Shown here: piece after piece, positions 1 through 64,000 of the stretch
How the letters are laid out: each line of letters begins with the position of its first letter
How positions within the stretch are numbered: the stretch's first letter is position 1
NCBI GenBank assembly: GCA_002723155.1
Contig: PBNO01000004.1
Coordinates: 220,943 to 284,942, forward strand
DNA length: 64,000 nt
Source: Ponticaulis sp.
GTDB taxonomy: Bacteria; Pseudomonadota; Alphaproteobacteria; Caulobacterales; Hyphomonadaceae
Reading direction: 5' to 3'
Notes under the pieces: model-generated
Database searches by the model: none
What the model was told of the DNA's origin: nothing
What the model saw: the letters and a program-made list of their open reading frames with translations, nothing else
Position numbers and translations under genes: made by a program

Positions 1-52
1 CTTCCCGGAATTGGTCGAGTGGATGATTGAGGATGCATCATGCCCCAGGTGA
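1..52 (+). CDS. ddl: D-alanine--D-alanine ligase, C-terminal end (partial)
   Basis: Reading frame 2 of the first 52 bases encodes a tail reading FPELVEWMIEDASCPR followed by TGA at 50-52. This resembles the usual C-terminus of D-Ala-D-Ala ligase, where an ELV-W-(M/L)-(V/I)-EDAS motif precedes the end. The gene starts before the window. It overlaps the start of ftsQ by 13 bases, and ddl directly before ftsQ is the standard order of the dcw cluster. Only 16 residues are visible, so the call rests on this short motif plus context. Confidence 0.7.
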   Translation, partial: FPELVEWMIEDASCPR

Positions 53-957
53 AGGGTGGCAATAAGAAGCAAGGTGGCCGTCAGAGCGGTGGTAGTGGAC
101 GAGGAAAGAGCAGCGGAAGTCGCAATAGCGGCGGTCGCGCCTCGAATACACCCGCGCGCGATGCGGTAGCCAAGCAGTCGGCTGATGTCGGCTCCATCTT
201 CATGGGCGTATTTTTTCTCGGCGCGATCCTTATCGGCGCGGCCGCGTGGATGGGCAATTCCATTTCTGTTGTTGAAGATAAAGCCAATGAGATCGCTGAC
301 GGTGTCGCGAAAACATTCGGCTTTTCGGTTCAGACAATCCATGTCGTTGATGATGTGAACCCTGATCAGGAACGCCGCATTCTGGATGCGCTGGGCGTCG
401 TTCAGGGTGACAACATGTTTCGCGCTGACCCTCATCAGCTGAAAGAGCGTCTGGACGAGCTTCCGGGCTTTGGCGGAATTCAGGTCCACCGCTTCTGGCC
501 GGACCAGATTACAGTCGTCGCAACCCCGTTGGAAGCTTCTGTCTTGTATCGCAATGATCAGACAGGTGATGTTGTGCCGGTTCACATGACGGGCGAAATC
601 GCTGACGAGGTCAGCCAGACAGCGCTGTATCACACCATTCAGGGCGAAGGTGCTCTTGTGGCTTATCCGGTTCTGCATAGCGAACTTCAGGATTTCCCGA
701 CCATCGACACGCGCCTCGATTATGCCGAGCGCCGCGGCGAGCGTCGCTGGGATCTTGTGATGGTGTCTGGCACACGCGTGAAACTGCCATCAGGTGATGC
801 ACGAAGCGAGGCGCTGGCTGTGCTGGCGGCGCTGCAACGTGAGACGGGCGTTCTGGACCGTCAGGTAGAAATGATTGATCTGCGCGATCCTGCGCGGGTT
901 TACGTAAGACGACGTCAGCTCGAAGCAGGGCTCGCTGGCGTGGAAAGGGCAGGTTAA
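40..957 (+). CDS. ftsQ: Cell division protein FtsQ
   Basis: FtsQ is a bitopic inner-membrane divisome protein that links the cytoplasmic ring to the septal synthase through FtsB/FtsL. The 305-residue product has a basic Gly/Ser/Arg-rich cytoplasmic tail (residues 1-50), one membrane helix (about 52-72), a POTRA domain (about 95-163, starting near VQTIHVVDD and containing LDELPGFGGIQVHRFWPDQI) and the periplasmic beta domain. The start at 40 lies inside the ddl tail. The stop shares one base with the ftsA start (TAATG), so translation is probably coupled. The long disordered cytoplasmic tail is typical of alphaproteobacterial FtsQ. Confidence 0.95.
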   Translation: MPQVKGGNKKQGGRQSGGSGRGKSSGSRNSGGRASNTPARDAVAKQSADVGSIFMGVFFLGAILIGAAAWMGNSISVVEDKANEIADGVAKTFGFSVQTIHVVDDVNPDQERRILDALGVVQGDNMFRADPHQLKERLDELPGFGGIQVHRFWPDQITVVATPLEASVLYRNDQTGDVVPVHMTGEIADEVSQTALYHTIQGEGALVAYPVLHSELQDFPTIDTRLDYAERRGERRWDLVMVSGTRVKLPSGDARSEALAVLAALQRETGVLDRQVEMIDLRDPARVYVRRRQLEAGLAGVERAG

Positions 958-2264
958 TGTCGAGCCTCGATCAGAGACTGATAGCCGGTAATGTTCCAAA
1001 GATCCGCAAAGCCGGTCAGGTGGTTGCGACCCTTGATCTTGGTGCGACCAAGATTGCCTGTCTTATCGTCCGCACGACCGATCCGTCCCAGGGCGGGTTC
1101 GAGCTGCTTGGCTATGGCCAGCAGTCCAGCCGGGGCCTGAAGAATGGCACCGTCATTGATGTAGAAGGTCTGGAGCGATCCATCCGTCTGGCTGTCGCCG
1201 ATGCCGAACGCATGGCAGGTCAGCAGGTGAGCTCCGTGCGTCTGGCGATTTCCGGCCCGAGCATGAAAACACAGCGCGTCAAAGCGAATATCGCAATGGA
1301 TGGTCGTGAGATCACCCAGAAGGATGTGATGAAGCTTCTGAACACTGCGCTGGAAAGCGGCCAGAACGAAAAGCAGAAAATCCTTCACGCCATTCCTTTC
1401 TCATACATTGTGGACGGCAATGACGGCGTGCGCGACCCGCGTGGCATGTTTGCAGAAGATCTGGGCGTCGTGATGAATCTGGTGACGATGCCGGATGCGA
1501 CTTACAAGAATATCGTGCTGTGCGTGTCACGCGCGCATCTGGACGTTGAGAGCGCATCTTCTGGCGCGGTTATGAGCGCTGAAGCCGTGCTTGTTGAAGA
1601 CGAAATGGATAATGGCGTTGTCTGTCTCGATATGGGTGGCGGCTGTACAGGCGTCACAGTGTATCTCGATGGTAGCCTCGCATTCATGGAAACGCTGCAG
1701 GTTGGTGGCAACCATGTCACGTCTGATATTGCTCAGGGTATTGGCACGACGCTTCCTGCGGCCGAGCGAATCAAAACACTGAACGGCGCTGTGATGGCGA
1801 CAGAAACAGCGCGTCGTGAGATCATTGACGCGCCGCGTATCGGTGATGAAGGTCGTCTTGAGGCGGCTGAAATGTCCCGCGGTGACCTCGTTCAGGTGAT
1901 CGAGCCGCGTATGGAAGAAACATTCGAGCTGATTTCCAAAACGCTTTCGCAGTCCGGTCTTGGCGGCCGGCTCCCACGCCGTGTTGTTTTGACGGGTGGC
2001 GCAAGCGAGCTGCCGGGTGTTCGTGACCTGGCCTCCAAAATACTGGCGATGCAGGCGCGTCTGGCACGTCCTGTTAAGGCTGCGCAGCTTGGCGACGATT
2101 GTGCCCGACCAACGTTTGCGACCGCGGCCGGTCTTCTGACTTTCGATCATACGCGCGGCGGTGATCCGAAGGCGGCAAAAAAGACACCTAAGATTAACAC
2201 CGAAAACTCAGGCGAAACAGGCATCTTTGGAAAAGCTGTCGAATGGTTAAAGGAAAACTTTTAA
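957..2264 (+). CDS. ftsA: Cell division protein FtsA
   Basis: FtsA is an actin-like ATPase that tethers FtsZ filaments to the membrane and recruits later divisome proteins. The 435-residue product shows the actin-fold phosphate 1 motif (TLDLGATKIACLIV, residues 25-38), phosphate 2 motif (VVCLDMGGGCTGVTVY), adenosine motif (VVLTGGASELPGV) and a C-terminal amphipathic helix (GIFGKAVEWLKENF) that serves as the membrane-targeting sequence. It overlaps ftsQ by one base. A 90-base gap containing a CtrA box separates it from ftsZ, so ftsZ probably also has its own promoter. Confidence 0.96.
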   Translation: MSSLDQRLIAGNVPKIRKAGQVVATLDLGATKIACLIVRTTDPSQGGFELLGYGQQSSRGLKNGTVIDVEGLERSIRLAVADAERMAGQQVSSVRLAISGPSMKTQRVKANIAMDGREITQKDVMKLLNTALESGQNEKQKILHAIPFSYIVDGNDGVRDPRGMFAEDLGVVMNLVTMPDATYKNIVLCVSRAHLDVESASSGAVMSAEAVLVEDEMDNGVVCLDMGGGCTGVTVYLDGSLAFMETLQVGGNHVTSDIAQGIGTTLPAAERIKTLNGAVMATETARREIIDAPRIGDEGRLEAAEMSRGDLVQVIEPRMEETFELISKTLSQSGLGGRLPRRVVLTGGASELPGVRDLASKILAMQARLARPVKAAQLGDDCARPTFATAAGLLTFDHTRGGDPKAAKKTPKINTENSGETGIFGKAVEWLKENF

Positions 2265-2279
2265 CTTTTTCTCGCTTCG

Positions 2280-2294
2280 TTAACGCTGAATTAA
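2280..2294. promoter_or_regulatory. CtrA box upstream of ftsZ
   Basis: A perfect TTAA-N7-TTAA (TTAACGCTGAATTAA) lies 61 bases before the chosen ftsZ start, in the only gap between ftsA and ftsZ. This is the full consensus bound by the alphaproteobacterial cell-cycle regulator CtrA, and in Caulobacter the ftsZ promoter is known to be CtrA-controlled. Position and match are seen directly; binding is inferred. Confidence 0.7.
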
Positions 2295-2354
2295 GCCTGC
2301 TAAACGACCATTAACCCAATTTCCGGGATTTTTGTGTTCGATAGGGCAAGTCAT

Positions 2355-3866
2355 ATGAGTTTAGATTTACAGCCTCGGATCGTAGTATTTGGCGTCGGCG
2401 GTGCTGGCGGAAATGCGGTCGATAATATGATTAAAGCGCAGCTTCAGGGCGTTGAGTTCGTTGTTGCGAACACGGACGCACAGGCGCTGGCGCGTTCATC
2501 CTGCGAACACAAAATCCAGCTGGGGCTCGAAACGACCTCCGGTCTCGGTGCTGGCGCTCGTCCGGAAGTCGGCACAGCTGCAGCCGAAGAATCCATCGAA
2601 GAAATTAACCTTCACCTCGACGGCGCACACATGGTGTTCATCGCTGCCGGTATGGGTGGCGGTACAGGTACTGGCTCTGCGCCGGTCATCGCACGCATGG
2701 CTCGCGAGCGCGGTATCCTTACAGTTGGTGTTGTGACCAAGCCGTTCGGTTTTGAAGGCAAACGCCGCATGAACCTTGCCGAGCAAGGTCTGGAAGACAT
2801 CAAGCAACACGTCGACACTCTGATCATTATTCCGAACCAGAACCTGTTCCGCGTTGCGAACGAGCAGACAACATTTGCTGACGCCTTCCAGATGGCAGAC
2901 CGCGTTCTGTATTCTGGTGTTCGTGGCATCACAGACCTCATGGTTATGCCAGGCCTCATCAATCTCGACTTTGCTGACGTTCGTACCGTTATGGCGGAAA
3001 TGGGCGCAGCTATGATGGGTACAGGCGAAAGCGCTGGCGAAAGCCGTGCGCTGGAAGCAGCTCAGGCTGCTGTCGCGAACCCGCTTCTCGACGACATCTC
3101 GCTGAAAGGCGCGAAAGGCGTTCTGATCAACATCACCGGCGGCTACGACATGACGCTGTATGAAGTTGACGAAGCGGCTAACGAGATCCGTAACCTGGTT
3201 GATCCTGAAGCGAACATCATTCTCGGCTCTACATTCGACGAGAATATCGAAGGCAAAATGCGCGTATCTGTTGTTGCAACCGGTATCGACGATGAAGCAC
3301 CTGCCGCGAAGCCTGCGGAAAGCATTTCCGGCTTTGCATCTTCTCTCAACCAGCGCCCGGCACCGGCTGAGAAGCCAGCTCCGGCGCCTGAAGTTGTTGC
3401 TGAAGCGGCAGAAGTTGAAGCGCCGAAGCCATCTATCGTCGTGTCTGAGCCAGCTAAAGCTGTTGAAGCACCTGTCGAAGAAGAAGTTGTTGCTGAAGCT
3501 GCGCCTGAGCCAGTTGAAGAGAAGCCGGTTCGTCGTGGTAAAGTCGTCGGACGTATCGATGACACTGCGCCATACGATTATGAAGTGGGCGCTTCCTCTT
3601 ATGGTCAGGACCGTGTCCGCGCTGAAGACATTTTCGGCAAAAGCCACAAGAATGACGGCCGTCGCTCTTCAGAGACAGACCGGTCTATCGAGCAACGCAC
3701 AAGCGGCCTTCACAACCTCTTCGGTTGGCGCCGTCCTTCAGGCGAAACAGATGCGCCATTCGAAGATGTGAATGACACATCAAATGACTCTATGGGTCGC
3801 GGTATGCCAGCAGATGATTCCGATCTGGAAATTCCGGCATTCCTGCGACGCTCGGCGAACAATTAA
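2355..3866 (+). CDS. ftsZ: Cell division protein FtsZ
   Basis: FtsZ is the tubulin-like GTPase that forms the cytokinetic ring. The product carries [12 protein letters not shown] near the N-terminus, the tubulin signature GGGTGTGS (about residues 101-108) and the T7 catalytic loop [11 protein letters not shown]. These are followed by a long Pro/Ala/Glu/Val-rich disordered linker and the C-terminal peptide [13 protein letters not shown] that binds FtsA and other tethers. I chose the ATG at 2355 because AGGG at 2343-2346 sits 8 bases before it. A GTG at 2334 would add seven residues and has no ribosome binding site. With this start the protein is 503 residues, the usual alphaproteobacterial length. 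A strong terminator follows. Confidence 0.97.
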
Positions 3867-3893
3867 GAGCTGACGCTCAACCCGGAAAGAAGG

Positions 3894-3922
3894 CGCCCCG
3901 CGAGATGCGGGGCGTTTTTTTT
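3894..3922 (+). terminator. Rho-independent terminator after ftsZ
   Basis: An 8-bp perfect stem (CGCCCCGC / GCGGGGCG) with a GAGAT loop is followed by eight T residues, 28 bases after the ftsZ stop. It should end the dcw transcript. Confidence 0.9.
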
Positions 3923-4169
3923 GTTTCATTACAGTGCCCTTCTGTGTGGCACGGATGCTACATTTTCAGCTTATTGCAGCAGACTGATCACGGACTGTTA
4001 CAGTCGAGAATATTTACCATGATGCTGAAATATCAATAAAATCAGATGTTTAATTCGTAAATCGGAGCTTTTGGGGTTTTCGGGCGTTAAAAGCGTTACG
4101 AATCGAAACAAAGCGTGTGTTGAGCCACGGCGTTCAAACCGCAAATTACTCTCAACAGGAGTATGTTGC
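3923..4169. other. Intergenic region between ftsZ and lpxC
   Basis: About 250 bases remain after the ftsZ terminator before the chosen lpxC start. Two short hairpin-capable dyads are visible (GTGCC/GGCAC near 3934-3952 and GACTG/CAGTC near 3990-4005). The region is AT-rich towards 4040 and should contain the lpxC promoter, but I cannot assign -35/-10 boxes with confidence. I see no small RNA or gene. Confidence 0.4.
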
Positions 4170-5093
4170 GTGACCAGTATCGAATTTCAGCAGACATTAG
4201 CGAGTTCCGCGATTTGCGCCGGCATCGGTGTGCATTCGGGCGAACGTGCGCGTCTTACTCTGAAACCGGCACCGGTCGGAACCGGCATCCGCTTCCACCG
4301 CGTTGATGTGCCGGAAGCGCAAGGCTGGATCGATGCGCGCGGCGACCTCGTGCATGATGTGGCGCTCGGTACAAAACTCCGTAACGAATATGGCACAACA
4401 CTATCTACTGTAGAGCACCTGCTTGCCGCTGTTTATGGCCTTGGCATTGATAACATGATTATCGAAGTCGACGGTCCTGAGGTTCCGATCATGGACGGCT
4501 CCTCGTCTCTCTACGCCGATCTGATTCTCCGCACAGGCATTCGCCAGCAGGCCCGCCGTGCGCGTTACATCCGCATTCTGAAGCCGATTGAGGTTCAGGA
4601 CGGACCTAAATCAGCCATGCTTCTGCCGTCTGATGACAATGGCTTCCACCTGGACGCGACAATCGATTTCGACTCAGAAGCGATTGGTCGTCAGCGTAAG
4701 TCTATCCTGCTGACGCCGCGTAGTTTTGCTCGCGAGCTGGCTTTTGCGCGAACATTCGGCTTCTACCGTGATATCAAAAAGTTGCACTCAATGGGCCTTG
4801 GTCAGGGTGCATCTATGGAAAACGCGATTGCTGTTGAGGACGATAAAATCCTCAATCCGGAAGGCCTGCGCGTCGAAGACGAATTCATTCGCCACAAAAT
4901 CCTCGATGCTGTCGGCGATCTGGCGCTTGTCGGTCACCGTCTGATTGGTCGTTATGTGAGTGAGCAGCCGGGGCACTCCATCAATAACCTGCTCGTTCGC
5001 GAGGTTCTGAACCGTCCGGATGCGTGGGAATTTGATACGCTGGAAAGCGAAAGCGCAGATCGCGCCGAGACTGCGCTTGCGCACGCGCTTTAA
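4170..5093 (+). CDS. lpxC: UDP-3-O-acyl-N-acetylglucosamine deacetylase LpxC
   Basis: LpxC is the zinc amidase that performs the committed step of lipid A synthesis in the cytoplasm. Seen here: QQTLASSAICAGIGVHSGE at the N-terminus, STVEHLLAAVYG with the first zinc histidine (about H83), and RHKILDAVGDLALVGH near residue 240 with the remaining His/Asp ligands. I chose GTG at 4170 because CAGGAG at 4156-4161 is 8 bases upstream and the family start lies just before QQTL. A longer in-frame TTG at 4071 would add 33 residues absent from the family. Length 307 residues is normal. In many proteobacteria lpxC also closes the ftsQAZ cluster. Confidence 0.95.
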   Translation: MTSIEFQQTLASSAICAGIGVHSGERARLTLKPAPVGTGIRFHRVDVPEAQGWIDARGDLVHDVALGTKLRNEYGTTLSTVEHLLAAVYGLGIDNMIIEVDGPEVPIMDGSSSLYADLILRTGIRQQARRARYIRILKPIEVQDGPKSAMLLPSDDNGFHLDATIDFDSEAIGRQRKSILLTPRSFARELAFARTFGFYRDIKKLHSMGLGQGASMENAIAVEDDKILNPEGLRVEDEFIRHKILDAVGDLALVGHRLIGRYVSEQPGHSINNLLVREVLNRPDAWEFDTLESESADRAETALAHAL

Positions 5094-5120
5094 GCGGCCC
5101 CGCAATTGAAACATCATTAT

Positions 5121-5150
5121 AAGGCCAGCTGATCAAGGTTGGCCTTTTTG
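5121..5150 (+). terminator. Terminator after lpxC
   Basis: A 7-bp stem (AAGGCCA / TGGCCTT) with a 12-base loop is followed by a short T run, 27 bases past the lpxC stop. Confidence 0.7.
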
Positions 5151-5283
5151 TTTTCTGAAAGTTTGCGGATGCGACCAATGGGGCATGAAGCCCTCTATTA
5201 AAGACCTTTCATGGGGAAACGTCTTGGCGTGGCCGGAACAACAGGCTATCACCGTGAAACAGTGACGATGTAAGGTGTAGTTC

Positions 5284-6108
5284 ATGAAGTCTCGGGCGAA
5301 ATCAATTCTGCTAATTTCAGCCGCAGCGCTCGCAACAGCTGGCTGTAGCCTGCTCGACAATTCCCGTAGCGAAAGCCTTGCTTATGTCGCACGTCCGGTT
5401 GAGCAGCTGTACAACACTGCGTCCGAAGCTCTCGTAAACCGCCGTTACGATCAGGCCGTGCTCCTTTATGATGAAGTTGAGCGCCAGCACCCGTATTCAG
5501 AGTGGGCGAGCCGCTCCAACATGATGTCTGCTTTCGCGAGCTATCAGTCACGCGACTATGAGCAAGCTATCACCGCAGCGCGCCGTTATATCTCGCTGCA
5601 CCCCGGCAATGACGAGACTGTTTATGCCTATTATCTGATTGGCATTTGCTACTTCGAACAGATCGTTGATGTCGGCCGCGATCAGGGAATTACCGAGAAC
5701 GCTTATGCGGCGTTTGATGATGTGGTCCGGCGCTATCCTGAAACAGAATACGCTGCTGATGCGCGTCTGAAAATGGACATGATCCAGGACCAGCTCGCAG
5801 GCAAGGAAATGGAAATCGGCCGCTGGTATCTGCGCCGCAACCAGCACCTCGCAGCGATCAACCGTTTCCGCGAAGTTGTGGACGAGTACCAGACGACAAG
5901 CCACACACCTGAAGCACTGTACCGTCTGACAGAGGCTTATCTGTCTATCGGTCTCGAATCAGAAGCAATGGCTGCCGCGTCAGTTCTTGGATATAACTAT
6001 CCGGCGACCGAATGGTATGCTGACGCGTATGCGCTGATGGAAGACACTGGCAACACGCCTGGTGCAGAGCCGGAAGCAAACCGTCGCGGTTTCTTCGGCC
6101 TCTTCTAA
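5284..6108 (+). CDS. bamD: Outer membrane assembly lipoprotein BamD
   Basis: BamD is the essential TPR lipoprotein partner of BamA in the outer-membrane protein insertion complex. The 274-residue product begins with a lipoprotein signal peptide ending in LATAGC (lipid-modified Cys21). TPR-type helical repeats follow, e.g. EQLYNTASEALVNRRYDQAV and YAYYLIGICYFEQIVDVGRD, the latter a stretch characteristic of BamD/ComL. The start is supported by AAGGTG about 8 bases upstream. lpxC-bamD-recN-ligA is a recurrent order in alphaproteobacteria. Confidence 0.93.
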   Translation: MKSRAKSILLISAAALATAGCSLLDNSRSESLAYVARPVEQLYNTASEALVNRRYDQAVLLYDEVERQHPYSEWASRSNMMSAFASYQSRDYEQAITAARRYISLHPGNDETVYAYYLIGICYFEQIVDVGRDQGITENAYAAFDDVVRRYPETEYAADARLKMDMIQDQLAGKEMEIGRWYLRRNQHLAAINRFREVVDEYQTTSHTPEALYRLTEAYLSIGLESEAMAAASVLGYNYPATEWYADAYALMEDTGNTPGAEPEANRRGFFGLF

Positions 6109-6152
6109 AAGAATCATTTGTTCGCATTTTGTTCTCGTGATATGTAGGGTGC

Positions 6153-7859
6153 ATGTTAATTGCATTCTCAGTCCGTGATTTCGTTTTAATTGATGCCCTG
6201 GACCTTGATGTGTGCCGGGGCTTTACGTCTGTCACCGGTGAAACCGGTGCCGGTAAATCTATCATGCTTGATGCGCTCCGCTTCGTGCTGGGCGGGAAGG
6301 CTGACAAGCGCTTCATCCGGCATGGCGCAGAACGCACCAGCGTGTCGGCAAGCTTCGAACTTGAGGCGGACCATCCTGCACGGCTGGAACTTCTCGAACG
6401 CGGTCTTCTCTCCGATGATGAGACGCTGGTCACGTTCCGACGCCTGCTATCTCAGAGCGGTCCATCGCGGATTTATGCAAACGACCAGATTGTAAGTGCG
6501 GATCTTGCGACGCAGCTCGGCAAGGACCTCGTTGAAATCCATGGTCAGCATGATGGCTCTGCGCTTCTGAATCCGAAACTCCATGGTGATGTGCTCGACG
6601 AGTTTGCTCAGGCATGCCCTCTGTTGAAGAGCGTCGCGGAAAGCTATCGCCTCTGGGCCGAAGCGCGTGACCGCGTCGAAGAGGTCGAAGCCCGTCAGAA
6701 CTCTCAGGATGCAGAGATTGCCCAGCTTGAACATATGCTGGAAGAACTTGATCGTCTGAGCCCGGGCGAGGAGGAAGCCTCCCGCCTCGCGCTGGAACGG
6801 GCCATGCTGCTCAACAGCCAGAAGCTGATCGAGTGTATGACAGATGCAGACGAAGCGCTTCGCAAGTCTGATGGCGCGTCCGCATTCGGTTTGGCGGCCC
6901 GTCATCTCGACCGCGCTATGCGCTTGCCTGAACTTGCCGAAGCGCCAGAAGATAATCCGCAGCTCGTGGCTCTCAAATCCGCGCAGGATGCAGTTGAACG
7001 CGCGCTGATCGAAATCAACGAGGCGAGCATTGCGGTCGAAAGCTCTATGACGGCCTTTGATCATGATCCCGATACGCTTGAACAGGTCGAGCAGCGCCTT
7101 TTCAGCCTTCGGGCCGCTGCACGTAAGTTTGACGTCGATCCGGATGGCCTTGCGGCCCTGCATCTCGAAGCGCGTTCTAAGCTCTCCGAACTGGAAGCCT
7201 TTGACGACGTCATTGCTTCAGCGCGTAAAGCCATGGCTGAGGTTGAAAAGGTTTACTGCGAACGGGCTGACAAACTGTCAGCGCTCCGGAAATCCAGCGG
7301 TGAACAGCTCAGCTCGCTTGTCCTCAAAGAGCTTGCGCCACTGAAGCTTGAACATGCGAAATTCCGTGTCCGTATCGACCATCTGGAAATCGAGAAAGCA
7401 GGACCGAACGGTCAGGATCGCGTTCTATTCGAGGTTCAGACGAACCCTGGTGCGCCATTCGGGCCACTGAACCAGATTGCTTCCGGCGGCGAGCTTGCGC
7501 GCTTCACGCTCGCACTTCGTGTGTGTCTGGCTCATGTCCACTCTGCGACTCTGCTTGTGTTCGACGAAGTCGATCAGGGCGTGGGCGGCGCGGTTGCGGC
7601 AGCGGTTGGTGAACGCCTCGGACGCCTCGCCGATATGCGGCAGGTTATGGCCATCACGCACAGCCCGCAGGTAGCCGCATCCGGACACCAGCACTGGCAC
7701 GTCACCAAACGGGTTGATGATGGCGAACGCACGGTTTCCCAGCTCAATGAACTCAAAGGCGAGGCGCGTCTGGAAGAGGTTGCGCGTATGCTCTCTGGCA
7801 GCGAGATAACAAATGAGGCGCGTGCAGCTGCAGATCGCTTGATGGCAGAGACAGTTTAA
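6153..7859 (+). CDS. recN: DNA repair protein RecN
   Basis: RecN is an SMC-like ATPase that acts in recombinational repair of double-strand breaks. The 568-residue protein has Walker A GETGAGKS (29-36) near the N-terminus, two long coiled-coil arms rich in Glu/Arg/Leu flanking a short hinge, the ABC signature ASGGELARFTLALRV and Walker B LLVFDEVDQGVGG near the C-terminus, then the H-loop THSPQVAA. Length and domain order are standard. The 44-base gap to bamD and 15-base gap to ligA suggest one transcript. I saw no LexA-type box in the upstream gap. Confidence 0.95.
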   Translation: MLIAFSVRDFVLIDALDLDVCRGFTSVTGETGAGKSIMLDALRFVLGGKADKRFIRHGAERTSVSASFELEADHPARLELLERGLLSDDETLVTFRRLLSQSGPSRIYANDQIVSADLATQLGKDLVEIHGQHDGSALLNPKLHGDVLDEFAQACPLLKSVAESYRLWAEARDRVEEVEARQNSQDAEIAQLEHMLEELDRLSPGEEEASRLALERAMLLNSQKLIECMTDADEALRKSDGASAFGLAARHLDRAMRLPELAEAPEDNPQLVALKSAQDAVERALIEINEASIAVESSMTAFDHDPDTLEQVEQRLFSLRAAARKFDVDPDGLAALHLEARSKLSELEAFDDVIASARKAMAEVEKVYCERADKLSALRKSSGEQLSSLVLKELAPLKLEHAKFRVRIDHLEIEKAGPNGQDRVLFEVQTNPGAPFGPLNQIASGGELARFTLALRVCLAHVHSATLLVFDEVDQGVGGAVAAAVGERLGRLADMRQVMAITHSPQVAASGHQHWHVTKRVDDGERTVSQLNELKGEARLEEVARMLSGSEITNEARAAADRLMAETV

Positions 7860-10313
<2,454 letters not shown>

Positions 10314-10323
10314 TCGTGCCTTT

Positions 10324-12141
10324 CTAGAAAGGCGCGCAGGCGGTTTTCATCCAGTCAGCGACGTCCGGATAATCGGAAAGCATCGGGACGACGGTGTCAG
10401 CGACTTTCTTCAGATAGTCGTTCACCCATTTCAGCTCTTCTGGCGTCAGAAGCGACGTGTCGATCAGGTTGCGCGCATAAGGCGCCAGCGTGATCGGTTC
10501 GAAGCCCATAACCGGGCGGAAGCTGTTTGGCAGCTCTTCAAAGTCGGTCACGTATTGAAGGTTCTCGATACGAATGCCGTACTGGCCTTCTATGTAGTAA
10601 CCCGGCTCGTTGGACACGATCATGCCCGGCGCGAGCGGCGTTGCGTTCCAGCCTTTGGCAATACGCTGCGGGCCTTCATGCACGCCGAGATACGCGCCGA
10701 CGCCATGGCCCGTGCCGTGATCATAGTCCAGACCGGCCATCCAGAGCGGCTGACGGGCAATCGCATCGAGATGCGTGCCGGTCGTGCCTTCAGGGAAGCG
10801 GATCATGGACATGGCCACATGGCCTTTCAGCACCAGAGTATAGTGCTTGATCATCTCCGCTGTCGGCTCGCCAATGGCGACTGTACGGGTGATGTCCGTT
10901 GTGCCTTCAAAATACTGGCCACCGGAGTCGACGAGGAAAAGATTACCCTCGGTGAAGGTCGCGTTGGACGCTTTGCTGACGCGGTAGTGAGCCATTGCGC
11001 CGTTAGACCCGAAAGCTGAAATCGTCTCGAACGAAATATCCTTCAGAACGCCTGTGTCATTGCGGAAGCCTTCCAGCTTGCGCACAGCGTCGATCTCAGT
11101 GGTCTTGCCCGGCTCAATGCCTGTCTCCAGCCAGTGAAGGAAGCGCGCTATCGGAACGGCATCGATTTCGTGGGCACGTGCAGCGCCGGAGATCTCAGCA
11201 GAGTTCTTTGTGGACTTCGGCAGAGCAACCGGGTCGGCCGCCTCCATAATGGTCGCCTTGCTCCGCTTCAGGGTTGAGAACACCCATTCAGAAGCTGTGG
11301 CAGGGTCCGCCCAGACTGTTTTCTCTTTCAGGTCAGCCAGACCCTTATTGAGCTCGTTGATGTCGCGGATAGACACCTGATTGCCGAGATGCTCACGGAT
11401 TTCGTCCGTGACCTTTTTCGGCGCAACGAATAGCTCGGCGCTGCCATCGGCATGCAGAATGGCGCGGCCCAGAGGCAGAGGCGAACAGCGCACATCGCTG
11501 CCGCGAATATTGAACAGCCACGCAATGCTTGGCGGCGCGGTGATGATAGCTGCATCAGCGCCTTCTTTGCGGAGTTTCGCGGCAATCGCCTCACGCTTCT
11601 CCGCCGAGCTCGTGCCAGCGTATTTGAGGTCCTGCGGTACCAGCTGGGTCATAGGCTGGCGTGGTCGGCCCTTCCATGACTGGTCGATCGGGTTCTTCGA
11701 CAGCGCCTTTGCAATTGCGCCAGCCTTTTGCAGCGCAAGACGAAGCGCCTTGGCTGTGTGCGGCGTCATCACGCGCGGGTCATAGCCAATGACCTTACCC
11801 TCAAGGTCCATGTCTGCGATCAGATCGAACGGGCCGGGCGGATCGAATTTCTGGATGTCGAACAATTCCTGATCGACCTGTTCAAGCACCTGAATGGAGT
11901 AGCGCCCGTCGACATATATGATCGCTTTGTCGGACAGGATGAACGCCGCCCCGGCAGAGCCCGTGAAGCCGGTCGCCCATGTCAGGCGCTGGTTCGCCTC
12001 AGGCTGATACTCGTTCTGATATTCGTCTTCGTGCGGCAGGTAAAAGCCGTCAACGCCTCGTGCTTTCATCGTTTCGCGAAGCAGGGGCAGGTGAGTGCGG
12101 CCAATTTCCGGGCCGCCGCGGACGTCGAATGTTTGTCTCAT
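10324..12141 (-). CDS. pepP: Xaa-Pro aminopeptidase (aminopeptidase P, M24 family)
   Basis: Removes N-terminal residues preceding proline, using two metal ions, in the cytoplasm. The 605-residue three-domain protein has two N-terminal creatinase-type domains and a C-terminal pita-bread catalytic domain. Visible metal and proton-shuttle residues are the two Asp in LVDSGGQYFEGTTDITRTV, His in GTGHGVGAYLGVHEGP, Glu in IVSNEPGYY and Glu in GIRIENLQYV. The length matches the eukaryote-like long APP found in alphaproteobacteria. It is convergent with ligA (10-base gap) and lies last in a minus-strand run with prmA and the M23 lipoprotein. Confidence 0.93.
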   Translation of the reverse strand: MRQTFDVRGGPEIGRTHLPLLRETMKARGVDGFYLPHEDEYQNEYQPEANQRLTWATGFTGSAGAAFILSDKAIIYVDGRYSIQVLEQVDQELFDIQKFDPPGPFDLIADMDLEGKVIGYDPRVMTPHTAKALRLALQKAGAIAKALSKNPIDQSWKGRPRQPMTQLVPQDLKYAGTSSAEKREAIAAKLRKEGADAAIITAPPSIAWLFNIRGSDVRCSPLPLGRAILHADGSAELFVAPKKVTDEIREHLGNQVSIRDINELNKGLADLKEKTVWADPATASEWVFSTLKRSKATIMEAADPVALPKSTKNSAEISGAARAHEIDAVPIARFLHWLETGIEPGKTTEIDAVRKLEGFRNDTGVLKDISFETISAFGSNGAMAHYRVSKASNATFTEGNLFLVDSGGQYFEGTTDITRTVAIGEPTAEMIKHYTLVLKGHVAMSMIRFPEGTTGTHLDAIARQPLWMAGLDYDHGTGHGVGAYLGVHEGPQRIAKGWNATPLAPGMIVSNEPGYYIEGQYGIRIENLQYVTDFEELPNSFRPVMGFEPITLAPYARNLIDTSLLTPEELKWVNDYLKKVADTVVPMLSDYPDVADWMKTACAPF

Positions 12142-12223
12142 ACACTAGGAGATAGCAGGGATAAAACGCCTGTAAATGCCCAGCATGTGGGAAAGATCAC
12201 CGGAAGGCGGTTAAGGATGCAGC

Positions 12224-13207
12224 TTATGCGTCCTCAAAACCTTCAAAAGCTTTCAGCGCGTCCGTATTGCCAGCCTCAAGCGCTTTAATGAGATCGGCGA
12301 GATCGTCTTTGCGCGTGGTTTTCTTGGCCGGCTTCACCGTGAGCGGCTTCTGGTAAACCAGAGTAGACCAGCCATCGCGGCGGATACGGTCAACCAGCTT
12401 CAGGCCGCGACCGGCAAAGGCGCCCCGCACGCTTGGTTCCTGGAAGGTCAGGAGGCCCGAGAGGATAACCACACCGCCTGGCTTCAGAACGCGGGTCAGA
12501 TCGCCAGACATGCTGATCAGCGGCTTTGCGAGGATATTCGCAAAGATTGTATCGTAAGGTGCTGACGTCTGGATAAGTTTCGCCTTTGTGCCTTTGGCTT
12601 CGACGAGCTTGACCTGATTGGCGACCTTGTTGTTCTCAACATTCACCTGAGAGACGCGAACGCTGACCGGGTCGATATCGCTGGCAATCGCAGACGTACC
12701 GCCGCGCTTAACCGCTGCGATGGCCAGAACGCCCGAGCCTGTGCCGACATCAAGCACTTTGCCGATCTTGCGACGGCGCGCATGGTTTTCCAGCGCAAGC
12801 AGGCAGCCTGCAGTCGTGCCGTGGTGGCCTGTACCAAATGCGAGACCCGCCTCGATCCAGAGCGGAATGCGACCCGGATGGCCTTTGGCGAGCTGGTGTG
12901 CACCGGCGACGACGAACGGCCCGGCATGCACGGCAGGAAGCCCTTCAAGAGACATGGCAACCCAGTCCATGTCTTCCAGTTCCTGAACCACAGGGCTCAG
13001 CTCCGGCGCGATAAGCTCCATAATGCCTGCGCAACCATAGGCCGTGTCGAAGTCGGACGCATACGCATCGATACGCCAGAGCGTACGGCTCTCTTCCTTC
13101 GTGTCGACAGCGTCGGCAGGAGACGGATCGAGCCATGTCAGCGCGTCGGCCACGGCTTCAATCACTTTACGGGGTGCAGTTGCAGATACCATGTACATGA
13201 CGCCCAT
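12224..13207 (-). CDS. prmA: Ribosomal protein L11 methyltransferase PrmA
   Basis: SAM-dependent methylation of ribosomal protein L11. The C-terminal Rossmann domain shows motif I KVLDVGTGSGVLAIAAVKRG and the family-typical preceding block LAFGTGHHGTTAGCLLALE. The motif FANILAKPLISM corresponds to the catalytic N-(I/L)-L-A motif. The N-terminal L11-recognition domain is present but divergent. An extra Lys-rich and acidic tail of about 45 residues (from VKPAKKTTRKDD onward) follows the methyltransferase fold and is not part of the family core. Total length 327 versus about 290 in E. coli. Confidence 0.9.
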   Translation of the reverse strand: MGVMYMVSATAPRKVIEAVADALTWLDPSPADAVDTKEESRTLWRIDAYASDFDTAYGCAGIMELIAPELSPVVQELEDMDWVAMSLEGLPAVHAGPFVVAGAHQLAKGHPGRIPLWIEAGLAFGTGHHGTTAGCLLALENHARRRKIGKVLDVGTGSGVLAIAAVKRGGTSAIASDIDPVSVRVSQVNVENNKVANQVKLVEAKGTKAKLIQTSAPYDTIFANILAKPLISMSGDLTRVLKPGGVVILSGLLTFQEPSVRGAFAGRGLKLVDRIRRDGWSTLVYQKPLTVKPAKKTTRKDDLADLIKALEAGNTDALKAFEGFEDA

Positions 13208-13271
13208 AAACTACGGAACGGGCGTCGGTGGAATACCTTTTTTTCGTCTCGCGATGAGGTCCGAAAATTGC

Positions 13272-14003
13272 CTATCGGCTGAGCGGAGCTGCTTCGGTGT
13301 CGGTCACCGCAAGGCGCGGGTCGATCCATGGCGGGAAATCGAACGGATTACGTGGTGTGAGCCCGCGGCCCCAAACGCCCGCCTGATAGGTGCCGGTCAG
13401 AACTTCATAGTGGAGGTGAATGCCTGTCACGTGGCCGGACGCGCCCATGCGGCCAAGCGGCTCACCATAGTGCACGGTCTCGCCAACTTCGATATTGTCC
13501 TCGACATATTCAAGGTGGGCGTAGCGCGTGTAGACGCCGCTGCCATGATCAATGAGGATGGAAAGACCGAAACCGGAGTTATAGCCCGCTTCAAGGATTG
13601 TGCCTGCACCGCCAGAAAACACGCGGCTGGCCGGACGGGATGTAATATCCAAACCATTATGCGGGCGCGTTCTGCCATTCAGTGTGCGAATACCAAAGCC
13701 GGAGCTGACGCAGGCATTGTTGGCCGGAGCGGTCACGAGCGGCACGCCGTTCACGACAACAAGACGGGAATATTCGATCACTTCGCGGTTGGAGTCTGTG
13801 TCCGGCGCATTTGATACGCTCGAGCCTGAGCACAGAAAGAGCCGCTCATTCGGATAGAGACGTTCCACGTTTGCTTCGATGACCGGTCCACTTGCTGGCG
13901 GGACTGTGGCTTGCGTGCGTCCGTTTCTGACAGGTGCCGGATTGCTCGCACAGGCGGCGAGAAAGAGAGCGCTGGCGGAAAGTACGGCTATCGAACGCAA
14001 CAT
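13272..14003 (-). CDS. M23-family (LytM) metallopeptidase lipoprotein
   Basis: A probable periplasmic peptidoglycan endopeptidase anchored by lipid. The 243-residue product has a signal peptide with lipobox LAAC (Cys18) and a LytM domain with complete zinc/catalytic set: H115-x3-D119 in RPHNGLDI, and H196-x-H198 in GIHLHYEV; H163 in YAHLEYV is the additional conserved histidine. The spacer GASGHVTG is typical of active M23 enzymes, so it is probably a hydrolase rather than an inactive NlpD/EnvC-type activator. It is upstream of prmA by 64 bases on the same strand. Confidence 0.88.
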   Translation of the reverse strand: MLRSIAVLSASALFLAACASNPAPVRNGRTQATVPPASGPVIEANVERLYPNERLFLCSGSSVSNAPDTDSNREVIEYSRLVVVNGVPLVTAPANNACVSSGFGIRTLNGRTRPHNGLDITSRPASRVFSGGAGTILEAGYNSGFGLSILIDHGSGVYTRYAHLEYVEDNIEVGETVHYGEPLGRMGASGHVTGIHLHYEVLTGTYQAGVWGRGLTPRNPFDFPPWIDPRLAVTDTEAAPLSR

Positions 14004-14152
14004 GTCTGACCCTCAGGATTTCTTTCGCGTGACGTGGTGTGACTATGGAAAACACCAGATTAACCCTCAGGGGGTGAACGTTCGATAAATGTCGCTGCGT
14101 GCAAGTGCGGAAAATTCGGCTAAGGTGTCTGAATGACAGCGGAGGGTGCAAC

Positions 14153-15031
14153 ATGAAGCATATACTGACGGCCGCTTGCGTAAGCGCGGCGAGCGCGCTG
14201 GTCGCGCAAACCGCCTTCGCAGACGGGTATCCGCCTTGCCATTACGCGCCGGGCTATTCGATCGATTATACAGACTCTACCGAAGCCTTCCTGATGGTGA
14301 ACTGTCTGGCCGATCCTGATCCTGTCGTCAGAGACGAAATCGCCTACACCACCATTGTTGAAATTCTGCGCAACCACACACCCGATGCGCCGGAACTCTT
14401 CGAGCTGATGAACATGCTGATCGAGCGTCTGGATGAAGCCGGCAGTGACCCGAATGGCTTTCAGGGCCCGTTTGTTGCGCTGGCGCTGGCAGAGATTGCA
14501 CGGACCGACCGCGTGCATGGCTGGATGAGCACCGATATGAGGTCAGACCTCGTCACCATAGGTGCAGAATATCTTTCCGGCGTGAGTGACTATCGCGGCT
14601 TTGATGACGACGAAGGCTGGCGGCACGGCGTCGCACATGGCGCAGACCTTTTAATGCAGCTCTCGCTGAACGAGGCGATCACCGAAGATGATGCGCTGAT
14701 GATCCTTGCCGCGATAGCAAGCAAAGTCGCGCCTGCGGATGGCCCTGCCTATACCGCTGGCGAGCCGGAACGCCTTGCGCGGCCTGTTCTGTTTCTCGCA
14801 AGGTCCGGCAAGGTGAGGGATGAGACATGGGATGCGTTCTTCGCGATGATCGCACCGGATGAGAGCGACCCGCGCTGGCAGGCACCGTACGCATCGCAAG
14901 CCGGCCTTAACACCCTGCATAACACCCGGGCCTTCGCAAACACGCTATATGTAAATGGCGATGTGAGCGATGCCGAAGCCCTTAATGCGCTTCGGGACCG
15001 CTCACTCGAATTGATAATTTCCCTGCCTTAA
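14153..15031 (+). CDS. DUF2785 family exported protein
   Basis: Function unknown. The 292-residue product begins with a cleavable signal peptide (predicted cut after AQTAFA). It then shows the DUF2785 hallmark near its N-terminus: a short block NCLADPDPVVRDEIAYTTI followed by helical repeats (FVALALAEIARTD, RHGVAHGADLLMQLSLN). The chosen ATG at 14153 has GGAGGG at 14141-14146 in front; an upstream in-frame start at 14099 lacks one. DUF2785 proteins are usually cytoplasmic, so the signal peptide is somewhat unusual. It is divergent from the M23 lipoprotein. Confidence 0.75.
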   Translation: MKHILTAACVSAASALVAQTAFADGYPPCHYAPGYSIDYTDSTEAFLMVNCLADPDPVVRDEIAYTTIVEILRNHTPDAPELFELMNMLIERLDEAGSDPNGFQGPFVALALAEIARTDRVHGWMSTDMRSDLVTIGAEYLSGVSDYRGFDDDEGWRHGVAHGADLLMQLSLNEAITEDDALMILAAIASKVAPADGPAYTAGEPERLARPVLFLARSGKVRDETWDAFFAMIAPDESDPRWQAPYASQAGLNTLHNTRAFANTLYVNGDVSDAEALNALRDRSLELIISLP

Positions 15032-15042
15032 AAAAAGGCGGG

Positions 15043-15573
15043 TCAGGCGACAATGCTTAGGAAGTTCTGAGGGGCAGAAACTGTCGCCTGACCACGTGGA
15101 GAATAGCCGGATATCTGGGCGCCGCTGAAGCCTGTCTGGGGTTCCAGATCTTCATTGCGGACGTCGAACCCTCGCTCCTGGGCAAAAGAACGAAGGCCGT
15201 CTAAATCGACATCGCCCCGATCCGACACGAAATTCGCAGCCTCATCGCCAAAACGGGCCGCAAGGTCTGTGCGGGTGGTGGCGGTCCGTTCTTCTGCGAT
15301 GAGGTTTGTCAGGGCGTCGAGATCCACTACGCCTGACTCCGAGACTACTCCGTCGGCACCCTGACCGAAAACATCGGTCAGGCGGGTAGAGAGTGCTTCT
15401 GTATCAATCTCGGAACTGCGAATAGTTTCCCGAAGTCGCTCTAGTGGTCCTGGGGGTGGAGGAAGATCGAGCTGGCTCGGGCGTTGTGCAGCCTGTTCAG
15501 GCTGGACGGGGGCGGAACCACCAAACGGCTGCAATGCAGCGTATGCTGAGGCTCGCGATATACTATCAACCAT
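15043..15573 (-). CDS. Uncharacterised 176-residue protein with repeated acidic helices
   Basis: Not recognised. ATG at 15573 is preceded by GAGGAG on the minus strand, a good ribosome binding site. There is no signal peptide or membrane helix. Residues 20-45 are Pro/Gln-rich, and the middle holds at least two similar units around VVDLDALTNLIAEE and DVDLDGLRSFAQER. Each ends a D-x-D-x-L loop before a helix, loosely resembling degenerate EF-hands. The C-terminus is Gly/Ser/Gln-rich. The overall look (short N-terminal helix, disordered parts, no signal) resembles an extracytoplasmic or surface-associated protein, but this is only an impression. Confidence 0.6.
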   Translation of the reverse strand: MVDSISRASAYAALQPFGGSAPVQPEQAAQRPSQLDLPPPPGPLERLRETIRSSEIDTEALSTRLTDVFGQGADGVVSESGVVDLDALTNLIAEERTATTRTDLAARFGDEAANFVSDRGDVDLDGLRSFAQERGFDVRNEDLEPQTGFSGAQISGYSPRGQATVSAPQNFLSIVA

Positions 15574-15823
15574 GTTGTTGCTCCTCGTGTTTCTACAAGG
15601 CGCATCTGCTGGAGGGCATCAGAGCGGCTTTCGCCATACCCATATCTGCCTTCCGCTCGGGCTGGGTGACTTCTGTCACTGCCGATACGTCGGTCTGTGA
15701 TCTTAAGAATACGTTCAAAGGTTTTAACAAAAGTTACCAGAGCTTGATGAAATCTTAAGGCTCCTCGGGCCTGATGGTCTGAAACAAGCCGGACCATAAC
15801 CGGCGGGGACAGGGTGAAAACCG

Positions 15824-16570
15824 ATGAAGCTATTTCGATATCTTCCGATTGATGACGCGTTCTGGCGCGAACTGACAGGATCAGAGCTCTATTGCGGGCA
15901 TGCTGACGGGCTCAATATAAATGATCCGCCCGAGTGTCGGATAGATATGGAAGCGGCCATCGCCCGCGCCCGCGCTGTTGTGACAGACCGGGAACGCCTT
16001 GAAGAAATCGCCTTTCTGGAACGCCGCCTGGACCGGTATGAGGAAAAGCGCAGCGCCATGGGGGTCTGCTCTTTCAGCGCCGTGCCGGACAATACCGTGA
16101 ACTGGTCCCGCCGCGCAGATGATCATAAAGGTGTCTGCCTGACTTATAGCCTGCCCGACGATTATATCATCCGTCCGTTTCCACGAGCCGATGCCGGCTC
16201 TGTCCTCCTTGGTGTGCAGCCGGTAAAATACGGCAACAACGCCGTGACCGAATGGCTGGTGCATGGCGATTTCTACGCCCCGACCGGTGGCTCTATCGTC
16301 GATAACGCCGCCGTGCGTTCCGTCACCACCAAAGGCATAGCCTGGGCCTATGAACAGGAAGTCCGCCTGCTCACGCATGAAAAGACCAATTTCCGCCTGC
16401 CGCTGGACAGTCTCAATCAGGTGATGTTCGGCATGTCGATCAGCGATGAGGCCAAACAGCAGATTGCCCGACGCGCCAAAGAGCGGAACCCGTCAGTGAA
16501 ATTCCTGCAGGCCCAGCCGAGCGCGGCCTCTGACTATGGCATGCACGTCATGCTGACAGATTTCGTCTAG
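15824..16570 (+). CDS. DUF2971 family protein
   Basis: Function unknown. The 248-residue product shows the DUF2971 pattern: N-terminal LFRYLPIDDAFWREL, a NDPPE block, a central VCSFSAVPDNTVNWSRRADD with HKGVCLTYS, and a C-terminal E-V-R-L motif in AYEQEVRLLTH. DUF2971 proteins occur scattered in bacteria, often near mobile or defence genes. The gene is preceded by a 250-base gap and is convergent with the DUF3291 gene, overlapping its end by 4 bases. Confidence 0.7.
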   Translation: MKLFRYLPIDDAFWRELTGSELYCGHADGLNINDPPECRIDMEAAIARARAVVTDRERLEEIAFLERRLDRYEEKRSAMGVCSFSAVPDNTVNWSRRADDHKGVCLTYSLPDDYIIRPFPRADAGSVLLGVQPVKYGNNAVTEWLVHGDFYAPTGGSIVDNAAVRSVTTKGIAWAYEQEVRLLTHEKTNFRLPLDSLNQVMFGMSISDEAKQQIARRAKERNPSVKFLQAQPSAASDYGMHVMLTDFV

Positions 16571-17052
16571 GCCGCCGGCGCGCAGGCGTGGGTGCGGTGC
16601 ATCTTCGCCTCTTTCAGCCAGTCCCAGCCGAACGCCTCGTCTGTGTCCCCGTTGGCGCGGCGCAGCTCCAGCTTTTCGAGCGCTTCTTCCAGAGTGGGTT
16701 CATGGCCTTCGGGCACCCACCACATAACGAAATGCATTTCGCCAAGCACTTCGAACCATTCCTCGCGGCGCTCATAAAACTTCTTATGGACAGTGCCCCA
16801 GACAAAGCGTTCAAGGCTTTCCACATCGCGCCAGACGGTCAGGTTCGCCACATGCTGCGGGTCGCCCTCAATCTTTGCATCAGTATTGCCCGTGCCGGGT
16901 TCGCCCGAGCCTTCCATCATCCAGACAAAGCCCGGCATGCGTTTGCCGAGCCCGTTGATGAGATCGAGATTGTCCATGAAGTCCTTCACTCGCGGATCAT
17001 CCGTCGGCGCAACAAGTCGCCCGACATTCAGCTCTGCCAGATGATATTTCAT
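16567..17052 (-). CDS. DUF3291 domain protein
   Basis: A 161-residue ferredoxin-like (antibiotic-biosynthesis-monooxygenase-like) fold protein of unknown activity. Diagnostic segments are LAELNVGRLVAPTDDPRV at the N-terminus, PGFVWMMEG, LTVWRDVESLERFVW, and FVMWWVPEGHEPTLEEALE, followed by an AFGWDW tail. I chose ATG at 17052 because GGAAGGGA lies just upstream and MKYHLAELN is the family start. The longer frame to 17106 adds 18 unrelated residues. It overlaps the convergent DUF2971 gene by 4 bases. Confidence 0.85.
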   Translation of the reverse strand: MKYHLAELNVGRLVAPTDDPRVKDFMDNLDLINGLGKRMPGFVWMMEGSGEPGTGNTDAKIEGDPQHVANLTVWRDVESLERFVWGTVHKKFYERREEWFEVLGEMHFVMWWVPEGHEPTLEEALEKLELRRANGDTDEAFGWDWLKEAKMHRTHACAPAA

Positions 17053-17113
17053 GATGTGTCCCTTCCGTCCTGAAGGAGAGGTGGGGGCTGACAGCGAAGA
17101 ACGCAATTACCGA

Positions 17114-18199
17114 TTAGTCCCGCAGAAGAAATTCAGCGCGTTCGCGGATCGCCGGTCGTTTTGAGGCTTTAAGGCGCTCAATAACAGGTCTGAAATCAGC
17201 AATGTCCGTTCGCGTTGTGATGAGGGACTGAAGCGCCGTTTTTACGATAAGTGGTGATTTGTCTTTGAGGGCCTCTGCATAAAGCTGATGAACGTCCACG
17301 GAAATTGAAAGCGGGCGTGAGACGATCTGCGGAACGCGGCGTTTTTCGTTAAAGAGCTTGTCGATCCACTCGAATTTGTATCCGTCCTGCCATTTGATAT
17401 TACCGTTCAGCAGTGGCTGGAGCGCTATGGAGCGAACCGAGGGGCGCAAAGACGTGTTCGACCAGATGTCCGGAAGAAATCGGTCTGTTTCGGCATGAAC
17501 AAGCAGGCGTTTAAGCAGATTTTCAGGGCGTGACTCCAGGCCCGCTGTCAGTCTGGAAATCAGCGTTTCGACGATATCCGGCGTAAAAAGAAAACCATTG
17601 AGCGCATTGATTTCCTGATGCTCCATGCGTCCGAAACGGCCGGTCTCTTCGAAGAGATAGCTTGCAACGCCGTCTATCAGCGCGCGCTTTGTCGAGGGGA
17701 GTGACCTTTGCATGGCTTGTAGCGCCGCGGCGCGCACATTCGGCACCCAGTCGTTCAGTAGATAGCAGAGCGACAAAACCTCGAATTCGCTTTTGCAAGG
17801 TGCTGAAATCGCGTTTGCTGCCGCTTCACGCTCATATCCGTTTCCGGAAAAGATAAAAAGAAACGGAGACTGCGCAGCTTCGTCCAGACGCGTTTTTCCG
17901 CGCCGCTGCTGGATGTGGGCATAGAGGAGAAAGCTCTTGAGGTCGTCGCGAACCGGAATGAAAGAGTGCACGGCCACCGCTTTCAGATCGGCGCGGATTT
18001 TCTCGTAAATGATATGATTGGTGAAACCGAAAAGTGTCGGCTTGAGTAACTGCATAAGGCGTTTCTGCAGCTCGGGCTTAAACAGTGTGCTCCTGCGCCA
18101 GCGGACCTCTTCGATGGTTGGGTATTGTCCGGGGCGCATCAGATTTGTCCATTGTTTCCGCGATTTTAGCATTGGATACCCAATTGGAACATTTCGCAA
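17114..18199 (-). CDS. Uncharacterised helical-repeat (HEAT-like) protein
   Basis: Not assigned to a named family. The 361-residue product has no signal peptide or membrane span. It appears almost wholly alpha-helical, with HEAT-like units such as NDWVPNVRAAALQAMQR, LRPSVRSIALQPLL, KDKSPLIVKTALQSLI and KRPAIRERAEFLL, where Pro/Val/Arg turns precede paired helices. This suggests a scaffold binding protein or nucleic acid. An internal start MLKSRKQW (18172) is possible. Codon use is less biased and more AT-rich than the core genes around it, which together with the neighbouring RAYT/REP unit points to an accessory region. Confidence 0.6.
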   Translation of the reverse strand: MRNVPIGYPMLKSRKQWTNLMRPGQYPTIEEVRWRRSTLFKPELQKRLMQLLKPTLFGFTNHIIYEKIRADLKAVAVHSFIPVRDDLKSFLLYAHIQQRRGKTRLDEAAQSPFLFIFSGNGYEREAAANAISAPCKSEFEVLSLCYLLNDWVPNVRAAALQAMQRSLPSTKRALIDGVASYLFEETGRFGRMEHQEINALNGFLFTPDIVETLISRLTAGLESRPENLLKRLLVHAETDRFLPDIWSNTSLRPSVRSIALQPLLNGNIKWQDGYKFEWIDKLFNEKRRVPQIVSRPLSISVDVHQLYAEALKDKSPLIVKTALQSLITTRTDIADFRPVIERLKASKRPAIRERAEFLLRD

Positions 18200-18266
18200 T
18201 CTGCGGGTGCGCCGCTATCCGTCGGAACTGGGCTCCGGCGGTTTTTTGATCTGCCTCTCAATATAG

Positions 18267-19268
18267 TCAGAGGCGTCTGATGTTCGGGGGAGGCGGTGGG
18301 TCGAGACAGGATAAATCCGGCAGGCCAGCATAAGGATCGGGCCGGATACCGAAGCCGATCTCTTCCAGCTTTGCTGACGCCAGATAGTGAATGAAGTTCA
18401 CGTCCTTGCGCTCAGCCTGCGTGGCCGCAGAGGCCCATAATTCTTCGGGCGGGCAGAAGTTTGCCAGCGGCGCAAACCAGAGCAGATGAGGGATTTGGTT
18501 TGGTTCTCGTGCCGCAGACACCCGCGCAGGCGGGTGTCCATGCTTGGTTCTAGCCGCCCTGTACTCAGCAACTTCATAGGCATGGGTTCCCGTCTGCACG
18601 GGAACCGGCGGTGACAAACTCGCTGGTTTCGTCTGGGCGTTCGATTGGTGCGGCAGCCCTGAGCGCGTTCCATGTTCGCCGCAGGCGGACGGGGACAATT
18701 CAGAAAGAACAACTCTTCGCGCGAGATTAAGCGCAAAGCGGTCAGCGTGCTCCAGCACATGAGACAGGCGCTTCAGGCGGGCAAAGAGATGCCCCGCTTC
18801 CACAAGCTGCAAACGATCCGGCAGGAAGGTATAGCGGCGCGAGCTGCCACGGCTCTTGCGGCCGCGCGCCTCGATGACAGGTGTCAGAACGCTGAATGCA
18901 GGCAGACGTGGCAGGTCGCGAAGCTGGTCGCGCAGGGCTTCATCTTCCCGCTCGGCAAGGCGCATTTCCTGTGGCGCGTTATGGCTTTTGCGTGATTTTG
19001 CGAGCGTGAACCGGCCGAGCGCGATCAGCTCTGCGGTCAGAAACAGGATGAAACAGCGCAGCAGGTATTCCAGCCGTTTCACATGGGTGAGGCCGTCGCT
19101 CATAAAGCGGCGCTGCATATAAGGGCGCCTGGTTTGAACGCCCTCTGGCGGGGCTTCGCAGTCGCCCTCTGCGCTATGATGTGCGCCCGCAATATAGCCC
19201 TTCAACCGGCGGGCAATTTCCCGCGGCTCATAGGACAGAATTTCTTCAGGGGCAGACACATCCGACAT
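18267..19268 (-). CDS. Uncharacterised protein carrying an in-frame palindromic insert
   Basis: No family recognised for the 333-residue product. The N-terminal two-thirds include a possible short hydrophobic helix (LRCFILFLTAELIALG) and Arg/Leu-rich helices; the C-terminus ends in a Pro-rich stretch (LDPPPPPNIRRL). Between about residues 210 and 260 the protein contains an odd block (PPVPVQTGTHAYEVAEYR, then HGHPPARVSAAREPNQ). This block is encoded by DNA with two perfect hairpins and reads like a translated intergenic repeat. The frame stays open across it, so the insert is either tolerated or spliced into a loop. Gene start MSDVSAPEE is plausible, but I cannot confirm expression. Confidence 0.5.
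   Translation of the reverse strand: MSDVSAPEEILSYEPREIARRLKGYIAGAHHSAEGDCEAPPEGVQTRRPYMQRRFMSDGLTHVKRLEYLLRCFILFLTAELIALGRFTLAKSRKSHNAPQEMRLAEREDEALRDQLRDLPRLPAFSVLTPVIEARGRKSRGSSRRYTFLPDRLQLVEAGHLFARLKRLSHVLEHADRFALNLARRVVLSELSPSACGEHGTRSGLPHQSNAQTKPASLSPPVPVQTGTHAYEVAEYRAARTKHGHPPARVSAAREPNQIPHLLWFAPLANFCPPEELWASAATQAERKDVNFIHYLASAKLEEIGFGIRPDPYAGLPDLSCLDPPPPPNIRRL
18517..18606. repeat. In-frame palindromic repeat element
   Basis: Two perfect hairpins lie 46 bases apart inside the coding frame. The first has arms GACACCCGC (18517-18525) and GCGGGTGTC (18530-18538) with a GCAG loop. The second has arms GGTTCCCGT (18585-18593) and ACGGGAACC (18598-18606) with a CTGC loop. Such tandem hairpins with GGGTGTC/GGTTCCCG arms are typical of dispersed alphaproteobacterial repeats. 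Total element extent may be about 18490-18645. Confidence 0.65.
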
Positions 19269-19324
19269 GACGGGAAGTGTGGGGGTGGGATGCGCGACGT
19301 TGGATTGTTTTTAGGTGGAAAAAC

Positions 19325-19359
19325 GTAGGGTGGATTAGATCGTAAGATCGTAATCCACC
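19325..19359. repeat. REP palindrome downstream of the RAYT gene
   Basis: GTAGGGTGGATTA (19325-19337) is paired with TAATCCACC (19351-19359), with an inner GATC-GTAA-GATC. It is the same palindrome as at 19888-19917 and sits 10 bases after the transposase stop. Confidence 0.85.
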
Positions 19360-19369
19360 GTTAGACGGG

Positions 19370-19855
19370 TTAGGCCGCGCGTTCCCATCCATCTTTGTAC
19401 CGATGCCATGACGAGTGCGGCCAATCGGCTGGATTGGCCACATATCCATGTTTCACAGGGTTCCAATGGATGTAATCCATGTGTGCGCCGAGGTCGGCAT
19501 CATCGCGGATAAGATGTTCCCAGTATCGGCGCTGCCATATGGCACGTTCGCCATGGCGGCGACCGGTCGGTGCGTGTCCCAGAGATTTGGTGAAATGGGT
19601 TTTGATCAGTCGCAGCCGTTTCGCGAAATCATGATCATCCTCCGGCAGGCGCCAGATTGTGTGAAAGTGGTCGGGGAGAAACACCCACGCGATCGTCTCG
19701 AAAGGATACTTAGCGCGCACTTTTTCAATGCATTGGTGCAGGAGACTGATTTCGTCCAGCAGCAGTCTTGAAGATCGGTCATCAAGACAAACAGTAAAAG
19801 CATAAGTGCCACCCGGCACGAAGAGACGACGATAATTTGGCATGAATTGGAACAT
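19370..19855 (-). CDS. REP-associated tyrosine transposase (RAYT, Y1/HUH family)
   Basis: Single-strand DNA nuclease related to IS200/IS605 TnpA that processes REP palindromes. The 161-residue product has the HUH motif in WVFLPDHFHTIWRLPED, the catalytic tyrosine region in HMDYIHWNPVKHGYV and the family WP-(H/Y)-S-S motif near the C-terminus (ADWPHSSWHRY). The start reads MFQFMPNYRRLFVPGGTYAFTV; MPNYRR five residues in is an alternative start. It is flanked on both sides by the palindromes GTAGGGTG(G/C)ATTA, its presumed substrates, and therefore forms a REPtron. It appears intact. Confidence 0.93.
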   Translation of the reverse strand: MFQFMPNYRRLFVPGGTYAFTVCLDDRSSRLLLDEISLLHQCIEKVRAKYPFETIAWVFLPDHFHTIWRLPEDDHDFAKRLRLIKTHFTKSLGHAPTGRRHGERAIWQRRYWEHLIRDDADLGAHMDYIHWNPVKHGYVANPADWPHSSWHRYKDGWERAA

Positions 19856-19887
19856 ACCAAGAACATCTGTGATTGAAAAGATAAAAT

Positions 19888-19917
19888 GTAGGGTGGATTA
19901 GCGCAGCGTAATCCACC
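19888..19917. repeat. REP palindrome upstream of the RAYT gene
   Basis: GTAGGGTGGATTA (19888-19900), an 8-base centre GCGCAGCG, and TAATCCACC (19909-19917): 9-bp perfect arms, in the same orientation as the downstream copy. Confidence 0.85.
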
Positions 19918-19932
19918 AACGTTCAGGTTTGT

Positions 19933-19965
19933 GGTGCATTACGACATGCGTCTAATGCACCCTAC
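19933..19965. repeat. Inverted REP palindrome at the end of the 163-residue lipoprotein gene
   Basis: GGTGCATTA (19933-19941) pairs with TAATGCACC (19953-19961), followed by CTAC. This is the REP head in opposite orientation, with one substituted base pair (G-C for C-G). Together with the copy at 19888 it makes a head-to-tail/inverted pair like a BIME. Confidence 0.8.
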
Positions 19966-20435
19966 GGGGCTTGAATAGTGCATACTGTTTCCAGCGGGAA
20001 AATGTCATGGTTTGGCCGCTCTCGCGGTCCATTCGAGGCAATTATTGCGTCGAGACCATTTAGCCACTCATCAAATTCCTCTCGCGGAATTTCCCCCAGT
20101 TCGACGAACTGAACATATCGAGCGGTCAACTCGCACCTCACATGCTGTAAACCTAAAAATGGGTGGTAATTGTCGGACAAAGCCAAATTAGAGAACGCTA
20201 TAAATTGTTCTACTGAGCCGCCTTGATTCAAGGTGAAGTAATCAATTAGCGCTGCACAGTTATCGGTGAGTGCAACCTGCAATAACCGCGAATGGGCGCG
20301 AACATCTTGTACCGGTCCACAAGTACGATTGAAGTCTGTGACAATTCCACTGGGTAGCTCAATACGCGAGGCACTCGAGCACCCAAAGCATATGAACACA
20401 AGCATCGGGAAAATCACGATGTGAGCGGTCTTCAT
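19962..20435 (-). CDS. Putative lipoprotein of unknown function
   Basis: No family recognised. From MKTAHIV (20435) the 157-residue product has a lipoprotein signal peptide with lipobox CFGC followed by Ser-Ser-Ala. The mature part contains several cysteines and a helical segment (TLNQGGSVEQFIAFSNLAL). An ATG at 20453 adds six residues and is possible. The gene is noticeably more AT-rich than the neighbours. Its TAG stop is formed by the first bases of the REP palindrome at 19962-19965, so the last residues (IQAP) may have been created by REP insertion. An imported or decaying gene is possible. Confidence 0.6.
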   Translation of the reverse strand: MKTAHIVIFPMLVFICFGCSSASRIELPSGIVTDFNRTCGPVQDVRAHSRLLQVALTDNCAALIDYFTLNQGGSVEQFIAFSNLALSDNYHPFLGLQHVRCELTARYVQFVELGEIPREEFDEWLNGLDAIIASNGPRERPNHDIFPLETVCTIQAP

Positions 20436-20510
20436 TTTAGCCTGAACGATCATAGCCCGTTCTCACTTTTCGCCGGCGCCTTAGTGATTCGCGGCAGCAA
20501 TATAAGTGCA

Positions 20511-20526
20511 GCGTACTCCACCCTAC
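20511..20526. repeat. Degenerate half REP sequence
   Basis: GCGTACTCCACCCTAC differs by one base from the right half of the REP palindrome (GCGTAATCCACCCTAC). No matching left arm is visible. It lies just past the end of the helicase gene. Confidence 0.45.
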
Positions 20527-20529
20527 CGG

Positions 20530-22857
20530 CTAAGCCGCCTCAAGGAACGTCGCGATGACCTTCTTCGTGCCGGCTTTTTCAAACTCCACCGTCATCTTCG
20601 CGCCTTCAATGACTTCCACGCGGCCATAGCCGAATTTGATGTGGAAGACGCGCTGGCCAATTTTAAAGCTGGATTTGCCGGGCGCTGAGGAGGCGATGAG
20701 TTCAGCCTTGCCATCAATGGTTGGCGGGGCAGAGCGCTTACGCTCTGTCTTTTTCATGCGCTGCCAGCCGGGTGAGGAATAAGAGCTACGCTCACCCAGA
20801 TCTTCAAAACTGTCAGAGGTTGTGCCCCCAAAGCTGGACCCGCCAAAGCCGCCATAGCCCTGGTTCTGGCCATAGCCGGTCTCGCTCACGGCTTCGACAT
20901 TTTCATGCGGCAGCTCGTCCACAAAACGGGACGGGATGACAGACTGCCAGCGGCCATAAATCTGGCGGTTGGCGACAAAGGAAATCCGGCAGCTCTGGCG
21001 CGCGCGGGTAATGCCTACATAGGCAAGGCGGCGTTCTTCCTCGAGGCCTTTATTGCCGTTCTCATCGATAGAGCGTTTGGACGGGAAGACTTCCTCTTCC
21101 CAGCCCGGCAGGAAGACGAGCGGCCATTCAAGACCCTTCGCGCCATGGAGCGTGATGATCTGGACTTCATCATCCGTACCGCTTTCGGTGGAGGCATCCA
21201 TGACGAGCTGAACGTGCTCCAGAAAGGCAGCGAGGCTGTCAAACTGGCCCATCGCGTTGACGAGCTCTTTCAGGTTGTCGAGCCGCGTTGCCGCCTGTGG
21301 CGAACGGTCTGCGCGCAGCATGTCTGTATAGCCGCTCTCATCGAGTATTTGTTCGGCGAGTTCGGTATGGCTGATGCCGGCATGGTGCTTGTCGCGCCAC
21401 ATATCCAGATGGTTCATGAAGCTGGTCAGGCCGCGCTTTGCCGCGCCTTTGACTTCGTCTGTCTGCAGAACCATGCGGCAGATCGTGTTGAGCGAGCGGC
21501 CATCCTCACGGGCAATGGCTTGCAGCTTTTGCAGGGACGCAGCACCGACGCCGCGCTTTGGCTGGTTCACCACGCGTTCGAAAGCGAGGTCGTCATCCTC
21601 AGAGCGGATCAGGCGGAAATAAGCCATGGCATCGCGGATTTCAGCGCGCTCGAAGAAGCGCGGGCCGCCAATCACCTTGTATGGAATTCCCAGCATGATG
21701 AAGCGTTCCTCGAACGCTCGCATCTGCCATGAGGCGCGCACCAGCACCGCGCAATCTGCCAGCTGGCCGCCGCCGCGCTGCCATTGCTCGATATCTTCAC
21801 CGATCAGGCGGGCTTCGGCCTCGCCATCCCAGATGCCGCGCAGCTGGACTTTTTCGCCCATATCGCCCTCGGTCCAGAGCGTCTTGCCGAGGCGTCCGCG
21901 GTTCTCCTGAATGATGTGTGAGGCGGCTGCGAGGATATGGCCGGTGGAGCGATAATTGCGCTCCAGGCGGATCACTTCTGCGCCGTCGAAATCCTGCTCG
22001 AATTTGAGGATGTTCGTCACTTCTGCGCCGCGCCAGCCATAGATGGACTGGTCGTCATCGCCCACGCAGCAGATATTGCCGGTGCCGCGCGCCAGAAGCC
22101 GCAGCCACAGATACTGGGCGATGTTGGTATCCTGATACTCGTCTACGAGGATGTAGCGGAACTTGTTGTGGTATTCCTCCAGCACATCCGGATTTTCCTG
22201 AAACAGGCGGATGGTGAGAAGCAGGAGGTCGCCAAAGTCGCACGCATTCAGAACGCTGAGGCGTTTCTGGTAAATGTCATAGACTTTGATGCCTTTGCCG
22301 TCTGCGAACTGATAGGCCTCGTCCGGCGGCACTTTACCCGGCAGCAGCGCGCGGTTCTTCCAGCCATCAATGAGGCCCGCCATGAAGCGCGGCGTCCAGC
22401 GTTTCGGGTCGATGCCCTCGGCTTCGATGATCTGCTTGCAGAGGCGGATCTGGTCATCTGTATCGATGATGGTGAAGGTGGATTTGAGGCCCACCAGCTC
22501 TGCATGTTTGCGCAGGATTTGCGCAGAGATGGAGTGGAAGGTGCCGAGCCAGCGCAGGCCTTCGCCTTCCGGCCCGATCAGGTTCATCGCGCGTTCGCGC
22601 ATCTCGCGGGCGGCCTTGTTGGTGAAGGTCACACACAGCGTTTGCCACGGCTTGGCGCGGCCTGTGCGGATGATGTGCGCAAGGCGGGTTGTCAGAACGC
22701 GCGTCTTGCCTGTGCCCGCGCCCGCCAGAACGAGAAGCGGGCCATCGACTGTTTCGACAGCGCGTTTCTGCTCCGGGTTCAAACCCTCAAGATAGGAGGT
22801 CGGCTGGCCGGTTGGACGCGCCATGGCCATCTGGGAAAGCGGGATCTGGTCTGACAT
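20530..22857 (-). CDS. uvrD: ATP-dependent DNA helicase UvrD/PcrA
   Basis: Superfamily 1 3'-5' helicase acting in excision and mismatch repair and replication-fork clearance. The 775-residue protein shows LNPEQKRAV (Q motif), Walker A LAGAGTGKT, motif II VDEYQDTN, motif III GDDDQSIYGWRGA, and motif V/VI regions ITLHGAKGLEWP and YVGITRARQ. A Gly/Ser-rich linker leads to a C-terminal Tudor-like domain (IGQRVFHIKFGYGRVEVIEG) as in PcrA/UvrD, which contacts RNA polymerase. Length is slightly above the usual 720-750. The start MSDQIPLSQ is kept; MAMARPTG nine residues in is an alternative. Confidence 0.94.
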   Translation of the reverse strand: MSDQIPLSQMAMARPTGQPTSYLEGLNPEQKRAVETVDGPLLVLAGAGTGKTRVLTTRLAHIIRTGRAKPWQTLCVTFTNKAAREMRERAMNLIGPEGEGLRWLGTFHSISAQILRKHAELVGLKSTFTIIDTDDQIRLCKQIIEAEGIDPKRWTPRFMAGLIDGWKNRALLPGKVPPDEAYQFADGKGIKVYDIYQKRLSVLNACDFGDLLLLTIRLFQENPDVLEEYHNKFRYILVDEYQDTNIAQYLWLRLLARGTGNICCVGDDDQSIYGWRGAEVTNILKFEQDFDGAEVIRLERNYRSTGHILAAASHIIQENRGRLGKTLWTEGDMGEKVQLRGIWDGEAEARLIGEDIEQWQRGGGQLADCAVLVRASWQMRAFEERFIMLGIPYKVIGGPRFFERAEIRDAMAYFRLIRSEDDDLAFERVVNQPKRGVGAASLQKLQAIAREDGRSLNTICRMVLQTDEVKGAAKRGLTSFMNHLDMWRDKHHAGISHTELAEQILDESGYTDMLRADRSPQAATRLDNLKELVNAMGQFDSLAAFLEHVQLVMDASTESGTDDEVQIITLHGAKGLEWPLVFLPGWEEEVFPSKRSIDENGNKGLEEERRLAYVGITRARQSCRISFVANRQIYGRWQSVIPSRFVDELPHENVEAVSETGYGQNQGYGGFGGSSFGGTTSDSFEDLGERSSYSSPGWQRMKKTERKRSAPPTIDGKAELIASSAPGKSSFKIGQRVFHIKFGYGRVEVIEGAKMTVEFEKAGTKKVIATFLEAA

Positions 22858-22971
22858 TCTGTACGTACGATTTTTCTAGGGAATGATTCGCGTTTCGTTC
22901 TACTCTAACATGGGGTGAGAACGGGGAAAGTCAGCCTCTGAGATTCATCAGGGAATTACAGGGAGATTTTG

Positions 22972-23493
22972 GTGCCGGACAAAGTGAATGAACTCAGATT
23001 TCAAGCTGGAGTCTGGTATTTTCGTCTGCATCTCGGGCTGGGCGAGGTGAGCGACCTCAATGCGTGGGCTGACGAGGAGATTTTACGGCATGGCGAGCTG
23101 CCGGAGGGGTTTCTGGAGCTCAGCCTCGTCACTTCGGAGCAGGACGCGCTGTTGCTCCTGAATGCACAGACCGCAGGCGAGTTCAGCCTCGATATGTGCC
23201 GTTCGGCGCTGGCAGCGCTTTCGCCGGATGCCGACATGTCATTCGTGCGGGCAAGGCATATGATCAAATTTCTTCTGGATTGGACCTTCGAGACAGATTG
23301 GGCCTGGAACGGTTGGGGCAGAGTTATTCAAAGTCTGGAAGAGTACGTGGATTGTTACACTCACGAACCTGACGTTTATCCCATGCCGCAGAACTTTCCC
23401 AATTGGGTCCGCGATCTATTTCTGGCCTTAAGCCGGGAAGAGGACGCGCCTGAAATTCATCCGTGGCCCGAAAGAGCGCGCGACCACTCGTAA
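22972..23493 (+). CDS. Uncharacterised small acidic protein
   Basis: Not recognised. The 173-residue product is rich in Trp, Leu and acidic residues, with no signal peptide or membrane span (e.g. AGVWYFRLHLGLGEV, FLLDWTFETDWAWNGWGR). I prefer GTG at 22972 over TTG at 22969 because GGGAG at 22961-22965 then has 6-base spacing. It is divergent from the helicase gene and convergent with the HTTM gene, 2 bases apart. Confidence 0.6.
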   Translation: MPDKVNELRFQAGVWYFRLHLGLGEVSDLNAWADEEILRHGELPEGFLELSLVTSEQDALLLLNAQTAGEFSLDMCRSALAALSPDADMSFVRARHMIKFLLDWTFETDWAWNGWGRVIQSLEEYVDCYTHEPDVYPMPQNFPNWVRDLFLALSREEDAPEIHPWPERARDHS

Positions 23494-23495
23494 TC

Positions 23496-24188
23496 TCACC
23501 CGATAAACCGGTCCTGAAGCCAGAGAATGCTCGGATAGGCTGCGATCCATGCCAGCACGAACCGGTTGAGGCCAAAAAACATGGCATTGGACAAGTGAAA
23601 GCTCGCCGCCAGCACCAGAAACGGGATGAGCGTGTATTTCGAAGCGAGGCTGAGCGGGAATAAAAGCTCGCAGATCATGACGAGCCAGCTGCCTGCCAGA
23701 AGCAGCGTTTTCCTGTCTGCCAGCCCGCGTAAATTCTCTGCCACCGGATAGGCCGAAAAGGCAAACACATCGCGCAGGGCGCGGCCTGTGCGCCAGTCCG
23801 GATTTCTGATCTTCACCCAGCCCGATATGAAATAGGAGAGGGTGAGCTGCAGGCCGAGATAGCCGAAGGCTAGCTCTTTCCAGTTTTCCTGCGGCAGCCA
23901 GTGCGCAAGCGTCAGGCAGAACAGAATGAGCAGGCTCATTCTGTCCGAACCACCATTATACGGACCTTCAAACCGGTGCAGAATGAGTACGGCAAGCCCG
24001 CTCATGGCGAGGCAGATATAGGCCGAGTATGCGCCGATCTCCGGATAGAGTAGCAACAGGCAAAGGATGAGCCGCAGGCTGAAGAGTAGGCGCTCTTTGC
24101 CGCCCGCGCGGATATGCTCCACGCTTGGCATGATGAGCGCGATAGCGAGGAGTATCTCCGTCCAGCGCATGGCAAGATCGAGCGTCAT
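23496..24188 (-). CDS. HTTM-domain membrane protein (vitamin K-dependent carboxylase-like)
   Basis: A 230-residue polytopic membrane protein with about five to six helices. The features of the HTTM/VKGC-like family are visible: YFISGWVKIRNPDWRTGRAL, FPLSLASKYT and FHLSNAMFFGLNRFVLAW. Family members include gamma-glutamyl carboxylase, but most bacterial members have no known reaction. Its start overlaps the end of the upstream 139-residue gene by 4 bases (ATGA), so the two are almost certainly co-translated. Confidence 0.8.
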   Translation of the reverse strand: MTLDLAMRWTEILLAIALIMPSVEHIRAGGKERLLFSLRLILCLLLLYPEIGAYSAYICLAMSGLAVLILHRFEGPYNGGSDRMSLLILFCLTLAHWLPQENWKELAFGYLGLQLTLSYFISGWVKIRNPDWRTGRALRDVFAFSAYPVAENLRGLADRKTLLLAGSWLVMICELLFPLSLASKYTLIPFLVLAASFHLSNAMFFGLNRFVLAWIAAYPSILWLQDRFIG

Positions 24189-24604
24189 GCGAGCGGCTCC
24201 GGCGCGGAGGTGTAGAGGATGTCCTGCGCCAGCGCTTCATCCTCGCGGTGGATGAAGACGAGGCGAAAGCGGAATTGCGGCGCGTCCGTTTCGGCTTTCA
24301 GGTCGCGCTTCATACGTGTCAGGATTTCGCGTGCCGAATGCTCCGGCGTGATGTCTTGTGAGAGGCGCTCTGCGCAGGAGACGAGGAACAGGCTCGCATT
24401 CCAGTGCGGGTTCCAGATCAGGCGCCGCAGCATGGTCAGAAGTGAGATGTTGTCAGGCCTCGGGCGAAACGCCTGCCAGTCACCGCATGGCTTACTGGCG
24501 TCATCCAGCAGCTGGTACTCAATCCGCGGAGACGGTGCGATCACGTCAAAGAAGTTCCAGGACGGAATAAGCGCGGGCAATATGAGCTGGACAGTGCGGA
24601 GCAT
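24185..24604 (-). CDS. Conserved partner protein of the HTTM gene
   Basis: Function unknown. The 139-residue product has conserved-looking blocks LPALIPSWNFFDVIAPSPR, WNPHWNASLFLVSCAERL and FRFRLVFIHRED. The first resembles a membrane-proximal amphipathic segment. There is no signal peptide. It overlaps the HTTM gene by 4 bases, which indicates a stable two-component unit, perhaps an accessory or substrate-presenting subunit of the membrane enzyme. I recall similar small proteins next to HTTM genes but cannot name a family. Confidence 0.65.
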   Translation of the reverse strand: MLRTVQLILPALIPSWNFFDVIAPSPRIEYQLLDDASKPCGDWQAFRPRPDNISLLTMLRRLIWNPHWNASLFLVSCAERLSQDITPEHSAREILTRMKRDLKAETDAPQFRFRLVFIHREDEALAQDILYTSAPEPLA

Positions 24605-24680
24605 GAAACGTCAGGCCTTGAAGAGGTCCGACGCATCATGGTGCGAGCCGGTTAAGAGAAGCTTTTCGCGCCGGCGACCG

Positions 24681-26096
24681 TCAGAACCTGTCTGCGCGTA
24701 TCTGTTTCTCGAACACGCCGCCGCCCACAGTTGCCTGCACGATCACGGTCGCCATGGATACGGCGATCAGAACCGCGGCTGAGGTTTCATACGAGCCGGT
24801 AAGCTCGAAGACGATCAGCGTGGTCGAGATTGGCGCGCCGAGAACTGCCCCTGAAATCGCGCCCATGCCGACCAGCGTGAAGAAGCTCTGTGCCATCTCA
24901 CCATGACCGGTAAGCGCGGCCATGATGGCGCCGAACACGCCGCCCACCATGGCGCCGACAAAGATAGAGCTTGAGAAGACGCCGCCGCCAAAACGCGCGC
25001 CAATACAAATAGTCGTTGCCGCGATTTTTGCGACGGCGAGGATCAGCATGAAGGCGGCGCTATAGCCGGTCGCGATGGCGGTTGCCGTTGCTTCATAGCC
25101 GACGCTCAAGACCTGCGGATAGGCGAGGGCGAAGACACCGATAATGAGGCCGGCGATTGGCGGCAGCATCCAGTGCGGAATTTTGATCTTGTCTGCGAAC
25201 CGGCTGCCAATGTGAGGCGCGGCAACCCATGCGCGGATCATCACAATCGCAAGACCTGCTGCGATCAGCCCGACAAATGGCGTGCCGATGAAGAAGATCA
25301 CCGGTGGGTCATCGAATACGGGCGGCGCGAAGACAGCGTTATTGCCAAAGATCAGACGGGTGACGAGTGAGCCGGACACGCTGGCAACGGCAATCGGCCC
25401 GATGTCAGATGTCCGGTAGCGGCCGAGAACGACTTCGTGCGCAAAGAGCAGGCCTGCGAGCGGCGCGTTAAACGAGCTGGCGACGGCAGCGGCTGCGCCG
25501 CATCCAAGTAGGGCGCGGATCTGGGCTGGTGTAAGGTTGAAGCGGTGGGCGAAAAAGCCGGAGAGCACAGCGCCCACGTGAACGGCTGGTCCCTCCCGGC
25601 CCGCACTCGCGCCTGAGCCGAGTGATGCCACGGCAATCAGAAAGGTCTGAAGGCCGTCTTTGAGCGACATATGCAGGGAAACGAGAGGAGTTGTGCGCCC
25701 GCGCCGGTCCAGTACGTGACGGCGGGCTTCGATGACGTCGCGAATGCCGCCAATGCGCGGGTCGCCGCGAATACCGAGCTTGAGGCCGATATAGAGAAGC
25801 GCTGAAACGACGAAACCGCCAATGACCGGAATGAGCAGGGCGCGTAGCGGGTGAAGCTGTGTCACAGCGCTGGTGATGCGTTCATCCTGAGCGCCGAAGC
25901 CGATAAACTCGATGCCGACAATCGCGGCGCGCAGGCCTGCCATGACAAGCCCGACCAAAAGGCCGCAGAACAGCGCAAGCAGCCAGACTTTACTCTCGGA
26001 GATCAGGCTGCGCCGACTATAGCGCGACACCATCGCTTTGGACTGCGAGGCGCGTTTTTTGATCTCTTCTGTCAGTGGACTGTTCGGTGAACCCAT
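24681..26096 (-). CDS. ClC-family chloride channel/antiporter
   Basis: Cl-/H+ antiporter or fluoride/chloride channel in the inner membrane. The 471-residue protein has the usual 16-18 membrane-embedded helices and family motifs: SLGSGASAGREGPAVHVGA (selectivity filter with gating Glu in GREGP) and GARFGGGVFSSSIFVGAMVGG (GxFxP-like; the proline is replaced by Ser). No CBS domains follow. The N-terminus is a short basic cytoplasmic tail. It is divergent from sspB. Confidence 0.88.
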   Translation of the reverse strand: MGSPNSPLTEEIKKRASQSKAMVSRYSRRSLISESKVWLLALFCGLLVGLVMAGLRAAIVGIEFIGFGAQDERITSAVTQLHPLRALLIPVIGGFVVSALLYIGLKLGIRGDPRIGGIRDVIEARRHVLDRRGRTTPLVSLHMSLKDGLQTFLIAVASLGSGASAGREGPAVHVGAVLSGFFAHRFNLTPAQIRALLGCGAAAAVASSFNAPLAGLLFAHEVVLGRYRTSDIGPIAVASVSGSLVTRLIFGNNAVFAPPVFDDPPVIFFIGTPFVGLIAAGLAIVMIRAWVAAPHIGSRFADKIKIPHWMLPPIAGLIIGVFALAYPQVLSVGYEATATAIATGYSAAFMLILAVAKIAATTICIGARFGGGVFSSSIFVGAMVGGVFGAIMAALTGHGEMAQSFFTLVGMGAISGAVLGAPISTTLIVFELTGSYETSAAVLIAVSMATVIVQATVGGGVFEKQIRADRF

Positions 26097-26365
26097 GCCC
26101 TCAAAAACGCCTATTGCCGCGGAACGTCAAGTTGATGGAGGGAGATATATCAGGAGAGTCTTTCAAACTCGTGTGACCGAACTGAATTTACTTTCCACAG
26201 ATATTGTTTCGAGCCGGAATTCAGCGGCAACAGTTTGAAAATCCGTCCGTGTCCGGCCTGCTGCGTTAACCCAAAAAGGCGAATCCAGTTCGCTTATGAA
26301 ATGAACCCCATTGTGTGATATGGTTTGGATCGCTAACTAAGGGCCAAAGGGGAATACATTCGCTT

Positions 26366-26872
26366 ATGACCGATGACATTGGCTATCAGGCGCTATTCGA
26401 AGCTGCGAAACGCGGCGTGATGAAAGAAGCGCTCAAAGTGGCAGCTTCACCGGCTGGCCTTCCGGGCAACCACCATTTCTACATTTCGTTCCGTACGAAA
26501 GCGCCAGGCGTACAAATCGCCGAGCATCTGCTGACGCGTTTTCCGGAAGACATGACGATTGTGATCCAGCACCAGTTCTGGGATCTGGAAGTGCATGATC
26601 ATCACTTCGAAATCGTGCTTCAGTTCTCTGGCGTGCCGCAACACCTGCATATCCCGTATGCCGCCGTGACGCGTTTCCTCGACCCAAGCGTCGATTTTGC
26701 GATGGAAATTCCGCCTGCGCATATGCACACAGCTGAAACGCTCGACATCTCCGAGACGCCGGCACCTGCTGCGCCTGCTGAAACCGTAGCAGAAGAAAGC
26801 GATGATGCTGAACCATCACGTCCGGCCAGCGATGGTACGGTTGTGAGCATTGATGCATTCCGCCGGAAGTAA
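26366..26872 (+). CDS. sspB: SspB-type ClpXP protease adaptor
   Basis: Adaptor that delivers ssrA-tagged and specific substrates to ClpXP. The 168-residue protein matches the alphaproteobacterial SspB family: YQALFEAAKRGVMKEALKVA, NHHFYISFRTKAPGV, MTIVIQHQFWDLEV and FSGVPQHLHIPYAAV. A low-complexity acidic linker follows, then a short conserved C-terminal end (VVSIDAFRRK), the ClpX-docking XB-type peptide. The start MTDDIGYQ at 26366 is chosen; an earlier in-frame ATG at 26315 lacks support. The next gene begins 3 bases after the stop. Confidence 0.88.
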   Translation: MTDDIGYQALFEAAKRGVMKEALKVAASPAGLPGNHHFYISFRTKAPGVQIAEHLLTRFPEDMTIVIQHQFWDLEVHDHHFEIVLQFSGVPQHLHIPYAAVTRFLDPSVDFAMEIPPAHMHTAETLDISETPAPAAPAETVAEESDDAEPSRPASDGTVVSIDAFRRK

Positions 26873-26875
26873 CTG

Positions 26876-27334
26876 ATGACAGACGCGCCAACGGAAAAGC
26901 CGCGCATTAGCGATGAAGAGATGCTGGCGCGCTTCCGGAATTCGAAAAAGCGTCCACCATGTTCCGACACGCTCGGCATGGAGCTTCTGGCGGTTGATCA
27001 GGACGCAATGACTATCCGTATGGGTTTTGATGTCAGCGCGTCGTTTTCCAATCCGACAGGTGCCATTCAGGGCGGTTTTCTCACAGCGATGCTGGATGAG
27101 GCTATGTCCACCTGCTGCATTATCGCGTCGAATGTGACGATGACCGCTCCGACACTGGAATTGAAGACAAGCTATATGCGTCCGCTCTTTCCGGGCCGCG
27201 CAGAAGCCGTCGCACGCATTCTGAAGTTCGGGAAGTCGACCGCGTTCATGGAAGCAGAGCTTTTGGATGCGGAAGGCCGCATGGTTGCTAAAGCAAGCGC
27301 TACGGCTGCGCCGAAACCGTTCAAACGGTTCTGA
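26876..27334 (+). CDS. PaaI-type hotdog thioesterase
   Basis: A 152-residue hotdog-fold protein, probably a coenzyme A thioesterase of the PaaI/YigI type. The family block NPTGAIQGGFLTAMLDEAMS contains the G-G-x-x-(A/T)-x-x-D/E catalytic arrangement, with D/E on the hotdog helix. Later strands read LELKTSYMRPLFPGRAEAVARI. It sits 3 bases after sspB and probably shares its transcript. Substrate unknown. Confidence 0.85.
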   Translation: MTDAPTEKPRISDEEMLARFRNSKKRPPCSDTLGMELLAVDQDAMTIRMGFDVSASFSNPTGAIQGGFLTAMLDEAMSTCCIIASNVTMTAPTLELKTSYMRPLFPGRAEAVARILKFGKSTAFMEAELLDAEGRMVAKASATAAPKPFKRF

Positions 27335-27426
27335 TCGCCTCTCTGCCTGAAATTAACCTCGTTTTTCGCCTGAAATCACCTTACTGGATGGTTTGAATAA
27401 GGCTGTTTTCAAAATCGGGGGATTTC

Positions 27427-28344
27427 ATGAGCTTCAGACTATCACGCCGCACAATGCTTGTGAGTGCTGCAAGCCTTCCAGTGCTCGCGGCCTGTTCGTC
27501 ATCTGAAGACGAGCTTCCTGCGCCACCAGAGAATGAGGGGCGTATTGAAGGCGTGCATACGGCAATCGCCTACATGGAAAGCCAGAATGGCGGGCGGTTT
27601 GGCGTGTCTGCGGTGAACCTTGCAACAGGGCAGACAATCACCCATCGCGGCGATGAGCGCTTTGCGATGTGTTCCAGCTTCAAATGGTTGCTCGCCGCGC
27701 TAGTGCTTCAGCGCGTGCAGGCGGGTGAGGAAGACCTGTCGCGCATGATCGAGTTTTCAGAAGCTGATATGGTGATGCATGCGCCCATTACTGAGCCTGC
27801 CTTGGGCGAAGGGCGTCTCAGCGTCGAAGCACTTTGTCGCGGAACGGTTCAGACGAGTGATAATCCGGCGGCCAACCTGTTGCTGCGCACGCTTGGCGGG
27901 CCGGAAGGCTTCACGCAAATCCTGCGCGATAATGGCGAGATGACAACGCGGCTTGATCGCTGGGAACCTATGCTGAATGAGAACGCGGCGGGCGATCCGC
28001 AGGACACCAGCACGCCGAACGCTATGGTCAGTCTGATGGGATATTATCTCTTCGGTGGCGGGCTCAACGCCGAGTACCAAACACTCCTGAAGGACTGGAT
28101 GATTGGCGCAACGACCGGTCTGGCACGTCTGCGCGATGGCATGGATGCGCCATGGATTGGCGGCGACAAGACGGGCACCAGCTCAAACAATCAGAGCAAT
28201 GACGTTGCCTTTGCCTACCAGCCTGATGCGCCGAATGATCCAATCCTGATCACCAGCTATCTGAATGTCGAAAACCCGGTGGGTGCAGAGACAGACGAGC
28301 TGCACGCAACCATTGGGCGTCAGATCATGTGGGCGCTGGCTTAG
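27427..28344 (+). CDS. Class A beta-lactamase (Tat-type lipoprotein)
   Basis: Serine beta-lactamase that hydrolyses beta-lactam antibiotics. All catalytic motifs are present: S83-x-x-K86 (CSSFKW), S144-D145-N146, E180-x-x-L-N184 on the omega loop, and K248-T-G250. The N-terminus combines a twin-arginine motif (SRRTML) with a lipobox LAAC (Cys23), so the enzyme is probably exported by Tat and lipid-anchored. The 305 residues match the family plus the lipoprotein leader. ATG at 27427 follows a G-rich site (GGGGG, 5 bases away). Intrinsic chromosomal, no flanking mobile element. Confidence 0.93.
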   Translation: MSFRLSRRTMLVSAASLPVLAACSSSEDELPAPPENEGRIEGVHTAIAYMESQNGGRFGVSAVNLATGQTITHRGDERFAMCSSFKWLLAALVLQRVQAGEEDLSRMIEFSEADMVMHAPITEPALGEGRLSVEALCRGTVQTSDNPAANLLLRTLGGPEGFTQILRDNGEMTTRLDRWEPMLNENAAGDPQDTSTPNAMVSLMGYYLFGGGLNAEYQTLLKDWMIGATTGLARLRDGMDAPWIGGDKTGTSSNNQSNDVAFAYQPDAPNDPILITSYLNVENPVGAETDELHATIGRQIMWALA

Positions 28345-28727
28345 GTCAGTTCCGGTCCTTCAAAACGGTCCAGAGCGCGTGAGCGGACAATGATCCGCTC
28401 GCGTTCGCCTTCGCGGCGTTCCACCAATAGGCGGGCCACCTGACTGTCATCATGGAAGGCCGCGCCTGTCAGGCTGTCGAGCAGGGCTTTGGCGAGGTTG
28501 TCGAGGTCCATGATTGGCGGATCGCCGGTGAATTCCATCACGATATGGACTTCATAATCGCCATAGCCAGGGCGCACACGGGTGAAGTCCTTGCGGAAGA
28601 AATCCTTGAACAGTGGCTTATAGTATTTGGCCTGAGTGGTGATGCCATTGCACTTGGCTTCCAGTGTGCCGTCATCGAGAATCCGCGCGCGGACTTTCCC
28701 TTTTCCGATCCATTCCGGTTCGCTCAT
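28341..28727 (-). CDS. rusA: RusA-family Holliday junction resolvase
   Basis: Endonuclease that resolves four-way DNA junctions. From ATG at 28727 the product is 128 residues with the RusA core MDLDNLAKALLDSL (D74, D76, K80, D84) and FHDDSQV (D93, D94), the acidic metal-binding residues needed for cleavage. RusA genes are usually prophage-borne, but no phage genes surround this one. A longer frame to 28778 adds 17 residues without homology and is rejected. The stop overlaps the beta-lactamase stop by 3 bases in convergent arrangement. Confidence 0.85.
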   Translation of the reverse strand: MSEPEWIGKGKVRARILDDGTLEAKCNGITTQAKYYKPLFKDFFRKDFTRVRPGYGDYEVHIVMEFTGDPPIMDLDNLAKALLDSLTGAAFHDDSQVARLLVERREGERERIIVRSRALDRFEGPELT

Positions 28728-28848
28728 GCGTGCACAATCCCTCTCGCTGGTTTGTGCATACAGGGCTTTAGGTCGCACGACCAGCGGCTTGACCTTTGCA
28801 GGGTGAAGGCGCGATGTGCGCTGACTGAATTTCTGCCGGAGCGACCCG

Positions 28849-29184
28849 ATGACTGATGTGCCTGCATGCCCGAAATGTGGCTGTGATTATGCCTATGAAG
28901 ACGGCGCTCTGTTCGTGTGCCCGGAATGCGCTCATGAATGGTCCGACGCCCAGCCGGCAGAAGCCGAAGGCCGCGTCTGGCGTGATGCAAATGGGAATAT
29001 TCTGCAGGATGGCGACACCGTCGCCGTGATCAAAGACCTGAAGGTCAAAGGCGCATCTAAGCCGGTTAAAGTCGGCACAGTCGTCAAGAATATCCGCCTC
29101 GTTGAGGGCGACCATGACATTGACTGCAAGATTGACGGCTTTGGCGCGATGGGCCTGAAGACGGAATTCGTCAAAAAGGTCTGA
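28849..29184 (+). CDS. yjdM: YjdM/PhnA-like zinc ribbon protein
   Basis: A 111-residue protein with an N-terminal zinc ribbon (CPKC at 7-10 and CPEC 14 residues after) and a C-terminal PhnA domain ([40 protein letters not shown]). E. coli YjdM (formerly PhnA) has no proven enzymatic role despite the old phosphonate name. It is divergent from rusA. Confidence 0.92.
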
Positions 29185-29192
29185 GCGACGCC

Positions 29193-29405
29193 TTACGAAA
29201 CTGCCGGATAGTATGGAAGCAGGTGGACAGGGTTCCGTTTGAGGCGCTTCTGACGCGCCATGTTCATGACGGATACAATCGCTGAAATCAGCGCCGCTTC
29301 GACGGCGAACCAGACGAACCTCAGACTTGCCATGCCGCCAGCCGTGCACGCACGCGCGCAGCAGATTGCAGTGAAAAGAGGGCCCGTTTTGTTTGGTTGT
29401 TTCAA
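29193..29405 (-). CDS. Small membrane protein with cysteine pair (TTG start)
   Basis: Not recognised. The 70-codon frame begins at TTG with AAGGAGA 6 bases upstream, the strongest reason to believe it. The product has a short Cys-rich N-terminus (FTAICCARACTAGG), one membrane helix (LRFVWFAVEAALISAIVSVM) and a basic tail. It sits between yjdM and hemH, transcribed towards yjdM. Confidence 0.5.
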   Translation of the reverse strand: MKQPNKTGPLFTAICCARACTAGGMASLRFVWFAVEAALISAIVSVMNMARQKRLKRNPVHLLPYYPAVS

Positions 29406-29484
29406 GATTATTCTCCTTGTTCCAGAGACATAATCCTCGATCGTTCTGAAAGTTCCGAAGAAAGTGTATGTGCAAGCTGGCTGG

Positions 29485-30504
29485 TTACACCCAGCCGCCC
29501 AGCTCGCGCTTCACCAGTGTTTTCAGAAGATCAATCGCGATATCGGAGTCGTTCAGGCATGGTAGAGAGGCAAACTTCTCACCGCCCGCTTCCAGGAAGC
29601 TGTCACGGCCTTCCATGGCAATCTCTTCCAGCGTCTCAAGACAGTCTGAAATGAAGGCAGGCGCGGCGACGGCGACTTTCTTCACGCCGTCTTCCGGCAG
29701 GGCTTCCAGCGTTTTATCTGTGTAGGGCTGGAGCCATTCCTGCGGCCCGAAGCGGGATTGGAAGGTCGTGCGGATGAAGTTCTCATCCCAGCCCATCTTC
29801 TCGCGCACCAGACGCGTCGTCTTGTGGCAGTGGCAGTGATACGGGTCGCCCTTGTCGAAATAGGCTTTCGGAATGCCGTGATAGGACATGAGCAGCACGT
29901 CCGGCTCGAAGTCGAGTTTGGAAAGGCTGTCCTTCAAAGACGCACAAAGCGCGTCGATATATGCCGGGTCATCATGGAAGGCTGGCATGGTGCGCAGGGC
30001 AGGCTGCCAGCGCAGTTTCATGAGCGCCTTGAAGGTGCGGTCATTCACGCTGGCGGTTGTCGTCGCCGAGTATTGCGGGTAGAGCGGCACGGTGAGGATG
30101 CGTGTGCATCCCTGATCCTTAAGCGCGTCGATCTTCGACTTGATACTCGGATTGCCGTAATTCATCGCAAAATCAACGATCAGCGAGTCAGACCCGATGC
30201 GTTGGTTTAACTTTTCGGCCTGCGCGCGCGTGTAGAAGAGCAGCGGCGAGCCGTCCTCCATCCAGACTTTCTTATAGGCACGACCGGACTTTGACGGGCG
30301 GAATGTCAGGATCGGGCCTTGCAGGATAAGCTGCCAGATCGGCTGGGGCACCTCAATCACGCGCGGATCGGACAGAAATTCGGACAGATAGCGGCGCATG
30401 GAGCCATAGTCCGTGCCGTCCGGTGTGCCGAGATTGATCAGAAGAACGCCAATCTTGCCCTGTTTTACAGGTGGGTGTCCGGAAGGAAGGTGCATGTCTG
30501 CCAT
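29485..30504 (-). CDS. hemH: Ferrochelatase
   Basis: Inserts ferrous iron into protoporphyrin IX, the last step of heme synthesis. The 339-residue protein has the N-terminal LLINLGTPDG and YLSEFLSDPRVIE, QYSATTTASV, the active-site segment SYHGIPKAYFDKGDPYHCHC, FQSRFGPQEWLQPYTD, and the C-terminal AFISDCLETLEEI block with catalytic Glu. No C-terminal membrane segment, as in most bacterial enzymes. MHLPSGHPP three residues in is an alternative start. Confidence 0.95.
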   Translation of the reverse strand: MADMHLPSGHPPVKQGKIGVLLINLGTPDGTDYGSMRRYLSEFLSDPRVIEVPQPIWQLILQGPILTFRPSKSGRAYKKVWMEDGSPLLFYTRAQAEKLNQRIGSDSLIVDFAMNYGNPSIKSKIDALKDQGCTRILTVPLYPQYSATTTASVNDRTFKALMKLRWQPALRTMPAFHDDPAYIDALCASLKDSLSKLDFEPDVLLMSYHGIPKAYFDKGDPYHCHCHKTTRLVREKMGWDENFIRTTFQSRFGPQEWLQPYTDKTLEALPEDGVKKVAVAAPAFISDCLETLEEIAMEGRDSFLEAGGEKFASLPCLNDSDIAIDLLKTLVKRELGGWV

Positions 30505-30631
30505 GAGAGTTCAGCCCGTTTGATTACGTTCTCTTGATTTAGGGATTACGCAGGGAACGCAAGGGTGGATGATATTTTCTTTTGCGTTTGCCGGTGGAAG
30601 CCGTCAGGTTTGCGCAAAACGGGAGGACAAA

Positions 30632-31033
30632 ATGAAACTCATGAAAATTGGTGCGCTCGCGGGCGTGATGTTGCTCGGCGCTGGCGCAGCTCAGGCAGAG
30701 ACTGTGTATCGTGATCAGGTCCAGCATATTGTGCTGTTTGATCTGGTGGATGATAGCCCGGCTGCCGTCGATGCGCTGGTGAGCGGTTGTTATGAATATC
30801 TGGCTGATATTGATGGCGTCTATGAGATCAATGTCGGTGTGCGTCAGGCGGACCGTACAGGCGGCGCAAACGTGGCGGACTATGACGTGGCACTGACCGT
30901 CACGCTTACCGATGAAGCTGCGCATGTCGCGTACGATACCGACCCGTCTCACATGACCTTTATCGGTCTCTTCCGAGAAAACTGGGAAAGCGTGCGCGTG
31001 TTTGACTCAGCGCTTACCCATTCGCCGGAATAG
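30632..31033 (+). CDS. Exported Dabb (stress-response A/B barrel) domain protein
   Basis: The 133-residue product has a clean signal peptide (cut after GAAQA) and a Dabb ferredoxin-like domain with the typical VQHIVLFDLVDD start and DYDVALTVTLTDEAAH core. Dabb proteins are usually cytoplasmic, so the signal peptide is notable. The ATG at 30632 has GGGAGGA 5 bases upstream. The last 20 bases overlap the convergent MATE gene. Confidence 0.8.
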   Translation: MKLMKIGALAGVMLLGAGAAQAETVYRDQVQHIVLFDLVDDSPAAVDALVSGCYEYLADIDGVYEINVGVRQADRTGGANVADYDVALTVTLTDEAAHVAYDTDPSHMTFIGLFRENWESVRVFDSALTHSPE

Positions 31034-32330
31034 GCGCTTCTGATCGCTTGATCAGACCTGGCAGATACGCGCCGAGCGATACGGCGCGTATCGCATACAT
31101 TGCCAGAAACGCGGCCCAGACACCGGTGTTTCCGAACTGTCCGCGCAGAATGATATCGCTCGCCACGTAGAGAATTGTCGTGATGACGGCTGCATTCCGC
31201 AGCGCCTTGCCTTGCGTTGCGCCAAGGAAGAACCCGTCCAGCTGCCAGCACGGAATGCCGATGAACGGGATGACCGCGCAGAAGGGCAGAAAGGCAAGCG
31301 CCACCGCGCGGGCTTCTGGATCATTCACAAAATTGGCGATGATCCAGCCGCCACCGAAATAATAAAGCGCGGAGATAATTGCCCCGCTCAAAAGCGCGAG
31401 TTCCGTCGTGACGCGCATGGCGCGCACAAGCCGTTTGCGGTTCCGGTTGCCATAGGCCTCGCCAATCTCTTTCTCGGCGACGAAGGCAAAGCCATCCAGA
31501 ATGAAGGCGGCGACATTCACGAACTGCAGCAGGATCTCATTGCCTGCGAGGATTGCCGTGCCCTGCGTCGCGCCGGAATTCACAAACCAGGCGAAGGTGA
31601 AGAGCAGGGCGAGCGTGCGGATCAGCACGTCGCGATTGGCATTGAAGAGCGCGATCAGCCGCGCTTTGTCGAACAGATTGGCAGAGCGGGAGAGGCCCGC
31701 CTTCACAACGAACAAACCAAAGGCGAGCGCCACCCATTCAGCTATCGCCGTGCCAGCGCCAATGCCGGCGGGGCCCCAGTCGAGGCCTGCAACGAACCAG
31801 ACATCCAGCACGCCGTTGACGCCATTCATCACAATCTGAAACGCGAGCAGCCAGCCTGTGCGCCCTGTGCCGAGCAGCCATCCGGTAATGCCATATCCCA
31901 TCAGCACGGCCGGTGCGCCCCAGATGCGGGCATCCCAATAGGATAGCGCGAGTGTCTTTACATCATCGCTCGCGGCGAAAGGCGTGAAGACCAGCTGTCG
32001 TAGCAGGGGCGAGAGGCAGAGAATGATGAGGCCCATGCCGCCGCCGACAAGCAAAGCACGCTGGAGCAGGGCGTTCACTTCGGCGGTATCGGATGCGCCA
32101 TTGGCCTGCGCGGTGAGGCCTGTCGTCGACATGCGAAGAAAGCCGAACGCCCAATAGAGAAAGTTCATGGCGACGGCGGCGACACCCACAGCGCCCAGCT
32201 CTACCTTGTCACCGGTAAGGCCCATGACAGCGGTATCTACGACACCGGTTGATGCGGTCGCGGCCTGCGCAAGCATCACCGGCACGGCGAGTGCGATAAC
32301 TTTGAAATGGGTGAGTGTGCTCGACGTCAT
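31014..32330 (-). CDS. MATE-family efflux transporter (DinF type)
   Basis: Na+/H+-coupled multidrug or small-molecule exporter in the inner membrane. The 438-residue protein has twelve predicted membrane helices and the internal two-fold repeat of MATE. Family stretches include ALAVPVMLAQAATASTGVVD near the start, FLRMSTTGLTAQANG and IVMNGVNGVLDVWFVAG in the first half. Substrate unknown. It is 50 bases downstream of the phosphatase gene on the same strand. Confidence 0.9.
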   Translation of the reverse strand: MTSSTLTHFKVIALAVPVMLAQAATASTGVVDTAVMGLTGDKVELGAVGVAAVAMNFLYWAFGFLRMSTTGLTAQANGASDTAEVNALLQRALLVGGGMGLIILCLSPLLRQLVFTPFAASDDVKTLALSYWDARIWGAPAVLMGYGITGWLLGTGRTGWLLAFQIVMNGVNGVLDVWFVAGLDWGPAGIGAGTAIAEWVALAFGLFVVKAGLSRSANLFDKARLIALFNANRDVLIRTLALLFTFAWFVNSGATQGTAILAGNEILLQFVNVAAFILDGFAFVAEKEIGEAYGNRNRKRLVRAMRVTTELALLSGAIISALYYFGGGWIIANFVNDPEARAVALAFLPFCAVIPFIGIPCWQLDGFFLGATQGKALRNAAVITTILYVASDIILRGQFGNTGVWAAFLAMYAIRAVSLGAYLPGLIKRSEAPIPANG

Positions 32331-32380
32331 CCAAGCGGCTTAAGCGAGGGACGCGTCATTGGCAATTCGGACGGGGGTGT

Positions 32381-32851
32381 TTAAGCCGCAGCCGGAGACG
32401 CTTCGAGCGTGGAAAGCAGACGGCGCGCAGTGTCTTCGATCAGTTCCAGAACCTCATCGAATGTGCGTGTGAAGTACGGGTCCGGCATTTCGCGCAGAGG
32501 CTGTTCCGGCGCATAGTCGAGGAAGAGCTTCACTGGCGTGTTATTGCCAGCAGGGCGTTGCTTCTCGATCTTTTTGCGATTGTCCTCATCCATAGCGAGA
32601 ATAAGGTCGAACTTTTCGAAGTCTTCCGGCTTGAACAAACGGGCACGCAGGTTGTTGATATTGTATCCGTGGGAGAGCGCGGCAGCGCGCATCGGGGCGT
32701 AGGGATGTTCACCGATATGCCAGCCGGATGTGCCTGCGCTGTCTATCCTGAGTGAAAGTCCCATCTTTTCGCATTGCTGTTTTGCTATGCCTTCTGCAGC
32801 AGCAGAGCGACAGATATTACCAAGACAAACGAACAGGACTGAGCCGACCAT
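32381..32851 (-). CDS. Low molecular weight protein-tyrosine phosphatase
   Basis: The 156-residue product has the catalytic P-loop C9-x5-R15 in FVCLGNICRS and the general-acid loop D124-P125-Y126. Bacterial members dephosphorylate tyrosine kinases of polysaccharide export or act on other phosphotyrosines. It is divergent from asd. A C-terminal extension (LLSTLEASPAAA) follows the usual domain. Confidence 0.92.
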   Translation of the reverse strand: MVGSVLFVCLGNICRSAAAEGIAKQQCEKMGLSLRIDSAGTSGWHIGEHPYAPMRAAALSHGYNINNLRARLFKPEDFEKFDLILAMDEDNRKKIEKQRPAGNNTPVKLFLDYAPEQPLREMPDPYFTRTFDEVLELIEDTARRLLSTLEASPAAA

Positions 32852-34234
<1,383 letters not shown>

Positions 34235-34260
34235 GCGCCGCGGCGGAATTCAACCCAAAG

Positions 34261-34289
34261 AAACGGCAGGCGAAAGTCTGCCGTTTTTT
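34261..34289 (+). terminator. Terminator after asd
   Basis: A 9-bp stem (AAACGGCAG / CTGCCGTTT) with an 8-base loop is followed by a T run, 26 bases after the asd stop. Confidence 0.88.
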
Positions 34290-34357
34290 ATTTGCCCGAG
34301 GGCTGTATTTCGCCACCGGTATAGCTATCTTCGCGGCATGTATTTCAGGAGAGTTTC

Positions 34358-35491
34358 ATGACGTTTTACAAAGCCGTTTCCGCTCTGGCCCTCAGTGCTG
34401 CGCTGGCTGCCTGTAACGGGTCTTCGTCTGGAACAGGACAGGGGGAAGCGACCATGGTTGAACTGCCAGAACCGCAGACGGTGGAAGAACGGTTTGCCAC
34501 GCTCGCGCTCGAATGTGTGCACCGCCCGTACCCGAACAAGATTTCCCATGTCATGACGTCTGATGATGACATCGCGACGCCGCGTGAGATGACGCCAGTT
34601 TTCTATGGCTGTTTTGACTGGCACTCGGCGGTTCACGGCCACTGGCTTTTGACGCGTATTCTGCGCACCCAGCCGGACAGTGAATTTGCAGCGCCGATCC
34701 GTGAGGCCCTGGCGCAGTCTTTCACCGCGGAGAATATGGCCGGTGAGCTGGAGTATTATTCGCATCCGGATCGCGGCGGCTTTGAGCGCCCTTATGGCAT
34801 TGCCTGGTATTTGCAGCTCGTTGCTGAACTTGAAGAGAGTGATGATCCGCAACTGACCGAATGGCGTGAAACGCTGCGTCCGCTGGAAGATGCCATCGTC
34901 GAGCGCTTCTCTGCATGGCTTCCAAATCTGGCTTATCCGGTGCGTCTCGGCACGCATAACCAGTCCGCCTTCGCGCTCGGTCTGATGCTGGATTATGCCC
35001 GCACCGTCGGGAACACAGAACTTGAAACGCTGATCGTTGAGAAGTCGACCGACTTCTTTGGCGAGGACCGCAACTGCCCGATTGGCTATGAGCCGTCCGG
35101 CGAGGACTTCCTGTCGCCATGCCTTATGGAAGCAGACCTGATGCGCCGTATCATGCCGCGCGGCCAGTTCGCAGCATGGCTCGGAAGCTTCCTGCCAGAA
35201 ATTCCGCTCGATGGTGCCGGCGACTGGCTGGAGCCGGGTGTCGTGCTGGATGCGTCTGATGGCAAACTTGTGCATCTGGATGGTGTAAACCTCTCACGCG
35301 CCTGGGCGCTGGAAGGCATTGCGTCTGCGCTGAGCGAGGATGACCCGCGTATTGCCGCGCTTCAGGCTGCCGCTGACATCCATAAAGAGGTGGGCATCGC
35401 GTCTGTATCTGACGAGCATTATTCCGGAAGTCACTGGCTGGCGAGCTTTGCGACCTACCTGACCACGCGCCGCGGTATCGCAGCAGAGTAA
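34358..35491 (+). CDS. DUF2891 family lipoprotein
   Basis: The 377-residue product has a lipoprotein signal peptide with lipobox LAAC (Cys19), then a DUF2891 domain with the marker block FYGCFDWHSAVHGHWLL and later GTHNQSAFALGLMLDYA, an alpha/alpha toroid-like protein of unknown activity. AGGAGAG precedes the ATG by 5 bases. The stop shares one base with the start of the pseudouridine synthase gene (TAATG). Confidence 0.85.
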   Translation: MTFYKAVSALALSAALAACNGSSSGTGQGEATMVELPEPQTVEERFATLALECVHRPYPNKISHVMTSDDDIATPREMTPVFYGCFDWHSAVHGHWLLTRILRTQPDSEFAAPIREALAQSFTAENMAGELEYYSHPDRGGFERPYGIAWYLQLVAELEESDDPQLTEWRETLRPLEDAIVERFSAWLPNLAYPVRLGTHNQSAFALGLMLDYARTVGNTELETLIVEKSTDFFGEDRNCPIGYEPSGEDFLSPCLMEADLMRRIMPRGQFAAWLGSFLPEIPLDGAGDWLEPGVVLDASDGKLVHLDGVNLSRAWALEGIASALSEDDPRIAALQAAADIHKEVGIASVSDEHYSGSHWLASFATYLTTRRGIAAE

Positions 35492-36195
35492 TGCCTGACC
35501 CGTGGAACAATCCGATTGATGATTACGTGCCGCCGGAAAACCAGCGGCCGTTCAAATACAATCCGCCGGATGTGCCACTGGATGTCGTCTATGAAGACGA
35601 TGCGATTTTACTGCTTAACAAGCCTTACGGACTGCTCTCGGTGCAGGGCAAACCTCTGCACCATAAGGACTGCCTCGAGTTTCGGGTGAAGGATGCTTAT
35701 CCGGAGGCGACTGCGGTGCATCGGCTGGACCATTCCACGTCGGGCCTCATCCTGTTTGCGCGGACCGAAGCGCTGAAATCTCTCATCTCGCGCCAGTTTC
35801 AGGAACGGACGGTGAAGAAGGTTTATCGCGCCCGTGTCTGGGGCGAGGTGGTTGAAGAAGAGGGCGTGATTGACGTGCCACTTCGCAAAAACTGGGAAGA
35901 CAGCCCGCGCCAGATGGTCTGTTATGAACGCGGCAAGCGGGCGGTGACGCGCTGGAAGGTTCTGGAACGGGGCGAGGGCGCGACTTTGCTCGAGCTGTAT
36001 CCGGAGACAGGGCGCACGCATCAGCTGCGCCTGCACACGCTTCATATCGGGCACCCGATACTGGGCGACGAGCTGTACGCGCCGGACCCGGCCTATAACG
36101 CCGCGCCGCGCTTGCTGCTCCATGCCACCGAACTCTCATTCGAGCATCCGGAAACAGGCGAGACGGTGAGCTTTAGGTCCGAGCCTGACTTTTGA
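35491..36195 (+). CDS. RluA-family RNA pseudouridine synthase
   Basis: Isomerises uridine to pseudouridine in rRNA or tRNA. The 234-residue protein has no S4 domain. It carries the catalytic motif HRLDHSTSGLILFA with D80, the KVYRARVWGEV strand and the C-terminal PETGRTHQLRLHTLHIGHPI substrate loop. It resembles the single-domain RluA/RluC-like group that modifies 23S rRNA and tRNA. Exact target unknown. Its stop overlaps the next gene by 1 base. Confidence 0.9.
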   Translation: MPDPWNNPIDDYVPPENQRPFKYNPPDVPLDVVYEDDAILLLNKPYGLLSVQGKPLHHKDCLEFRVKDAYPEATAVHRLDHSTSGLILFARTEALKSLISRQFQERTVKKVYRARVWGEVVEEEGVIDVPLRKNWEDSPRQMVCYERGKRAVTRWKVLERGEGATLLELYPETGRTHQLRLHTLHIGHPILGDELYAPDPAYNAAPRLLLHATELSFEHPETGETVSFRSEPDF

Positions 36196-36557
36196 TGAGT
36201 AAGCGGCCGGTCATTCTGGATGTGTTGGAGGTTCACGCCAACTTCGCTATCGCGGTTCTGGTGTATTCTGGCGTCATTGTCCTGATAGGGGCGGCAATCG
36301 GGACGTTATCTACCGGCATTGGATGTCTCTATGCGCATGACAAGTGCGTCTGGTTTCTGCATTTGGTGTGGGTTGGAGCGGCAAAGTTTTTCGCTTTGCT
36401 TTATGCAGCCGTATTTGCAGCAGTCAGTCTTGGAGTCTTCTTCTTTTTTCTCTGGCAAAAAATCTTTCGGAAAAGAAACCTCTCCCAGCAGTACCGACAA
36501 TTGCTCCGACGGCAGCAAACAGGCATTCGCCGAGGTCGCTCTAAGAGACAGCGCTGA
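36195..36557 (+). CDS. Small two-helix membrane protein
   Basis: Not recognised. Starts at the ATG overlapping the previous stop (TGATG), so translational coupling is likely. The 120-residue product has two hydrophobic segments (about residues 18-40 and 60-88, the second Phe-rich) and a strongly basic C-terminal tail (about residues 90-120). The composition suggests a membrane-anchored cytoplasmic tail that may bind nucleic acid, but this is inference. Confidence 0.5.
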   Translation: MSKRPVILDVLEVHANFAIAVLVYSGVIVLIGAAIGTLSTGIGCLYAHDKCVWFLHLVWVGAAKFFALLYAAVFAAVSLGVFFFFLWQKIFRKRNLSQQYRQLLRRQQTGIRRGRSKRQR

Positions 36558-36569
36558 TTTCTGATATCA

Positions 36570-36595
36570 AAAAGCCGGGGCGAACCCCGGCTTTT
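36570..36595. terminator. Bidirectional terminator
   Basis: An 11-bp stem AAAAGCCGGGG / CCCCGGCTTTT with a CGAA loop lies between convergent genes. It provides a T tail for the + transcript and, read on the minus strand, for the 60-residue gene. Confidence 0.9.
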
Positions 36596-36599
36596 CATC

Positions 36600-36782
36600 T
36601 TACTTCTTACCAGCAGCGGCTGCGGCGCGCTTGGCGTCCATAGCCTTTTTGTGCTCGGAGGCTTTCGTGAATTCTTCGAACTCGCGTGCCTCTTTAGCTG
36701 CGGCAGCTTTTTTAGCTTCAGCCGCGCGGCGGATTTGGTCCTGTTCCTCAGGGCTGAGCTGTGGTGGCGTTGGCTTGTTCAT
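36600..36782 (-). CDS. Small charged alpha-helical protein
   Basis: A 60-residue product (start MNKPTPPQLSPEEQ at 36782, GGAGGGA 6 bases upstream) rich in Ala, Lys and Glu. It has a single long helix with AAEAKKAAAAKEAREFEEF and ends in a Lys-rich tail. It resembles small basic DNA- or ribosome-associated helices, but no family is recognised. It is followed by the bidirectional terminator. Confidence 0.6.
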   Translation of the reverse strand: MNKPTPPQLSPEEQDQIRRAAEAKKAAAAKEAREFEEFTKASEHKKAMDAKRAAAAAGKK

Positions 36783-36866
36783 ACTGGGTCCCTCCATGTC
36801 AGTGTCTTCAGTGTGCGCCCTAATCGGCCGGTTGGCTAGAGCAGGGCGGCTTAAAGGAGGTAAGCG

Positions 36867-37046
36867 TTACTTGGTGGCGTCCTTCACGGCATCTTTGACA
36901 TCACCGCCTACTTTGCGGGCTTTGCCTTCTGCCTGATCAACTTCGCCTTCGGCTTCCAGTTTTTTGTTGTCTGTCGCTTTACCTGCAACTTCCTTCACCT
37001 TGCCTTCGGCTTGTTTAGCTGCGCCTTTCAGATGTTCTTTATCCAT
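36867..37046 (-). CDS. CsbD-family small stress protein
   Basis: A 59-residue product whose sequence reads KGAAKQAEGKVKEVAGKA near the start and EVDQAEGKARKVGGDVKDAV after. This repeated KG-x-x-x-x-x-G-K-x-K-E pattern defines the CsbD family, general stress/desiccation proteins of unknown biochemical role. A weak purine-rich AAAGGA precedes the ATG. It is 84 bases upstream of the 60-residue gene on the same strand. Confidence 0.9.
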   Translation of the reverse strand: MDKEHLKGAAKQAEGKVKEVAGKATDNKKLEAEGEVDQAEGKARKVGGDVKDAVKDATK

Positions 37047-37142
37047 CTTGTCTGTCCTTTCTTTCTACATAGAACCAACAAGGCAGAGCGCGGGAAGTTC
37101 CGTGATTAAAGGGCAAATCAGAAGTTTTCGTCGCGCGATCAC

Positions 37143-37162
37143 ATTTTAACCGAAGTTAAAAT
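37143..37162. promoter_or_regulatory. AT-rich perfect palindrome upstream of the large lipoprotein gene
   Basis: ATTTTAAC-CGAA-GTTAAAAT: 8-bp perfect arms, 56 bases before the gene start. It contains TTAA repeats spaced by 6 (not the 7 of a CtrA box). Could be an operator or a transcript hairpin. Confidence 0.45.
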
Positions 37163-37218
37163 TTCGACTTGAAATGAAGTCTCTGCGCCTTAGGGTTGGC
37201 CCCAAGGGGGACATTTCT

Positions 37219-40014
37219 ATGAAGACTTTCGGCGAAACTGCACGTGAACTGGTTTTTGGATCACGGCTTCGAAAGACGCGTGTTTTATTGGCAATTGCTG
37301 GGAGCGTTGTACTGGCGGCTTGCCCAGAGGAAGATTTGACATTTGGCGAAGAGCCATCGGTGGACATCCCGATTGTCGACACGACGCCGCCGACTTTTAC
37401 GCTTCTCGATTTCCCCAACATTCTCTCCGAGGGTATCAAAAACCTTAGAATTCGGGTCACAGATCAGCAAGGCGCCTCTGGCGTAGACCGAAACTCATTC
37501 ATGATTACGTCTTGCAGTTCGGGTGTGACCGCAACGATCAGCGGCGACGAAGTCATTTCATTCGGCTTCGACTATGACGTGGTGCTGAGCGCTCCCGCGG
37601 TTACCGTAGATACGCCATATTCTTGTACGATGTCCGCGCAGGACAATGCATCCAACCCGGCAGAGGATTCGTTTACGGGCGTTATCTTAGCGCCAGTCGT
37701 GGCGGACACAGACCCGCCTGCAGTGGCCATCACGTCATCTACCAGTTTCAACTCTGACACCTCCGGAACTGTGACGGTTGAAGTGACTGACGCTTCGCCT
37801 TGGGAACTGACTGTCGGGAGCTGCTCTGAAGGTGCATCGGCGCAGATTAACGGTTCGAACACCACGAGCCCCGTTGAGGTGGATATTGATGTTCCGGCTG
37901 TAGGTGTCGACACGAATTTCAGTTGTCCTCTGGAGGCGACGGACTCAGAGGGCAATACTACGACTGCGAGCATTGATGGAACGATTGTCGCGCCTGCGCC
38001 GCAACCGCTGGAACAGGTTACCTTCTGGGGGGAATGCCTCGCGGTACAGTCGACCAGCACATGTGACTTCTTTGGCGGTGGTCGCCATTTCTGCGAGGTG
38101 AGCGAACCGGCCGCGACCTGTAATTATAATCCGCTGGTCGAGCTACCGAGTGGAACGACGCCGCAATTCCTCATACTGGAGGATACTAACCGTTTCCCGG
38201 CGACCGTCGACTTCAGCGGCTGGCCGCAAATCTCCGAAAGCTGCACGGGGTTCGCAACGGAACGTCTGACGTCCGCGCCTAACGCGCCAGATACGATGCT
38301 GTTTGAGTGCGAAGCCGGTTCACCGGGCGCTTTGGTGCCCCCAAGCGTTTCAGGCGGTGCGACCATTATCAGTTCCAAGGACGGGACTGATGATTTCATC
38401 TACAGCGTTGATGTGGATGCCGAGGGAAATGTCGTGCTCACGGCTAATCTCAGCGCACCAGCAGGGTTTGCTTTTGATCCTGAAGGAGATGTGATCCGCT
38501 TTGCAGGAGGCGGCGAGGAGTCTGACACAGTTGAGGTTTTTGTAGAAAATGCCAACGGCGAAGCGCTAACCATCATCGATGCTGGTGGCGTACAGGGCCT
38601 TGAAACGCAGCTGTTCGTTTCAGATCAGTATGGTCAGCTCTGGACGTTTATCTACGTGCATAGTGATCAGGATAATAATGATGCGACGAACCCGCTCGTT
38701 CAGGGAATTATTCATGCCCAGAACGTGGATCAGGGTACGCCGACAAATGGCGGGTTTATCCTGCCGCTTGTCTCTCCGGAACTCGCGGATTTCATCGTCG
38801 ATAATAATCTGGTGATTTCAGAAGACATTGTGATTTCGGCGCGCAACGGTACGGGTTTTGCCGCCATGTTTGACGGTGCTGCCGGAGGACCGGGTGGTCC
38901 GGGTGCGCCGCCTCCGGGTACGCCCGGGGCACCGCCTGCTGTGGGTGGCGGCGTGGCCATCACCATTCCGCCCGAGCGTCTGATCGAAAGACAGGCCTGC
39001 CCGATTTATGAAGCGCCCGCCGGGCCAACGCGGTGCACTGCTGGAACAGATGAAACGCTTCTCGTCGTAAATGGTCGAAGCGAGATCGCTCGCTACAGTC
39101 CGATAAACGGCGCGTTTGAAGGGTTTTACCGCGATGATACTGCCAGCGTTTTTCCAGCGACTGATGGCTGGGAAGCGACACAGGGGCCCGATAACTGCGT
39201 GCTCTATACCGATAATAGCGGAGCGGTACTGCTCTATGATGCGCAGGGCGAGCTGATTACCGGTGACGGAAACGGCGATGCCAGCGGAACTGATCCGGAA
39301 CTGCTTCTGGCGTCTAACAACGGCGCTTTGAACTATCGCGGGTTTGATTTTTACAAGCTTCCAAACAGTGACACCTGGTATCTCTACATTATCGAGATGA
39401 CGAGCTTCCAGGAGAGCGGGTTCACCAACCCGCGTGCCCGCATTGTTCGCTATGACTACTCGTTGTCTGGCGATGCCGTACTCAGCAACCGGACCGTCGT
39501 ATACACAAGCGATTATGAGCACTTTATCGATTTGGTGGTGATTGGCGATCAGGTGCACCTGACCAGTAGTGATGAGTTCATTCCATTCGGACAGGGTGAA
39601 GTGTTTGGGGCTGGCGAAGCCCGACGGCTTCAAATCCACAGCGATGGTGGTTTGTCCGAGCTGTCTTTTTATGCCTTCGATTCTGAGTTCACCGGGCAAA
39701 TTACGCCAAGTTTTGATGACGGTATTCTGGTTGCAGATTTCGGGGTTGAGCAGTTCCGTTTGTTCGATGGTGATGACCCGTCCAACCTGCAGGCCGTTCG
39801 TCAGACCTACAATCTGATGGATCAGGGCGTGCAGCCGGGAACAGGTGAAATTGTCGGAATTTATCCTCTGCGCAACGGGGACTATCTGGTGTCCGGTGAG
39901 TCGCCTGAAATCGATCGTGCGGTCGTTGCGCGCGTGCCGAAGACATGGGAACTCGTGCCGGACGGTCGAAGCAATGAAGGGCGTCTGATCGGGCGCGCAT
40001 GCCTGCCCGAATAG
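37219..40014 (+). CDS. Large lipoprotein with Ig-like domains and propeller-like C-terminal half
   Basis: A 931-residue protein starting MKTFGETAREL (37219; GGGGG 8 bases upstream) with a long basic N-region and lipobox VLAAC. Two Ig-like modules open with DTTPPTFTL and DTDPPAVAI, each with a conserved Cys pair. A Pro/Gly-rich linker (GGPGGPGAPPPGTPGAPP, near residue 560) splits the protein. The second half contains WD/NHL-like strands such as ETLLVVNGRSEIARYSPING, followed by Trp/Tyr-rich beta strands, and looks like a beta-propeller or jelly-roll. Two further Cys-rich stretches lie near 280-310 and 595-615. Probably an outer-membrane surface lipoprotein; binding target unknown. Confidence 0.7.
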   Translation: MKTFGETARELVFGSRLRKTRVLLAIAGSVVLAACPEEDLTFGEEPSVDIPIVDTTPPTFTLLDFPNILSEGIKNLRIRVTDQQGASGVDRNSFMITSCSSGVTATISGDEVISFGFDYDVVLSAPAVTVDTPYSCTMSAQDNASNPAEDSFTGVILAPVVADTDPPAVAITSSTSFNSDTSGTVTVEVTDASPWELTVGSCSEGASAQINGSNTTSPVEVDIDVPAVGVDTNFSCPLEATDSEGNTTTASIDGTIVAPAPQPLEQVTFWGECLAVQSTSTCDFFGGGRHFCEVSEPAATCNYNPLVELPSGTTPQFLILEDTNRFPATVDFSGWPQISESCTGFATERLTSAPNAPDTMLFECEAGSPGALVPPSVSGGATIISSKDGTDDFIYSVDVDAEGNVVLTANLSAPAGFAFDPEGDVIRFAGGGEESDTVEVFVENANGEALTIIDAGGVQGLETQLFVSDQYGQLWTFIYVHSDQDNNDATNPLVQGIIHAQNVDQGTPTNGGFILPLVSPELADFIVDNNLVISEDIVISARNGTGFAAMFDGAAGGPGGPGAPPPGTPGAPPAVGGGVAITIPPERLIERQACPIYEAPAGPTRCTAGTDETLLVVNGRSEIARYSPINGAFEGFYRDDTASVFPATDGWEATQGPDNCVLYTDNSGAVLLYDAQGELITGDGNGDASGTDPELLLASNNGALNYRGFDFYKLPNSDTWYLYIIEMTSFQESGFTNPRARIVRYDYSLSGDAVLSNRTVVYTSDYEHFIDLVVIGDQVHLTSSDEFIPFGQGEVFGAGEARRLQIHSDGGLSELSFYAFDSEFTGQITPSFDDGILVADFGVEQFRLFDGDDPSNLQAVRQTYNLMDQGVQPGTGEIVGIYPLRNGDYLVSGESPEIDRAVVARVPKTWELVPDGRSNEGRLIGRACLPE

Positions 40015-40146
40015 CGTTTTTAGCTGGAAGGCGGGCCAAGAGTCCGCCTCCCGGCTCACTCTGGACCAATTTCCTACTGGCCAGCCCCATCAGGCCGCGC
40101 TAAGCAGCGCGCACGAATTCATCCACAGGCTGAGAGGAGCAAACCT

Positions 40147-41559
40147 ATGGGATTGTTTGGCGGCAAATCAGACAAAATGCGCACAGAGACGGACAGCTTT
40201 GGTCCATTGGAAGTTCCGGAAGACAAACTCTTCGGGGCACAGACGGCGCGCTCTCTGATCAACTTTCCTATCGGTGAAGAAAAAATGCCAGCGCCGGTCA
40301 TCCGCGCACTTGGCATCATCAAGCGCTCTGCAGCGCTCGCGAACAAGAAGCTCGACAATATCGAGCCGGAGATTGCCGACGCTATCGTGAAGGCGGCTTC
40401 TGAAGTTGCTGAGAACAAGCTGGACGATCACTTCCCGCTCTCTATCTGGCAGACAGGTTCTGGCACACAGTCCAACATGAACTCTAACGAGGTCATCTCT
40501 AACCGTGCGATCCAGATCATGGGCGGCGTTGTCGGTTCCAAAGACCCTGTGCACCCGAACGACCACTGCAACCGTTCACAGTCTTCTAACGACACGTTCC
40601 CGACAGCGATGCACATCTCTGCGGCGGAAGAAATTCACCACCGTCTTCTGCCTGCGCTGCAATACATGCGCAACGCGCTGAACGACAAAGCTGAGGCGTT
40701 CAAAGACATCATTAAAATCGGTCGTACGCACACGCAGGATGCGACACCTCTGACGCTCGGTCAGGAGTTCTCTGGCTATGTGGCTCAGATGGACCTCGGC
40801 ATTAAGCGCGTACAGGAAGGCCTCGAGCACCTCTGGCCGCTCGCACAAGGCGGTACGGCTGTTGGTACGGGCATCAACGCGAAAATCGGTTTTGCCGAAG
40901 CCTTCGCTGAAGAAGTTGCAGCCTATACAGAGCTTCCATTCGTGACAGCGCCGAACAAGTTCGAAGCGCTCGCGGCGCATGACGCGTTCGTATACGCGCA
41001 CGGTGCGCTGAACACGGTTGCGGCGTCTCTCTTCAAGATCGCTAACGACATCCGTCTTCTGGGCTCTGGCCCTCGTTCCGGTCTCGGTGAGCTGGCGCTT
41101 CCTGAGAACGAGCCTGGCTCTTCCATCATGCCGGGCAAGGTGAACCCGACACAATGTGAAGCCATGACAATGGTCTGCACACAGGTGATGGGCAACAACA
41201 CAACGATGACGGTTGCGGGCTCTCAGGGCCATTTCGAGCTGAACGTCTATAAGCCGGTTATGGCTTACAACATGATCCAGTCTGTCCGCCTGATCTCTGA
41301 CGCATGTAAGTCCTTCACTGACAAATGTGTGGTCGGCATCGAAGCGCGCGAAGACAATATCGCTGATCTGATGAATCGCTCTCTGATGCTGGTGACTGCG
41401 CTCAACCCGCACATCGGTTACGACAATGCGACGAAGATTGCGAAGAAGGCTCACAAAGAGGGCACAACGCTCAAGGAAGCTGCCATCGCGCTCGACCTAC
41501 TCACTGCAGAGCAGTTCGACGAGTGGGTTGTTCCTGCGAACATGATCAACCCGAGCTAG
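40147..41559 (+). CDS. fumC: Class II fumarate hydratase
   Basis: Converts fumarate to malate in the TCA cycle. The 470-residue protein has [15 protein letters not shown], the substrate site [29 protein letters not shown], and the superfamily signature [16 protein letters not shown]. The N-terminal 15 residues ([12 protein letters not shown]) precede the usual ETDSFG start, and a shorter start at M12 is possible. Strong codon bias of a highly expressed gene. Confidence 0.96.
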
Positions 41560-41583
41560 GATATGGCTCCATCGATTTAAGAG

Positions 41584-41611
41584 AAAGGCGGCTCATCGGG
41601 CCGCCTTTTTT
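41584..41611 (+). terminator. Terminator after fumC
   Basis: A 9-bp stem AAAGGCGGC / GCCGCCTTT followed by a T run, 24 bases after the fumC stop. It is also usable in reverse for the convergent VOC gene. Confidence 0.9.
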
Positions 41612-41614
41612 GTT

Positions 41615-42085
41615 CTATTGGTCTTCCTTGAAATCGGGGCCCTTGCCCGTATTGGCCGGGCGCTGGGTGTAGGTGAGGCGAATGCCGCCGCCATTCGGGT
41701 CGCGCCATTCTGCAAACATCTGATGCGGATTTGAGGTTTTCTCGGCCGAGACGTCATATCCGAGCTTTGCCATACGGTTTCGCGCGGCTTGCCATTCTTC
41801 CAGATCCCACATGCCAATCTCAAGCATATGTTCGCGTCTCTCGATGTCGGGATGGTCCGCATATTCATTGAGGCAGAGCGACAGGCTTGGCAGGCGGGTA
41901 TGGTTCAGGAAGGTCTGGCGGCGTCCATCGCGGCGGGTTGTGCCGACAACGGCAAATCCAATGCCTTCGCAGTAAAACCGTTTGGCCGCTTCGGTGTCGG
42001 TGATGGCGGTGTGAAGTGTGGCGACGAACTCGTCACGGTCGCGCTGTAGCCCCTGACTTTCATTCCCGAACCAGACTCTGACCAT
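41615..42085 (-). CDS. VOC (glyoxalase-fold) protein
   Basis: The 156-residue protein has two beta-alpha-beta-beta-beta modules typical of the vicinal oxygen chelate superfamily: FVATLHTAITDTEAAKRFYC and MLEIGMWDLEEWQAARNRMA, ending DPNGGGIRLTYTQRP. The family includes glyoxalase I and extradiol dioxygenases; the metal-binding residues are not clear enough to name a reaction. Confidence 0.8.
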   Translation of the reverse strand: MVRVWFGNESQGLQRDRDEFVATLHTAITDTEAAKRFYCEGIGFAVVGTTRRDGRRQTFLNHTRLPSLSLCLNEYADHPDIERREHMLEIGMWDLEEWQAARNRMAKLGYDVSAEKTSNPHQMFAEWRDPNGGGIRLTYTQRPANTGKGPDFKEDQ

Positions 42086-42225
42086 ATACCCCTCCGAATC
42101 GCAGATTTCCTGTTTCAGCTAACAGAACACCAGAAGCGGGGCGATGGTTCAAATTTTGTCTCAGCGGGCTTCCATCAAAGTGCGACGCTATGGCCATTTT
42201 TATCGGCTTGTGATGCCTCAGCTTT

Positions 42226-42250
42226 AAGACCATAACATCTTTATGGTTTT
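42226..42250 (+). promoter_or_regulatory. Hairpin directly before the ribosome binding site of the 38-residue gene
   Basis: AAGACCATAA pairs with TTATGGTTTT (one G-U pair) around the loop CATCT, then AGGAGG follows immediately at 42251. This could control translation or act as a 5' end stabiliser; it is also compatible with a weak terminator-like element. Confidence 0.5.
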
Positions 42251-42264
42251 AGGAGGGCTAGATC

Positions 42265-42381
42265 ATGCCAAACGTTACCGTAGACCCGCTCGCGATTGCT
42301 GCACTCGTCGGATTTGCTTCGCTGATCATCGTATCCTTGGGCGTTGTGGTCGTTTTCTGGAAACTGTCCAAACAGTCCTAG
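42265..42381 (+). CDS. 38-residue single-pass membrane peptide
   Basis: A 39-codon gene, ATG at 42265 with AGGAGG 8 bases upstream. The product is a short polar N-terminus (MPNVTVDPLA), one membrane helix (IVSLGVVVVFWKL) and a Lys/Gln tail. No family recognised. The perfect ribosome binding site and the membrane-only content make this a believable small regulatory or complex-associated membrane protein. Confidence 0.6.
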   Translation: MPNVTVDPLAIAALVGFASLIIVSLGVVVVFWKLSKQS

Positions 42382-42434
42382 AGTTCTCATTCTTGTAAGA
42401 TGACAGACGCTCCGTCGCGCGTTAGCGTCGCTGC

Positions 42435-42857
42435 ATGAAGATGAGAATGTCAGTACCGCTGGCTGCCTTCGGCATGCTGGCTATGAGCGTCGTTGCAGGC
42501 TGCGCGACAACCGTTGATCCGTGCTCGACAGCGGGGATTGATCGCCGCGTGTCGTCCACGCTCAGCGATTTTGCCAGAGCGAACCGCGCTGACCTGAACG
42601 AGGTTAAACGTGCCGTTGCTTATTTTGACGGCGAGACGGTGCTTGGCACGATGCGTATCGCACAGGCTGTGAGCGCGCTACGCCGCGTGGCTTCCGGCTT
42701 TGACGAGGATGTCGTTCCGGAACTGCAGGCGATCTCGCAGCAATGTGGCACTGCCGGAAATATGCGCGAAATCTTCATCGATTTTCTTCGCGATGAAGGC
42801 TTCAACAATCGCGTACTTGAATGGGTGGACGACTTCCGCTTTGATTTCGAAGCCTGA
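42435..42857 (+). CDS. Uncharacterised lipoprotein
   Basis: The 140-residue product has a lipoprotein signal peptide with lipobox VAGC (Cys23) and a mature helical domain with two further cysteines (Cys30 and one near 104, ISQQCGTAG) that may form a disulphide. Family not recognised. It lies 53 bases after the 38-residue gene. Confidence 0.65.
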   Translation: MKMRMSVPLAAFGMLAMSVVAGCATTVDPCSTAGIDRRVSSTLSDFARANRADLNEVKRAVAYFDGETVLGTMRIAQAVSALRRVASGFDEDVVPELQAISQQCGTAGNMREIFIDFLRDEGFNNRVLEWVDDFRFDFEA

Positions 42858-42934
42858 TCGCATCCACGCAGATGTGACTGTGTGGATGTAATTGACCGGT
42901 TGACCAAAATCGGGGGAAGGCGCAAAGGGCGCAG

Positions 42935-43693
42935 ATGAATCCCGTTATCAAGTTTCTGAACCGAATGGATAAATCCGCCTGGCGTGCGGTGATCGTGACA
43001 GCTTTGCTGCTCGCGGGCGTTCTCGGTTTGCTGATCGTCGGGAAAACCTATCTGTTCCATGGCTCGGAACGCGGTCTGCTGGCTGATATCCAGTCTTTCC
43101 TGATGGAGCACAGAACCAATCCGGTGATGTTCTTTGTTGTCGTGGCAATCTATTGCGTCATGGCTTTTCTGGGCGCTCCGCAGTTTGGTCTGATCGGGAT
43201 GACTGTGCTCGCATTCGGCACGGTGTTGGGCTTTGCCTATGCCTGGCTTGCGACGCTGTGTTCTGCCAGCATGGCGTTCTGGATCGGGCGCTCTTTCGGC
43301 ATGAAGCTCGTTCAGCGCTATGGCGGCGATTCCATTCTGCGCCTGTCCCGCTTCATGGGACGCAATGTGTTCATTGCCAGCATGATTGTCCGTAACGTTC
43401 CAACAGCGCCTGCGATTGTTGTGAATATGGCGTTTGGTGCGACTGAAGCGAAATATAGCTGGTTCCTCGCGGGCACTGCGCTCGGCATTATTCCGAAAAC
43501 GCTGCTGATTGCATTGTTCGGGCAGGCGGTGGCGCAAAGCCTGACTGGTAACCCGATCTTTGCCATCGCTTCCGTTGCGGCAGGGGCATTGCTCTGGATA
43601 CCGCTTATGCTGTTCGCACGATCTAATCTTGCGCAGGAACGCGCACCAGCGTCCTCTGAAAACACCTCTGAAGAGGCAGAAAATACTCCGTAA
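42935..43693 (+). CDS. TVP38/TMEM64 (VTT) family membrane protein
   Basis: A 252-residue inner-membrane protein with about five helices and the VTT/SNARE-assoc core FLGAPQFGLIGMTVLAFGTV, FWIGRSFGMKLVQRYGG and AFGATEAKYSWFLAGTALGIIP, characteristic of the DedA-related TVP38 family. The family is linked to lipid/undecaprenyl-phosphate transport and membrane homeostasis; exact role unknown. The C-terminal tail is acidic and disordered. Confidence 0.82.
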   Translation: MNPVIKFLNRMDKSAWRAVIVTALLLAGVLGLLIVGKTYLFHGSERGLLADIQSFLMEHRTNPVMFFVVVAIYCVMAFLGAPQFGLIGMTVLAFGTVLGFAYAWLATLCSASMAFWIGRSFGMKLVQRYGGDSILRLSRFMGRNVFIASMIVRNVPTAPAIVVNMAFGATEAKYSWFLAGTALGIIPKTLLIALFGQAVAQSLTGNPIFAIASVAAGALLWIPLMLFARSNLAQERAPASSENTSEEAENTP

Positions 43694-43762
43694 GTTCGAA
43701 TTGAGGGAAAATACGGGTTTCAGTGCCTATTTTTCTTGACTTATCGGGCAATTATTTGCGTT

Positions 43763-43840
43763 ATGCGCAACATGAATACGGTTCTTGAACTTCTTCTCCT
43801 GCTCGAGGGGCTTACAAGCCCCTGTCCGCGTCTGAACTAG
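43763..43840 (+). CDS. leuL: Leucine-rich leader peptide of leuA
   Basis: A 25-residue ORF ending TAG at 43838-43840, 69 bases before leuA. Residues 7-17 read VLELLLLLEGL; eight of 25 codons are leucine (residues 8, 10-14, 17, 24), five of them consecutive. This is the pattern of ribosome-mediated attenuator leaders for branched-chain amino acid genes. There is no strong ribosome binding site. Its last third overlaps the first attenuator hairpin. Confidence 0.75.
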   Translation: MRNMNTVLELLLLLEGLTSPCPRLN

Positions 43841-43856
43841 GACCCGGTGTGGGTCC
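43807..43856 (+). promoter_or_regulatory. Attenuator hairpins of the leuA leader
   Basis: Inside the end of the leader, GGGGCTT (43807-43813) pairs with AAGCCCC (43816-43822); directly after the stop, GACCC pairs with GGGTC (GGTGT loop). These are candidate protector/terminator structures of an attenuator. No T run follows, so a Rho-independent terminator is not clear, and anti-terminator pairing was not computed. Confidence 0.5.
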
Positions 43857-43909
43857 GCGCGGTCAGGGGGTGTCGTTTCGATGCAACTTCAGAACCAGCG
43901 TGAACCTAA

Positions 43910-45445
43910 ATGACAAACGAACCACATATCCGAATTTTTGACACCACAATGCGCGACGGTGAGCAGTCACCCGGCGCTAGCATGACCTTGCGCGAAAAGC
44001 TCGATCTGGCCGAACTCATGTGTGAGATGGGCGTAGACGTGATCGAAGCCGGCTTCCCGGCAGCCTCTGCAGGCGACTTTGATTGCGTTCGTCAGATTGC
44101 CCAGCAATCGCAGAATGACACCATCATTTGCGGTCTGTCCCGCTCCACGCCGGGCGATATTGATCGCTGCGCAGAAGCGGTAAAACACGCTGCCAACCCG
44201 CGTATCCACACGTTCATCGCGACCAGCCCGCTCCACATGGAGCATAAGCTGAAAATGGGCGAGAACGCGGTTCTCGAAGCCATCGGTCGTTCTGTTGCTC
44301 AGGCGCGCAATCTGGTCGGAGATGTCGAATGGAGCGCAGAAGACGCGACCCGTTCCGACTTCGATTTCCTGTGCCGCGCAGTAGACGTTGCCATTCAGGC
44401 TGGTGCGACGACGATCAACCTGCCGGACACAGTCGGCTATGCGCACCCTGAAGAGTATGGCGCGTTGTTCCGTCGTATCATCGAAGCTGTGCCTGACTCC
44501 GACAAAGTAATCTGGTCCACACACTGCCATAATGACCTTGGTCTGGCCGTCGCGAACTCGCTGGCTGGTGTCACTAATGGTGCACGTCAGGTTGAGTGCG
44601 CGATCAACGGTCTGGGCGAGCGTGCGGGCAATGCGGCACTGGAAGAAATTGTCATGGCGCTGAAAGTGCGCCGCGATACGCTTCAGGCGACGACGCGTGT
44701 TGATACGACCAAGCTGTCTCGCGCATCGAAAATGGTGAGCCAGATCACAGGCTTCCCTGTTCAGTACAACAAAGCCATCGTTGGCAAGAATGCGTTCGCG
44801 CACGAAAGCGGCATCCACCAGGATGGCATGCTGAAGAATGCACAGACCTATGAGATCATGAACCCGGCGGATGTCGGCGTTGCTGAAACCTCTCTGGTCA
44901 TGGGCAAGCACTCTGGCCGTCACGCCTTCCGCGATAAGCTGGCAATCCTCGGTTATGATCTGGCTGATGATGCGCTGAACGATGCGTTCAAGCGCTTCAA
45001 GGATCTGGCTGACCGTAAGAAGCATGTCTTCGATGATGACATCATGGCGCTGGTTGATGATCAGCTGTCAGCCGAAGGTGAACGTATCGTCTTCAAGCGT
45101 CTGCGTGTGGTTGCGGGCTCTGAAGGTCCGCAAACAGCCGAGATCGATCTGGAGATTGCGGGCGAGCACAAATGGACGACTGCGCGTGGCAATGGTCCGG
45201 TTGATGCGGTCTTCAATGCGATCCGTGAAGTCATCCCTCATGAGGCCGTTCTGGAACTCTATCAGGTGAGCGCGGTCACGCAGGGCACAGATGCTCAGGC
45301 AGAAGTCAGCGTTCGTCTTTCTGAGGACGGAATTGTCGCAACAGGCCGCTCATTTGATCCGGACACGTTGTGTGCCAGCGCAAAAGCCTATCTGCATGCG
45401 CTGAACAAGCTTGAAGCGCGTCGTCAGAAGCGTATGGCCGCCTGA
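43910..45445 (+). CDS. leuA: 2-isopropylmalate synthase
   Basis: First committed enzyme of leucine synthesis, condensing acetyl-CoA and 2-ketoisovalerate. The 511-residue protein has the TIM-barrel start RIFDTTMRDGEQSPGASM, the metal-binding HxH motif in STHCHNDLGLAVANSL, and GKHSGRHAFRDKL. The C-terminal leucine-sensing regulatory domain (about 390-505) is present, so feedback inhibition by leucine is expected in addition to the leader. Confidence 0.95.
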   Translation: MTNEPHIRIFDTTMRDGEQSPGASMTLREKLDLAELMCEMGVDVIEAGFPAASAGDFDCVRQIAQQSQNDTIICGLSRSTPGDIDRCAEAVKHAANPRIHTFIATSPLHMEHKLKMGENAVLEAIGRSVAQARNLVGDVEWSAEDATRSDFDFLCRAVDVAIQAGATTINLPDTVGYAHPEEYGALFRRIIEAVPDSDKVIWSTHCHNDLGLAVANSLAGVTNGARQVECAINGLGERAGNAALEEIVMALKVRRDTLQATTRVDTTKLSRASKMVSQITGFPVQYNKAIVGKNAFAHESGIHQDGMLKNAQTYEIMNPADVGVAETSLVMGKHSGRHAFRDKLAILGYDLADDALNDAFKRFKDLADRKKHVFDDDIMALVDDQLSAEGERIVFKRLRVVAGSEGPQTAEIDLEIAGEHKWTTARGNGPVDAVFNAIREVIPHEAVLELYQVSAVTQGTDAQAEVSVRLSEDGIVATGRSFDPDTLCASAKAYLHALNKLEARRQKRMAA

Positions 45446-45544
45446 TCTGTCCTAAAGCCTTAAAAGCGCCGTAATTACTGAAAAATATGCAGGCGGAACG
45501 ATGTGTTCCGTCTGTGGTAATTTTATGCGGAAACACCCCCTTGC

Positions 45545-45559
45545 TTTACAAATTGTAAA
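45545..45559. promoter_or_regulatory. Palindrome upstream of mreB
   Basis: TTTACAA-A-TTGTAAA, 7-bp perfect arms with a 1-base centre, 79 bases before mreB. A candidate operator or DNA-binding site; no known regulator assigned. Confidence 0.4.
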
Positions 45560-45591
45560 CCGGCACAAGCAAAGAAGGGGAAGTGTTGTGA

Positions 45592-46678
<1,087 letters not shown>

Positions 46679-46725
46679 TCTGAAAACTCCGGCCTGATAG
46701 GGGCCAGACCAGAAGGGTTTAAAGC

Positions 46726-47607
46726 ATGGCAACGCTAGGGCGTGACCGTAAGGCGAAACGCCAGGTCGTCAGGACCTTCGTTGTTGTTGCGATCGTTGTT
46801 GCTCTGGCGCTGGTCCTGTTTCAGACCGCGCCAAGCATTCGCGGGGCAAGCCAGCCTTTGCGTGCGGGCATGGATGACATTGTGGTCCAGTCTGCCTCAT
46901 CGACCCGTCAGGGCTCACTGTTCGATTTCAATAATGATGACGAGCTTCAGGCTGAAATCGAGCGCCTGAGGGTCGAAAATCGCCAGCTCGCCATCTGGCG
47001 CGATGCCGCAACGTCTATGACGGAACGTCTGCAGCGTTATGAAGAGCTTCTGAACCTTGCCAGCGAGCCTCTGCCACAAGGTATTTCAGCGCGTGTCGTG
47101 ACTGAAACCGATGGTCCGTTCGCTGAAACGCGACTTGCGAATGCCGGCGCTTTGCATGGCGTGCAACTCGGGCATGTCGCGGTGAATACGCAGGGCGTGA
47201 TTGGCCGCGTTATTCGTGTCGGGAACAGATCGTCCCGTATCCTTCTCGTGACTGACTTTAACAGCCGCGTGCCCGTCATGGGTGAGATTAGCGGCGTGCG
47301 CGCTATTCTTGCCGGTGGCTCAGGTTCTGAATTCGGGCAACTGATTGACCGGCCTGAGCAAGCGCCGTTCGTTCAGGGCGAGAGCATTGTGACATCCGGT
47401 GAAGGCAATGCCTTCCCGCGTGGGCTTCGTATCGGACGCGCTGTTCTTTCCGGTGAGGAATGGGTGGCGCAGTTGTCACTCTCTGAAGCGCCGGTTGATT
47501 TTGTGCGCCTCCTGCCAGCGCAGACTATTCCAACACCGGAAGAAGATCCGCTGCCGGAAGCGGTTGAGGCCGAGCCTGAAGCAAACGCCGAGATGGGGCA
47601 GAGATGA
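46726..47607 (+). CDS. mreC: Rod-shape determining protein MreC
   Basis: Periplasmic scaffold of the elongasome. The 293-residue product has a cytoplasmic tail, one membrane helix (about residues 16-35), a coiled coil (LQAEIERLRVENRQLAIWRD) and a two-domain beta region with GVIGRVIRVGNRSSRILLVTD. An acidic tail ends the protein. It overlaps mreD by 4 bases. Confidence 0.93.
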   Translation: MATLGRDRKAKRQVVRTFVVVAIVVALALVLFQTAPSIRGASQPLRAGMDDIVVQSASSTRQGSLFDFNNDDELQAEIERLRVENRQLAIWRDAATSMTERLQRYEELLNLASEPLPQGISARVVTETDGPFAETRLANAGALHGVQLGHVAVNTQGVIGRVIRVGNRSSRILLVTDFNSRVPVMGEISGVRAILAGGSGSEFGQLIDRPEQAPFVQGESIVTSGEGNAFPRGLRIGRAVLSGEEWVAQLSLSEAPVDFVRLLPAQTIPTPEEDPLPEAVEAEPEANAEMGQR

Positions 47608-48128
47608 GCGGATTTGCGAGCAAGCCGTCTACATGGGGACGTACAGGGAGTACGGCCCGCCTCATTATCGGAGCTATTTTCGTTCTTTTTGTCGGCTATA
47701 TCGGTGTGGTTTTTATCGCGCCGACCGGGCTTGATGTGTTCTGGCCATATGCGCCGCTCTGGGCCGCTGTTGGCTGGGGCGCGAGCCGCCTCTCTTTCCG
47801 TCCTGCCGGAGCGTTGGCGCTTCTCGGACTGATCATGGATCTGGTGACGGATGCGCCTGTCGGCTGCTGGTCTTCAATCCTGCTGGTCGCTTTTCTGACG
47901 GCATCGATTTTCCGCCAGCAGGCGCTTACCGACAAAACCGGCGTCATCCGCTTTTTCGGTGACGTTTCCGGATTTGTACTGAGTTTTATGTTCGCCCGCT
48001 GGCTGATGGGCTCCTATCTTGGGGGTGTGGAGACCCGTGAGATTATTGGCGGGTTCCTCTCAGCAGCACTACTATATTACCCTCTGAGACCATTATTCAG
48101 ACTGACCACAGATGAGCGGGTGGACTGA
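47604..48128 (+). CDS. mreD: Rod-shape determining protein MreD
   Basis: The 174-residue, five-helix inner-membrane subunit of the elongasome. Typical features: GLDVFWPYAPLWAAVGW, a short ALLGLIMDLVTDAPVG loop with the family D-x-x-x-x-x-P-x-G, and SILLVAFLTASIFRQQ. It overlaps mreC by 4 bases and mrdA by 1. Confidence 0.9.
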   Translation: MSGFASKPSTWGRTGSTARLIIGAIFVLFVGYIGVVFIAPTGLDVFWPYAPLWAAVGWGASRLSFRPAGALALLGLIMDLVTDAPVGCWSSILLVAFLTASIFRQQALTDKTGVIRFFGDVSGFVLSFMFARWLMGSYLGGVETREIIGGFLSAALLYYPLRPLFRLTTDERVD

Positions 48129-50053
48129 TGGGCCGTAAACGCGAAGTCAAAGAACTCGATACAACACGTCGCCTGTTTATTGCTGGTGCGGCCGGCGGGC
48201 TCGTGTCCAGCGTCATCGTTGGTCGGCTGGTCAATCTGCAGCTTCTCAATCAGGAAGAGTTCGAGGCGCGCGCGCTGGTCAATCAGATCAGTCTTGTGCC
48301 GGGCGTTCCGCGTCGGGGGCTGATTTTCGACCGTTTTGGCGAACCGCTGGCTACGCACCGGACGAGCTGGAATGTTTATTCCGCACGTGAGGACCTTCCT
48401 GATCTGGAAGAAACACTCGCGCGGATCGCTGAAGTCGTTGATCTGTCACCGGAGCGTCAGGAACGTCTCGTTCAAAACTTCCGCCGCGAGCAGTCCTTCA
48501 TTCCGGTCTCGATCCTGACCGACCTGACTTACGAGCAGTTTACGCGCCTCAGCGTAATGCGTCCGCAATTGCCGGGCGTGACAATTGAAGCGTCCCACGC
48601 GCGGTCTTATCCGCGTGGACGGGATTTTGCGCACGTGGTCGGTTATGTCGCGCGCGCAAACCAGTCTGAAATTGATGCTGCGCTTGAAGGGCTCGACCCT
48701 GAAGTCGACCGTCAGCGCATTTCGCGCATTCAGGGCGTGCTGAAGCACCCGAATATGCGGGTAGGGCGTCTTGGCGTTGAAAAGGAAATGGATGACTGGC
48801 TTGGCGGCACGCCGGGCAATCACCGCTATGTCCGCAACGCGCAGGGGCGAACAATCCGCCGTCTGGATGATGACGAGAACGCGCCAAAGCCGGGCAAGGA
48901 TGTGCATCTGACGATTGATGCCGACCTGCAAAGGGAAGCGATCCGCCTCTTCGGGGATCATTCAGGCGCTGCGGTTCTGATGGATGTGAATTCAGGCGAT
49001 ATCCTCACCCTCGCGTCCAACCCGACTTATGACCCGAACGACTTTGTGAATGGCATTTCCAGCGTGGATTATAACGCGCTGCGCGAGAATGAGCGCGCGC
49101 CGCTCTATCACAAAGCCTATGACGGTGTGTATCCGCCAGGCTCGACCTTCAAGATGATTGTCGGTGCGGCGGCGCTGCGTGCGGGGCTGACCGATTCAAG
49201 CGAGCGGGTTTATTGCCCGGGGCATTATGACTTTGGCGGTCGCCGCTTCCACTGCTGGGAACGTCGTGGCCATGGCAGCGTCAATCTGAAAGGCGCGATC
49301 CAGAAGTCCTGCGACGTTTATTTCTATGAGATTGCGCGTCGCCTTGGCCCGGAGCGTATTGCCGCTGAAGCGCGCACATTCGGTCTTGGCATCAGTTATG
49401 AGCTTGGCATGACGGGTGGCGCGAGCGGTGTTGTCCCGAATGACGACTGGAAGCGCCGTCGCTTCAATGAGCCATGGTATGATGGCGAAACACTGAACTA
49501 TGGCATCGGGCAGGGCTATCTGACAGTCTCTCCGCTTCAGCTCGCAGTCATGACGGCGCGGCTTGCGCGGACAGATGGCGTAGCGGTTATGCCGCGCATG
49601 GTTGGCGTCGGCGATACAGTGCCTCAGAACCGTCAGTTTGGCGCAATGCCGGACGCGGCCATCATGCAGCATCTGCGTGAGGGTATGTTCGCGGTGACAT
49701 CTGAAACGGGCGGTACAGCGCTGCGCGCCGGTGATATCAACTTCAACGGCTATCGGATGGCGGGTAAGACAGGCACGGCGCAGGTGCGTGTGATCTCCGC
49801 CGCTGAGCGCGTGACAGGCGTTATCGATAACGCCGACCTGCCACGTCGTTTGCGTGACCACGGCCTGTTTGTTGGTTTCGCGCCTTATGACAATCCGAAA
49901 TACGCGGTTGCCGTCGTTGTCGAACATGGTGGCGGCTCAAGCTCTGCCTATCCAATTGCGCGCGATCTGATGCATGAGGCGTTCGTGCGCGATTCAGGTC
50001 GGGCGGCGTCCTACCAGATTGCGTCGAACGCAACAGACACTGAGGCAATCTGA
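48128..50053 (+). CDS. mrdA: Penicillin-binding protein 2
   Basis: Transpeptidase of lateral wall synthesis. The 641-residue protein has an N-terminal membrane anchor (LFIAGAAGGLVSSVIVGRL), the PBP dimerisation/pedestal region (VPRRGLIFDRFGEPLATHR), and the catalytic motifs S339-x-x-K in PPGSTFKMI, SCD in IQKSCDVYFYEI, and KTG in AGKTGTAQV. It overlaps rodA by 1 base, consistent with a tight PBP2-RodA pair. Confidence 0.95.
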   Translation: MGRKREVKELDTTRRLFIAGAAGGLVSSVIVGRLVNLQLLNQEEFEARALVNQISLVPGVPRRGLIFDRFGEPLATHRTSWNVYSAREDLPDLEETLARIAEVVDLSPERQERLVQNFRREQSFIPVSILTDLTYEQFTRLSVMRPQLPGVTIEASHARSYPRGRDFAHVVGYVARANQSEIDAALEGLDPEVDRQRISRIQGVLKHPNMRVGRLGVEKEMDDWLGGTPGNHRYVRNAQGRTIRRLDDDENAPKPGKDVHLTIDADLQREAIRLFGDHSGAAVLMDVNSGDILTLASNPTYDPNDFVNGISSVDYNALRENERAPLYHKAYDGVYPPGSTFKMIVGAAALRAGLTDSSERVYCPGHYDFGGRRFHCWERRGHGSVNLKGAIQKSCDVYFYEIARRLGPERIAAEARTFGLGISYELGMTGGASGVVPNDDWKRRRFNEPWYDGETLNYGIGQGYLTVSPLQLAVMTARLARTDGVAVMPRMVGVGDTVPQNRQFGAMPDAAIMQHLREGMFAVTSETGGTALRAGDINFNGYRMAGKTGTAQVRVISAAERVTGVIDNADLPRRLRDHGLFVGFAPYDNPKYAVAVVVEHGGGSSSAYPIARDLMHEAFVRDSGRAASYQIASNATDTEAI

Positions 50054-51198
50054 TGCCGACATCATTTGCACAGACCAATGATGATTTCGTCTCAAGGGTG
50101 TTTCGACTGCCGTGGATCATGATCCTGATCATGCTTGGACTGGGTATTTTCGGTGTCGCGGTTCTTTATTCGTCCACAATCACCAATCCGATTGAAGCGG
50201 GCCTTCCAGCCAAACATGCCGTGCGTCTGGGTATTGCGTTCGTCTTTCTGTTTGCCCTCGCTATGACGCCGCTCGGCTTCTGGTCTGCGGTGTCTTACAC
50301 CGGTTATTTAGGCGCATTATTGCTTCTTGTCGGGGTAGAGTTCTTCGGTGCGATGGGCGGCGGGGCTCAGCGCTGGCTGGATATTGGTCCCATCCGCGTT
50401 CAACCATCAGAGTTCATGAAGCTCGCATTATTGCTGGCGTTGGCGCGGTTTTATCATCAGGTGCGTGCGTCTGGTGAAGTTAAGTTCTTCCATCATATTT
50501 TTGCGCTTCTTATGATTGCCGCGCCGGTTATGCTGGTCTTCCGCCAGCCCGACCTTGGTACTTCGCTTATGCTGGCGGCAACAGGCTTTGCGGTCATGTT
50601 CTTTGCCGGCATGCGCTATTGGATCATCATTGCGGGTCTTGTGGCAGTCGTTCTCAGTGCGCCGCTCGCTTACTTCTACGTTCTGAAGGACTATCAACGC
50701 GAACGGGTTCTGACCGCGATTGATCCGAGCCGTGATCCGCTGGGCGCAGGCTATCAGATCCAGCAGGCTGAAATTGCGATCGGTTCCGGCGGCGCGGAAG
50801 GGCGCGGCTATATGCAGGGCACGCAGAGCCAGCTGGACTATATTCCCGAACAACATACTGACTTCATCTTCACGGTGATCGCGGAAGAATTCGGCTTTGT
50901 CGGGTCTGTTGGCCTGATCGGGGCGTGGATCGCGCTCTTCGCCCTTGGTCTGATGGTTGCCGGTCGAAGTCGTTCGCATTTTGGATATCTGGCATCCAGC
51001 GGCGCTGTGGTCACAATTGCGTTTTATGTATTTGTGAACATCGCCATGGTGAGCGGTATGCTGCCCGTTGTAGGGGTGCCTTTGCCGCTGATCTCTTATG
51101 GCGGGACAGCGATGTTGACCGTTATGGCCGCCTTCGCGGTAATTTGTGCTACCAATCTCGACAGAGACAAGCATCTTTCGATCAGCGGTTTCTTCTGA
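50053..51198 (+). CDS. rodA: Peptidoglycan glycosyltransferase RodA
   Basis: SEDS-family polymerase that extends glycan strands with PBP2. The 381-residue, ten-helix protein has the SEDS signatures GGGAQRWLDIGPIRVQPSEF (with the catalytic-region Asp), VFRQPDLGTSLMLAATG, and QSQLDYIPEQHTDFIFTVIA followed by LPLISYGGTA. Ends the operon. Confidence 0.95.
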   Translation: MPTSFAQTNDDFVSRVFRLPWIMILIMLGLGIFGVAVLYSSTITNPIEAGLPAKHAVRLGIAFVFLFALAMTPLGFWSAVSYTGYLGALLLLVGVEFFGAMGGGAQRWLDIGPIRVQPSEFMKLALLLALARFYHQVRASGEVKFFHHIFALLMIAAPVMLVFRQPDLGTSLMLAATGFAVMFFAGMRYWIIIAGLVAVVLSAPLAYFYVLKDYQRERVLTAIDPSRDPLGAGYQIQQAEIAIGSGGAEGRGYMQGTQSQLDYIPEQHTDFIFTVIAEEFGFVGSVGLIGAWIALFALGLMVAGRSRSHFGYLASSGAVVTIAFYVFVNIAMVSGMLPVVGVPLPLISYGGTAMLTVMAAFAVICATNLDRDKHLSISGFF

Positions 51199-51262
51199 TC
51201 GGGCAAGATCGTCTAACGCCAATTGACCTTTTCACGAAGCGCTGCAAGTTATGCGGTGGGAT

Positions 51263-51285
51263 GACGCAGGGCTGACCTCTGCGTC
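51263..51285 (+). promoter_or_regulatory. Hairpin between rodA and the symporter gene
   Basis: GACGCAG pairs with CTGCGTC around a 9-base loop, 65 bases after rodA and 10 bases before the GGAG site of the next gene. No T run; may be a 5' UTR structure or a factor-dependent stop. Confidence 0.35.
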
Positions 51286-51305
51286 CACGAGTGCGGAGTA
51301 GCAGT

Positions 51306-52631
51306 ATGGCGGGTCCGGTAGTCGCCGGTAAGTCGGATCATTGGGGATCTCGATTCGGTTTTATCATGGCAGCGGTTGGTTCCTCAGTTGGTCTGGGGAA
51401 TATGTGGCGGTTTCCGTACATCGCAGGTGAGATGGGCGGCTCTGCGTTCATTCTCGTATATCTGGGATGTATTCTTTTGTTCGGCCTGCCGGTTCTGATG
51501 GCGGAATACGCGCTTGGCCGTTACGGTCAGCGATCGTCCATCGCCAGCATCCGTAAGATCGTGACCGAAGAGAAAAAGCCGATTGCCTGGGTTGGTATGG
51601 GCTGGCTCGGCGCGATTGCGTCGCTTTTGCTCTTTTCGTTCTACATCGTCATTTCAGCCTGGGTATTCGACTTTATCCCGCAGGCTTTCATGGGCGATTT
51701 CTCAGGCTTTGACGCGGCTGCATCGGGGGCAAACTTCGATGATACGACCGGCAACAAGCTTGAAATCTTCGCATACATGGCAGGCTTCCTCGCGCTGAAC
51801 GTGATTATCGTGGCGCGTGGTGTCCATGGCGGTATCGAGAAGGCGGCTGAGATCCTCATGCCCGCCTTTTTTATTATGCTTCTGGGCATGGTTGCGTTCG
51901 CGGTTTTCACCGGTGATGCCGCAGCGACAGTCGAGTTTCTTCTGACGCCTGACTTCAGCAAAATGGGCTTTGAGACGTTTATGGCGGCTGTAGGTCAGGC
52001 CTTTTTCTCTCTGAGTGTCGGTAGCTGTGTGATGTTCACTTATGGTGCGTATCTGACGCGTGACACGAACATTCCGAAGAACGCAGGCCTCGTTGCGAGC
52101 GCTGACACATTTGTCGCGCTGATCGCGGGCTTTGCGATCTTCCCGATCGTCTTTGCGTTTGGTCTCAACCCTGCTGAAGGCCCGGGCCTGTTCTTCGTGA
52201 CTATGCCGGTCGCGTTCGGTCAACTGCCGGGCATTGTTGGCGGTGTATTCTTTACACTGGCGCTGTTTGCTGCATTCACATCGTCCATTTCGCTTCTGGA
52301 GACGGGCGTATCATGGCTGGAGGACCAGAAGTCCATCGGTCGCCTGAAGGGTGCGCTTGGACTTGGTGTGATCATGCTGTGCATGGGCGCCGGCTATATC
52401 TGGGCGCCTGAGTTTATCGACCATGCAAGCTTCCTGTCGGGCGATGTAATGCTACCGCTTGGCGGCGTTCTCATCGGTATTTTTGCTGGTTGGGTCGTGC
52501 CGAAACGTATTCTGGCGTCCGAGCTAGGCGAAGGCATGCATCTGGAGATCGTTCTGGTGCTTCTGCGCTTCGTCGTACCGGTCGCGATTTCGATCATTCT
52601 GGTTATGGGCATGATCAATAAATTCAGCTGA
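51306..52631 (+). CDS. Sodium-dependent transporter (SNF family)
   Basis: Na+-coupled amino-acid-type symporter. The 441-residue protein has 11-12 membrane helices and the family motif AAVGSSVGLGNMWRFPYIAG in helix 1 (unwound substrate site), with SVGSCVMFTYGAYL and FALFAAFTSSISLLE-like later helices. I chose ATG at 51306 with GGAG 7 bases upstream; the GTG at 51291 contains the ribosome binding site itself. Substrate unknown. Confidence 0.9.
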   Translation: MAGPVVAGKSDHWGSRFGFIMAAVGSSVGLGNMWRFPYIAGEMGGSAFILVYLGCILLFGLPVLMAEYALGRYGQRSSIASIRKIVTEEKKPIAWVGMGWLGAIASLLLFSFYIVISAWVFDFIPQAFMGDFSGFDAAASGANFDDTTGNKLEIFAYMAGFLALNVIIVARGVHGGIEKAAEILMPAFFIMLLGMVAFAVFTGDAAATVEFLLTPDFSKMGFETFMAAVGQAFFSLSVGSCVMFTYGAYLTRDTNIPKNAGLVASADTFVALIAGFAIFPIVFAFGLNPAEGPGLFFVTMPVAFGQLPGIVGGVFFTLALFAAFTSSISLLETGVSWLEDQKSIGRLKGALGLGVIMLCMGAGYIWAPEFIDHASFLSGDVMLPLGGVLIGIFAGWVVPKRILASELGEGMHLEIVLVLLRFVVPVAISIILVMGMINKFS

Positions 52632-52651
52632 TCGCTCAGAAGACAAAAAAG

Positions 52652-52680
52652 AAAAAGGGAGGCGCAGGCCTCCCTTTTTT
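52652..52680 (+). terminator. Terminator after the symporter gene
   Basis: A 12-bp stem AAAAAGGGAGGC / GCCTCCCTTTTT with a GCAG loop, followed by T residues; also usable for the convergent pip gene. Confidence 0.93.
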
Positions 52681-52703
52681 GTATCTGGTTATGCGGTCGA
52701 GGA

Positions 52704-53678
52704 TCAGCCGAGAATTTGCTGGAACTCTTCTGTGGCATTGATCAGGGCGTTCACAATGCCCGGCTCTAGGCTGGAATGGCCTGCATCAGGAATGATTTCC
52801 AGACGGGATTTTGGCCACGCCTTGTGCAGTGCCCAGGCTGACGACATTGGCGTCACAACATCATAGCGGCCATGCACGATGACGCCTGGAATGTCCTTCA
52901 GAATATGTGCCTGATCGAGCAGCCATCCGTCTTTTTCGAAAAAGCCGCCATTGTGGAAGTAGTGGCACTCAATACGGGCAAAGGCGTCTACGAAGGCGTT
53001 ATCGTCGAAACGCGGCGGGCGCACAGCTGGGCCACGAATAGACAGGGTTTCGCCCTCCCAACACGCCCATGCACGTGCGGCTTCCAGACGAGCTTGCTTG
53101 TCGTCTGACATCAGGCGTTTGTAGAAGGCTTCAAGTAGGTTATCGCGCTCGTCTTCCGGAATTGGCGCGATATAGCGGTCAAAGGCGTCAGGGAAGATAT
53201 GGCTGGCGCCTTCCTGATAGAACCAACGCAGCTCGCGCTGTGTGAGCAAGAAGATGCCGCGCAGAAGCAGGCCGCTAACGCGCTCCGGGTGTGTCACCGC
53301 GTAAGCCAGTGACAGCGTGGAGCCCCATGAGCCACCAAAGACCAGCCATTTTTCAATGCCGAGTTCTTTGCGAAGCTTTTCAATGTCTTCGATCAGATCC
53401 CATGTCGTGTTGTCCTCTAGTGAGGAATAAGGTGAAGAGCGTCCGCATCCGCGCTGGTCAAACAGCACAACCCGATAATGGCGTGGGTCAAAAAAGCGGC
53501 GCATCTCAGCGCTCGCGCCACCGCCCGGACCGCCATGCAGACCGAGCACCGGAATGCCGTTTACCGGGCCGGCATCCTCCCAGTAGAGTTCATGAAGGGA
53601 TGAAACCCTGAGGCGACCTGCGCGTCTGGGATCTGTATGCGGGAAGAGTTTTCTTCGGGAAACGGGCTTAGTATTCAT
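52704..53678 (-). CDS. pip: Proline iminopeptidase (alpha/beta hydrolase)
   Basis: Cleaves N-terminal proline from peptides. The 324-residue protein has the oxyanion/HG motif VLGLHGGPGGG, DQRGCGRSSPY, nucleophile motif FGGSWGSTLSLAYA, and the C-terminal His in PDAGHSSLEP. Typical length of the S33 family. Confidence 0.93.
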   Translation of the reverse strand: MNTKPVSRRKLFPHTDPRRAGRLRVSSLHELYWEDAGPVNGIPVLGLHGGPGGGASAEMRRFFDPRHYRVVLFDQRGCGRSSPYSSLEDNTTWDLIEDIEKLRKELGIEKWLVFGGSWGSTLSLAYAVTHPERVSGLLLRGIFLLTQRELRWFYQEGASHIFPDAFDRYIAPIPEDERDNLLEAFYKRLMSDDKQARLEAARAWACWEGETLSIRGPAVRPPRFDDNAFVDAFARIECHYFHNGGFFEKDGWLLDQAHILKDIPGVIVHGRYDVVTPMSSAWALHKAWPKSRLEIIPDAGHSSLEPGIVNALINATEEFQQILG

Positions 53679-53783
53679 GCATGCTTCACCTATAGTAGGT
53701 CAAAACATAGATAAAGACTGGACGGGCGTTAAAAATTCCAGTTCTGTACCATTACAGAACATAAAATGAGAGTTTAGGGCGAT

Positions 53784-54389
53784 ATGGTTTTGCGTTTTCT
53801 GGGTACCGCGGCTCTCGCAGTACTTTGCGCAAGTTGTGCGACGGTGTCTATGCAGCCGGCCAGCATGACAGCTTCAATAGTCAGACCGAAGTCTGACCTT
53901 CAGCAAACAGCTGAAGCCTTCAGCGACGACGCCGCCGACGCTGGCTGGGTCCAGAGTCGCGATGCTGTCTCCTTCATCACAAACAGTCTGTTCGGAAACA
54001 ATGACGATGAGAGCGCTGCTGCTGACTATGTAGAAATCATTCAGGCAAGTTCGGCGCCGGTCGCAGATGTGCAAACCCGCCTTCAGGCAGACACAGAGCA
54101 GACGCTCGTCGCGCTGACTGAGATCAATGCGCAGGCAAATGCGCTTCTGTCTTCAGACAATGAAATCGTTCGCGGCGATGTCTCCAGCTTTGAAGATGCG
54201 CTGATCACTGCGAGGGACTGCCGCCGGTCTTTCAATCACGCAGCAGATGCTTTGGCTGAACGCGATGCTACCGTAACCATTGAAACGGAAATCGCGCTCT
54301 CAGGCCTTGATGAGCAGATCGATCGTATGAGCGGCCTTGCTGACCAGCTTGTTGAACGTTGGCGCAATGAGGACGTCGCAACGTCCTAA
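53784..54389 (+). CDS. Uncharacterised helical lipoprotein
   Basis: The 201-residue product has a lipoprotein signal (LCASC, Cys18) and a wholly helical mature part with periodic Gln/Asp/Ala-rich segments (ALTEINAQANALLSSDNEIV). A single later cysteine (DCRRSF). No family recognised. It is divergent from pip. Confidence 0.65.
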   Translation: MVLRFLGTAALAVLCASCATVSMQPASMTASIVRPKSDLQQTAEAFSDDAADAGWVQSRDAVSFITNSLFGNNDDESAAADYVEIIQASSAPVADVQTRLQADTEQTLVALTEINAQANALLSSDNEIVRGDVSSFEDALITARDCRRSFNHAADALAERDATVTIETEIALSGLDEQIDRMSGLADQLVERWRNEDVATS

Positions 54390-54400
54390 GCCAAGCGCGA

Positions 54401-54763
54401 TTAGAGGCGTGAGCGATAGCCTTCAAAGGCAAGCCACGCCCATGCAATCAAAAGACTTGTGCCGCCAATCGGCGTGAAAGCACCAAGCCATCGCGGCGCG
54501 CCGAGAGCCATGCTGTAGAGCGTGCCTGCAAAGACCAGAATACCAATGAAGAATGCGAGTGCCGGGCCTCTGAGGAGTTCCGCGCGGGCCTTGTTCAGGC
54601 CAATAGCAATCATGGCTACAGAGTGGGTGAGGGCGTAAAGCGTCGCGGTATCCCACCAGTCGCCTGCATCACCGACCAGAATGTCACTCAGTCCATGCGC
54701 GCCGAACGCGCCGCAGGCTACGCTGATAAATCCGCAAATCGCGCCAAGAGTCAGAATAAGCAT
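54401..54763 (-). CDS. DUF423 small membrane protein
   Basis: A 120-residue, four-helix membrane protein with DUF423 hallmarks: GAFGAHGL near the N-terminus, WWDTATLYALTHSVAMI and FTPIGGTSLLIAWAWLAF at the C-terminus. Function unknown. It is 4 bases downstream of the thioesterase gene. Confidence 0.9.
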   Translation of the reverse strand: MLILTLGAICGFISVACGAFGAHGLSDILVGDAGDWWDTATLYALTHSVAMIAIGLNKARAELLRGPALAFFIGILVFAGTLYSMALGAPRWLGAFTPIGGTSLLIAWAWLAFEGYRSRL

Positions 54764-54767
54764 CTGG

Positions 54768-55208
54768 TCAGTTCCCGTCGGACATCTTCTTTGAAGGCAG
54801 AGCGTAGGTCACAATCGAGTGGCTCGCCGGTTCGTCCATTGTTTCTTCGCGTACATCAACTTCGATGACAGCAAGCTTTTTCCCAATTTTCAGAACCTTG
54901 CCCTGAGCGAGCACATCGCCAGCCTTGCAGGCGTTCAGAAAATTGATGTTCAGGTTAGATGTGACTGCATATGGTTCGATGCCCGTGCGGGTAAAGATCG
55001 CAAAGTAAGCAGCACAATCTGCGAGCGCCATTTGTGTCGGACCAGAAATCACGCCGCCAGGACGCAGCATATTGTCATCATACGGCATGCGCACGGTGAC
55101 TTCACCGTCGCCGACATGCGTAACTTCCATACGCGGGTTTTGTCTCTCGCTTCCAAACGCCTTGGTCAGAAAGGCGTTGATCTCCTCTGCGCGCACTTTG
55201 GACGTCAC
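54768..55208 (-). CDS. PaaI-type thioesterase
   Basis: A 146-residue hotdog protein with GGVISGPTQMALADCAAYFA and LNINFLNACKAGDVLAQGKV. The catalytic acidic residue lies in the ALAD turn. It differs from the thioesterase at 26.9 kb and is probably not a recent duplicate. Substrate unknown. Confidence 0.85.
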   Translation of the reverse strand: MTSKVRAEEINAFLTKAFGSERQNPRMEVTHVGDGEVTVRMPYDDNMLRPGGVISGPTQMALADCAAYFAIFTRTGIEPYAVTSNLNINFLNACKAGDVLAQGKVLKIGKKLAVIEVDVREETMDEPASHSIVTYALPSKKMSDGN

Positions 55209-55421
55209 GGGAGTCCTCCAATCTTTTTTTTGAGCAAACTAACGGGACTGACGCGCAGGGAAAGCATACATTTAGCCGCAGCTATGCGGTGTACGAATTC
55301 TATGCGCTCCTTTGGTAAATTTACTACACCTGTGAGCAGAAACTCGCCTGTATGTAGAAGAGACATGGTTTAGACACAGTGATTCCCGTATTTTCGGGTT
55401 TCGTATTTTCAAAGTGGATTT

Positions 55422-56552
55422 TTGAGTTTGAGCGCGTTCTGGGTGGACAATCAAAACGGTGAGGCAGTGCTTCACGTTGAAGGTGACTGGACGGTGAAAA
55501 CTGTCGGGGCTCTGGAACGTGAGATTCGCCGCGCGCGTTTCGAGGCGACGCCGCAGCTTGTCGATGTCAGCGCGCTAGGTGCTGTTGATACCGCAGGCGC
55601 TTTTCTCATCCATACCATGCTTGAAGATGGCGGCATCGAGGCCGACAAAACCTATCAACTGATTGGCGAGCATGCGCAGGCGAAAGCCTTGCTGGAGCTT
55701 GTATCCGGACGTGAGCGTCAGGAGAAGGTGGTCGCGTCCCAACCGCTCTCTATCATTGATCTTCTGGCCCGTGTGGGGAAGGGCAGCGTTCACTTCATGG
55801 ACGAGGCTGTTGGCACGCTGAGCTTTATCGGCGAAGCGATGCTGACGACATTCAAACTGCTTCTGCAGCCGCACAAAATCCGCTGGACCAGCGTGTTTGC
55901 CGTTATGGAAGAAGCCGGGCTGGATGCGTTGCCAATCGTGTCTTTCCTCTCATTCTTTGTCGGCATGGTGATCGCTTTTATCGGCGCGACCATGCTTCAG
56001 CAGACGCTCGGCGCGACGGTGTTCACCGTCGAGCTGGTCGGCTGGGCCGTCATGCGTGAATTTGGCGTGGTGCTAACAGGCATTCTTCTGGCCGGACGAA
56101 CGAACTCTTCCTTCACTGCGCAGATTGGCTCGATGAAGATGCGCCAGGAGATTGATGCCATGCGCACGCTCGGCATTGATCCGATCGAGGCGCTGGTGAC
56201 TCCGCGTATTCTGGCCATGCTGATCATGACGCCGCTTCTGGCATTCGGCGCGACGCTTTCCGGCCTGCTCGGTGGGCTGATGATTTCATGGGTGGCGCTT
56301 GATATTTCGCCCATCCTGTTCATTACCCGTATTCAGGAGATTGTGATCATCCAGAACTTCTGGGTGGGCATGTCCAAGGCGCCTGTCTTCGCGCTGGTTG
56401 TTGCGATGATTGCCTGCCGTCAGGGGCTGCTTGTGCAGGGTGATGTGCAGTCGCTCGGTAAGGCGACCACGGCATCGGTTGTTCACGCCATCTTCCTGAT
56501 TATCGTCGTCGATGCGATCTTCGCCATGATGTATATGGAGCTCGGCATATGA
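55422..56552 (+). CDS. mlaE: Mla-type ABC permease with N-terminal STAS domain
   Basis: Inner-membrane permease for phospholipid movement between membranes. The 376-residue protein starts with a STAS domain (about 10-100: AVLHVEGDWTVKTVGALE, LGAVDTAGAFLIHTML), the role played by a separate MlaB in E. coli. The MlaE permease follows (FFVGMVIAFIGATMLQQTLG, SMKMRQEIDAMRTLGIDPIE). The start codon is TTG at 55422, or TTG at 55428; no strong Shine-Dalgarno. It overlaps mlaF by 4 bases. Confidence 0.92.
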   Translation: MSLSAFWVDNQNGEAVLHVEGDWTVKTVGALEREIRRARFEATPQLVDVSALGAVDTAGAFLIHTMLEDGGIEADKTYQLIGEHAQAKALLELVSGRERQEKVVASQPLSIIDLLARVGKGSVHFMDEAVGTLSFIGEAMLTTFKLLLQPHKIRWTSVFAVMEEAGLDALPIVSFLSFFVGMVIAFIGATMLQQTLGATVFTVELVGWAVMREFGVVLTGILLAGRTNSSFTAQIGSMKMRQEIDAMRTLGIDPIEALVTPRILAMLIMTPLLAFGATLSGLLGGLMISWVALDISPILFITRIQEIVIIQNFWVGMSKAPVFALVVAMIACRQGLLVQGDVQSLGKATTASVVHAIFLIIVVDAIFAMMYMELGI

Positions 56553-57307
56553 GCGATCCGATCATTCAGGTGCGCGGGCTTAAAACCCAGTTCGGCGATC
56601 ATGTGGTTCATGAGAATCTCGACCTCGACATCTATCGCGGCGAAACAATCGGCGTGATCGGACCGTCCGGTTGCGGCAAGTCGGTTCTGCTGAGCGAGAT
56701 TGTAGGACTGCTAACGCCTACGGCTGGTTCAGTCACCGTCTTTGGCGAGACGCTGTCGGAACTGTCTGATAGAGACCGTCAGGCCATTGAGCGGCGTTGG
56801 TCGGTGATGTTTCAGGATGGCGCGCTCTTCTCTAACCTCACCGTGCGCGAGAACGTGATGGTGCCGATGAAAGAGCACACGAACTTCTCTCATGATCTGA
56901 TGCACGATCTGGCTGATCTTAAGATCAGCTTGTCCGGCCTGCCGCTCAACGCTGCGGACAAAAAGCCGTCAGAGCTGTCTGGCGGTATGCGTAAAAGGGC
57001 AGCGATGGCGCGTGCATTGGCGCTTGATCCGGAGCTGGTTTTTCTGGACGAGCCTACGGCGGGTCTCGACCCGATTACAGCCGGGCGTTTTGACTCGCTG
57101 GTGCGCGAGCTTAGCCGGCTTCTCGGTCTGACAGTCTTTCTCGTGACGCATGATCTCGACACGCTGAAGGCGACATGTGACCGGATTGCGGTGCTTGGCG
57201 ACAAGCGGGTAAAGTATACCGGAACGCTTGAAGAGGTTTCACGGATCGATGATCCGTGGGTGCAGGAATATTTTGGCGGCCCACGCGGGCGGTCGGTGGT
57301 AGGATAG
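56549..57307 (+). CDS. mlaF: Mla-type ABC transporter ATP-binding protein
   Basis: ATPase of the lipid transporter. The 252-residue protein has Walker A GPSGCGKSVLL, signature LSGGMRKRAAMARAL, Walker B LVFLDEPTAGLDP and H-loop VTHDLDTL. The C-terminal tail resembles the MlaF extension that contacts the partner ATPase. It is followed 2 bases later by mlaD. Confidence 0.95.
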   Translation: MSDPIIQVRGLKTQFGDHVVHENLDLDIYRGETIGVIGPSGCGKSVLLSEIVGLLTPTAGSVTVFGETLSELSDRDRQAIERRWSVMFQDGALFSNLTVRENVMVPMKEHTNFSHDLMHDLADLKISLSGLPLNAADKKPSELSGGMRKRAAMARALALDPELVFLDEPTAGLDPITAGRFDSLVRELSRLLGLTVFLVTHDLDTLKATCDRIAVLGDKRVKYTGTLEEVSRIDDPWVQEYFGGPRGRSVVG

Positions 57308-57309
57308 TT

Positions 57310-58266
57310 ATGGAAACACGTGCCAGTTATGCCCTGATCGGCGCAGCAGTTCTGGCTGCTTTCGCTGCACTCATTGCCTTCACCATCTGGCTGGGCAAGG
57401 TCGAGTTTGATCGTGAGTTCTCTGAATATGACGTTGTGTTCGAGGGGGCCGTAAACGGCCTGTCGGAAGGCGGGCAGGTCCGCTATCTCGGCATTAATGT
57501 CGGCGAAGTGGTCAGCCTTTCACTTGATCGCGAAAACACCGAAAACGTTATCGCGCGCATTCGTGTTGACGCTGATACGCCAGTACGGACCGACTCCAAG
57601 GCGTATCTGGACTTTGCAGGCCTGACGGGTGTGACCTTCATCCAGATCCGTCCGGGTTCTCCTCAGGCTGATTTGATGCCGGGCAGTGCAGCTAATCCAC
57701 CTATTCTTGAAACAGAGCAGACCCAGCTGCAGGAAATCTTTCAGGGCGGTCAGGATTTGATGGCGAACGCACAGGTGACGCTGTCACGTCTCAATGCTGT
57801 GCTGGACGCAGAGAACGCTGAAGCCTTCCGTCAGACGCTGGGCAATATCCAGCGTATCACCAACGCGTTTGCTGAAGACGAGCAGTTGATGCAGGATGCC
57901 GGGGCTGCGCTGCGCTCTCTCGCAGATGCAGGTGAAGCCGTCGCGGACGCAGCACGTGGTTTCGGTTCGCTGGAATCTGACATTCAGACGGCGCTCACAG
58001 ACATTGCCGACAGTGCCGATGCACTGATTGATGACGCACGGCGCCTGATCCAGACGTCTGAAACGGCGGTGCTGGAAACACAGGAAAGCATGCGTGGTGT
58101 GCGTGAAGCTGTCGAGGAGCCGGCAGAACAGACCCTGCAGGAAATCCAGCGCCTGACGACTGATCTGCGCTCGCTTGTGCGCCGCCTTGACCGTATCGCA
58201 CGCGAAGTCGAGCAGAACCCGCAGAGCTTCATTCAGGGCCAGCCGCGGCCTTACCGAGAGGATTGA
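57310..58266 (+). CDS. mlaD: MlaD/MCE-domain substrate-binding protein
   Basis: Periplasmic lipid-binding subunit. From ATG at 57310 the 318-residue protein has one N-terminal membrane helix (SYALIGAAVLAAFAALIAF), an MCE domain (about 40-120: FEGAVNGLSEGGQVRYLGIN, GLTGVTFIQIRPG) and a long helical tail. No MlaC-type gene is visible nearby. The longer frame to 57256 overlaps mlaF and is rejected. Confidence 0.93.
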   Translation: METRASYALIGAAVLAAFAALIAFTIWLGKVEFDREFSEYDVVFEGAVNGLSEGGQVRYLGINVGEVVSLSLDRENTENVIARIRVDADTPVRTDSKAYLDFAGLTGVTFIQIRPGSPQADLMPGSAANPPILETEQTQLQEIFQGGQDLMANAQVTLSRLNAVLDAENAEAFRQTLGNIQRITNAFAEDEQLMQDAGAALRSLADAGEAVADAARGFGSLESDIQTALTDIADSADALIDDARRLIQTSETAVLETQESMRGVREAVEEPAEQTLQEIQRLTTDLRSLVRRLDRIAREVEQNPQSFIQGQPRPYRED

Positions 58267-58874
58267 TGATGAAACTGAAGACAACCGTTCTCAGCCTCAC
58301 GGCTCTATCTCTTGCCGGATGTGTCTCGGTTCTGCCTGAACCTGTCGTCCCTGATGCGCTGTACCGTTTCACCAGCACCTCCCAGCCAATGAGTGGTGCG
58401 CCGGTGTCGCTGCCCGCAAATATCATCGTGTTCGAGCCTGAAGGTTCGTCTCTGCTGCTGGGGCGCAATATTGCCTACGAGAGTGAAGACGGGGCGCTGA
58501 GCGTTCTGCCGGAAGCTGAATGGACGGAGTCCGCCTCGCGCCTTTTGCAGTCCGCTCTTCTGGATCGGTTGTCGCTGCAGGCGTCTGACAGTGAAGGCGT
58601 GGCCGTTGATGAGCGCCTGACGCTCAGCGCGGCGTACGAGCTGCACTGGACTGTACGTGATCTGGTCATTGGCGAGGAGGATGCCGTGGTCACAGCGCGT
58701 GTTGAGGTTCTCAACGGCCGCACAGGCGGTATTGTTGGCCAGACCTTCATCACCAAACGTGAGTCCTATACCGGCAGAGCGGATACAGAAGGCACGCGCG
58801 CACTTATTCGCGCAGCACGCAGTGTGATCGATGAGATTGCAACAGAGCTGCCCGGCCTGATGTCAGACAGCTGA
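58266..58874 (+). CDS. ABC-type transport auxiliary lipoprotein (PqiC/YmbA-like)
   Basis: The 202-residue lipoprotein (lipobox LAGC) has the PqiC-like fold: LYRFTSTS near the N-terminus, the block VFEPEGSSLLLGRNIAYESEDG, and a C-terminal strand-helix module. It sits directly behind mlaD (start overlapping the stop, TGATG) and probably completes an inner-to-outer membrane bridge with MlaD. The family role is by analogy to PqiC. Confidence 0.8.
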   Translation: MMKLKTTVLSLTALSLAGCVSVLPEPVVPDALYRFTSTSQPMSGAPVSLPANIIVFEPEGSSLLLGRNIAYESEDGALSVLPEAEWTESASRLLQSALLDRLSLQASDSEGVAVDERLTLSAAYELHWTVRDLVIGEEDAVVTARVEVLNGRTGGIVGQTFITKRESYTGRADTEGTRALIRAARSVIDEIATELPGLMSDS

Positions 58875-58878
58875 TCTG

Positions 58879-60837
58879 TTAGCTATTCTTGCTGTGAAAC
58901 GCTGCATCAAGCAGCAGGAAGGCTGTCAGGCGTTTGGCTGCGGCGGTGCGGCTGCGATCCGCCTCATTCAGAGACCGCATGGCATCCGTCGTTTCCTCTG
59001 AGAGGAAGCGCTCGACAGCTGCGTGGAAATGCTCCTGATCTTCGATACGGTATTGGAGTTCCTGAACTTTTGATCCGGCATACTCACGAACAGCGCGGCG
59101 GCGATTACGTTCATTGCGACGTGACGCACCCGCAATTTTTCGCGTTTCCTTCATCGTGAACGCATCCGTCAGGGCGATGCCCATATCCTCGACTTCGCTC
59201 AGAATAATGCGGGCTGCATCGTCACGTTCTTCAGGATCGGATGACAGGCCGGCCAGAAGATCTTTCCAGGACAGGCCCATTTCCTTCTGTGATGCATTGT
59301 CGAATGCCAGATCAAACAGAGAGCTTTCTTCGCTGGTCGTCTCACTGCTTTCGGGTGCCGATGTACGTTCCTGAACGCTTGTTTCGCCATCGTTTTGCGG
59401 TGCAGCCTTTTGCCTTGGCTGCGAGAAGAGCATGGAAGAGGTGCTCTTGTCCGTTTCCGCCAGCGTTTCAAAAGATGGCTTTGGTTCATCCGTATCAGGC
59501 TGGCGACGGCGCAGATTTTCTGGCGGTGCCGGTACTGGCGTTGGTGCTGGCGGTTGAGGCTGCGGCGCTGCGGGCTGGGCCGGTGGCTCCGGCATAGCAG
59601 GCGCTGCGGATAGAATGTCTCCGTCGCTCAGGCCGTTTAGCAGCGCAGAGGCGCGCTCAATACGCTGGCGCGCGCGTTCCAGACCGGCTTCAGCGGTCGA
59701 TGTCGCACGCGTTGCCGCGTCATACAGCATCTGGGAAAGCGCCATGATGCGGTGTTCTGTTTCATCGGCCTGAGAGCGCGCGGCATCGCCTGCGGCGCGC
59801 GTAGCCGCTTCGGCCTGCTGACCAGCCGTCTTGAGCTCTGCAAGACCTTTGAGGGCTTCCTGAACGGCTTCGCGTGACTGGGCTCGGATGAACTCAGAAG
59901 CCTCTCGTGTACCATCAAGCGCGTTTGCGACAGCCGAATTGAGGGCGTCGCCGGTCTCGGTCGCAGCGGTTGCTGCAAGCTCGCTCGCACGGATGGCGGT
60001 CTCAACAGTTTTGGAGGACTCCGTGAGGCGTTGCTCGATCTCTTCTACGGACGCGTTAATGCGGGCAGAGCGCGCTTCAGCATCTGCCGACATCGCGTCG
60101 AGCGCAGCCAGCTTGTCGGTGAGCGTCATGGTTGAATCGTTGAGAGACGTCAGACGGTCATCCAGCGCTTTGTCGGCTTGCGCGACCTCGTGTTGGGCAA
60201 GGCGTGCTGCCTCAGCCATGGCGCGGGCCTGACGTGGAATAGCTTCGGAAATAGCCGCAGTTTGTGTCTCGACAGCGCTGGAAAGCTCGCCGAGGGCCTG
60301 ACGTTCCTCTGCGAGCTTGTTCATCATGCTCGCAATGGTTTTCGTATTCTTGGTGACCAGTTCTGAGAACTCTTCACGCTCAGTGCCCAGCGTGGCGCGC
60401 AGCTCAACCAATGAGGCGTGAGCAGTTTCAACCAGCTCGTCGACCTTCTGTGTTTCTTCGCGCACTTTATCAGTCAGCGTCTCGATACGTGAGCTCGCCG
60501 CGTCAGCTGGCATGAGCAGCATTTGTGAAGCGCGCAGAACCAGCGTGTTAGCACGTGCGTGGCGCATGGACTGGCGGCCCATAAAGCCTGCAAGAATGAT
60601 TGCGATCGCAGGACCGGCCAGAATAGTGGCGCCAGCTGCGAACCAGAGCGGGTTCATGAGAAGGAAAGCTTGCGTGCCCATTGCGGCCCATGCCGTCAGA
60701 ACAGCACCCACGTACAGAAATGCGGCTGCAGCAAAGCCTGCGGTAACCATCCAGGTACCGGCTGTTCGGATCTGTTGGAGCTCTTCCTGAGTTTCCTGAA
60801 GGGCTTTCAGATAGTTTTCATCACGCGACTGGGACAT
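58879..60837 (-). CDS. CtrA-box-driven coiled-coil membrane protein (TipN-like candidate)
   Basis: The product (about 650 residues from MSQSRDENYLKAL; longer starts at 60870 and 60885 cannot be excluded) has two membrane helices near residues 28-90, then about 330 residues of almost continuous coiled coil rich in Ala/Glu/Arg. A Pro-rich linker (PEPPAQPAAPQPQPPAPTP) and an acidic Ser-rich stretch follow, and a helical C-terminal domain with LSWKDLLAGLSS and MKETRKIAGASRRNERNRRRA ends the protein. Caulobacter TipN, a new-pole marker, has the same architecture, but no motif proves homology. A perfect CtrA box lies upstream (60895-60909), which favours the start near 60837 because an activator box usually overlaps the -35 region. 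Confidence 0.65.
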   Translation of the reverse strand: MSQSRDENYLKALQETQEELQQIRTAGTWMVTAGFAAAAFLYVGAVLTAWAAMGTQAFLLMNPLWFAAGATILAGPAIAIILAGFMGRQSMRHARANTLVLRASQMLLMPADAASSRIETLTDKVREETQKVDELVETAHASLVELRATLGTEREEFSELVTKNTKTIASMMNKLAEERQALGELSSAVETQTAAISEAIPRQARAMAEAARLAQHEVAQADKALDDRLTSLNDSTMTLTDKLAALDAMSADAEARSARINASVEEIEQRLTESSKTVETAIRASELAATAATETGDALNSAVANALDGTREASEFIRAQSREAVQEALKGLAELKTAGQQAEAATRAAGDAARSQADETEHRIMALSQMLYDAATRATSTAEAGLERARQRIERASALLNGLSDGDILSAAPAMPEPPAQPAAPQPQPPAPTPVPAPPENLRRRQPDTDEPKPSFETLAETDKSTSSMLFSQPRQKAAPQNDGETSVQERTSAPESSETTSEESSLFDLAFDNASQKEMGLSWKDLLAGLSSDPEERDDAARIILSEVEDMGIALTDAFTMKETRKIAGASRRNERNRRRAVREYAGSKVQELQYRIEDQEHFHAAVERFLSEETTDAMRSLNEADRSRTAAAKRLTAFLLLDAAFHSKNS

Positions 60838-60894
60838 GGGGACAGATACTGCAATATTTTGCGGGATCATGCGACCGGCAAACACAGTATTTTT

Positions 60895-60909
60895 TTAATT
60901 TTGTGTTAA
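60895..60909. promoter_or_regulatory. CtrA box upstream of the coiled-coil gene
   Basis: A perfect TTAA-N7-TTAA (read on the minus strand as TTAACACAAAATTAA), 58 bases before the chosen start. Only one other perfect copy is seen in an intergenic region of this window, at ftsZ. Confidence 0.7.
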
Positions 60910-60950
60910 CAAAACTGTCCGGATTCTGCGGCTTGCGGACCGGAGATCAA

Positions 60951-61163
60951 TTAAGACCGGAAAAGCTCGTGCTGTGTCAGCGGTGTATCTTTGCGATAAA
61001 CCGGCGCAGAGATCAGCTGAACAGGGGCTTCCGTTTGCATGTAGATTTTTGCGGCCTGACGCTGCTCTGAAGAGCGGTCTGGCTGCGATGTGTAATCAAC
61101 ACCGATCCAGCTTAGAACGGTGACGAGGATTACGTCTCTCAGTATGACAAGAATTTCTAACAT
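60951..61163 (-). CDS. Small single-pass membrane protein
   Basis: A 70-residue product with an N-terminal membrane helix (LEILVILRDVILVTVLSWIG) and a polar periplasmic or cytoplasmic tail (residues 25-70). ATG at 61163 has GGAG 6 bases upstream. Family not recognised. It lies between the coiled-coil gene and the orphan Hpt gene, upstream of the former. Confidence 0.55.
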   Translation of the reverse strand: MLEILVILRDVILVTVLSWIGVDYTSQPDRSSEQRQAAKIYMQTEAPVQLISAPVYRKDTPLTQHELFRS

Positions 61164-61309
61164 CACTGACTCCAGACCCCTTGAAGCATGCTTAATATCG
61201 CTGAAAATGGCATCTACAACAAGACTGCGGGGCCGATTATTTGATGAAACCCTGTTAATGTATTCCTGCTACTGCGAGTACTTTGTTAGCGTTCGCACAG
61301 GATATCACC

Positions 61310-61681
61310 ATGGACCGCTGGATCGACCGGCAGCAGCTCGCAAATAACACCGCTCTGGATGCGGAGCTCGCCCTTGAAGTTCTTGAGATTTTCAAAGGTC
61401 AGGTTGAAACCTGGGGGCAGATGCTGGACGCAAATGATGAGCCTGAACGCTGGGCTGATGCGGCTCATACCATAAAGGGTGCAGCTCTGGGCATAGGCGC
61501 AGGGCCGCTAGCAGAAGCATGTAAAGCGGCAGAAACGGCGGGTCGCGCAGATCCGCCGCCATCGAAAACGCGCGCGGCTGTACTCATCAACGATATCCGC
61601 GATGCGCTGTACCCAACGCTGGAAAGCGTGGCGCGCGTCGATCACGAATTGCGCGTGTCCGGCTTTTTGAGATTGTCGTAG
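61310..61681 (+). CDS. Orphan Hpt (histidine phosphotransfer) protein
   Basis: The 123-residue four-helix protein has the phosphorylatable His53 in AAHTIKGAALGIGAGPLAE, the standard H-x-x-K-G motif. No kinase or receiver gene is adjacent, so partners are unknown; it could shuttle phosphate in a relay controlling the nearby c-di-GMP protein or the cell cycle. ATG at 61310 has AGGA 7 bases upstream. Its last 40 bases overlap the convergent chorismate mutase gene. Confidence 0.85.
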   Translation: MDRWIDRQQLANNTALDAELALEVLEIFKGQVETWGQMLDANDEPERWADAAHTIKGAALGIGAGPLAEACKAAETAGRADPPPSKTRAAVLINDIRDALYPTLESVARVDHELRVSGFLRLS

Positions 61682-61986
61682 GATTTGAATTCGTAAGCGA
61701 TCGACTGCTCGATCAGGAGACGCCAGACCGGCTCTGCAATTTCAGGTGCGAGCCCGTATTCCTTGCAGGCTTCCAGAACATTTGAAACGACCTGCTCAAT
61801 GCGTGGCTCGTCACGCACAGCTTCACGTTTCGGCTTGATACGTGCAGCAGCGTCCATGAAGGTCTGGCGTTCAGCGAGAATTTCCACGAGTACACGATCC
61901 AGCCTGTCCACTTCATAGCGGACGTCCACCATCGTCTGAGCGGTCTCTGCAGTGTGCTTGCGTGGCGCGGACGTATAGCTTGTCAT
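61642..61986 (-). CDS. Chorismate mutase (AroQ type)
   Basis: Converts chorismate to prephenate for phenylalanine/tyrosine. The 114-residue helical product has the AroQ active-site pattern: VRYEVDRLDRVLVEILAERQ with Arg/Asp residues, then AARIKPKREAVRDEPR (Lys/Arg that bind substrate), and a C-terminal helix with EPVWRLLIEQSIAYE. No regulatory domain is attached. It overlaps the Hpt gene end by 40 bases. Confidence 0.88.
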   Translation of the reverse strand: MTSYTSAPRKHTAETAQTMVDVRYEVDRLDRVLVEILAERQTFMDAAARIKPKREAVRDEPRIEQVVSNVLEACKEYGLAPEIAEPVWRLLIEQSIAYEFKSYDNLKKPDTRNS

Positions 61987-62082
61987 CTGAAATCAGGCTC
62001 CTGACATCTCTCGGTTAAGACCGGAGCCCGTTTGCTATGTAATCGCTACCGCGTCCACGATACGCCATAGTAATGGCGGCGT

Positions 62083-64000
62083 TTAACCACCAGAGACGAT
62101 ACGAACCGTGCCGAGATTTCGCTGTTCTGCATCAGAAGTGAACAGGGTCTCTATGCCGTGCTGCATGCTTCGGATTTCGATCAGGTCGGAAAGCTTTTCC
62201 GGACGCCCGAGCAGGAAGCCCTGAATTTCGTCACAGCCTTCCTCTTTCAGAATGCTGAGCTGAGCTGCGCTCTCAACACCCTCGGCCAGAACCGGAATGG
62301 AGAGGCTCTTGCCTAGTGAGAGTACTGACCGCACGAGTGCACGGGATTCACGGCTGACTTCGATTTCCGACATGAAGAAGCGGTCCAGCTTGATCTTGTC
62401 GAACGGGAAGGAGCGGAGAATTTCCAGCGACGAATAGCCGGTGCCGAAATCATCCAGCGCGACCTTAACGCCAAGCGCTTTAATCTGGCGCAACACATGG
62501 AGAGACCGGTCGCGGTCTTCCAGAATAGCCGTTTCCGTCAGCTCGATTTCGAGACGGTGCGGCGGCAGGCCAGTCTCCAGAAGTGTCTGGTGTACAATGC
62601 GTGGCAGCTCTACCTGTGTCAGCTGCAGCGCCGACATGTTTACAGCGACTTTGTCTTCTGACTCCCAGCCGGCAGCGTCCTCACATGCACGGCGCAAAAC
62701 CCATTCGCCGAGGCGAATGATAAGGCCGCTTTCTTCTGCAATAGGGATGAAGACGCTTGGTGAGATGGGACCAAGCTTTGGATGCGTCCAGCGCAGAAGC
62801 GCTTCCAGGCCACTGATTTTGCTTGATTTAACGGACGCCTGAAGCTGGTAGTAAAGCTCCAACTCATTATTTTCTAGCGCCTGAGCCAAAGACGCAGCAA
62901 GCTCGCGCTTCTGTCGGGCTTCTTCGTCCATGGAGGCTGTGTAGAAGCAGATCGTATTGGAGGCGTGAATCTTCGCGCGATACATTGCGAGGTCTGCGTT
63001 ATTGCGCAGTGTGTCGCTGTCTTTGCCGTCTTCCGGATAGCGGGCAACGCCAATGCTTCCGCTCAGATGGAGCGTGGTTTCATTCACCTGAAGGCGCGTA
63101 TTCAGCGCCGATTGGAGGCGTGAAAGGAAGTCTTCCAGCTCTTCCTCGGTTGAATACTCCTTCGTCGCGGCGAATTCATCGCCGCCGAGCCGGGCGACAA
63201 TCTCGCCGCTATGACACTGTGCCTGAAAGGCATTCGCCAAAGCGATCAGAGCTGCGTCACCAGCTTTGTGGCCATGGGAATCGTTGATGTCCTTGAAGCG
63301 ATCCATATCGATGCCGATGACGGCGAGGGTGGCGCTATTACGCTCTGCCTTTTGGATACGCGTGTTCAGATCATCCATATAGGCATTACGATTGGCCAGA
63401 CCGGTCAGCGTATCCGTCATGGCCATTTGCAGAAGCTTCTCATAACCGGTTTTGCGCTGGTCGGCATCAAGGAAGAATGTGATGCCGCCGATTGCGATGA
63501 CCAGAAGTCCGGCAAGTGCGGTCGCCATGGAGAGTGCTACGAATGTCGCTTCGTCCATTGGGGTATCAGAGATGGCGAACGACGTGATTTCCATGCCGGT
63601 CATGCCGGTGAAATGGAGGCTGATCACGCCCAGTGCATAGAGGCCGATAGCTGGAAGATTAAGTTTCTCGAAGCTACTGCGGCGCAGCACCAGGCCCGAC
63701 GCAATCGTGAATGCACAGGCACAAGCTATCGACGCCGCGACATAGCCAAGGTCCCAACTTACAATGCCGTCTACGCGATAAGCCATCATGCCAAGGTAGT
63801 GCAGACCTGACATGCAAAGACCGAGTAGGGTGTTGCCGATAATGCTCGCCAGAAGTGTACGGCCATAGATCACCAGAGAAATCGCAGCGAAAAAGCCGAA
63901 GACCGGCGCAATAAGCGACGCCATAGTCAGTACCGGATCGATCACAACAGGTACATGTGCCTGGAAGGACAGCATTGCGATGAAGTGGGTACACCAGACC
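62083..64000 (-). CDS. MHYT-GGDEF-EAL c-di-GMP protein (5' end missing)
   Basis: The visible part runs from the window edge to a stop at 62083, over 630 residues. MHYT sensor motifs appear as THFIAM (at the edge), LHYLGM and LHFTGM within membrane helices, so this is the copper/O2-sensing type membrane module. A GGDEF domain follows with an intact RLGGDEF, but the four residues where the inhibitory I-site RxxD would sit are HSGE. The EAL domain has SGLEALLRW and the later DDFGTGYSSLEILRSF. Both catalytic sets look intact, so it may make or degrade c-di-GMP. The gene starts outside the window. Confidence 0.92.
   Translation of the reverse strand, partial: VWCTHFIAMLSFQAHVPVVIDPVLTMASLIAPVFGFFAAISLVIYGRTLLASIIGNTLLGLCMSGLHYLGMMAYRVDGIVSWDLGYVAASIACACAFTIASGLVLRRSSFEKLNLPAIGLYALGVISLHFTGMTGMEITSFAISDTPMDEATFVALSMATALAGLLVIAIGGITFFLDADQRKTGYEKLLQMAMTDTLTGLANRNAYMDDLNTRIQKAERNSATLAVIGIDMDRFKDINDSHGHKAGDAALIALANAFQAQCHSGEIVARLGGDEFAATKEYSTEEELEDFLSRLQSALNTRLQVNETTLHLSGSIGVARYPEDGKDSDTLRNNADLAMYRAKIHASNTICFYTASMDEEARQKRELAASLAQALENNELELYYQLQASVKSSKISGLEALLRWTHPKLGPISPSVFIPIAEESGLIIRLGEWVLRRACEDAAGWESEDKVAVNMSALQLTQVELPRIVHQTLLETGLPPHRLEIELTETAILEDRDRSLHVLRQIKALGVKVALDDFGTGYSSLEILRSFPFDKIKLDRFFMSEIEVSRESRALVRSVLSLGKSLSIPVLAEGVESAAQLSILKEEGCDEIQGFLLGRPEKLSDLIEIRSMQHGIETLFTSDAEQRNLGTVRIVSGG

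Follow-up and report, generated by a model that had tools for sequence, protein, structure and literature searches.

Is the long membrane protein encoded near one end of the window analysed here (the whole stretch of 64,000 nucleotides from a Ponticaulis contig) a relative of TipN, the new-pole marker of Caulobacter, or a scaffold of a new kind? The original prediction noted a TipN-like layout and a CtrA box at the promoter, saw no sequence homology to TipN and proposed a new cell-cycle-controlled membrane scaffold should the protein prove distinct. The open frame (58879-60885, minus strand) comprises 668 codons when read from a GTG at 60885; however, the ATG at 60837 is the likely start of the gene (58879-60837), yielding a protein of about 652 aa, because the relatives from the same genus align from about the MSQSRDE sequence and the upstream frame in L014 contains a stop.

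The predicted architecture, namely two membrane helices, a coiled coil of more than 300 residues, a proline-rich linker and a helical tail, was borne out by hydropathy, a hydrophobic periodicity extending over some 300 residues, and AlphaFold2 modeling. The two predicted membrane helices, residues 30-48 (60694-60750, minus strand; also helical in the AlphaFold2 model) and 64-82 (60592-60648, minus strand), form a hairpin that is followed by a long helical region with coiled coil-like periodicity (about residues 90-396; 59650-60570, minus strand). Within this region, residues 109-400 show a hydrophobic period near 3.54 residues, with a power of 3.98; the highest value among 500 shuffles was 2.14. 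The helices give way to a linker predicted to be disordered (about residues 397-505; 59323-59649, minus strand; pLDDT below 50 over most of its length), the core of which, residues 413-454, contains 17 of the 25 prolines of the protein. The C-terminal helical domain of 133 residues (58882-59280, minus strand) was delineated by alignment, AlphaFold2 modeling and profile comparisons and is common to TipN-type and GPR-type proteins. The full-length model proceeds from long helices through a disordered stretch to a confident helical tail (mean pLDDT 71.7); modeled alone from 37 aligned sequences, the C-terminal domain consists of six helices (pLDDT 92, pTM 0.84). All Pfam and NCBIfam matches of the protein are weak, under the curated cut-offs, and there is no match to the apolipoprotein family PF01442 at an E-value of 1.

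Searches of 61 genomes, from the genus to the order, with the window protein produced matches in 48, including 37 of 37 in its own family (Hyphomonadaceae), 6 of 6 in Caulobacteraceae and 5 of 18 in other families of the order. Each of the six Caulobacteraceae genomes contributed one locus, always the TipN-like gene, with an open frame of 830 to 1,005 aa. A profile of 26 Hyphomonadaceae proteins retrieved from the genome of Caulobacter vibrioides DSM 9893 a sole match, the TipN-type gene (E-value 3.5e-17), and produced an E-value of 2.2e-17 with another genome (G063). The identification of the C. vibrioides gene as TipN rests on its length (882 aa from the MKPKKRQ start, in an 888-aa frame), its layout, and its gene neighbours, which fit those that flank tipN in C. 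crescentus; the protein from G061 is 100% identical to that of L078, the locus named as C. vibrioides DSM 9893. The same length, 882 aa, is printed for TipN in the available part of PMC13170164.

Thus, forward searches with either the window protein or the Hyphomonadaceae profile lead to the TipN locus of Caulobacteraceae. The similarity nevertheless lies close to the detection limit: of 27 genomes sampled from the order, the Hyphomonadaceae profile matched 15 at an E-value of 1, the TipN gene of G049, G037, G041 and G057 going undetected, and a narrow, seven-row Caulobacter-only profile found nothing in the genome from which the window comes even at an E-value of 10.

To escape coiled-coil bias, the ends of the protein were compared separately from the coiled coil. 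The C-terminal domain matched seven Caulobacter rows with a probability of 97.1 and a score of 65.9 (maximum of 18.1 in 60 shuffles; 11.6 for the reversed control), and 25 family sequences compared to eight Caulobacteraceae rows yielded a probability of 98.7 and a score of 95.9 (30 column shuffles reached no more than 24.3). At the other end, the bare hairpin reached only 39%, with a score of 26.9 (compared to at most 14.8 for shuffles and 15.4 for the reversed control), whereas the hairpin together with the following helix, in a nine-row hhalign comparison, gave a probability of 97.8 and a score of 83.1 (compared to at most 22.9 for shuffles and 18.7 for the reversed control). The full-length profiles matched at 99.5% (E-value 1.1e-22). 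The statement that the protein lacks sequence homology to TipN is therefore overturned by the profile match in C. vibrioides and by the separate matches of both ends, well above shuffled controls, and the likeness to TipN extends beyond layout. Because this resemblance reflects homology, the conditional proposal of a new scaffold is not supported; judging from the sequence comparisons, the protein appears to be a divergent member of the TipN family rather than a scaffold of a new kind.

With TipN, as described in the accessible text of PMC4460556, the window protein shares the two N-terminal membrane helices, the long helical coiled coil and the proline-rich linker, in a comparison based on periodicity and predicted helices, with the side of the membrane predicted. 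Both also have the homologous C-terminal domain, with LLLDAA at or near its end, and usually a single locus per genome. In contrast, the window protein is shorter (652 compared to 882 aa), with a shorter helical region, and its identity is 19% over the alignment with one Caulobacteraceae protein (L040) and 25-32% within local matches to Caulobacteraceae. It also lacks the FQ.RVR.NY segment that precedes the linker in TipN. By the strict pattern, this segment is present in 12 of 13 Caulobacteraceae rows (the exception being L041) and in all three rows of family f4, and was detected in none of the 26 Hyphomonadaceae rows and none of 15 more distant relatives. Its absence from these two groups suggests that the segment was gained in some lineages, and it was not treated as defining. 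One f4 relative (L045) has a frame without the C-terminal domain. Among the Hyphomonadaceae, the gene is nearly universal, being present in 102 of 105 sampled genomes, Hirschia baltica (G011) included, and in 88 of the 89 better ones.

The gene order in the window is PBP2-type transpeptidase, RodA, SNF symporter, alpha/beta hydrolase, MlaE, ABC protein, MlaD, lipoprotein and the TipN-family gene. In one Caulobacteraceae genome (L044), the TipN gene is preceded by homologs of three of these genes (transpeptidase, RodA and hydrolase), arranged and oriented as in the window, so that gene order is conserved in part; the hydrolase homolog alone of these neighbours is found in L039, L040, L095 and L114, and the neighbours of tipN in Caulobacter differ from those in the window. 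On the other side, the adjoining gene, divergent from the TipN-family gene, encodes an Hpt-domain protein (61283-61681, plus strand). Of 30 short-flank loci from the family, 22 have an Hpt homolog beside the TipN-family gene, making the phosphotransfer protein and the pole scaffold a conserved pairing. The TipN-family gene is immediately preceded, on its own strand, by an ORF of 71 aa with a hydrophobic start (60951-61166, minus strand), the end of which can be recognised in the two near-identical relatives, though in none of the other members of the genus examined. Also close by is the gene for an MHYT-GGDEF-EAL protein of c-di-GMP turnover (62083-63975, minus strand).

The perfect TTAA-N7-TTAA box, TTAATTTTGTGTTAA, was found as an exact match at 60895-60909, 58-72 bp upstream of the ATG, and is adjoined by a GANTC (CcrM-type) site at 60922-60926. 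The window contains two such perfect boxes compared to 0.18 expected by shuffling. The other box (2280-2294) is located between ftsA (957-2264) and ftsZ (2334-3866), a classical position for a CtrA target. Genome-wide, there is no striking enrichment of TTAA-N7-TTAAC (22 matches compared to 16 for the reversed control). The CtrA box noted in the original prediction is thus real, but it is sparse among relatives: it was detected in 3 of 29 Hyphomonadaceae upstream regions, those of the window species and of two relatives with a 98% identical protein, and in none of 12 Caulobacter-genus tipN loci (L074 and L078, both counted here, represent a single locus); L042 has a CtrA-type site with one mismatch. 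CtrA may possibly control the gene in the species represented by the window, but, because of this sparse occurrence of the box, such control would at best be local and not a trait of the family. GANTC occurs in 19 of 26 family upstream regions compared to 37 of 85 control regions and could be a CcrM/GcrA-type signal that is spread more widely than the CtrA box.

The profile search with the C-terminal region that the original prediction had proposed leads beyond Caulobacter TipN to relatives across the class. A search of 387 alphaproteobacterial genomes with the C-terminal domain alone gave matches in 56, of which 50 lie outside the order. In all 17 of these 50 that were examined, picked for strong matches and length, the domain is followed by just 2-10 residues at the C-terminus of frames of 661 to 2,743 aa (the shortest, L172, is cut by the contig end), and two hydrophobic segments are present near the N-terminus in all 15 class proteins tested (L162 and L172 being left out). 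The Caulobacteraceae domain matches both seven long proteins (probability 97.3; score 68.3, compared to at most 18.2 for shuffles) and ten shorter class proteins (98.5, score 90.6). For the Hyphomonadaceae domain, the probability is 93.3% with the ten shorter proteins and only 48% in the direct comparison with the seven long ones (score 30.5, shuffles up to 15.4). The hairpin region of the 15 class proteins matches those of Hyphomonadaceae and Caulobacteraceae at about 99% each. Among the seven long proteins, PF01442 scores above the Pfam cut-off in three (L165, L166 and L167), is weak in L161 and L163, and has no match in L162 and L164. The C-terminal domain is not covered by a Pfam model, and a limited literature search found no description of it. 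In f23 genomes (e.g. G525 and G939), frames of about 340-366 aa show weak matches to the domain (E-values from 5e-5 to 9e-4), possibly representing a short version of the family in one lineage.

These long proteins are the link to GPR of Agrobacterium and RgsE of Sinorhizobium. According to the available part of PMC8262873, GPR has two N-terminal membrane helices, long helices, a proline-rich region, apolipoprotein repeats and an essential C-terminus, deletions of which abolish function; apart from the repeats, this printed layout resembles that of the window protein, and a similarity of GPR to TipN is mentioned in one clause of the accessible text of PMC8546619. The likeness runs through the 1,842-2,743-aa proteins that carry the shared C-terminal domain, next to which GPR and RgsE are set by description only; with about 2,000 aa and PF01442 repeats, GPR and RgsE are about three times longer than the window protein, in which PF01442 is not detected. 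PodJ and PopZ are, like TipN, pole-organising scaffolds of Caulobacter (PMC10127582, in the part available). PopZ, however, differs: the PopZ-type gene in the genome of the window is a 222-aa frame with a Pfam family of its own, PF10691.

Several other explanations of the locus have to be weighed. That the window protein is an unrelated coiled-coil membrane protein resembling TipN in helical composition only is very improbable: coiled coils do generate spurious matches and the protein family database hits are weak, but the C-terminal domain, which is not a coiled coil, matches by itself far above the shuffled and reversed controls, as does the hairpin with the following helix above its shuffles, and the gene order is shared in part with Caulobacteraceae. 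It also seems improbable, if slightly less so, that the protein is an accessory scaffold in envelope or lipid transport tied to the adjoining Mla-type transporter. The MlaE-ABC-MlaD-lipoprotein genes adjoin the gene in the window, and homologs of the first three adjoin relatives both in the same family (L131 and L132) and in other families (L045, L047 and L049); the TipN-family gene, however, lies on the opposite strand, and Mla-type neighbours were not found in the 18-kb loci L134-L136 and L139-L142 or in the Caulobacteraceae loci.

An unlikely alternative, although the least unlikely of the three, is that the protein belongs to a TipN/GPR superfamily but performs a job nearer to that of GPR, organising a zone of new wall and membrane synthesis in bud or pole growth instead of marking the new pole for the flagellum and ParA. 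The C-terminal domain and the hairpin are common to the long GPR-type proteins, some Hyphomonadaceae grow by budding (PMC3368421 and PMC6650430, in the parts available), and GPR loses its function upon C-terminal deletion. Nevertheless, the size of the protein and the partly conserved gene order are nearer to TipN, the family domain matches the long proteins poorly in the direct comparison, and the apolipoprotein repeats are not detected.

The window protein is thus probably the Hyphomonadaceae member of the TipN family, most likely an ortholog, functioning as a membrane-tethered scaffold of the septum and new pole that docks partners. By analogy with TipN and GPR, the N-terminal hairpin would anchor the protein in the inner membrane, leaving both termini cytoplasmic, and the long helical region would oligomerise, forming a scaffold at the division site and the new pole that could be subject to cell cycle control. 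The proline-rich linker is likely to serve as a flexible tether for the conserved C-terminal domain, which may dock partners, for instance ParA and factors of the pole or growth zone.

In the available text of PMC6650430, the existence of an unknown polar factor that sequesters ParA is inferred for Hyphomonas neptunium; the factor is described as 'analogous to TipN and PopZ', and bactofilin and PopZ are given as the two known landmarks conserved in this bacterium. In the accessible part of PMC4460556, TipN is called a Caulobacter crescentus-specific gene. The TipN-family gene, with its presence in 102 of 105 Hyphomonadaceae genomes, provides a deletable candidate for the missing ParA-sequestering factor and, in this family with its stalked and budding bacteria, a candidate organiser of the cell pole. 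The shared C-terminal domain offers a sequence handle on the GPR-TipN similarity noted in PMC8546619 (in the part available) and indicates a possible site of the essential C-terminal function of GPR. More tentatively, TipN and the rhizobial growth-pole-ring proteins could mark the two extremes of a single alphaproteobacterial family of pole organisers, whose hallmarks would be the membrane hairpin and the undescribed C-terminal docking domain and which would vary most in the length of the coiled coil; the Hyphomonadaceae member would then be the missing polar factor by which ParA is positioned and the bud pole marked in budding bacteria with stalks, H. neptunium among them. We consider this combined scenario possible but somewhat doubtful. 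In the genome that we take to be that of H. neptunium (G208), the TipN-family gene is located at positions 7814-9808 of locus L139 and encodes a protein of 664 aa.
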